43,264 bases of DNA from Clostridia bacterium. Its GTDB lineage: Bacteria; Bacillota; Clostridia; Christensenellales; Christensenellaceae. The position numbers and the translations under genes were made by a program. The DNA is taken from contig JAAUYQ010000047.1 in assembly GCA_014805015.1 (NCBI GenBank), positions 18,167-61,430 of the forward strand, read 5' to 3'. This document shows, piece after piece, positions 1-43,264 of this stretch (positions are counted from its first letter, which is position 1; each line of letters opens with the position of its first letter). Under the pieces are notes generated by a model. That model was not told the origin of the DNA. It saw nothing but the letters and a program-made list of their open reading frames with translations, and searched no databases.

Positions 1-268
1 CCGGCGGCTCGTGGACGACGGCATCAGGCCTAACGTTCTGATCGTCGATCCACCGCGCAAGGGCCTCACCAAGGAGCTCATTGAGACGGCCGCGGAAGCG
101 CGTCCCCGGGCGATCGGCTACGTGTCCTGTGACCCGGCCACGCTCGCGCGCGACCTCAAGGAATTCCGAGCCCTCGGCTACAAGCCGCGCGGTGCTCAAG
201 GGTATGATCTGTTTCCGCAGACGACACATCTCGAGACCGTGGCCATTCTGGAGCCCGCTGAAGCCTGA
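1..268 (+). CDS. rlmD: 23S rRNA (uracil-5-)-methyltransferase, RlmD/RumA/TrmA family, 3' end only
   Basis: Only the C-terminal part of a class I SAM-dependent RNA methyltransferase is inside the window; the frame is open from base 2 and runs off the left edge. The fragment shows VDPPRKG, the family's PPRKG motif next to the target uracil, and about 30 residues later YVSCDPATLARDL. The SCDPATLARDL block holds the nucleophilic Cys of TrmA/RumA enzymes and is diagnostic for this family. These enzymes make 5-methyluridine in 23S rRNA (or tRNA). Which member it is (RlmD, RlmCD or TrmA) cannot be settled without the N-terminal TRAM and Fe-S region. A rho-independent terminator follows the stop. Confidence 0.9.
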   Translation, partial: RRLVDDGIRPNVLIVDPPRKGLTKELIETAAEARPRAIGYVSCDPATLARDLKEFRALGYKPRGAQGYDLFPQTTHLETVAILEPAEA

Positions 269-325
269 GTAGGCGGCCGCTCCGCTTCCGGGTAAGAAGC
301 GACCGACAGCATAAGGCAATAGTGT

Positions 326-366
326 TCGGCCGATTTAACATGCGTTTTAAATTGGCCGACTTTTTT
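326..366 (+). terminator. Rho-independent terminator of the rRNA methyltransferase gene
   Basis: A 13-bp inverted repeat (326-338 with 347-359, one G-U pair in RNA, 8-base loop) is followed by C and six T at 361-366. It lies 57 bases after the methyltransferase stop and before the promoter of the next gene. Confidence 0.85.
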
Positions 367-452
367 GTGCCAGAGATCTGGCAGAACGTGCCGCTCGCCC
401 GAAAGTTCTCGCTGCGGCTGGTGCCATCGCGCGAAGAGTCACTGGACAGCAG

Positions 453-493
453 TAGACCCGAAGCGGCGCCTAATCTAAAATGTACTTTAGATT
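453..493 (+). promoter_or_regulatory. Promoter with overlapping palindromic operator
   Basis: TAGACC (453-458), a 17-base spacer and TAAAAT (476-481) form a plausible sigma-70 promoter. A perfect 8-bp inverted repeat, AATCTAAA (472-479) and TTTAGATT (486-493), covers the -10 box and the expected transcription start. That placement is typical of a repressor operator. The regulator is unknown; the downstream ATPase lacks an obvious DNA-binding domain, so autoregulation is not assumed. Confidence 0.55.
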
Positions 494-509
494 GGCCGGA
501 GGTTCTTCT

Positions 510-1736
510 ATGCACTACATCCAAAGAGGGCTTGAGCGCACGGTTCAGAAGCTAAGCCGGCAGTTTCGCGTGCTCCTCATCACAGGAGCGAGGCAGGTCG
601 GCAAAACAACAATGCTGCAGCATCTTGCAGCCGACACTCCCCGCACCTACGTCTCGCTCGACGACATGCAGGCCAGACAGCTGGCGCAGTCCGATCCAGC
701 CCTGTTCTTTCAGATTTATCCGCCACCGGTCCTGATCGACGAAGTCCAGTACGCTCCGCAGCTTTTCCCATACATTAAGCTGCTGGCGGACCAGAACCAA
801 AAGCGCGGACAGTTCTGGCTGACTGGTTCTCAGCACTATGCTGCCATGCGGGCGGTAAGCGAATCACTTGCCGGCCGCGTCGGCATTCTCGAGATGATGG
901 GACTTTCTCAGGCAGAAAGACGGGGGCTGGCTTTCGCCGATCTTCCAGACTTCGCTCTGCAGACCTGGCAGCTGCGGCAGTCAGAGCTGCGCACGGCAGA
1001 AGCTCCGGCGGTATTCAAGACAATCTGGCGCGGCGGACTGCCAGAAGCGCAACACCTCGATGTCGAGGAACGCGACTACTTCATGAATTCCTATGTTCAG
1101 AGCTACCTGCTCCGCGACATCACGGAGCTTGGGGGTGTACAGAATCTTGGGGCATTCCGAAACTTTCTTACGGCAGCGGCGGCGCTGATCGGACAGCAAC
1201 TCAACTATACAACCCTGGCAACAGCGGCCGGAATCAGCTCCCCCACCGCCAAAAGCTGGATGCAGCTGCTCGAAGGACTTGGTGTCGTGCGGCTTTTGCG
1301 ACCATTTGCGGCAAACACGCTGAAGCGGCTCGTACGCACGCCCAAACTGTATTTCTGCGATACCGGCCTTGCCGCATGGCTCGCCGGCTGGCCGACGCCG
1401 GAGACGCTGTTGAACGGCGCCGCCAGCGGTGCTTTCTTCGAGAACCATGTCGTAACTGAGTTCATGAAAATCAGCACCTACGTGCCGCAGCGAGCGTCCC
1501 TTTCCTACTTCCGGAACAAGGACGGGCAGGAGATAGATCTCGTGGTTGAAATGGACAGAACTCTCCATCCCCTTGAGATCAAGCGTACAGCTTCACCGGA
1601 TCCGAGAGACGTGCGGAGGTTCTCCCTGCTCGAAAGCAGCGGCTTCGCCATCGGCGCCGGCGGTATCATCTGCCTCTCAGACAAGGTGATGCCGGCTTCA
1701 GAAATGCACAGTATCGTGCCCGTGAGCCTCATCTGA
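510..1736 (+). CDS. AAA ATPase with DUF4143 domain
   Basis: A 408-residue protein of the widespread AAA_14/DUF4143 family. The N-terminal half carries a Walker A motif, GARQVGKTT, near residue 30, and a Walker B-like LIDEVQYA about 60 residues later. The C-terminal half has the winged-helix and PD-(D/E)xK-like DUF4143 part, with EIDLVVE and LEIK close to the end, matching the family's nuclease-fold residues. The start at 510 is chosen because GGAGG (498-502) sits 7 bases upstream; the frame is open further upstream but lacks an RBS there. The cellular role of this family is not established; a link to mobile DNA or toxin-like functions has been suggested by others. It appears to be a monocistronic unit with its own promoter and operator. 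Confidence 0.85.
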   Translation: MHYIQRGLERTVQKLSRQFRVLLITGARQVGKTTMLQHLAADTPRTYVSLDDMQARQLAQSDPALFFQIYPPPVLIDEVQYAPQLFPYIKLLADQNQKRGQFWLTGSQHYAAMRAVSESLAGRVGILEMMGLSQAERRGLAFADLPDFALQTWQLRQSELRTAEAPAVFKTIWRGGLPEAQHLDVEERDYFMNSYVQSYLLRDITELGGVQNLGAFRNFLTAAAALIGQQLNYTTLATAAGISSPTAKSWMQLLEGLGVVRLLRPFAANTLKRLVRTPKLYFCDTGLAAWLAGWPTPETLLNGAASGAFFENHVVTEFMKISTYVPQRASLSYFRNKDGQEIDLVVEMDRTLHPLEIKRTASPDPRDVRRFSLLESSGFAIGAGGIICLSDKVMPASEMHSIVPVSLI

Positions 1737-2187
1737 AGCCTTAAAGCGGGGCCTGTCCACAAGCGGGCGTGATGCGCCCCGCCGATATAGCATCCAAGTG
1801 TCAGCCGCAATCTGAGGCTGAAGAGCCATTACATTAGCTGCAGCCAGAGCAGCACACGAATGGCTAGGTGATTACCCAAACCAGCGGCTTCCTTCACAGC
1901 TCCTGTGCGGAAAATGACGTCTCCTGCGCTTCAGGTCAGACTATCGGCAAGGCGTGAGGAAGTCTTCTCGGCCCGCCCGCTGCACTGCGAAAGCTCTGAA
2001 CGACAGTCTCGCGGCTTGCGAAATGCAGCGTCTCAGTCCCGGCTGCCTTCGAAGCACGCCGCTGCCAACAGCTCAGGCGCTTCGACATGACAGGCCTTCG
2101 CTGTCTAAGTAGATCATCACGCGAACAGATGCATGATCACCAGGGCTCCCACTCCCACTGGATTCTTAGATTGTCAGCTGCGCCGCA
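1737..2187. other. Spacer without a recognisable gene
   Basis: No frame here has both a ribosome binding site and family-like sequence. The longest plus-strand frame (1905-2090) is Arg/Ser-rich and looks non-coding. It may be decayed sequence. Confidence 0.5.
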
Positions 2188-2216
2188 TAGACAGAGTACC
2201 TGGATACACTTATGAT
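2188..2216 (+). promoter_or_regulatory. Promoter of the acetyltransferase gene
   Basis: TAGACA (2188-2193), a spacer of exactly 17 bases and TATGAT (2211-2216). This would give a leader of roughly 110 bases before the start at 2332; I recognise no riboswitch in that leader. Confidence 0.6.
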
Positions 2217-2331
2217 TAGGCGGAAGGTTTCTGGCCGGCAGCGTTCCCCAACATGCCGCGGCGTGAAAGCGTTGCCACAACAGGAACAGCGGAAGCAGTC
2301 AGGCTGTCTGAGGTTGTTGGAGGTTCCTTGA

Positions 2332-2907
2332 ATGACAGAGCTCGAAAAATTAGATGCAGGACTGGAGTATGATTTTCAGGATCCCGAAGTCAACGCTCGC
2401 AAACTGCACGCGATGGCCGGCTGCAGACGGCTGAATGCTGTCGACCCGGCAGACGCAGCCGCACAGGAGGCTGCCGTCCGCGAACTGTTCGGATCCGCCG
2501 GAGAATCGCCCTGCGTACTTCCCATGTTCAACTGCGATAACGGAAAGAATATCTATGTGGGCGATGATTTCCTGGCGAATTATAACGTGACAATACTGGA
2601 TATTGCTCCGGTACACATCGGCAATCACGTGATGATCGGACCCAGCACAATGATTATTACAGTCAACCATCCTCTTTCGCCAAGAGGGCGCCGCCAGCAT
2701 CTGGGACAGGCCAAACCAGTAACAATTGGCAACGACGTGTGGATCGGCGGCAACTGCACAATTCTGCCCGGAGTATCTATTGGCAATAATGTCGTGATCG
2801 CTGCCGGTGCAGTGGTGACAAAGGATGTCCCGGACAACTGCGTCGTCGGCGGCGTGCCGGCTACAGTTATAAAACAAATAGAGAATGACCTGGGAGAGGA
2901 TCAATGA
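2332..2907 (+). CDS. Sugar O-acetyltransferase (maltose/galactoside acetyltransferase, NodL/LacA family)
   Basis: A 191-residue left-handed beta-helix acyltransferase of the xenobiotic/sugar acetyltransferase family, which transfers acetyl from acetyl-CoA to a sugar hydroxyl. The N-terminal helical part is the Mac domain. The hexapeptide repeats follow, including [11 protein letters not shown] and [15 protein letters not shown], and the end [11 protein letters not shown] is typical of the family. The catalytic His lies in TVNHPLSP. The length is normal and no domain is missing. The start is supported by GGAGG about 9 bases upstream. The physiological substrate cannot be read from the sequence. 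Confidence 0.93.
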
Positions 2908-3386
2908 CCGATGTCAGCACTTGCCTGGGCAGCGTTGCTGCTCAGAGCTCACTCTCCTTTTCAGATCTGGCACTCCACTTCGGCAGTGTGCTGTTTTGTG
3001 TTAAGCCAGCGTGCCGCAGCAGGGATGTTGCTGGCGCGGAACAGATTTGTTTGGCCGAGACGGCATGTGGGTCCAACGCGAGTATCGGTTTTGAGCAATG
3101 GTCAGGCACAGGACGGGCCGACTGGAGCCGAGAATGTGCTTGACATCTGTTCTGTATCCTTGTACTTTTTTTGGATCCTTTTCTTATGCCTGTCACTCAT
3201 GGCAGACAGTATGCCTGGCAAGCTGAGCGAAACATGTTCAGGTGAAGGTATCCCGCTCGACAAGTACGTTTCAGTCTTACAGACGAAGCTCATGAACACC
3301 GATGGTTAGCCTTGGCGACCTGTTTGTCTGTGGTTCCGATAGGACACATGTAATATCAACTATTCGGGCATGACGAAGCCGATACA
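2908..3386. other. Spacer with an isolated promoter-like element
   Basis: No convincing gene. The frames starting at 2904 and 2911 lack an RBS and family resemblance. A consensus -35 TTGACA (3140-3145), 17 bases and TACTTT (3163-3168) look like a plus-strand promoter. The only thing downstream is a 36-codon frame ending at 3309, and that has no clear RBS. The 3' end of hsdR converges from the other side. Confidence 0.4.
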
Positions 3387-6300
3387 TCACCTGCTGCAAA
3401 TCGCCTCTCGGATTCCCTGGCCTTCCTGCCGATGGTCCGATCCAGCGGCGGCGTCCACCCACATCTCGCACTGCGCTATGACGGTCTCCAAAGCTTCAGC
3501 AGCTTCTTCAGGCGGATATCGATATTTCTTCAGAAGACGGCGCACTTTACGGCGCATATCTGCCCGTGCTGACTCTTTTCTCTGCCAGTCAATCGTGCGG
3601 CTCTTTCGCAGCGTCTCAGTCAGCTCCTTCGTCATCGCCACGAGCTCTGCGTTCTCGTAGAAGTCTTTTACAGCCTGCGGCTTTGACAGTGCGTCGTAGA
3701 ACGCCATCTCTTCTTCTGTGAGCCCCAGGTCCTGACCCTCCTTCCTGGCCTGCTTCAATTCCACGGCCAGCGCCAGAAGCTCGCTGATAACCTCCTCATT
3801 CGTAATCAGTCCGTTGATGTACCGGTTCATGATCTGCTGCATCCTCTCACTGAACCTGATACTTTTCACGAGATTGCGCCCTTTGTAGGCAGAGATCTGA
3901 TCATTCAGCAGTTTCCGCAGAAGCTCCGCAGCCAAGTTCTTCTGGCCCATGGAAGCAACCTCCTGCAGAAACGACTCGTCGAACAGCGAGAACTCAGCGT
4001 CCGTTGTCAGCTGGGCAACACCGTCGCTTTTGATGCTCTGCTGCAACAGGCTGCTGATGCGTTCATTCACGGCCGGCAGCGACAGCTTGCCGCTGCCGCG
4101 AAGCAGCCTTCCGAGTGTCACGCGGACGGCTTCAAGAAAAGCCGCCTCAGCCCGGTCACTTTCATCCAGCAGAGAGCTGCACAGGGTCAGGGCCTGATGA
4201 AGAGCCATTGCACGGCTCAGGTATATTTCAGTCACCTGATCGCTTTTATTCTGGGCATGCTCCCTCCGGTTCTTTTCAAGCAGGTAATCAACTGCGTCGC
4301 CGATCAGCTTCGACACTTCGAGCTCGTTGCCTTTGATGCCCTGCCGGACAACAGAGTAATCAAAACCGTGCAGCAGATCGCGGCAGACAGAAAGCTCCTC
4401 TTCAAACTTGGGCAGCGCAGTTCTGGCGATATCCATGTTTTCAAAGTTGTCCTGATCCCGCTTGGTATACTGCCTCATAGCCGCCCGAAGTGCCTTTGCG
4501 ATACCCACGTAGTCAACAATCAGACCGCCTTCCTTGTCCTCAAAAACGCGGTTCACCCGGGCGATTGCCTGCATCAGGTTATGTCCGGCCATCGGCTTGT
4601 ACACGTACATGGTGGCCAAAGACGGGACGTCGAACCCAGTAAGCCACATGTCGACAACAATCGCTATTTTCAGCTCAGAGTCGTTGTCCTTGAACTTCCG
4701 GGCCAGCTCGTCCTTGTGGGCCTTGTTCCCGATAACCTTCCGCCATTCTTCCGGGTCATTATTTCCCTGGGTCATCACGACAGCGACTTTCTCTTTCCAT
4801 TCAGGACGCAGCCTGAGAATTCTGTCATAGATCTTAAGGGCGATCTCCCGGGAATAGGCAACGATCATGGCCTTGCCCGTCAGCAGGTTCGCGCGGTCTC
4901 TCTCGTAGTGCTCAACAATGTCTGCAACCAGCGAGTCAATAGCCGTGTCCGCACCCAGGATGCCCTCCAGGCTAGCAAGGCTCTGCTTACTTTTTTCGAT
5001 AACGGCCTCGTCAGCATACTGTCCCAGACGTTCATACTCAGCATCGATTGCTTCGAGCGTTTCCGGGTCAAGCTGTAGTTTGAGCACCCGGCTTTCATAG
5101 TAGATAGGACGGGTGGCGCCGTCTGCGACAGCCTGCGTCATATCGTAAATGGAGATGTAGTCCCCAAAGACCGCCTGCGTGTCTCTGTCTTTCTCGCTGA
5201 TGGGCGTTCCGGTAAAGCCAATGTACGTAGCATTTGGCAGGCTGTTGCGGATAATCCGGGCGGTGCCAACCACGGCATGCGCCTCAATGCTGCCGTCCTC
5301 GTCCCGGCGCGCGACGATTCTTTCATTCAGCCCGTACTGACTGCGGTGCGCTTCGTCCGCAATGACGACAATATTGCTGCGCTCAGAGAGCGGTTCATCG
5401 TCTTCCTCGAACTTTTGCATCGTTGTGAAGAAGATGCCGTTCGCCTGCCGGTCTTTCAGCAGTTCCTTCAGATGTTTCCGGCTCTCTGCCTGCACCGGCA
5501 CCTGCCTGAGAAATTCCGCAGTGCGCGCAAACTGTCCATACAGCTGATTGTCGAGGTCATTGCGGTCCGTGATAACCACAATGGTCGGACTGTCCATAGC
5601 GGCCTGCAGGGCGTGCCCGTAGAAGACCATAGAGAGACTTTTGCCGCTTCCCTGTGTGTGCCAGAACACGCCGCCCCGACCGTCTGTCGCAGATACCGTT
5701 GATTCCACTGCCTTACGGACAGCATAGTACTGATGGTAGGCAGCCAGGATCTTCCTGGCCGAGGGCCCATCCACATCGAAGCAGATGAAATTCTGCAGAA
5801 TGTCCAGCAGCCGCGCTTTCTCAAACATGCCGGTAAAGAATGTCTCAAAAGCCGCCGCGCCCTGTTCCACAGTCCTGCCGTCAGCCGTTTTCCATTCCAT
5901 AAACCGATCTTCACCTGAGGTTATTGTCCCAGCCTTGGAAGTCTCAAGATCGCTCATCACCAGAATCGCGTTGTAATGGAACAGATCCGGAATGTCGTGA
6001 ATGTAGTTCCGGAGCTGGCGGTACGCAGCCGAAGCGTCCGTTTCGTCCCTGGTTGGGGACTTGAGTTCAATGACGACAAGCGGCAGTCCGTTCACAAACA
6101 GAACAATGTCCGGCCGTTTTGTTGCGGCACCCTCGACTCGCCACTGGTTCGCGGCTACAAAGCTGTTATTGTCTGGGGTATCGTAATCGACGAGCTTCAC
6201 TCGCGCAGCACGCTGCTCACTTCCATCATAAAAGCTGACTTCCACGCCGGTCTGCAGATAGTCCGTGAACAGTCTGTTCTTCTGAATCAGTGAGCCGCTT

Positions 6301-6515
6301 CCGAGGTCTCTGACTTTCTGCAGCGCTTCATCGACTGCTTCCTGCGGCAGTCCTCTATTGATGCGAAGCAGAGCCTCCTGAAGCTGAGGCTCGTAGAGCG
6401 GATCGCGATAGTCCCGATCCACCTCCGGTCCATGCTGCCGCGTGTACCCAAGTCCGTTTTCCAGCAGCTGCATAACGGCCTGTTCGTACGTGTTTTCGTT
6501 GATAAGAGCAGGCAT
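3387..6515 (-). CDS. hsdR: Type I restriction enzyme, R subunit (HsdR)
   Basis: A full-length 1042-residue motor and endonuclease subunit. The N-terminal nuclease domain has the PD-ExK triad: Asp136 in RPDIVLF, then Glu150 and Lys152 in VIELKS. A superfamily 2 translocase follows, with Walker A TQGSGKS (about 287-293), the DEAH box in IADEAHRSQYG, motif III GFTGTP, and a motif V/VI region with MWLTGFDVPS and QAIARVNR. The C-terminal helical region binds the methylase. The protein cuts unmethylated DNA far from the recognition site after ATP-driven translocation. The start ATG lies one base after the hsdS stop, so expression is coupled. The gene looks intact. Confidence 0.97.
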   Translation of the reverse strand: MPALINENTYEQAVMQLLENGLGYTRQHGPEVDRDYRDPLYEPQLQEALLRINRGLPQEAVDEALQKVRDLGSGSLIQKNRLFTDYLQTGVEVSFYDGSEQRAARVKLVDYDTPDNNSFVAANQWRVEGAATKRPDIVLFVNGLPLVVIELKSPTRDETDASAAYRQLRNYIHDIPDLFHYNAILVMSDLETSKAGTITSGEDRFMEWKTADGRTVEQGAAAFETFFTGMFEKARLLDILQNFICFDVDGPSARKILAAYHQYYAVRKAVESTVSATDGRGGVFWHTQGSGKSLSMVFYGHALQAAMDSPTIVVITDRNDLDNQLYGQFARTAEFLRQVPVQAESRKHLKELLKDRQANGIFFTTMQKFEEDDEPLSERSNIVVIADEAHRSQYGLNERIVARRDEDGSIEAHAVVGTARIIRNSLPNATYIGFTGTPISEKDRDTQAVFGDYISIYDMTQAVADGATRPIYYESRVLKLQLDPETLEAIDAEYERLGQYADEAVIEKSKQSLASLEGILGADTAIDSLVADIVEHYERDRANLLTGKAMIVAYSREIALKIYDRILRLRPEWKEKVAVVMTQGNNDPEEWRKVIGNKAHKDELARKFKDNDSELKIAIVVDMWLTGFDVPSLATMYVYKPMAGHNLMQAIARVNRVFEDKEGGLIVDYVGIAKALRAAMRQYTKRDQDNFENMDIARTALPKFEEELSVCRDLLHGFDYSVVRQGIKGNELEVSKLIGDAVDYLLEKNRREHAQNKSDQVTEIYLSRAMALHQALTLCSSLLDESDRAEAAFLEAVRVTLGRLLRGSGKLSLPAVNERISSLLQQSIKSDGVAQLTTDAEFSLFDESFLQEVASMGQKNLAAELLRKLLNDQISAYKGRNLVKSIRFSERMQQIMNRYINGLITNEEVISELLALAVELKQARKEGQDLGLTEEEMAFYDALSKPQAVKDFYENAELVAMTKELTETLRKSRTIDWQRKESARADMRRKVRRLLKKYRYPPEEAAEALETVIAQCEMWVDAAAGSDHRQEGQGIREAICSR

Positions 6516-6516
6516 T

Positions 6517-7755
6517 TTAGGATTCTACAGCTGCGGCCACAGCAGCTTCGTCTACGAGATCGTCCAGCTTCACATTCGACACGTCAATCTCGCAGGACAT
6601 AAGGCGGGGAAGGAGTGTATCACGAAGATTCCTCAGCACTTCATTTTGTTCCTCTAGGTTCTTTTGGACAGAAAAAAACGGCTCGCAGAAGGCGTTAAAC
6701 TGCTCCAAAAGTGCGCGATCGGGAATACTGATTGGAACGTCACGCAGCACACTTCCAGAGATTTCTCTAAACGTAGACCCGCTCGCATAGCTTTCGATGT
6801 TGTCAAGATTTGTCTTTAGTGTCCAAAACACGAACGGCGTTCCAAAGCCCGCATGAGGCACGATTGACTTAAAGCCTTGATTAGTCGTTACTTCATTGGA
6901 AGCAATCGCAATATATCCGATCGGTGCTCTCGAAGAGAATAGTACAGTTCCTTGCGGCAATCTCTTCGCACTGCTTTTCTCATAGCCTAATTGTGATATG
7001 TCTCGCTCTCCCCGGCTTATAAATATTGCTTTGCTTCGCGACAGATCTTTCGGCGTTATCCATGGAATTCCATTTTTGGTGAAATACTCCTGATGTTTAT
7101 TCGGTGGCGTTCCACCACCGACTACTGTTCCGAGCTCACCTATGGTTCCCATGCGAGATGATCCAGAACAACAGCTGAGCATATGCTCGAATTTTAGGCG
7201 TTCCTGCTCCAGCAAATTCGCGATAATCCGATCGTTCGTTTCGATTTTCTCATCGAGCACTCCAAGTACAGCAGCTATCCGGCGCTGGGTAATGAGTGGA
7301 GGAAGATAAATTTTCGTACCCTTTACTGTAGCAGTCTTTAGGTTATTTACTACTGAGCCTGTCGCCACGCTTTTAAATTGTTCTTGAGCTAAATTAGACG
7401 ATAGAAAGTAATAAAGGAAATCTTTATTTAATCGAGCCTCATTACAGCGCAATCGAAGCCAGCCGTCATGAATGTATCCTGCAATACGTGTAATGAATGG
7501 CCGTCCAAAACTCATTGAATTGGATAATATAAGATCGCCTACTATGACCTCCCTTGTTTTTGGTATACCCGCAGGCTTAATCTTTTCATTAGCATGAATA
7601 AAGTATTTATCGGTTTCACTCACGTCGCCGATTTTGAGCCAGTTCAAACCATTTGGTTCATCGGTAATGTAATCCATTATTGGCCGAGGCGAACCGCCTC
7701 GCACGATTTCACAAACTTCGTCCAAAGAAATTGCGGTCCATGCACCAGTAGCCAT
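6517..7755 (-). CDS. hsdS: Type I restriction-modification specificity subunit (HsdS)
   Basis: A 412-residue specificity subunit with the usual two target-recognition domains. TRD1 begins at WTAISLDEVCEIVRGGSP. The first conserved helical spacer contains PLITQRRIAAVLGVLDEKIE, TRD2 starts near GTIGELGTVVGGGTPP, and the C-terminal spacer has LRNLRDTLLPRLMS. It defines the bipartite DNA target for both the methylase and the restriction complex. The target sequence cannot be derived by eye. The DNA is visibly richer in A+T than the flanking hsdM and hsdR, especially at about 7280-7660, as expected for horizontally shuffled TRDs. It lies 32 bases after hsdM and directly before hsdR. Confidence 0.95.
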   Translation of the reverse strand: MATGAWTAISLDEVCEIVRGGSPRPIMDYITDEPNGLNWLKIGDVSETDKYFIHANEKIKPAGIPKTREVIVGDLILSNSMSFGRPFITRIAGYIHDGWLRLRCNEARLNKDFLYYFLSSNLAQEQFKSVATGSVVNNLKTATVKGTKIYLPPLITQRRIAAVLGVLDEKIETNDRIIANLLEQERLKFEHMLSCCSGSSRMGTIGELGTVVGGGTPPNKHQEYFTKNGIPWITPKDLSRSKAIFISRGERDISQLGYEKSSAKRLPQGTVLFSSRAPIGYIAIASNEVTTNQGFKSIVPHAGFGTPFVFWTLKTNLDNIESYASGSTFREISGSVLRDVPISIPDRALLEQFNAFCEPFFSVQKNLEEQNEVLRNLRDTLLPRLMSCEIDVSNVKLDDLVDEAAVAAAVES

Positions 7756-7787
7756 TTTAATAGTCCTTGCGATGAGCTCTAATATAA

Positions 7788-9293
7788 CTAAATTTCGTAG
7801 CCAATAGCCTCCAGGTTCTGCCGAATCATATCTTCCAACCTATGCGAGGTCTCGAACAGTTCTGCCAATTCAGAAGTAAGCGCTGCCATCTTTTCCTCGA
7901 ATGGCACACCGTCGTCTTCCTGTTCCGCAAGTCCTACATAACGGCCGGGAGTCAGAACATAGTCCTGCGTAGCGATGTCTTCGATAGAAGCAACCGCGCA
8001 GAAGCCCGGTTCGTCCTCCAGTGTTCCTTCTACGAAGGCATTGTAGGTGCCCGCAATCTTCTTAATATCATCATCGGTCAGCTCGCGCAGTTTGCGGGAG
8101 ACCATCGTGCCCATGTTGCGGGCATCAATAAACAGTGTCTTGTCCTTTTGCTTCTTGTCTTTTGCCAGGAACCACAGAGACACGGGAATCTGTGTCGTGT
8201 AGAACAGCTGTCCCGGCATCGCAATAATGCACTCAACCAGATCGTCATCTACAATTGCCTTGCGAATGCCGCCTTCGCCGCAGGTCTGCGAGGAGAGAGC
8301 TCCGTTCGCGAGAACCAGCCCGAGCCGGCCTTTGGGGGCGAGATGCCAGATCATATGCTGCATCCAGGCATAGTTCGCGTTGCCTGCCGGCGGCATGCCA
8401 TACTTCCAGCGGGGATCATCCTGCAGCTTGTCCGCGCCCCATTTTTTGTCGTTGAACGGCGGATTTGCCAGGATAAAGTCAGCCTTCACCTGCGGGTGCT
8501 GATCATCGAAAAACGTGTCGGCATGGGCTTCGCCGAGGTCAGCGTCTATGCCACGGATGGCAAGGTTCATCTGCGCAAGCTTCCAGGTTGTTGGGTTTGA
8601 ATCCTGGCCGAACACAGAAATGCCGGACAGGTTGCCCCCATGATTCTCAATGAACTTCGCAGACTGCACGAACATGCCGCCTGAGCCGCAGCAGGGATCA
8701 TACACGCGGCCGTTGTACGGCTGCAGTACTTCCACCAGCGTTCGGACGATGCAGGACGGCGTGTAGAACTCACCCGCATTCTTGCCTTCCTTCTCCGCAA
8801 ATTTCGCAAGGCAGTACTCGTAGGTGCGACCGAGCAGGTCTTTGCTCTGCGCCGCATCCTGCATCTTCACGTTGGTGAACAGGTCGACAACATCGCCAAG
8901 GCGCCGCTTATCAAGCTCAGGCCTTGCGAAATTCTTCGGCAGGACGTCTTTGAGCCGGGGGTTCTCTTTTTCAATGCTCCGCATGGCGTCATCAATAACG
9001 GAACCAATTTCCGGAGTATGTGCTGCCCTGGCGACAACGTCCCACCGGGCTTCTTCCGGAACAAAGAAAACCCCCTCGGCTGTGTACTCGTCTTTTTCCT
9101 CCTCGAATCCTTCGCCTTCATCTACCAGTTCCTGATACCTCTCGCTGAAGCGGTCGGACAGATACTTTAGAAAGATGAGTCCGAGGATGACAGACTTATA
9201 CTCGGAAGCATCCAGGTTACCGCGGAGGACGTCCGCCGCTTGCCAGATCTCCTTCTCAAATCCAATTTCGCTTGTGCTTGTGCCGCCTGCCAT
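7788..9293 (-). CDS. hsdM: Type I restriction-modification DNA methyltransferase subunit (HsdM)
   Basis: A 501-residue N6-adenine methyltransferase subunit. The N-terminal HsdM_N helical domain (about residues 10-150) is followed by the SAM-binding motif YDPCCGSGGMF (about 198-208). The catalytic NPPF is at 277-280, typical of gamma-class N6-adenine methylases. The start at 9293 is preferred because GGAGGA lies about 5 bases upstream. A longer frame beginning with TTG at 9341 also has a purine-rich RBS (AAGGAG) and cannot be excluded. It is the first gene of the hsdM-hsdS-hsdR operon, and the methylase being upstream is the common order. Confidence 0.96.
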   Translation of the reverse strand: MAGGTSTSEIGFEKEIWQAADVLRGNLDASEYKSVILGLIFLKYLSDRFSERYQELVDEGEGFEEEKDEYTAEGVFFVPEEARWDVVARAAHTPEIGSVIDDAMRSIEKENPRLKDVLPKNFARPELDKRRLGDVVDLFTNVKMQDAAQSKDLLGRTYEYCLAKFAEKEGKNAGEFYTPSCIVRTLVEVLQPYNGRVYDPCCGSGGMFVQSAKFIENHGGNLSGISVFGQDSNPTTWKLAQMNLAIRGIDADLGEAHADTFFDDQHPQVKADFILANPPFNDKKWGADKLQDDPRWKYGMPPAGNANYAWMQHMIWHLAPKGRLGLVLANGALSSQTCGEGGIRKAIVDDDLVECIIAMPGQLFYTTQIPVSLWFLAKDKKQKDKTLFIDARNMGTMVSRKLRELTDDDIKKIAGTYNAFVEGTLEDEPGFCAVASIEDIATQDYVLTPGRYVGLAEQEDDGVPFEEKMAALTSELAELFETSHRLEDMIRQNLEAIGYEI

Positions 9294-9659
9294 CGATTCC
9301 TCCATTACCACTTGGATCCCGACTTGATTCGGCTGCCGCAATCTCTCCTTCAGGCATCCAAACTGATTACTATCACAAGGGTCGTCCGCTCCACCGGAAG
9401 GCGGACCCGATCACGACTATCGATCCTCCGGACCCGCGGAAAGACACACATATTACGTCTCCGGCAACGTACGCGCTGTACCAGTGCCAGCGAGCGTGAT
9501 TCAGCTCACGCGCAACTTTGTGCAGTCCTGGCCAGTCCTGCCAGCGCGGCCGATGCCGAAACCTTGGGCGAGCTTCTCAACCTGCCTGCTGCCTCGCTTC
9601 AGTGCTGCCTGCCGCAAGTTTGCTCTGCAGTCATGCTCCTTCCCAACTTTGTTTTGTTC
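9294..9659. other. Intergenic region upstream of the hsd operon
   Basis: 366 bases between the hsdM start and the stop of the DUF2207 gene, both on the minus strand. The hsd promoter should lie here, but I could not find a convincing -35/-10 pair. No gene seen. Confidence 0.4.
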
Positions 9660-11594
9660 TTACCAGCTGCCGCCGCCGGAGCCCCCGAAACCACCGCCTG
9701 AGAAGCCGCCTCCGGAAAAACCGCCGCCACCGCCGCTGCTTCCCCCGCCGCGGACAGCGGTGAGATCACCCTGGGCCCGCTCGAGATTCTGAGATAAGGA
9801 GTTTACAAGGTACACAGTCGTAAACGTGTTCATATCTGTTCCGACATACCAGGTCGGATCTGGAACCGCTATTTCCTCGAACTGCCGCGCCCAGACGTCG
9901 GTCACGCCAAGCACGTAGGCAAAAGGCAGGATATCGTAGAAATACTCGGGGTGCTCACTGACCAGCATTTCCAGGCGGTCCTTTTCCGCCCGTTCAATGA
10001 AGCGGCGCAGCCCCAGAATCTGTCCCTGCCATCGCAGGCCTTTTTCCGTGTAAGTGCGGAGCGACGGTGCGGCCAGCAGCATGGGTACAAAAACCAGCAC
10101 GGTGAGACCCGTCGGGCCGTATACAGCGCAGGATCCGGCCGCGGCAAAGGCTGCGGAGACTGCAATAAACAGCGTAACGAAGATAATGCTCAGGACCCGG
10201 CCGCTCTTTTTCAGTGCGTGGCGACGGAACGCGAAAACCCGATACACAAAGGCCAGCAGCAGGAAAAAGACGTAGATAAAAATCACGGCAGGAACAACCA
10301 CAAGCGTATCATAGAAACTCTCTACCCAGGCCCAGGCAGCCAGCATGAGTGCCGGCGGCACTGCAGAAAGGAAGGTGCACACAAGAGACAGCGCCTTGGA
10401 GCGGGTCGTATAGATCTGGTCGTCTCCACGCGAGAACTTGCGCTCTAGCAGACTCACAGCTTTGGAGACTGTGCCGGACACCTTGTAGCGCAGGTCATGC
10501 ACCGCCACCCGGTCGTCGTCTTCAAAGATCTTTTCAAACAGGATACGCTGGTATTCGTCCGCGTCATCGGGCAGATCAGCCAGGCGCACCAGGAGAAGTC
10601 CCTTCTTTTTCTTCTTCTTGCCCGGGTCCGGTGCCATCTGCACAATCTTCAGGAAACCCTTCGAGGCCCACCAGATCAGAAGGGACATGATGTCGCGGAC
10701 ATCAGCATGGCCGTCGGCAATGCAGCCGACGTCAGCAGAATTGAGTCCCTCCGGAGGGCCGAATTCAACCGTGACGACTGGACGCGTTCGGGCGCGGAAT
10801 ACTGCCCACAGAACAAACACGCCTCCGGCCAGCGCGGCGCACACCCACGGCAGCGCCGGAGCCGGCTCTGGTACGTAGACGTTTTCGTAGTAGCCATCCG
10901 GCAGAGCCAGCCGGATCCAGATGCCTTCATAAGCATCCAGCTGGCCTACGTAGCTTCCGGTAATGTCCGTTCCGTCCACGGCAAAGTGGAGCCGGGCCGG
11001 ATCGTAACCTTCCGCTCCGTAGCCGCCAACGGAAAAGCCCACCACATCCGGATCAAACTCTTTGGGCATATGGACGGCAAACGTGATGTTGTCGATCGTC
11101 TGACTCCAGCTGTTCCCGATGATGGCGTAATAGAACATGTCAAAATCAGGAAAACCGTCTTCGCCGACGGCATAGTTATAGGAGATGGTGTAGCGGAGCG
11201 TTCGCCCGTCCACGAGCTCGTCCGGATCCCCGATGCGGATTGTGAGCGTGCCGTCTTCCCTGTCGGTTTCAAAGGGGCCACCCTCGATCTCGAGGTCGCT
11301 GACGTTGATTCGGTACTCCCGCGAGTAGTACTCGCCGTCCTGCTCGAAAAAGACATAGGGATCAAGCTCAAGCGTCATATACAGGCCGTGCGAGTAACTG
11401 TCCGGAGCGAACTTCATGTCGATCGTGTTCACTACACGGTAGACGTTGTCGTCCCCAACCGTAATATCGACGTCAAAGGCAGTTATGCTGGACGGATAGC
11501 CGTCTGCGGCAAAGGCGGGTGCCGGAAGGCAGAGAAAAAGGGCGCACAGCACGAGAAACGGCGCCCATATTCGTCTAGAATGCAACTTTGACAT
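9660..11594 (-). CDS. DUF2207 membrane protein with glycine-rich tail
   Basis: A 644-residue predicted exported membrane protein. It begins with a signal peptide (hydrophobic stretch after MSKLHSRRIW, ending near PAFAADG). An extracytoplasmic beta-rich DUF2207 domain follows (about 30-250), then a transmembrane helix (PWVCAALAGGVFVLWAVF). The cytosolic part contains a run of six Lys, there are further paired helices near residues 420-510, and the tail is a Gly/Ser-rich low-complexity segment ending in GGSW. This layout is standard for DUF2207 proteins, which usually sit next to LemA, as here. Function is unknown. The start at 11594 has GGAGAA upstream and overlaps the lemA end by 20 bases, implying coupled translation. 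Confidence 0.92.
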   Translation of the reverse strand: MSKLHSRRIWAPFLVLCALFLCLPAPAFAADGYPSSITAFDVDITVGDDNVYRVVNTIDMKFAPDSYSHGLYMTLELDPYVFFEQDGEYYSREYRINVSDLEIEGGPFETDREDGTLTIRIGDPDELVDGRTLRYTISYNYAVGEDGFPDFDMFYYAIIGNSWSQTIDNITFAVHMPKEFDPDVVGFSVGGYGAEGYDPARLHFAVDGTDITGSYVGQLDAYEGIWIRLALPDGYYENVYVPEPAPALPWVCAALAGGVFVLWAVFRARTRPVVTVEFGPPEGLNSADVGCIADGHADVRDIMSLLIWWASKGFLKIVQMAPDPGKKKKKKGLLLVRLADLPDDADEYQRILFEKIFEDDDRVAVHDLRYKVSGTVSKAVSLLERKFSRGDDQIYTTRSKALSLVCTFLSAVPPALMLAAWAWVESFYDTLVVVPAVIFIYVFFLLLAFVYRVFAFRRHALKKSGRVLSIIFVTLFIAVSAAFAAAGSCAVYGPTGLTVLVFVPMLLAAPSLRTYTEKGLRWQGQILGLRRFIERAEKDRLEMLVSEHPEYFYDILPFAYVLGVTDVWARQFEEIAVPDPTWYVGTDMNTFTTVYLVNSLSQNLERAQGDLTAVRGGGSSGGGGGFSGGGFSGGGFGGSGGGSW

Positions 11595-12153
11595 TCTGCA
11601 GTTCTCCGGGGTCCGGCACTTCGTAGAGCGGCCGGCGGGTAAAGCCCTGCCGGCGGGCAATGATGCTGGTCGGCCAGGTCTGGAGCCTCGTATTATAGAG
11701 CTTGACGTTGGCGTTGTAGTAGCGCCGGGCGCTGGCAATCTCCGATTCAATCTGCTCCAGCTGATTCTGCAGATTGAGAAAATTGGTGTTCGCCTTCAGA
11801 TCCGGATACGCCTCCGCAACCGCAAGCAGGCGGGAAAGCGCGCCGCCGAGCTCCTCTTCACTTTTCTGCCGGGCAGCTTCGTCCGGGGCTGAAAGCACCC
11901 GCTCACGCGCCTTGGTCACACTGTCGAAAATCTCCGTCTCGTGCGCTGCATAGCCTTTCACGGCAGAGACGACGTTTGGAATGAGGTCGCTGCGCTTCTT
12001 CTCAAACACCTGAATGGTGGATGCCGCCTCATCAATGTCGTTGGACAACCGGATGAACTTGTTGTAGGCATGCACCGCCCAGATGATGATAATGACGGCC
12101 GCAGCCGCCACTATGCCGAGCACGATCCAGAGTGCTGTCAGATCTGTTCCCAC
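11575..12153 (-). CDS. lemA: LemA family protein
   Basis: A 192-residue protein with one N-terminal transmembrane helix (about residues 8-28) and a long helical cytosolic part. Conserved LemA features are AYNKFIRLSNDIDEAASTI, the KRSDLIPN segment (RxDLIPN), and YYNANVKLYNTRLQTWPTSI near the end. The start is GTG at 12153 with GAGGG upstream. The family's biochemical role is unknown, but the LemA plus DUF2207 pairing is recurrent in bacteria and suggests a shared membrane function. It follows the FkbM-type methyltransferase gene by 33 bases and overlaps the DUF2207 gene. Confidence 0.93.
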   Translation of the reverse strand: MGTDLTALWIVLGIVAAAAVIIIIWAVHAYNKFIRLSNDIDEAASTIQVFEKKRSDLIPNVVSAVKGYAAHETEIFDSVTKARERVLSAPDEAARQKSEEELGGALSRLLAVAEAYPDLKANTNFLNLQNQLEQIESEIASARRYYNANVKLYNTRLQTWPTSIIARRQGFTRRPLYEVPDPGELQNVKVAF

Positions 12154-12186
12154 TTCAGTCCCTCGAGTTTGGTCAAGACCTCTTCA

Positions 12187-13254
12187 TCATACGAAGAAGT
12201 AGCAGGTATCCCAGTCAGGCAGACATGGGAAATGGCGCAAGTACACTTTGTACTTCTTGTTCATGCTGCTTATGTACAGCGGAATCTCAAACAGATCGTC
12301 ATGATGGTGGTACGCCGCAATGTTGAGACGCGGCGAATTGCCGCGGATTACCGTCTGCGCACCGTGCAGTCCCTGCAGTTCACTGCCCTCAACGTCCATT
12401 TTGATGTACGTCGCACTCGGCGCCATCTTATCGATGGAATACAGATGGACCGGCTTGCCGTCTTCGGAAACGTGCGACTGGCGTCCCTCGGCGATCGCAA
12501 AGTCGATCCAGCCGTTCATCGCACCTATGGCTGAATTCACGCAGCGCACCCCTTTGTACTGCTGCGTATTGCGCTCCAGCTTACGGAAGTTATGCGGATC
12601 CGGCTCGAAGGCCATCAGGAACTTCCAGCCGCCGACTGCATCATACAGTTCGTGGACTGTGTCGCCGTCGTAGGCGCCGGCGTCCACGACCATCTCATGA
12701 TTGGTAAGGCGCAGAAGATCTGTGTAGATCGACTTATCCCGCGGCACTTCACAGTCATACAGGTACTGTGGGTCCCCAGTGATCTTGAAATTCAGAATGT
12801 TCTTGAAGGTCTTCCGGCTGAGATCGTCTGCAAGCATGTCGTAGGCATTGCGCAGCCCCTCTGACTGCACATCGAAGAGTACCTGGGTATACGGCGTCCC
12901 GGAGACAAAGTCCAGGCACGGCTGATAGAGCTCCTGCTCTTCCCCAAGCTGCCGGATCCGGGCCATCACTTCCGGATCATGCGTGCCGAAAGCGACCAGG
13001 ATGATCATGTCACCGTAGCGTTCTTTGGCCTCCTCGTAGGGCATAACCAGGTTTCCGCGGTAGGTCTGGCCGCGGACAAATTCGTCACTGGCAAAAACCG
13101 CATTGATGGGAATGTCACGCTTGTCGCAGGCATCGATGATGCGGTCGGCGCCGTTGCCCATGCCGTAGAGCACGATCGGTTTCTTTACTTCTGTCAGGTA
13201 ATCCCAGAGAAAGGGTCTCTCGACCACAAGGTTTTCCAAGGCGTGCACTCCCAT
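12187..13254 (-). CDS. FkbM family methyltransferase
   Basis: A 355-residue protein. An N-terminal region with KPIVLYGMGNGADRI resembles a nucleotide-binding Rossmann strand-loop seen in Clostridial FkbM proteins. The C-terminal half is the FkbM SAM-dependent methyltransferase domain: VVDAGAYDGDTVHEL is the SAM motif I, FEPDPHNFRKLERN is motif II, and IKMDVEGSELQGLHGA is the characteristic DVEGxE block. These enzymes typically methylate sugar or polyketide hydroxyls; the substrate is unknown. The called ATG overlaps the mutY end by 61 bases and lacks a good RBS. TTG at codon 6, with GGGAG upstream, is a credible alternative start. Confidence 0.85.
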   Translation of the reverse strand: MGVHALENLVVERPFLWDYLTEVKKPIVLYGMGNGADRIIDACDKRDIPINAVFASDEFVRGQTYRGNLVMPYEEAKERYGDMIILVAFGTHDPEVMARIRQLGEEQELYQPCLDFVSGTPYTQVLFDVQSEGLRNAYDMLADDLSRKTFKNILNFKITGDPQYLYDCEVPRDKSIYTDLLRLTNHEMVVDAGAYDGDTVHELYDAVGGWKFLMAFEPDPHNFRKLERNTQQYKGVRCVNSAIGAMNGWIDFAIAEGRQSHVSEDGKPVHLYSIDKMAPSATYIKMDVEGSELQGLHGAQTVIRGNSPRLNIAAYHHHDDLFEIPLYISSMNKKYKVYLRHFPCLPDWDTCYFFV

Positions 13255-14315
13255 TCTGCTATGGCTGGCCGGAAAGCTGTCGGTACAGCGCAGCGCTGCC
13301 CCAGCATGTCCCGGTCCGCCCAGACGATGTCTTGCAGCCGCTTCGGTTCCCTGACGGCAATACGCCAGCCGGTCAGCTGCCAGACGCGGTGGGTAAACTC
13401 ATGACGCCAGGGCCTGAGTCTCACCGCATCGTTCACTTCAATCCCGAGCCCCTCAAGCCGCCCGAGTAGATCTGCCTGTGTTAGTTCTCCTGCCCAGTTG
13501 AGCGGCTCATACAGTCCCGCAAGAAGTCCGCCATCGGGACGGCGCCGCAGTGCCGCCATATCCGGCGTAAACAGTGCTGCCACGGTGAGGACCGTCACGG
13601 GCTTGGCCTTCTCCTGCCTCGCTGCCGGATACCGGAGCGGATCTGCCTGCCCGGCGCACCAGGGTCTTAGCGGACACACGCTGCACTCTGCCCGCCGCGG
13701 CCGGCAGACTGTCTGCCCAAGCTCCATCACGGCCTGCGTAAAGACGTCCGGCTGATCCAGGGTAAGCATCGCTTCAAGCCTGCTCCTCGCAAGCGCGCGG
13801 CCGGCCTTCGAGACTGCCTCGAGTTCCGCTCCCTCGAGCCGCAGGGCAATCCGCACAGCATTCGCGTCGAGCGCCACGGCAGGCCTGCCAAACGCAATCG
13901 TCTCCACAGCAGCGGCTGTGTACTCCCCAACACCCGGCAGCGACAGCAGCTGCTGGTGATCTGCGGGCATCTGACCGCCGAACTGCTCCGCAATAACCTT
14001 CGCGGCTTTGTGCAGATTGCGGGCCCGCGAATAGTAGCCGAGGCCCTCCCAGAGTTTGAGGACCTCATCTTCCGGTGCCGAAGCCAGCGTCTCTGGGTCC
14101 GGAAAGCGTTCCATAAACTGCTCGAAACGCGACGCAACCGTCTCCGTCCGCGTCTGCTGCAGCATGATCTCCGAAACCAGCACACGGTACGGACTCACGT
14201 TGCGGCGCCACGGCAGATCCCTCGCCCGTCCGGCGTACCAGGCTGTCAGTGCTGATCCTGCCTCCCGCAAGCTGTCAGGCTTTGACGCTGTCCTTGATTT
14301 CGCCGTTGGTGCCAA
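13194..14315 (-). CDS. mutY: A/G-specific adenine glycosylase (MutY)
   Basis: A 373-residue base-excision repair glycosylase that removes adenine mispaired with 8-oxoguanine. The catalytic Glu49 is in SEIMLQQT, the helix-hairpin-helix is LPGVGEYTAAAV, and the second catalytic Asp150 is in VALDANAVR. The [4Fe-4S] ligands are Cys204, Cys211, Cys214 and Cys220 with the canonical 6-2-5 spacing. The C-terminal NUDIX-like domain recognises 8-oxoG. The start is uncertain: the frame opens with TTG at 14315, overlapping the ferredoxin-like gene by 41 bases, and a later TTG near residue 16 also fits the family N-terminus. Confidence 0.94.
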   Translation of the reverse strand: MAPTAKSRTASKPDSLREAGSALTAWYAGRARDLPWRRNVSPYRVLVSEIMLQQTRTETVASRFEQFMERFPDPETLASAPEDEVLKLWEGLGYYSRARNLHKAAKVIAEQFGGQMPADHQQLLSLPGVGEYTAAAVETIAFGRPAVALDANAVRIALRLEGAELEAVSKAGRALARSRLEAMLTLDQPDVFTQAVMELGQTVCRPRRAECSVCPLRPWCAGQADPLRYPAARQEKAKPVTVLTVAALFTPDMAALRRRPDGGLLAGLYEPLNWAGELTQADLLGRLEGLGIEVNDAVRLRPWRHEFTHRVWQLTGWRIAVREPKRLQDIVWADRDMLGQRCAVPTAFRPAIAEWECTPWKTLWSRDPFSGIT

Positions 14316-14982
14316 TCGTCACCACCTCAAGCGGAATACTCTTGCCGCTCGCCTCAATCGCCTGGCTCACCGCATATTCGATGCCGCCGCAGCAGGGCAC
14401 TTCCATACGGGTTACCGTGACCGAACGGATGTCGTGCTGCTTGAAGATTTCCAGCAGTTTGTCCGCGTAGCGGGTGTCGTCGAGCTTTGGGCAGCCGATC
14501 AGGGTAATTTTGCCGTCCATGAAGTCATTATGGAAGTTGCCGCGGGCATAAGCGGTGCAGTCGGCCGCCACCAGCAGGTCCGCGCCATCAAAATAGGGCG
14601 CTCCCGCCGAGACAAGCTGCAGCTGCACCGGCCATTGCTGCAGCGCAGTTACTGGAGCTCCTTCATCGCGGCGGACCCGGCCCTTGGGTTTCGGCGCAGC
14701 CGTCTCCTTCTGCTCATGCAGCTCATGGCGCCTCTGCGCGGCGCGCTGCAACATGTGCCGCTTAACAGCAGTCTCATCAAAGGGTGCTGCCTCACGTACT
14801 TTGAAGTGGATCGCATCCTGCGGACACGCGGGAAGGCAGTTGCCAAGACCGTCGCAATAGTCGTCGCGCAGCAGCCGCGCCTTGCCGTTAATAAGCCCGA
14901 TGGCGCCCTCGGCACAGGCGTTCACGCACAGGCCGCAGCCGTTGCAGCGCTCCTGATCTATCTCAATAACTCTCCGTTCCAT
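14275..14982 (-). CDS. 4Fe-4S binding ferredoxin-like protein
   Basis: A 236-residue protein whose N-terminus is a two-cluster ferredoxin domain. CNGCGLCVNACAEGAIG gives a classical CxxCxxCxxxC site, and the second half has GNCLPACPQDAI. The C-terminal half has scattered conserved Cys (IGCPKLDD, MEVPCCGG) and the segment LLVAADCTAYARGNFH, seen in a family of Clostridial and anaerobe 4Fe-4S proteins often near redox regulators. A redox or oxidative-stress role is inferred only. The start ATG at 14982 has AAAGG seven bases upstream; the TTG one codon earlier is less likely. It lies 12 bases after the ABC transporter gene. Confidence 0.85.
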   Translation of the reverse strand: MERRVIEIDQERCNGCGLCVNACAEGAIGLINGKARLLRDDYCDGLGNCLPACPQDAIHFKVREAAPFDETAVKRHMLQRAAQRRHELHEQKETAAPKPKGRVRRDEGAPVTALQQWPVQLQLVSAGAPYFDGADLLVAADCTAYARGNFHNDFMDGKITLIGCPKLDDTRYADKLLEIFKQHDIRSVTVTRMEVPCCGGIEYAVSQAIEASGKSIPLEVVTIGTNGEIKDSVKA

Positions 14983-14994
14983 CAACTTGCCTTT

Positions 14995-16746
14995 CTAGCT
15001 GGCCGCCTGCTCCTGTCCGGCAAACTGGCTGTTCCACAGCTTGGCGTAGAAACCGCCTTTCTTCAGGAGTTCCTCATGGCTGCCCTGTTCCACGATGCCG
15101 CCGTCCTTCAGGACCAGGATAATGTCTGCCTCACGGATCGTGGAGAGCCGGTGCGCGACAATGAAGGTCGTATGGCCCTTCATCAGCTTGCCGAAGGCCT
15201 CCTGGATCTTCATCTCCGTCCGGGTATCGATGTTGCTGGTCGCCTCGTCGAGGATCAGCATATGCGGCCGGGTGATCATGACCCGCGCAATGCACAAAAG
15301 CTGCTTCTGCCCCTGCGAGACCACACTGCCGTCATCGGACAGAATCGTGTCGTAGCTCTCACTGAGGCGCCGGATAAAGCCGTCCGCACCGGCCTCCCTG
15401 GCCGCTGCAACAACTTCATCCATGGAGGCGTCCGGCCGGCCGAATGCGATATTGTCCTTTACGGACGCCGTCTTCAGCCACATTTCCTGCAGCACCATGC
15501 CATACTGCGCGCGCAGGCTGTCGCGGGTGATATCATCGATATTGATGCCGTCCACGCTGATTTCCCCGCTGTTGACGTCGTAGAAGCGCATCAGCAGGTT
15601 GATGATCGTCGTTTTGCCGCTGCCGGTCGGGCCGACAATGGCGACCCGCTGACCCGGTTCAGCACACATCGAAAAGTCCTCAATGAGCTTCTGCGACGGT
15701 ACATACGAAAAGTATACATGATCCATGCAGACCTGTCCTTTGGCATCCTCCAGAACGACTGCATCCGGCGCATCCGGCGTGACGTTCGGCTCATCGAGAA
15801 TCCCAAAGACGCGGGCCGCGGAGGCGAAGGCCGTCTGCAGCTCGGTCACCACGCCGGAAATCTCATTGAACGGCCTGGTGTACTGGTTGGCGTAGAGCAG
15901 AAAGCTCGAGAGCTGGCCGACATTGAGCGTGCCGCCGATCGCGGCCACGGCACCGGTGATACCGACGCCTGCATAGACCATGGCGTTGATGAAGCGCGTG
16001 GTCGGGTTGGTCATCGAGGAGAGAAACTGGCTCTTCACACCGCTCTTGTGAAGCCGCTCGTTAATCTCATCAAACTTCTTCTGGGCTTCCTTCTCATAGG
16101 CAAAGGCCTTGACGACCTTCTGGCCGGCAATCATCTCTTCGGCGTAGGCACTGATTTCCCCCCTGAGCTTCATCTGCTCCTGGAACGTCCTGTGCGAGCC
16201 GTGTGCAATAAAGTAGGCAACCAGCAGGCTGACCGGCGTGATCAGCACTACGACCAGCGTGATCATGGGGTTGATGGCCAGCATGAAGATGAGCGTGCCG
16301 GCAATCGTGACGATGCCGGTGAACAGCTGCGTGAACCCCTGCAGCAGCCCGTCCGCCACCTGATCGATGTCGTTGACGATCCGACTGACAATATCGCCGT
16401 GCGCGTGCGTGTCGATATAATTAAGCGGCACCGTCTGCAGCTTGCGGAAAGCCGCCGTGCGCAGGTCTTTCACCGTATTGTAGGCAACGGTGTTCGTGAG
16501 CCGGGTCATCGCGCAGGTTGCGAGCGCACTGCCGGCCACAACGAGGGCAATGTAGCCCATATAGGGAAACAGAGCCTGCATGTTGACATCCCCGGGGGCG
16601 ACGATGCAGTTAATGGCGTCACCGATCAGCACGGGTGCCAGAAGCTGCAGGCCGACGCCCACAACAGCACACAGCAGCGCCAGCGCGACCTTGCCGCGGT
16701 AAGGCCGGATAAAGCCGAGCAGACGGCGGATCACTTCGCGGTTCAT
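14995..16746 (-). CDS. ABC exporter half-transporter, ATPase-permease (second subunit)
   Basis: A 583-residue type IV exporter half: six transmembrane helices (about residues 15-310) fused to a nucleotide-binding domain. Walker A is GPTGSGKTT, and Walker B has an intact catalytic Glu, LILDEATSNID. The signature motif is degenerate, VSQGQKQ instead of LSGGQ. Together with its partner, this is the hallmark of a heterodimeric multidrug-type exporter with one catalytic and one degenerate ATP site (compare BmrCD, TM287/288). The RBS AAAGGAGG is strong, and the start overlaps the partner's stop by 4 bases. The substrate is unknown. Confidence 0.94.
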   Translation of the reverse strand: MNREVIRRLLGFIRPYRGKVALALLCAVVGVGLQLLAPVLIGDAINCIVAPGDVNMQALFPYMGYIALVVAGSALATCAMTRLTNTVAYNTVKDLRTAAFRKLQTVPLNYIDTHAHGDIVSRIVNDIDQVADGLLQGFTQLFTGIVTIAGTLIFMLAINPMITLVVVLITPVSLLVAYFIAHGSHRTFQEQMKLRGEISAYAEEMIAGQKVVKAFAYEKEAQKKFDEINERLHKSGVKSQFLSSMTNPTTRFINAMVYAGVGITGAVAAIGGTLNVGQLSSFLLYANQYTRPFNEISGVVTELQTAFASAARVFGILDEPNVTPDAPDAVVLEDAKGQVCMDHVYFSYVPSQKLIEDFSMCAEPGQRVAIVGPTGSGKTTIINLLMRFYDVNSGEISVDGINIDDITRDSLRAQYGMVLQEMWLKTASVKDNIAFGRPDASMDEVVAAAREAGADGFIRRLSESYDTILSDDGSVVSQGQKQLLCIARVMITRPHMLILDEATSNIDTRTEMKIQEAFGKLMKGHTTFIVAHRLSTIREADIILVLKDGGIVEQGSHEELLKKGGFYAKLWNSQFAGQEQAAS

Positions 16747-18479
16747 GCCGCCTCCTTTTCTGTCAGCTGCGACAGGCAGATCTCGCGGTAGACATTGTTC
16801 GTCTCAAAGAGCTCGTCGTGCGTTCCCACTCCGGAAACAGCTCCCTCGTCCATAACGACGATCTGATCGGCACTTCGGAGGGTGGAAGCGCGCTGAGAGA
16901 CCATGATCGTGGTGATGTGTCCGCCGCCGTAGGCCGCGAGAGCCTTCCGGAGCGCCGCATCCGTCGCAAAATCGAGAGCGCTTGCACTGTCATCGAGAAT
17001 CAGGATCTGGGGATCGCCGACCAGGGCGCGGGCGATGGTGAGGCGCTGCCGCTGCCCGCCTGAGAGATTGCGCCCGTCCTGCTCCACGTAGCGGTCAAGG
17101 CCGTCCGGATGATCAAAGACGAAATCGGCCTGCGCCACAGAAAGCGCTCTTCGGATCTCTTCGTCGCTCGCATTCGGATCACCCCAGCGCATGTTCTGGC
17201 GGATTGTGCCGGCAAAGAGCTGCGCATGCTGCGGCACAATACCAATGCGGGAGCGCAGAACGTCGAGCCGGTAGTCTTTGACGTTTTCTCCGTCCACATA
17301 CACGGCGCCTTCCGTGGCGTCATAGAAGCGGGCGATCAGGTCGACGAGCGTCGACTTGCCGCTGCCGGTACCGCCGATAATGCCGATCGTCTGCCCCCGC
17401 TCAAACTTGAGATTGATATTCCTGAGCGCATACTTTTCGGCACGGCCGCTGCCGTCACCGTAGGCAAAGCAGACGTTCTCAAACTGCACGGCAGTGGGCA
17501 CCTCCGGATGGCCCTCCCCGCTGCCGCCGGTGATGCTCGGCTTCGCGTCGAGGACAGCCTTGATCCGGGTTGCCGAAGCACCGGCCCGCGTGAACAGAAT
17601 CACCAGGTTGGCCACGACCACCAGGGCCAGCATGATCTGGTTCATGTACTGCACCAGCGCAAAAATGTCACCCTGGGCGAGCAGTCCGCCTTCCACGTTG
17701 AGACCGCCAAAGTACAGAATGGCGATGATGCCGAGGTTGACGATCGCGAAGGTCATGGGATTGAGCAGGGCTGAAATGCGTCCGACGCGAACCAGCGTCT
17801 GCCGGAGCTCTTCGCTTGCCTGCTCAAACTGTTCCTCTTCCGTCTGCTGCTTCGAGAACGCCCGGATCACCCGGGTGCCCGAAAGCGTCTCGCGCGTCAG
17901 CAGGGAAACATTGTCTAGAAGTTTCTGGGCCACGCGGTAGAACGGGACTGTGCGGGTCATGATAGCGTAGAGAACGAGCGCAATGACAATCGCAGCAGCA
18001 ATAAAGATGAGCGACATATACGGGTCGATGATGAGGGCCATGACAATGGCACCGATCACGAGGAACGGGGCCCGGATCGCCAGCCGGATCAGCATGGCCA
18101 CAGCCTGCTGCAGCTGATTGACGTCATTAGTGAGCCTTGTCACCAGCGACGGCACACCGAACCTGTCAATCTCCGCCTGTGACATCGCATGAATGTGCGC
18201 GAACATCTCGCTCCTCAGAACAGTGCCGAAGCCCTGCGAGGTTTTTGCTGCAAAATACTGGCAGATGAGGGCGCTCGCGAGGCCCGCCGCTGCCAGAGCA
18301 ATCATCAGACCGCCCATACGGTAGACGTAATCCGTATCGCCCCGCGCAATACCCGTATCGATAATATCGGCCATGATGAGCGGGATAATGAGCTCAAACA
18401 CGGCCTCCACCAGCTTGAAGAACGGACCCAGGAACAGCTCCTTGCGGTAGCCTCTGAGGTACCTGAACAGACTGAACAT
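16743..18479 (-). CDS. ABC exporter half-transporter, ATPase-permease (first subunit)
   Basis: A 578-residue half-transporter with an N-terminal six-helix membrane domain and a C-terminal ATPase. Walker A is GGTGSGKST and the signature LSGGQRQR is canonical. The Walker B is LILDDSASALD, with Asp where the catalytic Glu should be. That complements the partner, whose signature motif is degenerate, so the two form one canonical and one degenerate composite site. The start at 18479 (MFSLFRYLRGY) has GGGAGGG upstream; codons before it are not needed. It lies 69 bases after the citrate synthase gene and may share its transcript. Confidence 0.94.
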   Translation of the reverse strand: MFSLFRYLRGYRKELFLGPFFKLVEAVFELIIPLIMADIIDTGIARGDTDYVYRMGGLMIALAAAGLASALICQYFAAKTSQGFGTVLRSEMFAHIHAMSQAEIDRFGVPSLVTRLTNDVNQLQQAVAMLIRLAIRAPFLVIGAIVMALIIDPYMSLIFIAAAIVIALVLYAIMTRTVPFYRVAQKLLDNVSLLTRETLSGTRVIRAFSKQQTEEEQFEQASEELRQTLVRVGRISALLNPMTFAIVNLGIIAILYFGGLNVEGGLLAQGDIFALVQYMNQIMLALVVVANLVILFTRAGASATRIKAVLDAKPSITGGSGEGHPEVPTAVQFENVCFAYGDGSGRAEKYALRNINLKFERGQTIGIIGGTGSGKSTLVDLIARFYDATEGAVYVDGENVKDYRLDVLRSRIGIVPQHAQLFAGTIRQNMRWGDPNASDEEIRRALSVAQADFVFDHPDGLDRYVEQDGRNLSGGQRQRLTIARALVGDPQILILDDSASALDFATDAALRKALAAYGGGHITTIMVSQRASTLRSADQIVVMDEGAVSGVGTHDELFETNNVYREICLSQLTEKEAA

Positions 18480-18548
18480 ATGCCCTCCCACGCCCATTAT
18501 GGACCGTCCTGTGCCGGGGCCGCAACAACGCAGCCGCGCTGCGGATCC

Positions 18549-19916
18549 TCAGCGGCGCTCCTTGAGCGGCACATACTCTTTCTTTTCCCCGACAGCCTTG
18601 TACGCCGGACGGATAATCTTGCCGTTGGAGATGAGCTCCTCAATCCGGTGAGCACTCCAGCCGACGATCCTGGCAATGGCAAAAATCGGGGTGTACAGCT
18701 CCGGCGGCAGCCCGAGCAGCTCATACACAAAGCCGCTGTAGAAGTCCACATTGGCCGAGACGCCCTTATACATGCGGCGCTCTTCCGCGATGACCTTCGG
18801 CGCCAGCCGTTCCACCCGTTCGTAGAGCTCGAAAGCCTGGTGCTCACCCTTGGCGTCAGAAAGCTTGCGGACAAAGCTGCGGAAGATGTCCGCTCGGGGA
18901 TCGCTCAGCGAGTATACGGCATGCCCCATGCCGTAGATCAGACCGGAGCGGTCAAACGCCTCCCGGTTGAGAATCCTCTTCAAGTAGTCCCGGATCTCAT
19001 CTTCATCTGTCCAGTCCCGGATGTGCAGCTTCATGTCGTCAAACATCATCGTGACCTTGACGTTGGCGCCGCCGTGCCTTGGTCCTTTCAGCGAGCCGAG
19101 GGAAGCCGCCACCGCCGAGTAAGTGTCGGTTCCGGAGGAACTCACCACATGGGTCGTAAAGGTGGAATTATTGCCGCCGCCATGCTCCATGTGCAGAACC
19201 AGTGCCAGATCCAGGATTCTCGCCTCAAGCGCCGTGAACTGGCTGTCCTCACGCAGCATATGCAGAATGTTTTCCGCCACCCCGTATTCCGGTTTCGGAT
19301 TATGCACGTAAAAGCTGTTGCCGTAATCGTAATACTGATGGGCCTGGTAGCCGTACACGGCGATCATCGGGAAGCGGGCAATGAGCTCCAGACACTGCCG
19401 GAGCACGTTTGGGATGGACGTATCGTCCGGATTCGGATCATAACCATAGAGCGTCAGCACACTGCGGGCCAGGATGTTCATGACATCCTTGGTCGGTACC
19501 TTCATTATAATGTCCCGGACAAAGTGCTTGGGAAGCTGCGTGAAGTCCCGCATCATCGTGCGGAACTCGTTGAGCTGCAGCATGTTCGGTAGTTCGCCGA
19601 ACAGCAGCAGGTACGTGATCTCATCGAACCCTTGGCGCTCGTCCGCCATAAAACCACGCACCAGGTCCTTGATTTCGTGACCGCGGTAAAAGAGCTGTCC
19701 TTCTGTCGGCACCATGTTGCCGTCCACAATGTCGTAGGCCTTGATCTCACCTATTTCCGTAAGGCCGGCCAGCACACCCTGGCCACTGATGTCACGCAGG
19801 CCGCGTTTGACCTCATGCTTCGTATACAGTTCCTGTGGAATCTGGTCGTGGCTGATGCACAGCTCACTCAGACTGTCGATCTGTGGACCATAGTGTTTCA
19901 GAAGCTCATAGGCCAT
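18549..19916 (-). CDS. gltA: Citrate synthase
   Basis: A 455-residue citrate synthase condensing acetyl-CoA and oxaloacetate. Conserved blocks include RGLRDISGQGVLAGLTEIG, the LHMEHGGGNNSTFTTHVVSS substrate region, GSLKGPRHGGAN with an active-site His, and YGMGHAVYSLSDPRA with the second active-site His. FYSGFVYELLGLP occurs near the end. It belongs to the Clostridial/Gram-positive long citrate synthase type. The start at 19916 is chosen from the family N-terminus and GAGGT upstream; the open frame extends further upstream, but as hydrophobic nonsense. In an anaerobe it probably feeds glutamate synthesis rather than a full TCA cycle (inference). Confidence 0.95.
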   Translation of the reverse strand: MAYELLKHYGPQIDSLSELCISHDQIPQELYTKHEVKRGLRDISGQGVLAGLTEIGEIKAYDIVDGNMVPTEGQLFYRGHEIKDLVRGFMADERQGFDEITYLLLFGELPNMLQLNEFRTMMRDFTQLPKHFVRDIIMKVPTKDVMNILARSVLTLYGYDPNPDDTSIPNVLRQCLELIARFPMIAVYGYQAHQYYDYGNSFYVHNPKPEYGVAENILHMLREDSQFTALEARILDLALVLHMEHGGGNNSTFTTHVVSSSGTDTYSAVAASLGSLKGPRHGGANVKVTMMFDDMKLHIRDWTDEDEIRDYLKRILNREAFDRSGLIYGMGHAVYSLSDPRADIFRSFVRKLSDAKGEHQAFELYERVERLAPKVIAEERRMYKGVSANVDFYSGFVYELLGLPPELYTPIFAIARIVGWSAHRIEELISNGKIIRPAYKAVGEKKEYVPLKERR

Positions 19917-20004
19917 GGCAACCTCACTTTCAGATAGAACCGGACAGGCAAGCAAAAACAGAAAACCGGCCCCGGACAGGCCGCGAAAAAATCCCCATTT
20001 AGGT

Positions 20005-20010
20005 ATTATA
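20005..20010 (-). promoter_or_regulatory. Possible -10 box of the citrate synthase promoter
   Basis: A perfect TATAAT on the minus strand about 90 bases before the citrate synthase start. No good -35 box lies at the normal distance, so the call rests on the -10 box alone. Confidence 0.4.
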
Positions 20011-20189
20011 CAGCAGAAGGCAGCAAATAGCCTGTAGGAAATAAGGCAGCAGAAAAAGAGTGCCCGCGGGCAGCACGAAAGGCCGCAAAAGTGCGCTGCG
20101 CGGCGCGGGACTGATCCATTTTTCGCTGCGCAGCCCACAGAACGCGCCTGTCCCCACCAGACTGCCTGGATATCGCAGCCCGATGAGGC

Positions 20190-21312
20190 CTAACCGGAAA
20201 CGGCCTGTGACTTCTCCGAGAGTTCCTCGCGCATACGCTCCACCTGCGCTCTCTTGGCATGCAGCACGCAGCCGCCCGCATGATCGCCTGTCAGCATGCC
20301 GCTTTCCCGCAGGCCTGCAAAGAACCTCGAGTTCAGCGCCGTCCGAAGGGATGTCTCCCGAACGTTCGTATCTGAATAAGGCGAAAAAGGGCACGGCTCG
20401 ACATCGCCGTGCGAATTGATGTAAAAAAGCCCCGGCCGGCCGCGATGCACCCGCTGGATGCTTTCTCGTCGCCTGGAAAAGAAAGCAGCACTATAGAGTC
20501 GTGCCGGTTTCGGGCTCTTTGGATGCCGGATTCAAGCAGTTCTCGCTCAGTGTCTCCCGGTGCCAGAGCTTCACTTTCCGCATCCATGGGCACATATTCC
20601 ACATAGACTGCCAGCCTGCAGCCGGCTTCTGCCAGATCTGACAGGAAGGCATCCGAGGTGACCTCCTGAACATTTGCGGAAGTGACAGTAACCGAAACGC
20701 CAAACGGAAGTCCCAGCTTACGGAGCCTGTCCATGGCGGCACGGGCACGCCTGTACACGCCTTCGCCGCGGCGCTCGTCCGTTTCCTCCTCCCCGCCCTC
20801 CAGGCTGATCACCGGCACCAGGTTGCGGCACCGGCGGAAAGTGTGCAGGGTCGCGTCTGTGATGAGCGTACCATTCGTGAAAACCGGGAACAGAATGCTC
20901 TTCACCTTTCCGGCGGCTCTTATCACATCCGGACGCATCATAGGTTCCCCTCCGGCAAGAATGATGAAGCTGACGCCCAGGTCGGCCGCTTCGCGGAATA
21001 CCCGGAGCCATTCGTCTCCGGAAAGCTGCTCCACCGGAGCGGTATCCTGCGTGGCAGCGCTGCATCGCGAATAGCAGTCGGCACAGTGCAGATTGCAGCT
21101 GCTGGTAATGTCGCAACCAGAAAGGCAGGAATGTGCTCGCCTCTTTTTTCCGCCCTCAGCCGCTTCTTCGAGGCTTTCTGAGCCGCTGCCGCAAAACCGA
21201 CCATGAAGGCGGCCTCTCGTGCATCGAACATCGCAGCCCTTATCGCATCGGCTGTGACACGTTCCACGCTCTCAGACAGGTACGTCTGCAGATCAAAGTT
21301 GCTTTCTTTCAC
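20190..21312 (-). pseudogene. Radical SAM/SPASM protein gene, broken by two frameshifts
   Basis: Three consecutive frames together make one radical SAM protein of about 370 residues. Segment 1 starts with GTG at 21312 (GGAGG 7 bases upstream) and reads to HIPAFLVA. A one-base deficit near 21110 then shifts the frame. Segment 2 begins with ITSSCNLHCADCYSRC, the CxxxCxxC [4Fe-4S] site, followed by FIILAGGEPMMRPD. It ends at GCIAAGRGFF, where a run of six T (about 20433-20438) is one base short of the frame. Segment 3 (YINSHGDVEPCPFSPYSD to GGCVLHAKRAQVE) holds SPASM-like Cys. Both breaks need exactly one inserted base. A pseudogene is most likely; consensus error in the sequence is possible. 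What it modified is unknown. Confidence 0.85.
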
Positions 21313-21780
21313 CGTTCCGCCTCCAATACGCTCTCTGGCTGGCTCGCTGCGTCTGCATTTCCTCTGCTCCACCGTCAGAAGACGCGCTTTGCATCGCACG
21401 AATCCTCGCAGCTTCGCTCCTGCAATCATTATTGCCGCCGAATAACTCACCTGCAAGTCGGCGGCTTGAAATTCAGAGATGAAGGCCGCTGCTGCAGCGT
21501 CCGGAGCGAGAACTCCATGTCGTCGTGGCTTTCCAAGCGGGTCGACATTTCTGAGCGCACACAACGCCTCAGCTTTGACCAAGCCCATGCCGCGCGTCGA
21601 CCTTATGTCGTGAGGCGCTGCCGCCGTGCTTCAGCTGCAGTCTTTTGGTTAGCCTCCAAGCCTTCTGTCACCGCTGCCAGGCTGGCAGATTGATCTTGTG
21701 CCGCTGCTTTGGCGGGCCGCGATTGTCCCGGGAACAAAAAGGACTGCAGCAAGTGCAGCCCATAGTCGTTCTGTTCGCTC
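21313..21780. other. Spacer with possible remnants
   Basis: On the minus strand two open frames occur: a 70-codon frame (21603-21815, TTG start) containing HLLQSFLFPGQ, and an upstream in-frame extension of the radical SAM 5' part. The latter contains AAFISEFQAADLQVSYSAAI, which faintly resembles small YjfB-type proteins. Neither has a convincing RBS, so I do not call genes. The region may hold decayed small genes of the DUF6033 neighbourhood. Confidence 0.35.
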
Positions 21781-22407
21781 TCACGCAGACGGCGTTCCGC
21801 TGTGTGCGGAGACAAGGACCTGCATAACAGTCAGTTCAGACAGTATGCGGTCATGGTCGAGCCGCCGCATCTCCTGTGCGTGCTCTGCCGCAGCCTCCAG
21901 CTGCGCCCGGCGCTGCGCCGCCCTTTTGGCATCCCGCGCTGCATTGATAGCATTGACCTGCGCCACCCGTTCCGGGGAATCCCCGCCGCCGCAGATGAAT
22001 GTCACTGTTCCATCATCATGAACCACAACACCGCAGGGCTCAAATGTGAGTCCCCTGGCCGCAGCCTGCGCCGTGTACGTCGGAATCATGTCAAAACAGT
22101 GATCAATTGCACCCTCGTACCAGGCAGCGACTTCTGGGTCCCGCGCCATCTCCGACACGATATTCGGGGCAATGACCACGTCGTCCCCATGCATTGCCCG
22201 GCCGGCTCGCTCCAGCGCGTCCGGATCCCGCGGGATGCTCTCCACGCGGAAGTGGGCGCCATATTTGCTCTGCAGATGCTGAACATACTCAGTTTCGCGC
22301 GCAGCTTCTGCCGCCGAGGCAAAGCTGCTCTGCCCGGCGACCCGATCCCGGATACCTGGATACGCCCCAAAGGCTGTTCCCTGCAGTGCCGCCCCCTGAA
22401 TCTGCAT
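21781..22407 (-). CDS. DUF6033-like protein of unknown function
   Basis: A 208-residue soluble protein without signal peptide or membrane segment. The core, starting at YVQHLQSKYGAHFRVESI and continuing through VVIAPNIVSEMARDPEVAAWYE and FEPCGVVVHDDGTVTFICGG, resembles Clostridial proteins annotated as DUF6033 (recalled, not searched). The C-terminal third is an Arg/Ala/Glu-rich predicted helix or coiled coil (about 150-190). The start ATG has a strong AGGAGG 7 bases upstream. It lies directly upstream of the broken radical SAM gene on the same strand, but the spacing of several hundred bases argues against a tight operon. Function unknown. Confidence 0.7.
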   Translation of the reverse strand: MQIQGAALQGTAFGAYPGIRDRVAGQSSFASAAEAARETEYVQHLQSKYGAHFRVESIPRDPDALERAGRAMHGDDVVIAPNIVSEMARDPEVAAWYEGAIDHCFDMIPTYTAQAAARGLTFEPCGVVVHDDGTVTFICGGGDSPERVAQVNAINAARDAKRAAQRRAQLEAAAEHAQEMRRLDHDRILSELTVMQVLVSAHSGTPSA

Positions 22408-23057
22408 CTCTTCTCCTCCTTATAGTCTTTCCTGACTTGTGGTCTTCCTGAGGGCAGTATCGTGCGCGGACGGCTTTGCCGGAAACGTTGCCGTCTGAGA
22501 AGCTTTGGTTTCGCACTGAAAGGCCCTGCCTCACGCCCCCCGTGCGGGTACTCTCCTTGCGGCACTGAACGTACCAAGGTCCTCCCAGGCAACGCGGCCC
22601 GGAGTGAAGCCTGCACCTTCATCCAGGTTGGAGCTGCACCAGGAACATCGGAGCCGCAGGTTCTGCTGCTGCATGGCACAGCTCCAATCTCAGCATTTCG
22701 CACCTTTGGCGGCGGTGCCCTGCGCTCGTCAGGAGAGTGTGTTTCATAAAATGCACGCAGTTTGCAGTCTTACCCATCCCGAAATCCGCTCTATACGGCA
22801 ATATCCATCTTTGAAGCTTGCTGCTTCACATCAGGTCTCTGCCGCTTCTCGCAGCGGCATCTTCTGTGATCGCCACTTCAGATCATACCGGACTGGGCTG
22901 TTACACATTTGTAACAGAATCGTTACATCCAGCCATTTATCGCTCAGTCGTGCGGGACTGCATCGTTCATAAGCGTCCTGAGCGTCCAGACGGGCCGGAA
23001 CGGCCCTCCTGCTCTTATCGTCTTTCTTATGACAAGCGGACCGCTTGCGGCCCAGCT
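22408..23057. other. Long intergenic region with a palindrome
   Basis: About 650 bases with no supportable gene on either strand. A perfect 8-bp inverted repeat CTGTTACA/TGTAACAG with a 4-base loop lies at 22898-22917. It is followed by another GTTACA at about 22924-22929, so it may be an operator cluster. The region must contain the minus-strand promoter of the DUF6033-like gene and the plus-strand promoter of the small peptide at 23075; I cannot place either with confidence. Confidence 0.45.
22898..22917. repeat. Palindrome CTGTTACA-N4-TGTAACAG
   Basis: Perfect 8-bp arms with a CATT loop and no T-run after it, so it is not a terminator. The symmetric form and position in a promoter-containing gap suggest a protein binding site. 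Confidence 0.5.
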
Positions 23058-23074
23058 AGGAGGTAATGTCATCC

Positions 23075-23224
23075 ATGAGAATCCGGTACTACGTAATTTT
23101 GCTGGCACTGCTGGCTGTCTTCTTTTTCTGCGCCTGTGCTCCGCCCGCAGACAATACTCAAATGGAAATCGTGGGCGGCGCCGACGGACCGACTGCAGTC
23201 TGGGTCGCCGGTGAGCTTTCATGA
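23075..23224 (+). CDS. 49-residue membrane or lipoprotein-like peptide with GGADGPT motif
   Basis: A small gene with its own signals. AGGAGG (23058-23063) lies 11 bases before this ATG; an in-frame ATG at 23066 is too close. A terminator follows at 23287-23319. The product has a basic N-terminus (MRIRYY), a hydrophobic stretch of about 12 residues (VILLALLAVFFF), then CAC, where the second Cys could be a weak lipobox Cys. A short acidic exposed part follows, and the last 20 residues contain EIVGGADGPTAVWVAG. That resembles the conserved GADGPT segment of the beta subunit of Na+-translocating decarboxylases (OadB/GcdB family), but the rest of that roughly 370-residue, multi-helix protein is absent. 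A true decarboxylase role is very unlikely. Function unknown. Confidence 0.7.
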   Translation: MRIRYYVILLALLAVFFFCACAPPADNTQMEIVGGADGPTAVWVAGELS

Positions 23225-23286
23225 TGTCCGGGGGCTGCATGCGCAGGTTCAGACATGCCAAAAATATATTTGAACGGATACGCGAG

Positions 23287-23319
23287 CTGCCGTCTTTTAA
23301 GAAGGCAGTTCTTTTTTTG
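23287..23319 (+). terminator. Rho-independent terminator after the small peptide gene
   Basis: A 10-bp stem (23287-23296 with 23299-23308, one mismatch) closes a 2-base apex and is followed by TTCTTTTTTT. It isolates the 49-residue peptide gene from the kinase-like gene downstream. Confidence 0.8.
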
Positions 23320-23567
23320 TTCCTGCGCAGCCCCGTCTTCCCTCCCATGATCTTCTTGTCCGCGGGCCACTGTAAATCTATAATTAATTTCAGATATCCC
23401 GTGGGCGCAGATGTCCGATCCGGATGATGTGCCGTTCCGGCCGGACCGGATGCGTGGGCTCAATGGTCCCGCAGGCTTCCGGTGCAGTTCGCCAGATCCC
23501 GGCCTTTTCGCGTAGAAAGGAGAGTCGCTGGTTTGTACCGCCTCCGGCGGTGCCATGCCTGCGCAAT

Positions 23568-24200
23568 ATGATGGATACAATCATAACAATTGAACGTGAG
23601 TTCGGAAGTGGAGGGCGCGTGGTCGGCAAAAAACTCGCCGAACGCCTGCAGATACCGTTCTACGACCGGGATCTGATTGCGCTGGCCTCAGAACGGAGCG
23701 GACTCTCCTGCCAGCTGCTTGAAGGCGTCGACGAACAGCCGGTCAGTCTGTTTCTGCAGACCTGTTCGACCATGGCCTTTACCGCGGGCGGCCGGGTTTC
23801 CCTGCCCACCGAGATCTCCCTGAACGACAAACTCTTCTTCGCCCAGGCGGAGGTGATCAAGAGTCTGGCGGCTGAAGGACCGTGCGTCATTGTGGGCCGC
23901 TGCGCTGACTACGTGCTCCGCGAGCACAGCAAAGTCGTCAGCGTCTTCATCTATGCAGACCTCACCTACCGCATTGAGCGGGCCGTGAATGTATACGGCA
24001 TTGACCGCAACCGGGCGCGCAATACCGTCCTCAAGGCCGACAAGAGACGTTCCAACTACTACAGCTATTATACCAACCGCGACTGGAACCGCTCGCAGAG
24101 CTACGATCTGTGCGTGGACAGCACGGTGCTGGGCCTTGACGGGACAGCTGCCCTGCTGCAGTGCCTGGTGGAAAGTGTCGACGCCAAACCGACCGTATAA
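23568..24200 (+). CDS. Cytidylate kinase-like family protein
   Basis: A 210-residue P-loop protein of the cytidylate-kinase-like family common in Clostridia. The N-terminus MDTIITIEREFGSGGRVVGK has a nucleotide-binding GSGGRxxG loop. CVIVGRCADYVLRE and the Lid/Arg-rich VLKADKRRSNYYSYYTNRDW match the family. A nucleoside monophosphate kinase reaction is presumed from the fold; these proteins are distinct from housekeeping Cmk and their substrate is unproven. The start is ambiguous: two consecutive ATGs (23568 and 23571) have no adjacent RBS. The only good RBS, AAAGGAG at 23516-23522, lies upstream of a GC hairpin (23535-23553). Confidence 0.88.
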   Translation: MMDTIITIEREFGSGGRVVGKKLAERLQIPFYDRDLIALASERSGLSCQLLEGVDEQPVSLFLQTCSTMAFTAGGRVSLPTEISLNDKLFFAQAEVIKSLAAEGPCVIVGRCADYVLREHSKVVSVFIYADLTYRIERAVNVYGIDRNRARNTVLKADKRRSNYYSYYTNRDWNRSQSYDLCVDSTVLGLDGTAALLQCLVESVDAKPTV

Positions 24201-24215
24201 AGCAAAATCCGGATG

Positions 24216-24260
24216 TGAGCAAAAAAATACAGCCGCCCGCGCGGCTGTTTCTTTTTTGCT
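24216..24260. terminator. Bidirectional terminator between convergent genes
   Basis: The core stem ACAGCCGC (24229-24236) and GCGGCTGT (24241-24248) has a 4-base loop and is flanked by an A-run on the left and a T-run on the right. It is extended by GAGC/GCTC. It works in both directions, ending the kinase-like gene (plus) and the yjfB-like gene (minus). Confidence 0.88.
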
Positions 24261-24448
24261 CAGACCATCATGTCAATCTGGTTCGGGGAAGCCCCCACAT
24301 CGAGCGAAAGCATCTGCTCGACCAGCATAGACGAGATGTCCTCCATCGCATCCATCTCCATCGCCATCACACCCGTCGCGTACTGCGTCGCGGTCTGCAT
24401 GGCCTGCATATCCATTGCACTGCTGACAATGGCGCTGCTGATATCCAT
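24260..24448 (-). CDS. YjfB-like small protein
   Basis: A 62-residue Met-rich protein, starting MDISSAIVSSAMDMQAM and ending in SPNQIDMMV, that matches the YjfB family, often labelled putative motility protein. The start at 24448 has a near-ideal AGGAGG 5 bases upstream. The composition, with Met about every fifth residue in an amphipathic helix pattern, is typical of the family. No flagellar genes are in the window, so a motility role is not supported by context. It lies downstream of metY on the same strand and ends inside the shared bidirectional terminator. Confidence 0.82.
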   Translation of the reverse strand: MDISSAIVSSAMDMQAMQTATQYATGVMAMEMDAMEDISSMLVEQMLSLDVGASPNQIDMMV

Positions 24449-24493
24449 TTCAGCCTCCTGATCTATTCCTGGGCGCACAGACTGCGCCGCCTC

Positions 24494-25774
24494 CTATGCG
24501 GACTCTTCCCGCAATGCGTCAAATGCCTGGTCCATATCGTCCATCAGATCGAGGACGTTTTCCAGTCCAACCGAGAGACGTACACACTCTCCCGGTACCC
24601 CCGCCGCCCGGCGGGCTTCTTCGGACAGCTGCTGATGCGTGGTTGTGGCCGGATGTGTCGCCAGCGTCTTGGCGTCCGCCACATTGGAAACATTGGAGAT
24701 CAGCTTCAGGTTATCCATCCACTTCAGCGCCGCTTCCTGTCCGTCCCGGAAGCCGATACTGAAGATGCCGCCGCAGCCCCGCGGATAGTATTTCTTCGCA
24801 AGTTCCGCGTACGGACTGCCTTCGAGCTCCGGATACTTGATCCAGGCAATTTCCGGTCTGCCCTGCAGATATTCAATGATCCGGCGCGTGTTCTCCACAT
24901 GCCGCTCCACCCGGAGCGACAGCGTTTCCACACCCTGGATCAGCAGGAAAGCATCGAGAGCGCTCATGCAGGCACCCATATTGCGCAGTGCCTGGGCCCT
25001 CACCCGGAACACAAACGGCGCTTCGCCGCCGTCCTTTGCATATTTTAGACCGTGATACGACTCATCTGGTTCCGTAAATGACGGAAATTTGCCGTTTGTC
25101 CAGTCGAAGGTACCGCCGTCCACAATGACGCCGCCCATGGTCGTTCCGTGACCGCCAATGTATTTGGTGGCTGAATGGACGACAATATCCGCGCCGTGAT
25201 GGATGGGCTGCACAAGATACGGCGTGCCGAACGTATTGTCCACGATGAAGGGAATCCCGTGGCGGTGCGCGACCTCAGCTACAGCCTCAAGATCAATCAG
25301 GTCCGCATTGGGGTTGCCGATGGATTCCGCAAACAGACACTTGGTGTTTTCTGTGATCAGTTCCTCGAACGCTTCCGGACTGTTGTCCCGCGTAAAGTGC
25401 GCCGTAATGCCCATGTCCGGGAAAGTGTTGGCCAGAAGGCTGTGCGTGCCTCCATAGATTGTCGGAGAAGAGACGATTTCGTCCCCAGCTTTGAGAATGT
25501 TCAGAAGCGCGTAGGTAATCGCGGCCATACCGGAAGCGCAGGCAACAGCACCCTTGCCGTCCTCAAGCGCTGCCATGCGCTTTTCGAAGACGTCCACCGT
25601 CGGATTGCCAAGCCGCGTGTAGATCGGTCCGCCTTCCCGCAGGGCAAATCTGGCCTCTGCCTGCGCCGTGTCGTCAAACACAAAGGCCGTCGACTGGTAA
25701 ATCGGGACCGCCCGGGCCCCCGTGACCGCATCGGGCTCGAGCCCGGCGTGCAGTTCCATCGTTTCAAAACGCAT
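24494..25774 (-). CDS. metY: O-acetylhomoserine aminocarboxypropyltransferase/cysteine synthase (MetY)
   Basis: A 426-residue PLP enzyme of the Cys/Met metabolism family that makes homocysteine from O-acetylhomoserine and sulfide. The PLP-binding Lys204 is in HSATKYIGGHG, the ring-stacking and Asp region is FIVDNTFGTPYL, and YTRLGNPT and ETLSLRVERH are family blocks. The length and the long insertion after the PLP Lys (DGGTFDWTNGKFPSFTEPD) fit MetY rather than MetB or MetC. The start at 25774 follows the family N-terminus MRFETMELHAG. It is 10 bases downstream of putP, so it is probably co-transcribed with it. No SAM riboswitch or T-box was seen upstream. Confidence 0.94.
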   Translation of the reverse strand: MRFETMELHAGLEPDAVTGARAVPIYQSTAFVFDDTAQAEARFALREGGPIYTRLGNPTVDVFEKRMAALEDGKGAVACASGMAAITYALLNILKAGDEIVSSPTIYGGTHSLLANTFPDMGITAHFTRDNSPEAFEELITENTKCLFAESIGNPNADLIDLEAVAEVAHRHGIPFIVDNTFGTPYLVQPIHHGADIVVHSATKYIGGHGTTMGGVIVDGGTFDWTNGKFPSFTEPDESYHGLKYAKDGGEAPFVFRVRAQALRNMGACMSALDAFLLIQGVETLSLRVERHVENTRRIIEYLQGRPEIAWIKYPELEGSPYAELAKKYYPRGCGGIFSIGFRDGQEAALKWMDNLKLISNVSNVADAKTLATHPATTTHQQLSEEARRAAGVPGECVRLSVGLENVLDLMDDMDQAFDALREESA

Positions 25775-25784
25775 ATGTCTGTCC

Positions 25785-27290
25785 TCAGTCCTCCGGAGCA
25801 GTCGCTGCCACAAATTCACGTTCAATAATCTGACCCGGTTCGTTGTCGCACAGCGACACAATCACAGAGACGATCAGACCGGCAGCAAAGCCCGGTACCA
25901 TCTCATACAGGCCAGTCGGACCCGCCCAGAACACGTTCCACAGAATCGAGAGTACGAAACCGGTCAGCATGCCGGCAAAAGCGCCCCACTTGGTCATTCG
26001 TCTCCAGAACAGCGCCAGCAGCACGACTGGACCGAACGCTGAGCCAAAGCCGGCCCAGGCGAACGACACGACGGACATGATGGATGTTTCCGGGTCCAGG
26101 GCAAAGAGGGCCGCAATCACAGCAATACCCATCACGCCGATGCGTCCGATCCACATCAGGCGCCTTTCCGGAATCTCCTTTTTGGAGAAACGGTCGTAGA
26201 GGTCCGACGTGATCGCTGACGAAGCCACCAACAGCTGACTGTCTGCCGTACTCATCACGGCTGCCAGAATCGCCGAGAGGAAGATGCCAGCCACCACGGG
26301 CACAAACAGATTCTCGGTCATCACCAGGAACACGGTCTGCGCCCCCGCAGCATCTGAAAACATATCTGGATAGTAGCAGCGTCCGACAATACCCACCATA
26401 ATAGCGCCGATCAGCGCCAGAAAACTCCAGGTGACGGCGATGCGCCGCGAAGTGCGGACCTGGCGCGCTTCCCGTACCGCCATGTAACGTACAATGACAT
26501 GCGGCATGCCGAAATATCCAAGACCCCAGGCCAGATTGGAGACCAGAACAACCCAGGAAATCGTCTCGCCGTCTGCCGTCTGGAACGGATTCAGAAAGCC
26601 GGGCCCGATGCTGTTCGCCATCACAGCAACTTCGGCGGCCCCTCCGAGCTTGCCGATGGCAGCCAGAGGTACGATGAAAACAGCCACCAGCATCAGCAGA
26701 CCCTGGAAAAAGTCCGTCCATGCCACTGCCTTGAAGCCGCCCATGAACGTATAAATGATGATGACCACAGCACAGATCAGCATACCCCAGGTGTAGTTCA
26801 TGCCCGGAAACACTGTCTGAAACACGATGCCGCCGGAAACAAAGCCGCTTACGACGTATGCCGTGAAGAATACCAGAATGACAATAGAGCTTATGATGCG
26901 CAGCAGTCCTGACTCATCGTGGAAACGGTTTTCGAAAAACTGCGGGATCGTAATCGAATCCCCAGCCTCGTAGCTGTAGCGGCGCAGACGCCGCGCAATG
27001 ACGAGCCAGCTCGCGTAGGTGCCGATGGCCAGGCCAACACCGATCCACATTTCGCTCATTCCGAGCAGATACAGGGAACCCGGCAGACCCATCAGAAGCC
27101 AGCCGCTCATGTCTGAAGCCTGCGCCGAGAGCGCAGCCACCGCCGGATTCAGCTGCCGGCCGCCCAGCATATAATCCGAAATATTGCTGGACCTCTTATA
27201 GAAATACAATCCAATCAGCAGGACGAGGGCAAAGTACCCAATAAATGCCCCGACGATTCCCCAACTCATCCGATATACATGCGGCAGCAC
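25785..27290 (-). CDS. putP: Sodium/proline symporter (PutP)
   Basis: A 501-residue sodium:solute symporter of the SSS family with about 13 transmembrane helices. PutP-type features are LGGRQLNPAVAALSAQASDMSGWLLMG (split in the usual first helices), FWRRMTKWGAF, and the Na+-site helix with ILAAVMSTADSQLLVASSA. Proline is the likely substrate. The start is uncertain: GTG at 27290 lies 12 bases after AAAGGAG, while ATG at 27269 has no adjacent RBS but is preceded by a hairpin and a 4-codon mini-frame. A promoter at 27409-27437 gives a leader of about 110 bases. metY follows in the same direction. Confidence 0.93.
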   Translation of the reverse strand: MLPHVYRMSWGIVGAFIGYFALVLLIGLYFYKRSSNISDYMLGGRQLNPAVAALSAQASDMSGWLLMGLPGSLYLLGMSEMWIGVGLAIGTYASWLVIARRLRRYSYEAGDSITIPQFFENRFHDESGLLRIISSIVILVFFTAYVVSGFVSGGIVFQTVFPGMNYTWGMLICAVVIIIYTFMGGFKAVAWTDFFQGLLMLVAVFIVPLAAIGKLGGAAEVAVMANSIGPGFLNPFQTADGETISWVVLVSNLAWGLGYFGMPHVIVRYMAVREARQVRTSRRIAVTWSFLALIGAIMVGIVGRCYYPDMFSDAAGAQTVFLVMTENLFVPVVAGIFLSAILAAVMSTADSQLLVASSAITSDLYDRFSKKEIPERRLMWIGRIGVMGIAVIAALFALDPETSIMSVVSFAWAGFGSAFGPVVLLALFWRRMTKWGAFAGMLTGFVLSILWNVFWAGPTGLYEMVPGFAAGLIVSVIVSLCDNEPGQIIEREFVAATAPED

Positions 27291-27408
27291 TGGCGCTGCC
27301 TTCTCCTTTCTCATCTTTGCCGTTCTGGCGTAAAAAGCCGCGCAAACAGAGGCGTACACCCAAACGGCACACGCCCCCCTCATCCGGCAAAAAGCCATAT
27401 AGCAGTAT

Positions 27409-27437
27409 ATTATATCCCGGGGCTTCGTTCTAGACAA
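27409..27437 (-). promoter_or_regulatory. Promoter of putP-metY
   Basis: On the minus strand: TTGTCT (27437-27432), exactly 17 bases, and TATAAT (27414-27409). One of the best promoters in the window. Confidence 0.75.
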
Positions 27438-27508
27438 GTCCGACATGAGCTGCTTGCAGCAAGACTTCGCTTGTGTTGATTGAGCACGTCAGGTTCACGT
27501 CCAGATGC

Positions 27509-27517
27509 TGGTATAAT
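27509..27517 (+). promoter_or_regulatory. Extended -10 promoter of the Rpn-type nuclease gene
   Basis: TGGTATAAT is an ideal extended -10 element, 44 bases before the TTG start at 27561. No strong -35 box is needed with this type. Confidence 0.65.
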
Positions 27518-27560
27518 GTTTTCAGAGAATACCGCAATCCTTTCAGCTGGAGGTAGACAA

Positions 27561-28385
27561 TTGCCGGACGAAAAAAGGCTGCGCACAGCGGACGAGATCA
27601 TGCGGACGCAGAGTCTCATGGATGATCTTCTCGTGGCGCTCTTCTTTGAGCAGGACTCGCCAGAAGCGAAAGCAGCGCTTGAGGAGATCCTGCGGACGAT
27701 ACTGAACGATCCCAAGCTTGTGGTGGAGCAGTATCATGCAGAGCATGTCCTGACGAATGCCGGACATCACAGCGTCCAGATAGATGTCTGGGCACGGGAC
27801 GGCAGCGGACGTCAGCTGGCACTGGAGTTGCAGAAAGTGACAGATGACGAAGAACTCTACCCCCGAGCCGTTTTTGAAGCGGCAACAATGGTGGTTCATT
27901 CACTGCCGGCCGGTCAGCCCTATTCGGATCTGGACAAAACCATTGTTATATTCATCACACAGAGGGATCTGGAGGGAAAGGGCAAACCCGTCTACTGGTA
28001 CAGAATGGTGCAGGAAGATGATCCTGCGAAAGTCATGCCGAAATCCTCTGAATGTCTTTTTGTGAATGGAAAGAACCCAGACCGGTCGACGTCCCTGGGC
28101 AGGATCATTGCAGACATTCAGGAACCTGATCCAGACCTGATCCAGACAGAGGCACTGCGCCGGCGGATGAAGATGTTAAAGAGCTCAAACGAAGGGAGAA
28201 AAAAGATGGAAGATCTATTGGCCATAGACCGGGCTGAAACAGCAGCTCAGGCAACCCTGCAGGTGCTGTATGGACTGGTAGGTCGCAAGAAGCTTACTTT
28301 GGCAGATGCAGCTGAAGCGGCTGACATGACTGAGAATGCGTTCGTGGAAGCAATGCAGGCGTATGAAGCTTCACAGAAGAGCTGA
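27561..28385 (+). CDS. Rpn family PD-(D/E)XK nuclease/putative transposase
   Basis: A 274-residue protein of the recombination-promoting nuclease (Rpn, PDDEXK_2) family. The catalytic core shows Asp75 in VQIDVWARD and Glu89 with Gln91 in LALELQK, the D...ExQ form of this family; LVVEQYHAEHVLTN precedes it. The C-terminus is a small helix-turn-helix-like region, LTLADAAEAADMTENAFVEAMQAY. The start is TTG at 27561, chosen because GGAGG lies 7 bases upstream; the frame is open further up without an RBS. Rpn proteins promote recA-independent recombination and degrade DNA. The 3' third is repeated about 620 bases downstream. Confidence 0.85.
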   Translation: MPDEKRLRTADEIMRTQSLMDDLLVALFFEQDSPEAKAALEEILRTILNDPKLVVEQYHAEHVLTNAGHHSVQIDVWARDGSGRQLALELQKVTDDEELYPRAVFEAATMVVHSLPAGQPYSDLDKTIVIFITQRDLEGKGKPVYWYRMVQEDDPAKVMPKSSECLFVNGKNPDRSTSLGRIIADIQEPDPDLIQTEALRRRMKMLKSSNEGRKKMEDLLAIDRAETAAQATLQVLYGLVGRKKLTLADAAEAADMTENAFVEAMQAYEASQKS

Positions 28386-28481
28386 TCTTGGAACTGGCAG
28401 CACTTGTTGCGATACTCAAGATACAGCAGAAAGAGTTCGATGAGCGGCATGTGCTGATTCATTCATAAATCAGCTCGCCAG

Positions 28482-28515
28482 AAAAAGCCGCGTCTGCTGA
28501 TGGAGCGACTTTTTT
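28482..28515. terminator. Possible terminator between nuclease gene and its duplicated fragment
   Basis: AAAAGCCGC (28483-28491) and GCGACTTTT (28505-28513) form a 9-bp stem with one mismatch and a T-run to 28515. A-rich and T-rich flanks could make it bidirectional; the stem is modest. Confidence 0.45.
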
Positions 28516-28669
28516 GAGACGCAGAATCTTGCGGTCCATCGGCCGTTCCACCTTGCCTGATGAGACCGATGCACGCCAGTATGTTGCCCGGCCTCATCGC
28601 CTTCACTTTTATATTTGAATTCACTAGGCAGTGAACTGCATTCCTGCGCGATGAAGGATCTGCGCCAAA

Positions 28670-29019
28670 CAGAATATCTGTTTGTGAATGAAAGGGATTC
28701 AGACCGATCTACAGCTTTGGGCAGGATCATTGCAGACATTCAGGAGCCGGACCCAGACCTGATCCAGACAGAGGCACTGCGACGTCGGATGAAGATGTTA
28801 AAGAGCTCGGCAGACGGGAGGAAAAAGATGGAAGACCTGCTGGAGAAATATGTGAATGAGAGGAATGCCGAAGCAGCAGCTCAGGCAAACCTGCGGTTGC
28901 TGTATGAAATGGTGCACGACAACGATGTTACCTTAGAAAAGGCTGCGAAACGCGCTGACATGTCCGAGGATGCATTCCAGGCGGCTATGCAGGCGTATGA
29001 AGCTTCACAGAAGAGCTAA
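28670..29019 (+). pseudogene. Duplicated 3' fragment of the Rpn-type nuclease gene
   Basis: This segment repeats the last third of the 27561-28385 gene, from the LFVN region to the terminal EASQKS. Long stretches are nearly identical, for example around EPDPDLIQTEALRRRMKMLK. The copy has a 12-base insertion (KYVN region) and scattered substitutions. The nuclease core residues are absent. A frame from 28615 reads into it but has no RBS. The similarity continues past both stop codons for about 30 bases, so this is a DNA duplication, not shared protein ancestry alone. Confidence 0.85.
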
Positions 29020-29115
29020 TCTTGGAACTGGCAGCGTTCGCTGCGATAACCAAGGCAAGATTCAAGCGTCGCAGCGGGGTACAACTGACCGCCCTGCTGC
29101 TTGATCTGATGGACT

Positions 29116-29140
29116 GGTCCGCAATTTGCGGGCCTTTTTT
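29116..29140 (+). terminator. Rho-independent terminator after the duplicated fragment
   Basis: An 8-bp stem, GGTCCGCA with TGCGGGCC (one G-U pair, 3-base loop), is followed by six T at 29135-29140. It could end transcripts of the nuclease region. Confidence 0.8.
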
Positions 29141-29260
29141 CTTGTCAGAAAATTGCTTGAGATAGACCATTTGCCGGATCTGGCGCGGCAGTGCACTTCG
29201 CTGTCTCCACCAGAGCTGAGCAAGAGATGAAGCACCCAGCTGCAGAGGAGGTGAGAAATC

Positions 29261-29617
29261 ATGCAAGGACCGAGGAATGGTGTGCGAAAAGACGGAGGGG
29301 AGATTCGGAGGAATATTGTAGCAGTACGCTTGACCGAGCGTGAGAAGCTCGCCGTAAATACCGTGGCACAAAATACCGAACTCAAGCATCTATTTTCCAG
29401 CGGCCAGACTCGTCTAAGAAGACACCGCCCGATCTCAGCCCGCCGGGAACCAATCCACAATTATCGGAACACATTCCGCTTAACCAGAAAGTCTCATGTT
29501 TGCCAAAGTATGTCCCGTGCCGCCGTTTCGGACAAGCCAGCATTCGGCACTGCACAGGGTCGCAGCCGCGTCAGAAGTAGACTGCCGAATCTTGCATATA
29601 GTCCGAAATCGTACTAA
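29261..29617 (+). CDS. Doubtful small protein; N-terminus resembles ribbon-helix-helix/MobC proteins
   Basis: AGGAGG lies 10 bases before the ATG, so translation may start here. The first part, with RRNIVAVRLTEREKLAVNTVAQNT, looks like the beginning of a MobC or CopG-type ribbon-helix-helix protein (basic arm, then a strand, then TEREK helix). After about residue 45 the sequence turns Arg/Ser-rich and looks out of frame. It probably is a remnant of a mobilisation-type gene with the 3' part lost. The frame runs into the marR promoter, which argues against the C-terminal part being real. Confidence 0.3.
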   Translation: MQGPRNGVRKDGGEIRRNIVAVRLTEREKLAVNTVAQNTELKHLFSSGQTRLRRHRPISARREPIHNYRNTFRLTRKSHVCQSMSRAAVSDKPAFGTAQGRSRVRSRLPNLAYSPKSY

Positions 29618-29641
29618 TATGTTTCTTGTACGAAATCGTAC
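29592..29641 (+). promoter_or_regulatory. marR-MATE promoter with two operator copies
   Basis: TTGCAT (29592-29597), 17 bases and TAATAT (29615-29620) form the promoter. GTCCGAAATCGTAC (29601-29614) fills the spacer. GTACGAAATCGTAC (29628-29641), a palindrome with GTACGA/TCGTAC arms, lies just after the start site. The copies match at 13 of 14 bases and are 27 bases apart. The layout is what one expects for MarR autorepression, by blocking polymerase at both places. Confidence 0.75.
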
Positions 29642-29667
29642 CAAACTGTTCAGAAAGGAACTCCTCT

Positions 29668-30141
29668 GTGGATATCTCTGAGTGCCTGCGTCGTATCACC
29701 CGCGGGTTCAGCGGCTACGAAGCGGCAGGCCGCGAAGCTGCCCGAACCGCCGGTATGTCTGAAAGCGCGCACATTATTCTCTATATGCTGCTCCTGTTCG
29801 GCGGCACTCTGATGCTGACAGATCTGCAGCATCTGACAGAACTGCCAAAGCAGACGATAAACTCAGCGCTGCGGCATCTCGAGCAGAGCGGCTGCATTGC
29901 GAATGAAAAAGTCGGCGCCAGGAAGAAGCGGATTCTGCTTACCGCAGGCGGAAGGGCCCTGGCTGAGCAGACCGCTGGAAAAGTCATTGACCTCGAAACG
30001 GAGATTCTCCGAAGCTGGAGTCCGGAGGACCGACAGAAATATATAGAGCTGAGCGAAGACTACACGCGCAAATACATGGCCGGCATCCGGGCGCTAAGCG
30101 CCGCCGGCGAACAGAAGGAAGGGCGAGGTAAGAGCAGATGA
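29668..30141 (+). CDS. MarR family transcriptional regulator
   Basis: A 157-residue MarR-type winged-helix repressor. The DNA-binding core is LTDLQHLTELPKQTINSALRHLEQSGCI followed by the wing ARKKRILLTAGGRALAE. The flanking helices form the dimer interface. The start is GTG at 29668 with AAAGGA about 8 bases upstream; a TTG at 29626 would run through the operator and is unlikely. The gene overlaps the MATE transporter start by 4 bases (ATGA), so the pair is translationally coupled. It probably represses its own operon through the two palindromic sites upstream and responds to a toxic ligand (inference). Confidence 0.9.
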   Translation: MDISECLRRITRGFSGYEAAGREAARTAGMSESAHIILYMLLLFGGTLMLTDLQHLTELPKQTINSALRHLEQSGCIANEKVGARKKRILLTAGGRALAEQTAGKVIDLETEILRSWSPEDRQKYIELSEDYTRKYMAGIRALSAAGEQKEGRGKSR

Positions 30142-31466
30142 CAGTGCAGCTTTCGGATCATTTTACGCCGGGGCGCCTGCTCCGCTTCACACTGCCTTCC
30201 ATTCTCATGATGGTCTTCATGTCCATCTACAGCGTTGTGGACGGCTATTTTGTGTCCAATTTTGCCGGCAAGACGGCACTTGCAGCTGTGAACCTGGTAT
30301 TTCCCTACACAATGATGCTGGCTGCCCCAGGACTGATGCTCGGCACCGGCGGCAGCGCTCTCATCGCCAAGACACTTGGCGAAGGAAATCACAGACTCGC
30401 GGAGCAGCAGTTCTCGCTCTTTTCATACTGCGCTGCGGGGATCGGCCTCATGCTGACAGCAGTCGGCTATGTGAGTATGCCGGACATCTGCCGCCTGATG
30501 GGCGCAGACGGACAGCTGCTCGAGGAAGCTGTTCTGTACGGCAATATTCTGCTGATCTCCCTGCCGGGCATGACTCTGCAGTTTGCCTTCCAGAGCCTGT
30601 TCGCGGCTGCCGGCCGGCCGCAGACCGGCCTCGCCGTGATCGTCGCTGCCGGCATCGCAAACATCGTTCTAGATGCGCTGTTTGTGGCCGCCATGCATCT
30701 GGGGATCGCCGGTGCTGCCTGGGCGACTACTGTCTCTCAGCTCATGGGCGGCCTCATCCCGCTCGGGTACTTCGGCCGGCCGAACCGCAGTTCACTGCGT
30801 CTCGGCCGCACAGTCTGGATGGGCAGGGCCGTCTGGCAAGGATCGCTCAACGGACTCAGCGAACTGCTCTCCAACATATCCTCGTCGGTCGTCTCCATGC
30901 TCTACAACACGCAGCTGATGCGTCTCGCCGGCGAAAACGGCGTAGCCGCCTACAGCGTGCTCATGTACGTAAACTTCGTGTTTGTCGCGATCTTTGTCGG
31001 ATTCGGCGTCGGCGTGAATCCCGTCGTCGGCTACGCGTATGGTGCCCAGAACCGCCCGGAACTGCGCAGCCTGCGCCGCACCAGTCTGCTCATCGTGGCC
31101 GTCTTCGCGGCTGGCATGACCGTTCTCTCCGAGGCTGCAGGCCCCGCCATCGCAGACGTCTTTGTGGGCTACGATCCGGAACTGATGGCCATGACCTACA
31201 GGGGCTTCGCTGTCTATTCCCTATCGTTCCTGTTCGCCGGCTTTCCTATCCTCGGTTCGGCGTTCTTCACCGGGCTGAACAACGGTCTTATCTCAGCTCT
31301 CATCTCGGTCATCAGGACGCTCGGCTTCGAAGTGACCATGATCCTCGTCCTGCCGCAGCTGCTCGGCCTCGACGGCGTCTGGCTGTCCGTGGTGGTGGCA
31401 GAGGTCTGCGCTACCATCGTCACCTTCGGTCTCTTTGCCGCGTGCCGGCGCCGCTACGGCTACTGA
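30138..31466 (+). CDS. MATE family efflux transporter
   Basis: A 442-residue multidrug and toxin extrusion protein with 12 predicted transmembrane helices in two pseudo-repeats. N-terminal blocks typical of MATE proteins are FTLPSILMMVFMSIYSVVDG and APGLMLGTGGSALIAKTLGEG. The second half begins near NGLSELLSNISSSVVSMLYN, and GVGVNPVVGYAYGAQNRPEL is another conserved block. It exports cationic drugs or metabolites with Na+ or H+ antiport. It is coupled to the MarR gene and so probably inducible by its substrate. No disruption seen. Confidence 0.93.
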   Translation: MTVQLSDHFTPGRLLRFTLPSILMMVFMSIYSVVDGYFVSNFAGKTALAAVNLVFPYTMMLAAPGLMLGTGGSALIAKTLGEGNHRLAEQQFSLFSYCAAGIGLMLTAVGYVSMPDICRLMGADGQLLEEAVLYGNILLISLPGMTLQFAFQSLFAAAGRPQTGLAVIVAAGIANIVLDALFVAAMHLGIAGAAWATTVSQLMGGLIPLGYFGRPNRSSLRLGRTVWMGRAVWQGSLNGLSELLSNISSSVVSMLYNTQLMRLAGENGVAAYSVLMYVNFVFVAIFVGFGVGVNPVVGYAYGAQNRPELRSLRRTSLLIVAVFAAGMTVLSEAAGPAIADVFVGYDPELMAMTYRGFAVYSLSFLFAGFPILGSAFFTGLNNGLISALISVIRTLGFEVTMILVLPQLLGLDGVWLSVVVAEVCATIVTFGLFAACRRRYGY

Positions 31467-31478
31467 CGTGCGGCAGTC

Positions 31479-31700
31479 CTATTTGTCTTCCTTTGAATGG
31501 TGCTCTGCCCAGTCCCGCTTCAGGCAGTCTATAGTCAGTCCGCCGATACCGTAGTTTTCGTCAGGCAGTTCCCGGATCGTTACGCTGAAGAACTTCTGCG
31601 GCACCCCCATGGTCTCGGCCGCCGTAACCGTCAGGCGGGCTATAAGTTCCTCCCTCTGTTTGTCCGACAGTTTCCCGCACTCTACTGCAATATGCGGCAT
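31479..31700 (-). CDS. 4-oxalocrotonate tautomerase family protein
   Basis: A 73-residue tautomerase. After Met removal the N-terminal Pro would be the catalytic base, as required (MPHIAVECGKLSDKQREEL). The rest, with TMGVPQKFFSVTIRELPDENYGIGG, fits the family and the size is usual. AAAGGAG lies 6 bases upstream of the ATG. It converges with the MATE gene, 12 bases between stops. The substrate is unknown; such proteins occur widely outside aromatic degradation pathways. Confidence 0.88.
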   Translation of the reverse strand: MPHIAVECGKLSDKQREELIARLTVTAAETMGVPQKFFSVTIRELPDENYGIGGLTIDCLKRDWAEHHSKEDK

Positions 31701-31911
31701 GCTTTTCTCCTTTCCCGCTGCCCTCGCAGCATCTGCTTAGCTACATAGTAGCAGAAGCAGCGGCAGATTTCTGCGCGGCCTGCTTTCCAAAGACGGCTCC
31801 ACCTTCCTGCCGCTCATCACGACGCGACAGGCTTTCACGACGGACTGCTCAAGAAGATTCCGCTAACACGCGATACTGTAAACAGAGACCCGAACAGATC
31901 TCTGCCACAGG

Positions 31912-31950
31912 AAAGGAGGTCCGCCGGCGACTGCCGGCGGCATATGCATG
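31912..31950 (+). promoter_or_regulatory. RBS and start codon separated by a GC hairpin
   Basis: AAAGGAGG (31912-31919), then a perfect 8-bp stem CCGCCGGC (31921-31928) with GCCGGCGG (31933-31940) and a GACT loop, then ATG at 31948. The linear RBS-start distance is 28 bases, too long, but folding the 20-base hairpin out leaves 8 bases, which is optimal. Confidence 0.7.
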
Positions 31951-32577
31951 GACAACACCATTCACGTCAATACAACCAGCCGGCTGATGCACGCCTTGAT
32001 CCGGCAGCAGCGGCCCGCTTCCGTTGAGAGTTCTTTCGGAGACGCTCTTGGGCAGGCTGCTTCCGCCCGCGAAGACTACAAGCACTCCATCGAGAATCAG
32101 ATAGCCCAGATGAAGGTCGACCCTACCCGGACAAGCGACAATTTCCGGATTTCGATCTCAGATGACGGGTTCGAAGCGATGCGGGCGGACCCGGAATACG
32201 AGCAGTTCGTTCTCGATGCAGTGCGCCGTGAGCTCTCTGCACCCAACCCGCTGCATTCGCTCACAGGCTCATCCACCGTGATTCTGCGTTTCGGCAGCGA
32301 ACCGCGCCAGTTCCGTGCAGATTCTTTACCACACGGGGACAGCGCTGCCGAAATCGCACAGGAAGGCGACAAGAAAACCTGGTGGGAAGAACGCATGGAA
32401 CAGCAGGAGAAGTCTGCAGAGCTCGATGAGAAGATAGCGCAGGTACGCGGCGCCGCGAAAAGACTTGCGGCAGCCAAGCTGCAGCGCGGCGAAGCCGTTT
32501 CCGCAGCCGATCTCTCTGCGGCTTCTGAAGTCCTGACACTGCTGCTCGCAGAATTCCTGGCGACTCCGGAGCTCTGA
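31948..32577 (+). CDS. Unknown protein with helical C-terminus
   Basis: A 209-residue soluble protein that I do not recognise. It has no signal peptide or membrane segment. The middle (FRISISDDGFEAMRADPEYEQFVLDAVRREL) recalls the DPE-containing central part of DUF6033-like proteins, such as the product at 21781-22407, but the match is weak. Residues about 130-180 are Lys/Glu/Gln-rich (KTWWEERMEQQEKSAELDEK) and likely form a coiled coil; the last 30 residues form another helix. Translation is supported by a strong RBS that a hairpin brings to the right distance. It converges with the gamma-carbonic anhydrase gene. Confidence 0.7.
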   Translation: MDNTIHVNTTSRLMHALIRQQRPASVESSFGDALGQAASAREDYKHSIENQIAQMKVDPTRTSDNFRISISDDGFEAMRADPEYEQFVLDAVRRELSAPNPLHSLTGSSTVILRFGSEPRQFRADSLPHGDSAAEIAQEGDKKTWWEERMEQQEKSAELDEKIAQVRGAAKRLAAAKLQRGEAVSAADLSAASEVLTLLLAEFLATPEL

Positions 32578-32592
32578 GTGCAGCTGCGGCAG

Positions 32593-32621
32593 AAAAAAGG
32601 ACGGCCGACTGTGGACCGTCC
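32593..32621 (-). terminator. Terminator of the tgt-scf-carbonic anhydrase operon
   Basis: On the minus strand GGACGG and CCGTCC form a 6-bp stem (32621-32616 with 32604-32599) followed by six T (32598-32593). It lies 13 bases after the carbonic anhydrase stop. Confidence 0.75.
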
Positions 32622-32633
32622 ACCTTATGCTGT

Positions 32634-33152
32634 TCAGACGTCTTCTTCAGATCGTTTGTACGCTTCCGCTCTTTCCACGTAAGCCCGCACCAGGTCCTTC
32701 TCGCCTTCAATCTCGTCTTCCCGAACTTCGCGTGTGACCAGGCTGGGGCTGCCGAGCGCCACCATCCGCGGCGGCACCTCCTTGCCCGGCGCCACGAGCG
32801 CTCCAGCGCCGACATAGGCTTCCTCGCCGATCACGGCTCCATCCATGACAATAGCACCGATGCCGATCAGGGCATTGCGGCCAACCCGGCAGGAGTGAAG
32901 GTTCGCATTGTGCCCGATTACGACGTCTTCGGCCACCGTGAGCGGCATATCCTCTGTCGTATGCAAAACGGCATTGTCCTGCACATTCGTGTTGGCCCCT
33001 ATCGTAATTTTGGCAATATCCCCGCGCAGTACGGCATGCGGCCACACATTTGCGTGCGGTCCGATCTCCACATCCCCGATCACGACTGCACTGTCGTGCA
33101 CAAACGCCGTCTCGTCAATCTGAGGTGCCTTGCCGTCAAGCTTCTTTATCAT
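32634..33152 (-). CDS. Gamma-carbonic anhydrase family protein
   Basis: A 172-residue left-handed beta-helix protein of the YrdA/CaiE-like gamma-carbonic anhydrase family. The three metal-binding His are His64 (AVLHTTE), His81 and His86 (IGHNANLHSC), in the family positions. Hexapeptide repeats run from about residue 15 to 145, and GSPSLVTREV is the usual end of the helix. Carbonic anhydrase activity is not proven for many members. GGAGGAG upstream supports the start, which overlaps the scfB stop region by 17 bases. It is the last gene of the tgt-yajC-scfA-scfB operon. Confidence 0.9.
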   Translation of the reverse strand: MIKKLDGKAPQIDETAFVHDSAVVIGDVEIGPHANVWPHAVLRGDIAKITIGANTNVQDNAVLHTTEDMPLTVAEDVVIGHNANLHSCRVGRNALIGIGAIVMDGAVIGEEAYVGAGALVAPGKEVPPRMVALGSPSLVTREVREDEIEGEKDLVRAYVERAEAYKRSEEDV

Positions 33153-34491
33153 CGTCGAACTCCTCCCGATAGGTTTTCATCGCGATCGCCGTCTCCAGGC
33201 GGCGCTTTTCTGTTTCACAGCCCACGTCGTAGGGAACGCGGATGTTCCCGTTCGCCATGTAGGCGTTTGCTGCGCAGCCTCCGGAACAGTAATACTTCGC
33301 CCAGCAGCTGCTGCACCCCTTCTTGGAAAATACATGCGTGGATTCAAAGGCAGAGCGGATCTGCGCATCCGGCTCTTCCGGGCCAAAGACGCTTCCCATC
33401 CGGAACTTCTCATTACCGGCAAACTGGTGACACGGGTACAGACTGCCGTCCGCCGTGACCGCGAGATACTCGCTGCCGGCGCCGCAGCCGCGCAGCCGCT
33501 TATTTATACACGGACCGGAGTCCAGATCAATCATAAAATGAAAAAAGTTGAACGCATCGCCCTGCTTTTCCCGCTTCAGGATCTCGCGGGCCAGCACGTC
33601 ATATTCATGTTTGAGGATCGGTACATGATCAAGCCGGATCGATAGGTCCCCCCCGCTGAGCACTACCGGCTCCACACTGACCTGGTCAAAGCCAAGATCC
33701 ACAATTGCGAGCACATCGTTGGAGAAATCCAGATTGTCCGCGGTGTAGGTGCCCCGGATGTAGTACTCTTTGTCCTGCCGGCCGGCCACAATGCGCCTGG
33801 CGTTCTCAACCACTTTCTTCCAGGTCGGAGCGCCGCCGGCGCTGCGGCGGCGCGCGTCGTGCACTTCCTCGCGGCCGTCGATCGAGATGACCACATTCTT
33901 CATTTCGCGATTGATGAAATCGATCATCTCATCGGTCACATGATAGGCATTCGTTGTCAGGGTAAAACGGAAAATCTTGTCATGCTTCTTTTCCAGTTCG
34001 CGCCCGTAGGCAACTGTCTCCCGCACGACATCGAAGTTCAGCAGCGGTTCACCACCGAAAAAGTCCACTTCGAGCTGGCGCCGGTTCCCGGAGCTGGCAA
34101 CCAGGAAATCGAGTGCCGCCTTCGCTGTCTCCTCGCTCATGACGGACCGTCCTCTGTGGTATTCGCCGCCCTCCGCAAAGCAGTAGTCGCAGCGCAGGTT
34201 GCAGTCCTGCGCCACCAGCAGGCAGAGTGCCTTCACGACCGGTTCGTTGAATTTCGGGCCGTCCTCGGCGTCTGCCGGCTCCGTATACAGCAGCCCGGCA
34301 TCGATCAGCTCGTGAATCTCCTCGAGCGCCTCGCGCACGTCTTCGCCGAGATCCGCGATGATCTGCTCGTCGGACTTGCCGGCGTTCATGAAGGAAAGTA
34401 CCCGCATGGCGTCCCGGTCAATCGCGTGCACTGCACCGCTCTCCACGTCGAGAGCCGCGTACTTTCCGTTAAACTCTATCAAATGCACCAT
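33136..34491 (-). CDS. scfB: SCIFF peptide radical SAM maturase
   Basis: A 451-residue radical SAM/SPASM enzyme that forms thioether bonds in the SCIFF peptide. The order is a RiPP-recognition-like N-terminal part (about 1-80, with VHLIEFNGKYAALDVESGAVH), then the radical SAM [4Fe-4S] site Cys97, Cys101, Cys104 (CNLRCDYC), the FFGGEPLL motif, and a C-terminal SPASM region. The SPASM cysteines are in GPCINKRLRGCGAGS, LYPCHQF and GCSSCWAKYYCSGGCAANAY. The start at 34491 follows the family N-terminus; its RBS, AGGAG, lies 12 bases upstream. The precursor gene is immediately upstream, separated by an attenuator. The reaction is known for the family, for example CteB. Confidence 0.96.
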   Translation of the reverse strand: MVHLIEFNGKYAALDVESGAVHAIDRDAMRVLSFMNAGKSDEQIIADLGEDVREALEEIHELIDAGLLYTEPADAEDGPKFNEPVVKALCLLVAQDCNLRCDYCFAEGGEYHRGRSVMSEETAKAALDFLVASSGNRRQLEVDFFGGEPLLNFDVVRETVAYGRELEKKHDKIFRFTLTTNAYHVTDEMIDFINREMKNVVISIDGREEVHDARRRSAGGAPTWKKVVENARRIVAGRQDKEYYIRGTYTADNLDFSNDVLAIVDLGFDQVSVEPVVLSGGDLSIRLDHVPILKHEYDVLAREILKREKQGDAFNFFHFMIDLDSGPCINKRLRGCGAGSEYLAVTADGSLYPCHQFAGNEKFRMGSVFGPEEPDAQIRSAFESTHVFSKKGCSSCWAKYYCSGGCAANAYMANGNIRVPYDVGCETEKRRLETAIAMKTYREEFDDDKEA

Positions 34492-34520
34492 AGGCAAAAA
34501 GAACTCCTGGTCTGCGAGGC

Positions 34521-34553
34521 AAAAAAAGAGCAGCTCCCGTCGGGGTGCCGCTC
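34521..34553 (-). terminator. Attenuator between SCIFF precursor and maturase genes
   Basis: On the minus strand GAGCGGC (34553-34547) and GCTGCTC (34534-34528) form a 7-bp stem with one G-U pair; an inner CCCC/GGG pairing can extend it. Seven T follow (34527-34521). It lies between the precursor stop (34568) and the maturase start (34491), so it would end most transcripts after the precursor. Confidence 0.85.
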
Positions 34554-34567
34554 CGAAATCCATCTTT

Positions 34568-34711
34568 TCAGATCTTTTTTTCGCACTTTTGATTGGCCAC
34601 CGTGCAGCTGGTCTTGCACGCTGACTGGCAGGAAGTCTGGCACTCTCCGCACCCGCCTGTCATCAAGGTATCCTTCAGACTGCTTTTCGTGATCGTCTTG
34701 ATGTGCTTCAT
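34568..34711 (-). CDS. scfA: SCIFF family RiPP precursor peptide (six cysteines in forty-five)
   Basis: A 47-residue peptide beginning MKHIKTITKSSLKDTLMTGG, followed by a Cys-rich core with Cys21, 24, 28, 32, 36 and 43 and ending in CEKKI. The leader sequence, the spacing of the cysteines and the length match the SCIFF family almost residue for residue. The maturase adjacent at 33136-34491 completes the pair. Known SCIFF maturases link Cys to Thr alpha-carbon; Thr26, Thr34 and Thr37 in the core are candidates. RBS AGGAGG lies 13 bases upstream. The gene is 26 bases after yajC. The natural function of SCIFF peptides is not known. Confidence 0.97.
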   Translation of the reverse strand: MKHIKTITKSSLKDTLMTGGCGECQTSCQSACKTSCTVANQKCEKKI

Positions 34712-34737
34712 CCGAATCAGGAAGCCTCCTTATGTTG

Positions 34738-35097
34738 TTATTTGGGTGCCTCTATTTCGGCGCCGCCTTCAAAGCTTTCTACGGAAGCAATCGCGCTCTT
34801 TGAGATAACGAGCTTCGTCTTGTCCGGTCCGCATTCCATGGTCACCAAATCTTCCTTCAGGGATACGATTCTGCCGTAAAATCCACCGATAGTCTTGATC
34901 TGGTCGCCCACCTTGATCGAGCTCATCATCTCTTTGAACTTCTTTTCCCGGTTGCGGTTGGGAACGATAATCATTACGATGAAGATCACGATCAGCATGA
35001 TCGGCATGAGCCACGTTATCAAGCCGCCCGCGCCGGCCTGGCCGCTTGCCGCTGCCGCACCGGCAGTAGAAACGGCTGCACCTGTACATGCAGGCAT
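34738..35097 (-). CDS. yajC: Preprotein translocase subunit YajC
   Basis: A 119-residue YajC. A poorly conserved Ala/Gly-rich N-terminus precedes the single transmembrane helix (LITWLMPIMLIVIFIVMIIV). The conserved cytosolic part follows: PNRNREKKFKEMMSSIKVGDQIKTIGGFYGRI. It associates with SecDF in protein export; secD and secF are not seen in this window. The start ATG at 35097 has GAGGT upstream. It sits between tgt and the SCIFF precursor, the usual location in Clostridia. Confidence 0.95.
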   Translation of the reverse strand: MPACTGAAVSTAGAAAASGQAGAGGLITWLMPIMLIVIFIVMIIVPNRNREKKFKEMMSSIKVGDQIKTIGGFYGRIVSLKEDLVTMECGPDKTKLVISKSAIASVESFEGGAEIEAPK

Positions 35098-35171
35098 TCA
35101 ATGCACCTCACTTCCATAGCTGTATCGTCCTTTGGACTCGAACACATGATAACGGAACCCGGTATAGTACG

Positions 35172-37402
<2,231 letters not shown>

Positions 37403-37559
37403 AAAAGACCGACCGGTGCGGTCCCCGAGAACACGCACGTCCAACCTGCCCAGCTGGAGTTCCCAGCAGTCTCAGGATTCGGACGGAGCTGCAAATGCTG
37501 AAGTGCAGCGCAGACTGCAGAAGCTTCTTCTGCCTTTCGTCTGAAGCAGCAATCTGCTG

Positions 37560-38563
37560 TGCTATGCCTTCGCAGCTCTGTGGATCCATTCGCCATTTGT
37601 ACTTCCGTCTGGCCGAATATTTCTGCGATCTGCCTCACCGCAACTCTGTCGCTACGCGCAAGGTTGCAGACACCCTGCTTGAGGGAATCGATCGCGGTAT
37701 CCGCACGTTCGCGTCCCTTGGCCGCCTGCTGCTCCGCTTCCTGCCTTTCTTCTGCAATGATCTCTGCCATTGCCTGACACATATCTACCGTGTTCTCCTC
37801 CCTAAAGTTTTTCGTCAGCTTTATGCGTGGACTCGTGACCTGCTCAATCACTTGTGCTGCCCGGTATGGCATCGCTCTGAAAGTGGCATCAGTATTCAGC
37901 AGTGTCCGAATCTTTTCCTTACTGTTGGCATGACGGATGACGGATGAAGTGAAAGACCTGCTGCAGACTTGACGTACAGCTCAGCAGCTGCTCGTCCGTC
38001 AGCAGCGCCGGCTCCAGGATGATCAGCCTGTTGTCGTCCACCAGCCGCTTGTCCAAATCAGAAGAAAAGTCGATGTTATCGTGCAGACACCCCGGTACCT
38101 GGCACCGGTCCGTACTCCAATCACAACGATCGTGATCACAGGTTTGAGCTTCACGCCGGCTGGCAGCCCGCTTCGGAATTCCTTCGGGTATTTTCCATCG
38201 CCACCGCTACGTGTACTCAGCTGCAGTATCTGTCACGAATAGTTCACATGTTCGGCCAGGGTCACCCGCACCGGAAGCGCGTAATCCACGTAATCCTGGT
38301 TCTCGAAACCCAGGATAACAAAATCGGTCGCTCCGTCTGTGGGGCCTTCCATATGTGCTGTTTCCAGCAGATCCCACTCGCGCAATGGCCGAGATCCTGC
38401 CTTTTCATCCCGGCGCACCAGAAAAGATCACTGCTGATTCTTCTGGGTTCCGTTCCTCCAGCCTGCCTACCTTGAGGTCTGGCACGGCCAGACGGATAAG
38501 ATCCCGGATTTCCGCTTCCTCCCCACGCATATACTGCTTGCATACGAGATCTTTTATTCCCAC
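37560..38563 (-). pseudogene. Rpn-type PD-(D/E)XK nuclease gene, multiply frameshifted
   Basis: Pieces in different minus-strand frames match the order of an Rpn/PDDEXK-family transposase-like protein. The pieces are a start with GIKDLVCKQYMRGEEAE (GTG at 38563), then DFVILGFENQDYVDYALPVRV (about 38240-38340), LKPVITIVV (about 38140), DNIDFSSDLDKRLVDDNRLIILEPALL (about 37970-38080), and VDMCQAMAEIIAEERQEAEQ to QIAEIFGQTEVQMANGS (37590-37790). Each step changes frame or is interrupted, so no functional protein can be made. It is a different lineage from the 27561 gene. The boundaries are approximate. Confidence 0.7.
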
Positions 38564-38756
38564 GATCTCCCCTTTCAGTTGGCCTGCCTGGCCGGGACGT
38601 GTCCACAAGCTGGTTCCGCCGTTCATGCTGCCCTGGCCGGCCTCATGCCGGCGCAGCTCCGGGTTCGGGTGGCGCTCGGCGCTCCAGAAACGCCAGCACA
38701 ATGGTCACACTCGCGTTCCGTCGCTCCGTTCTCTGCAGTTTGCGCTCAATTCCAGT

Positions 38757-39344
38757 TTATGGCACGTAACATCTGGCACGGAAACGGACACCCATGTCCT
38801 CCGCGATCTTCCTGCACTGCTCCACCTTCTGTTCCCCGATCAGATCGACGACGGAAAGGGTCACCCCAATTCCAGCATCACGGGCCTTGCGCGCAAAGTC
38901 CTGCAGCGCCTCCCAGCTGCGCTCCCCATAGCGGCTGGCGCACAGATCCTGGTATGCCCGTGCGCTGGCTTCGTTCAGACTGATGGAGACTTCGTCTATC
39001 AGGCCTGCGAGCTCCGGCACGATATCGCGGCCGTTGTAGAGGCTGCCGTGGCCGTTCGTATCCAGCCGTGTACGGCCGCCGTATCCCTTGACGTACCTTG
39101 CAACCTCGAGCATCGTCCCGAGACGCATGGTCGGCTCGCCGAATCCGCAGAAGACCACACTGGCCGGCTGCGTCTGCTCCAGCTCTGAGATGATCTCGGA
39201 TGCCTCCGGTTCACGCTCAAGCCACAGCTCGTACGGTCCCACACCTGTGCCCTTCTGTCTTACGCAGAAGGAACAGTCGTTCGTGCACTGGTTCGTGAGA
39301 TTCACATATACTGCGCGCCCCAAATCATACGTATACGTATCCAT
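38757..39344 (-). CDS. TatD-linked radical SAM protein
   Basis: A 195-residue small radical SAM protein. The [4Fe-4S] site is CTNDCSFC (CxxxCxxC) in VYVNLTNQCTNDCSFCVRQK, and the second conserved block is VVFCGFGEPTMR. It lacks a SPASM domain; the length and sequence fit the family recorded as TatD-associated radical SAM (TIGR04038, recalled). The start at 39344 has AGGAA about 10 bases upstream. It lies 170 bases after tatD on the same strand, and the linkage is what defines the family. The reaction and substrate are unknown. Confidence 0.88.
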   Translation of the reverse strand: MDTYTYDLGRAVYVNLTNQCTNDCSFCVRQKGTGVGPYELWLEREPEASEIISELEQTQPASVVFCGFGEPTMRLGTMLEVARYVKGYGGRTRLDTNGHGSLYNGRDIVPELAGLIDEVSISLNEASARAYQDLCASRYGERSWEALQDFARKARDAGIGVTLSVVDLIGEQKVEQCRKIAEDMGVRFRARCYVP

Positions 39345-39514
39345 GTTTTTTTCGTTCCTGCAAGCCTCATGCTGGCTGCTGTAACGCAGGCACTCTCCTT
39401 TCGAAAAACGCACCCGTAACAGCGCTGATGCGGAAATCCTTCGCAAGCGCAGTCTGTCCGCCCTGCATTCATGCGCCGGGCTTTCTGGATCTTGTCTGGC
39501 GCTCCCCCCGGAAA

Positions 39515-40303
39515 CTATTCGGACCGAGGCAGGATTCCACTGGCCGCCAGGCGGAATACACGCTCAGCATTCTCTGCCGTGGCACGTTCGATGGTGCCTG
39601 GATCTTCCCCACGGACCTCTGCCAGCTTTTCTGCCACGAGGCGCACATGGCGCGGATCATTCCGTTTGCCGCGGTGCGGAACTGGGGTCATGTACGGACT
39701 GTCTGTCTCAATGAGAAGACGGTCAAGCGGTACTGCTTTGGCAGCCTCGAGCGGCTTTTTGGCGTTTTTGAACGTGACGGCACCGCCAAAGGCAAGGTAC
39801 CAGCCGCGCCCCAGCAGTTCACGCGCCGTCTCCACACTGCCGGAGTAGCAGTGCATCACGCCCGTTACCTCTGGGTATTCGCGGAGAATCTCCATCGTGT
39901 CCGCCCAGGCCTCGCGGGTGTGGATAATGACCGGAACCTGCAGTTCTTTAGCCAGCGCCATCTGTTCCCGGAACACCTGCTTTTGCACATCCCGCGGGGA
40001 AAAGTCGTAATGGTAATCGAGTCCAATCTCCCCAAGGGCAACCACCCGGGGCCGCGAGAGCAGCAGGCGCAGCTCTTCTGCGGTCTCATCGTTCCACGTT
40101 TTCGCGTCGTGGGGATGAACGCCGACAGCCGCATAAATTATGGGCGATTTCTCTGCGAGGTCTGCTGCTGCCCGGGAGTCTTCCAGATTAGTCCCGCACT
40201 CAACGTAGGCCGAAATGCCGCTCGGAGTAAGATCCGCAATGACCGTCTCCCGGTCCTCATCGAATGCCTCGCTCAGCAGGTGGGCATGCGTATCAAAGTA
40301 CAT
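39515..40303 (-). CDS. tatD: TatD family metal-dependent deoxyribonuclease
   Basis: A 262-residue amidohydrolase-fold nuclease. The metal ligands are His6 and His8 in FDTHAHL, Glu in ALGEIGLDYHY, His in VIIHTREAW, His in GVMHCYSGS, and Asp in LIETDSPYMTP. TatD acts as a 3'-5' exonuclease in DNA repair or degradation. The start ATG is one base after the metG stop, so the two are coupled; this metG-tatD order is very common in Firmicutes. The radical SAM gene follows. Confidence 0.95.
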   Translation of the reverse strand: MYFDTHAHLLSEAFDEDRETVIADLTPSGISAYVECGTNLEDSRAAADLAEKSPIIYAAVGVHPHDAKTWNDETAEELRLLLSRPRVVALGEIGLDYHYDFSPRDVQKQVFREQMALAKELQVPVIIHTREAWADTMEILREYPEVTGVMHCYSGSVETARELLGRGWYLAFGGAVTFKNAKKPLEAAKAVPLDRLLIETDSPYMTPVPHRGKRNDPRHVRLVAEKLAEVRGEDPGTIERATAENAERVFRLAASGILPRSE

Positions 40304-40304
40304 A

Positions 40305-42275
40305 TTACTTGACCAGCAGTCCGTCCGGTGCATCGGCCGTCAGGAGTTTCGTATCCTTGCCTTCGCCGACAGCCAGCAGCATGCCTTCTGAGAGAGTGCC
40401 CCGAAGTTTGGCAGGCTTGAGATTTGCAGCAACAATCACCGTTTTGCCGACCAGGTCTTCCGGTGAGACGGCCTCCCGGATCCCGGACACAATCTGGCGC
40501 GTTTCATCGCCCATTTTTACCTGGGAAACCAGCAGTTTGTCCGATCCCTCGAGCACTTTGCTTTCGAGCACAACGCCGGTACGGAGCGCAACTTTCTGGA
40601 AATCATCAATGGAGATCTGTGACGGCGGCTCTAGCTGTTTCGTCTGCTTTTTCTGTTTGGGCTTCTTTTCCGGCTGCGGCTCCGGGGCTTTCTCTTGCCG
40701 GCTGCTGCGCAGCTCCTCAAGTGCAGCCAGTTCGGCTTCAAGGTCGAGACGCGGGAAAAGGGCTTCGCCCTTACGGACATGCCGGCCGGCAATCGGGGCT
40801 CCGAAGATGCGGATGCTCTCAAAGGACTGCAGTTCCTCTGTGTCTACACCGAGCTGAGCAGCCATTTTTGCTGCTGTCTCCGGCATCACGCTCTGAATCG
40901 CCACACTCACGACCCGCAGACCCTCAGCGAGGTGGTACAGCACGCTCGCGAGCCGCTCTTTCTTGTCTGGGTCTTTGGCAAGAACCCAGGGTGCCGTCGT
41001 ATCTATGTACTTGTTCATGGCGGAGATGAACTGCCAGGTCTCCTCAAGCGCCTCCGAAATCTTCAGATCGGCATACTTACGCTCCAACATAGACGGAATC
41101 GCCTCGGACATCTCCACGAGCACGCCGTCCACTTCCGGGTCCGGGGCTTCGTCCGCCGGGATCACACCATCGAAATATTTTTCAATCATGGCAACGGTGC
41201 GGCTCAGCAGATTGCCGAGGTCATTGGCGAGGTCCGCGTTAATCGCGCCAATCAGCAGTTCGTTGGAAAAGAGCAGGTCGTTGCCAAGTGGCGCCTCCCG
41301 CATCAGGAAGTAGCGCACCGCGTCCGCGCCATAGCGCCCGACCAGGATCTCAGGATCGACAACATTGCCCTTGCTCTTGCTCATCTTGCCGCCCTGCAAC
41401 GTCAGCCAGCCGTGCCCGTAGACCCGCTTCGGCAGATCCTCCCCGAGCGCCATCAGAATCGTCGGCCAGGTGATCGTGTGGAACCGCACGATTTCCTTGC
41501 CCACCAGGTGCAGATCGGCCGGCCAGTACTTCTCAAACAGAGAATCGTCATCCGACATGTAGCCGAGCGCGGAGATGTAGTTGCTGAGCGCATCGAGCCA
41601 CACATACATGACATGGTCGCCGTCAAAAGGCACCGGAATTCCCCATTTGAAGCTGGAGCGTGACACGCACAGGTCCTCCAGCCCCGGGAGCAGGAAATTG
41701 TTCATCATCTCGTTCCGCCGCGATTCCGGCTGAATGAAGTGCGGATGCGACTCTATGTACTCGATCAGCTTCGGAGCATATTTGGACGCCCGGAAGAAAT
41801 AAGCATCCTCTTTCAGTCTGGTGACCTCTCGTCCGCAGTCCGGGCACTTGCCGTCCACCAGCTGCTGATCCGTCCAGAACGATTCGCACGGCGTGCAATA
41901 CCAGCTCTCGTATACGCCCTTATAGATGTCGCCCTGGTCATACAGTTTCTGAAAGATTTTCTGTACGGTATCCATGTGCCGCGGCTCTGTTGTACGAATA
42001 AAGTCGTCGTAGGAGATGTTCATCAGCTCCCACAGGTGCTTAATGCCCTCCACAATGCCGTCCACATATTCCTGCGGCTCCATGCCTTTTTCATGGGCAA
42101 TCTTTTCAATTTTCTGCCCGTGCTCGTCCGTACCGGTGAGGAACATCACGTCCTGGCCAAGCTGCCGATGAAAGCGGGCCAGCGAATCTGCCGCAGTCGT
42201 ACAGTAGGCGTGCCCGATGTGAAGCTTGTCACTTGGATAGTAGATCGGCGTCGTGATGTAGTATTTGTCGCTCAT
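40305..42275 (-). CDS. metG: Methionyl-tRNA synthetase
   Basis: A 656-residue class I aminoacyl-tRNA synthetase. HIGH motif is His19-His22 in KLHIGHAYCTT, and KMSKS occurs in GGKMSKSKGNVVD. The zinc knuckle has CTPC and CPDC. After the anticodon-binding helical domain comes a Lys/Pro/Gln-rich linker (about 530-560) and a C-terminal tRNA-binding EMAP/Trbp111-like domain (DFQKVALRTGVVLESK to the end). It attaches methionine to initiator and elongator tRNA. The start at 42275 has GGAGGA upstream; extra upstream codons are inside the preceding terminator. First gene of metG-tatD-radical SAM. Confidence 0.97.
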   Translation of the reverse strand: MSDKYYITTPIYYPSDKLHIGHAYCTTAADSLARFHRQLGQDVMFLTGTDEHGQKIEKIAHEKGMEPQEYVDGIVEGIKHLWELMNISYDDFIRTTEPRHMDTVQKIFQKLYDQGDIYKGVYESWYCTPCESFWTDQQLVDGKCPDCGREVTRLKEDAYFFRASKYAPKLIEYIESHPHFIQPESRRNEMMNNFLLPGLEDLCVSRSSFKWGIPVPFDGDHVMYVWLDALSNYISALGYMSDDDSLFEKYWPADLHLVGKEIVRFHTITWPTILMALGEDLPKRVYGHGWLTLQGGKMSKSKGNVVDPEILVGRYGADAVRYFLMREAPLGNDLLFSNELLIGAINADLANDLGNLLSRTVAMIEKYFDGVIPADEAPDPEVDGVLVEMSEAIPSMLERKYADLKISEALEETWQFISAMNKYIDTTAPWVLAKDPDKKERLASVLYHLAEGLRVVSVAIQSVMPETAAKMAAQLGVDTEELQSFESIRIFGAPIAGRHVRKGEALFPRLDLEAELAALEELRSSRQEKAPEPQPEKKPKQKKQTKQLEPPSQISIDDFQKVALRTGVVLESKVLEGSDKLLVSQVKMGDETRQIVSGIREAVSPEDLVGKTVIVAANLKPAKLRGTLSEGMLLAVGEGKDTKLLTADAPDGLLVK

Positions 42276-42290
42276 GAAGTCTCCTCCGTT

Positions 42291-42321
42291 AAAAAAAGCG
42301 CTTCCCCGGCGGAAAAGCGCT
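42291..42321 (-). terminator. Terminator after the comB-like gene
   Basis: On the minus strand an 11-bp stem (AGCGCTTTTCC with GGGGAAGCGCT, two G-U pairs, GCC loop) is followed by seven T. It ends transcripts from the gene at 42350-43060, 16 bases before the metG start. Confidence 0.85.
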
Positions 42322-42349
42322 TCCATATTTCTAAATCTCACAGGCCCTG

Positions 42350-43060
42350 CTACTGAATGACGCCCTCACTGTATTCCGGCACCACGTCGAACATATCCTC
42401 ACGGGTGCAGTACTCCAGGTCGTCGTAGAAGTGCAGTGACTTCAGATATTCGTAGCTGCGGCAGCCCGCCAGAGCTCCCAGAATGTTCTTGGACGCCTCC
42501 CGGTACAGCTTCAGGCTCACTTTGCACAGGTCGTCCGTCTCGATATTCGGATCAATCTCCATCAGCCGCTCGAGAATGCATCCCATCGCGATAATATCGT
42601 CTGTGGAGAATTCGCCATCCATGCCCGCGCACACCATGACAATATCGCGCCCAAGTTCGTAGGCCCGCTGGGCAACTGCCGTGGCGTTGATAAAGGTGCC
42701 CACCAGAATGTGCTCAGCACCGGCCAGGCTGCGGATCGCGACGGAGCCGTTTGTCGTGGCATACAGGACCACCTGATCTTTCACCCGCTCCCGGGTATAC
42801 TCAAGCGGCGAATTGCCGAGATCAAAACCCGCGACCTTCTTCGCATCCACTTCTCCGCCGAGAATCACGTTTCCTTCCGAGATCCGCTTAATTGCCGCCG
42901 CCTCGTTGGGTTCGTTGGCCGGCACAATCCGGTCGCAGCCGTTGTGCACCGCAGTGATGATCGTTGCTCCAGCGCGGAGCGCATCGACCATGATGGCCGT
43001 CTTTCCCTGAATCTGCGTCTTGTCCAAATCTTCGTATACGGCTATGCTGGATACTTTCAT
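42350..43060 (-). CDS. 2-phosphosulfolactate phosphatase family protein (ComB-like)
   Basis: A 236-residue protein of the ComB family. Conserved parts are VDALRAGATIITAVHNGC, EVDAKKVAGFDLGNSPLEY, LYATTNGSVAIRSL and LVGTFINATAVAQRA. ComB hydrolyses phosphosulfolactate in coenzyme M synthesis, but homologues are frequent in Clostridia without that pathway and their role there is unknown. No sulfolactate pathway genes are visible here. The start at 43060 is set by the family N-terminus; the RBS is weak. A good promoter at 43101-43129 places the transcription start about 30 bases upstream. Confidence 0.88.
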   Translation of the reverse strand: MKVSSIAVYEDLDKTQIQGKTAIMVDALRAGATIITAVHNGCDRIVPANEPNEAAAIKRISEGNVILGGEVDAKKVAGFDLGNSPLEYTRERVKDQVVLYATTNGSVAIRSLAGAEHILVGTFINATAVAQRAYELGRDIVMVCAGMDGEFSTDDIIAMGCILERLMEIDPNIETDDLCKVSLKLYREASKNILGALAGCRSYEYLKSLHFYDDLEYCTREDMFDVVPEYSEGVIQ

Positions 43061-43100
43061 CGGACAGAACCATCTGTCTTTCTTGTCAACATACTTTCTT

Positions 43101-43129
43101 ATTATAATAGTCCGCCGCCGCGTATTCAA
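43101..43129 (-). promoter_or_regulatory. Promoter of the comB-like gene
   Basis: On the minus strand TTGAAT (43129-43124), 17 bases and TATAAT (43106-43101): an almost consensus sigma-70 promoter about 40 bases before the start codon. Confidence 0.8.
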
Positions 43130-43264
43130 CCGCAGCTGTCAGAGCGACGGTGTGAAGTTCCGGGGGCAAACAGCAATTTTTGCTCCCCGGGATGAAATGT
43201 CAAGCCAGGGGACTTTCATTGGGCGAAAAATAGCAATAAAATAGGGACCATATAACTACAATCA

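Follow-up and report, generated by a model that had tools for sequence, protein, structure and literature searches.

P0001, a 49-residue gene of a Clostridia bacterium, most likely encodes a lipid-anchored peptide that in its mature form consists essentially of a linker and a 16-residue motif, and this motif is shared with one segment of OadB, the beta subunit of Na+-pumping decarboxylases, and with dozens of unrelated proteins. We tentatively read P0001 as a small lipoprotein and near-minimal carrier of a short linear motif that serves for docking on the outer membrane face; the partner would most plausibly be the OadB pump, or else a factor recognising the tip of its H1 hairpin. We consider this reading a little short of probable.

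A gene for a predicted small lipoprotein

In the window (the whole 43,264-nt stretch of DNA that was analysed), P0001 has its own ribosome-binding site and terminator and a hydrophobic N-terminus with a pair of cysteines, C19 and C21, all of which a preliminary description of this DNA had noted and all of which we could confirm (Table 1). The N-terminus has the parts of a bacterial lipoprotein signal, namely an n-region with K/R, a hydrophobic core and a lipobox ending in Cys, with F-C-A-C21 satisfying the lipobox rule (a PS51257-type rule). An in-frame ATG at 23066, which would give 52 residues, is less likely to be the start, since just 2 nt separate it from AGGAGG. The terminator is absent from the terminators listed by a consensus scan, and no sigma-70-like promoter was found just upstream of the gene. 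The peptide had been described as ending in GGADGPT, which turned out not to be so, as nine residues follow this core.

Table 1. Features in and around P0001 (window positions)
Feature	Position	Strand	Details
DUF6033 protein gene	21784..22407	-	PF19498, E 1e-20; 5' of P0001, opposite strand
Ribosome-binding site AGGAGG	23058..23063	+	11 nt upstream of ATG 23075
49-aa ORF (P0001), predicted lipoprotein with motif	23075..23224	+	MRIRYYVILLALLAVFFFCACAPPADNTQMEIVGGADGPTAVWVAGELS; ATG 23075, stop 23222-23224; sole match of such length in its own genome
Signal peptide, residues 1-20	23075..23134	+	R2, R4; hydrophobic core YYVILLALLAVFFF; F-C-A precedes Cys21
Cys21, predicted lipid-attachment residue	23135..23137	+	Lipobox rule; mature part ~29 residues
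16-residue motif, residues 29-44	23159..23206	+	QMEIVGGADGPTAVWV; common to OadB H1 and unrelated carriers; profile positions -5 to +10
Invariant core GGADGPT, residues 34-40	23174..23194	+	Asp is the counterpart of OadB Asp203
Intrinsic terminator	23284..23318	+	Hairpin 23284-23311, -15.7 kcal/mol, z -3.06; U7 23312-23318

The genes on either side of P0001, the DUF6033 gene and a cytidylate-kinase-like gene as its downstream neighbour, do not suggest a decarboxylase, and the full-length OadB gene of this genome sits elsewhere, on contig C39. No Rfam match was found around P0001. Protein and motif-pattern searches of 17 genomes of the same family returned no P0001 ortholog; its twin is a 47-residue lipoprotein of Agathobaculum massiliense (L181), with nine residues between Cys and motif, which is likewise a near-minimal carrier. 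P0001 fits the motif profile (see below) less well, with V at -1 and E at -3, and its residues outside GGADGPT beat 99.9% of random segments on a profile made from unrelated carriers. About 0.04 chance matches to the core are expected per genome of this size, as estimated from base composition. A chance match was rejected on the basis of a reversed-pattern control and of the flank test of P0001.

The motif matches the H1 hairpin tip of OadB

A profile with one member per cluster of carriers gave the consensus S-[IV]-[GA]-[IV]-I-GGADGPT-[SQEA]-[IV]-[FYI]-[VI]-[SA]-G for positions -5 to +12, within which the 16-residue block reads roughly S-[IV]-[GA]-[IV]-IGGADGPT-x-[IV]-[FY]-[VI]. Residues beyond the search pattern are conserved as well; the searches demanded the core, so that its invariance is partly built in, and core variants such as IGGADSPTKVF do occur. 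Set against 103 distinct OadB segments, the motif shows matching residue preferences between about -5 and +10 and a sharp divergence beyond. In OadB this segment forms the tip of the H1 helical hairpin, where Asp203 belongs to the first Na+ site (PMC7274780). The likeness to OadB that had been proposed for P0001 stands, with an extent of about 16 residues rather than six or seven. An OadB paralog (L318:1095-2246, + strand) has IGSSDGPTSIY in place of IGGADGPT, and this variant string recurs in several genomes.

Beyond the GGADGPT tip with its Na+-binding Asp, P0001 has nothing of the OadB architecture of some 350–400 residues in two inverted repeats of membrane helices and hairpins: its 49 residues include one hydrophobic segment, and H2 Ser382 and Asn412, which complete the Na+ sites of OadB, are missing. 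This agrees with the earlier observation that the rest of OadB is absent, and makes P0001 one reused, membrane-tethered OadB segment rather than a remnant. The only Pfam and NCBIfam matches of P0001 are to OadB, and they score far below the cut-offs of both family models, with 18.7 bits against PF03977 (cut-off 31.6) and 19.5 bits against TIGR01109 (cut-off 190.6), so the expected mislabelling as decarboxylase beta would not arise at curated thresholds; the shared motif also accounts for the weak matches to decarboxylase beta that small proteins give. An OadB pseudogene was rejected, given that there is no similarity beyond the motif and that many carriers show purifying selection.

Unrelated proteins carry the motif

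In six of the 17 same-family genomes the motif occurs not only in OadB but also in one more, unrelated protein; these carriers are HAAS-type membrane proteins (L003, L063, L064), M56-type receptors (L065, L066) and a membrane-anchored protein of 624 residues (L062). A scan of 391 genomes of the class, with a pattern that shunned the commonest OadB residue after GGADGPT, yielded 48 matches, compared with none for the reversed pattern. A scan of species genomes and a scan of viral contigs contributed further carriers. With OadB itself and matches without hydrophobic flanks left out, 116 distinct ORFs fell altogether into 55 clusters when compared by blastp (E<1e-4) with the motif masked. Two clusters look like chance matches, and the 53 kept are an upper bound on the number of families, short proteins clustering poorly. 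The string GADGPTHH in DXS (L048, L077) and several out-of-context matches were dropped as unrelated.

The carriers include lipoproteins, M56/BlaR1-type receptors, HAAS/PadR partners, HTH membrane proteins, rhodanese lipoproteins, Lgt fusions, membrane peptides of 50–100 residues and tandem triplicates, with rhodanese, Big_14, HTH_3, HAAS, Peptidase_M56 and LGT proteins among those that have a name, and the motif may be N-terminal, internal, C-terminal or in tandem. Small ORFs resembling P0001 were thus found as anticipated, among them the A. massiliense lipoprotein and the membrane peptides; at the same time, small size and a C-terminal position do not define the group, the motif being present also in large receptors, ABC binding proteins, rhodanese lipoproteins and Lgt fusions. 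Isolates of Agathobaculum massiliense, Dorea, Oscillibacter, Niameybacter and Peptoniphilus are among the carriers, and the motif is therefore not a metagenome artefact.

Outside Clostridia, proteins from bins of the spirochaete Treponema (L163, L237, L238, L263) have the motif at the N-terminus, ahead of a membrane helix. Three tandem copies occur in Peptoniphilus-type proteins of 98–109 residues (L133:2690-2986, L145:2915-3211 and L259:6346-6675, all on the - strand), the first two encoded between trpS and valS, and an ABC-type substrate-binding protein (L074:2075-3328, - strand) has two copies straight after its signal peptide. A Lachnospiraceae family of about 220 residues (L121:606-1271, + strand, and homologs) has an N-terminal motif, and in two genomes the motif and an L121-type globular domain follow Lgt as a C-terminal fusion (L150:6264-7721, + strand; L167:3891-5306, - strand). 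Lipobox cysteines receive their lipid from Lgt, prolipoprotein diacylglyceryl transferase, and lipoproteins are numerous among the motif carriers. A phage or plasmid origin was rejected, as tblastn with the consensus peptide and with the L121 protein gave zero matches in phage and plasmid collections (the short peptide was possibly filtered out); the few viral-contig matches are probably host flanks or prophages.

Membrane placement, selection and co-occurrence with OadB

In most clusters a hydrophobic segment or a lipidated Cys lies 5–25 residues away from the motif, and the motif is on the outer side, going by the signal peptide, the positive-inside rule or the topology of BlaR1. From Cys21 to GGADGPT there are 12 residues in P0001, and in 19 of 22 lipoproteins this gap is 7–12 residues. 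M56/BlaR1-type receptors have the motif in loop 2, after TM4 or deep in the ectodomain, on the outer side by BlaR1 topology, and since these are different outer segments, the receptors seem to have gained it repeatedly. The outer-face rule is not universal, as two families without membrane segments look cytosolic (L121 with its Lgt fusions, and L127/L148), and in a few carriers the motif is more than 100 residues from any predicted membrane segment. In the structural model of the L121 family, pLDDT is <50 in the motif region and about 93 in the adjoining domain, which predicts that the motif is disordered there, as a linear motif would be; a PDB fold search with the globular domain gave no match. 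The L148-family model is poor as a whole (mean pLDDT 60), so low confidence at its motif says little.

Selection acts on the protein sequence of the motif while its codons drift. Purifying selection, which the preliminary description had suggested looking for, is seen where homologs exist. For example, among four homologous TM-motif-TM proteins of 94–99 residues from different bacterial families (L312–L315), L313 and L314 agree at 16 of 16 motif residues over 11 silent codon differences and share 37% identity elsewhere; the motif of L315 is less conserved (69–75%). A HAAS pair gave dN 0.074 and dS 0.43, a triple-repeat gene shows three silent differences and zero replacements, and in the L121 family alignment the motif is the longest invariant run. 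The same block in unrelated proteins, conserved at the protein level, is what characterises a promiscuous short linear motif. All four synonymous codons are used for each of the motif residues Gly, Ala, Pro and Thr. A mobile element at the DNA level was rejected, because all synonymous codons occur and copies within one gene differ silently.

In the 391-genome class sample, OadB is present in all 24 genomes in which the pattern search had found a carrier versus 263 of 367 others (p = 4.6e-4, uncorrected for kinship), and at the genus level in 19/19 carrier genera versus 151/204 others (p = 0.0045, likewise uncorrected for kinship). In one genus with seven genomes, the lone OadB-positive genome is also the lone carrier. 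The exception is G365, a 75% complete genome from a later, looser search, which is a carrier without detected OadB. The association is partly phylogenetic. It is compatible with the earlier proposal that P0001 is a small partner of a decarboxylase; taken as a whole, the observation made in the preliminary description is confirmed, and its interpretation is supported in part, with the exceptions given above.

Possible role of the motif

We infer that the motif docks to a common partner, for which OadB is the first candidate. Through it, very different proteins would bind this one partner, which would sit at or in the membrane and would most plausibly be the OadB pump or a factor recognising the H1 tip. 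The lipid anchor of P0001 would do no more than keep the motif at a distance of about 10 residues from the membrane, and P0001 may act as a free ligand or competitor by occupying the common partner. In its broader form, with a position-independent docking motif identical to the Na+-binding hairpin tip of the pump, on which unrelated carriers converge to reach one partner, perhaps the pump itself, and with P0001 as a free lipopeptide ligand, the proposal is possible but doubtful.

The motif could instead be the recognition site of a membrane-adjacent protease, whose cut would free the outer portions of lipoproteins and receptors or, in the case of mini-proteins like P0001, a short peptide. Its juxtamembrane position on the outer face, 7–12 residues from a lipidated Cys, and its disordered, Gly/Pro-rich character would suit such a site, and there is precedent in the Pro-Pro endopeptidases of Clostridioides difficile, which cleave close to surface anchors. 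Cutting the TM-motif-TM carriers, however, which are anchored at both ends, would free nothing, two families look cytosolic, and the identity with a membrane-buried OadB segment and the co-occurrence with OadB would be left unexplained; we regard cleavage as unlikely. Docking is favoured over it, though not decisively, because the motif is conserved in doubly anchored and in cytosolic proteins and because of the link to OadB. That the motif is real elsewhere while P0001 itself is a decaying or untranslated copy seems quite unlikely: the missing ortholog in the family, the weaker motif flanks and the lack of a promoter match would fit, but ribosome-binding site, lipobox and terminator are all intact, and the Agathobaculum twin has to be accounted for.

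A membrane-dipping hairpin like the H1 tip, which through weak Na+ binding or insertion into the interface would let the motif sense ions or the membrane on behalf of the attached domain, is improbable. Many carriers are indeed receptors or regulators (M56, HTH-TM, HAAS/PadR), and the same segment of OadB is a hairpin tip with Asp203 in Na+ binding (PMC7274780), but Na+ binding in OadB also requires Ser382 and Asn412 of other elements, which are missing here, and some carriers, such as rhodanese and Big_14 lipoproteins, have no sensor role. Functionless OadB fragments spread by recombination would explain the sequence identity with OadB and the slightly closer codons within one genome (3.39 of 7 alike versus 2.85 when shuffled, p = 0.01, uncorrected for shared codon usage); strong protein-level constraint with codon drift, a 16-residue window that is the same each time and consistent membrane placement make this very improbable. 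Least probable of all, to our mind, are OadB-mimicking decoys that intercept a bacteriocin, phage protein or antibody directed against OadB, since, for all that the motif is displayed near the outer membrane face, in hosts that possess OadB and sometimes in tandem copies, in OadB the segment lies buried within the core of the transporter, some carriers look cytosolic, and the presence of the motif within receptors and enzymes would be poorly explained.

Relation to known systems

That one 16-residue block comes back nearly unchanged in dozens of unrelated proteins, and on the same membrane side, suggests that abundant gut bacteria have a common partner or processing step for it, which seems not to have been looked for so far. 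Short linear motifs are well known as a class; to our knowledge, none is both position-independent and identical to the ion-binding tip of a transporter. A search for GGADGPT, ADGPT or IGGADGPT outside OadB in open-licence PMC full texts gave nothing relevant, and no Pfam or NCBIfam model that was found describes the motif outside OadB, so that, within the open-licence literature, the motif as a reusable part seems undescribed.

The LPXTG/sortase and PEP-CTERM/exosortase signals are likewise single short motifs that occur in unrelated proteins and are tied to the membrane or surface. In contrast to them, the GGADGPT motif is not bound to the C-terminus and lacks their tripartite arrangement of C-terminal motif, membrane helix and basic tail, being found in TM loops, lipoproteins and N-out peptides, and we know of no processing enzyme for it. 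With OadB/GcdB/MmdB (PF03977, TIGR01109), P0001 has in common the 16-residue H1-tip segment IGIIGGADGPTAIFV with Asp203, and it differs in lacking the remaining ~330 residues, the membrane core and the H2 Ser382 and Asn412. Like other small bacterial lipoproteins, P0001 has a short signal peptide with Arg, a hydrophobic core and the lipobox Cys21; what sets it apart from them is that its mature part is essentially the promiscuous motif alone.
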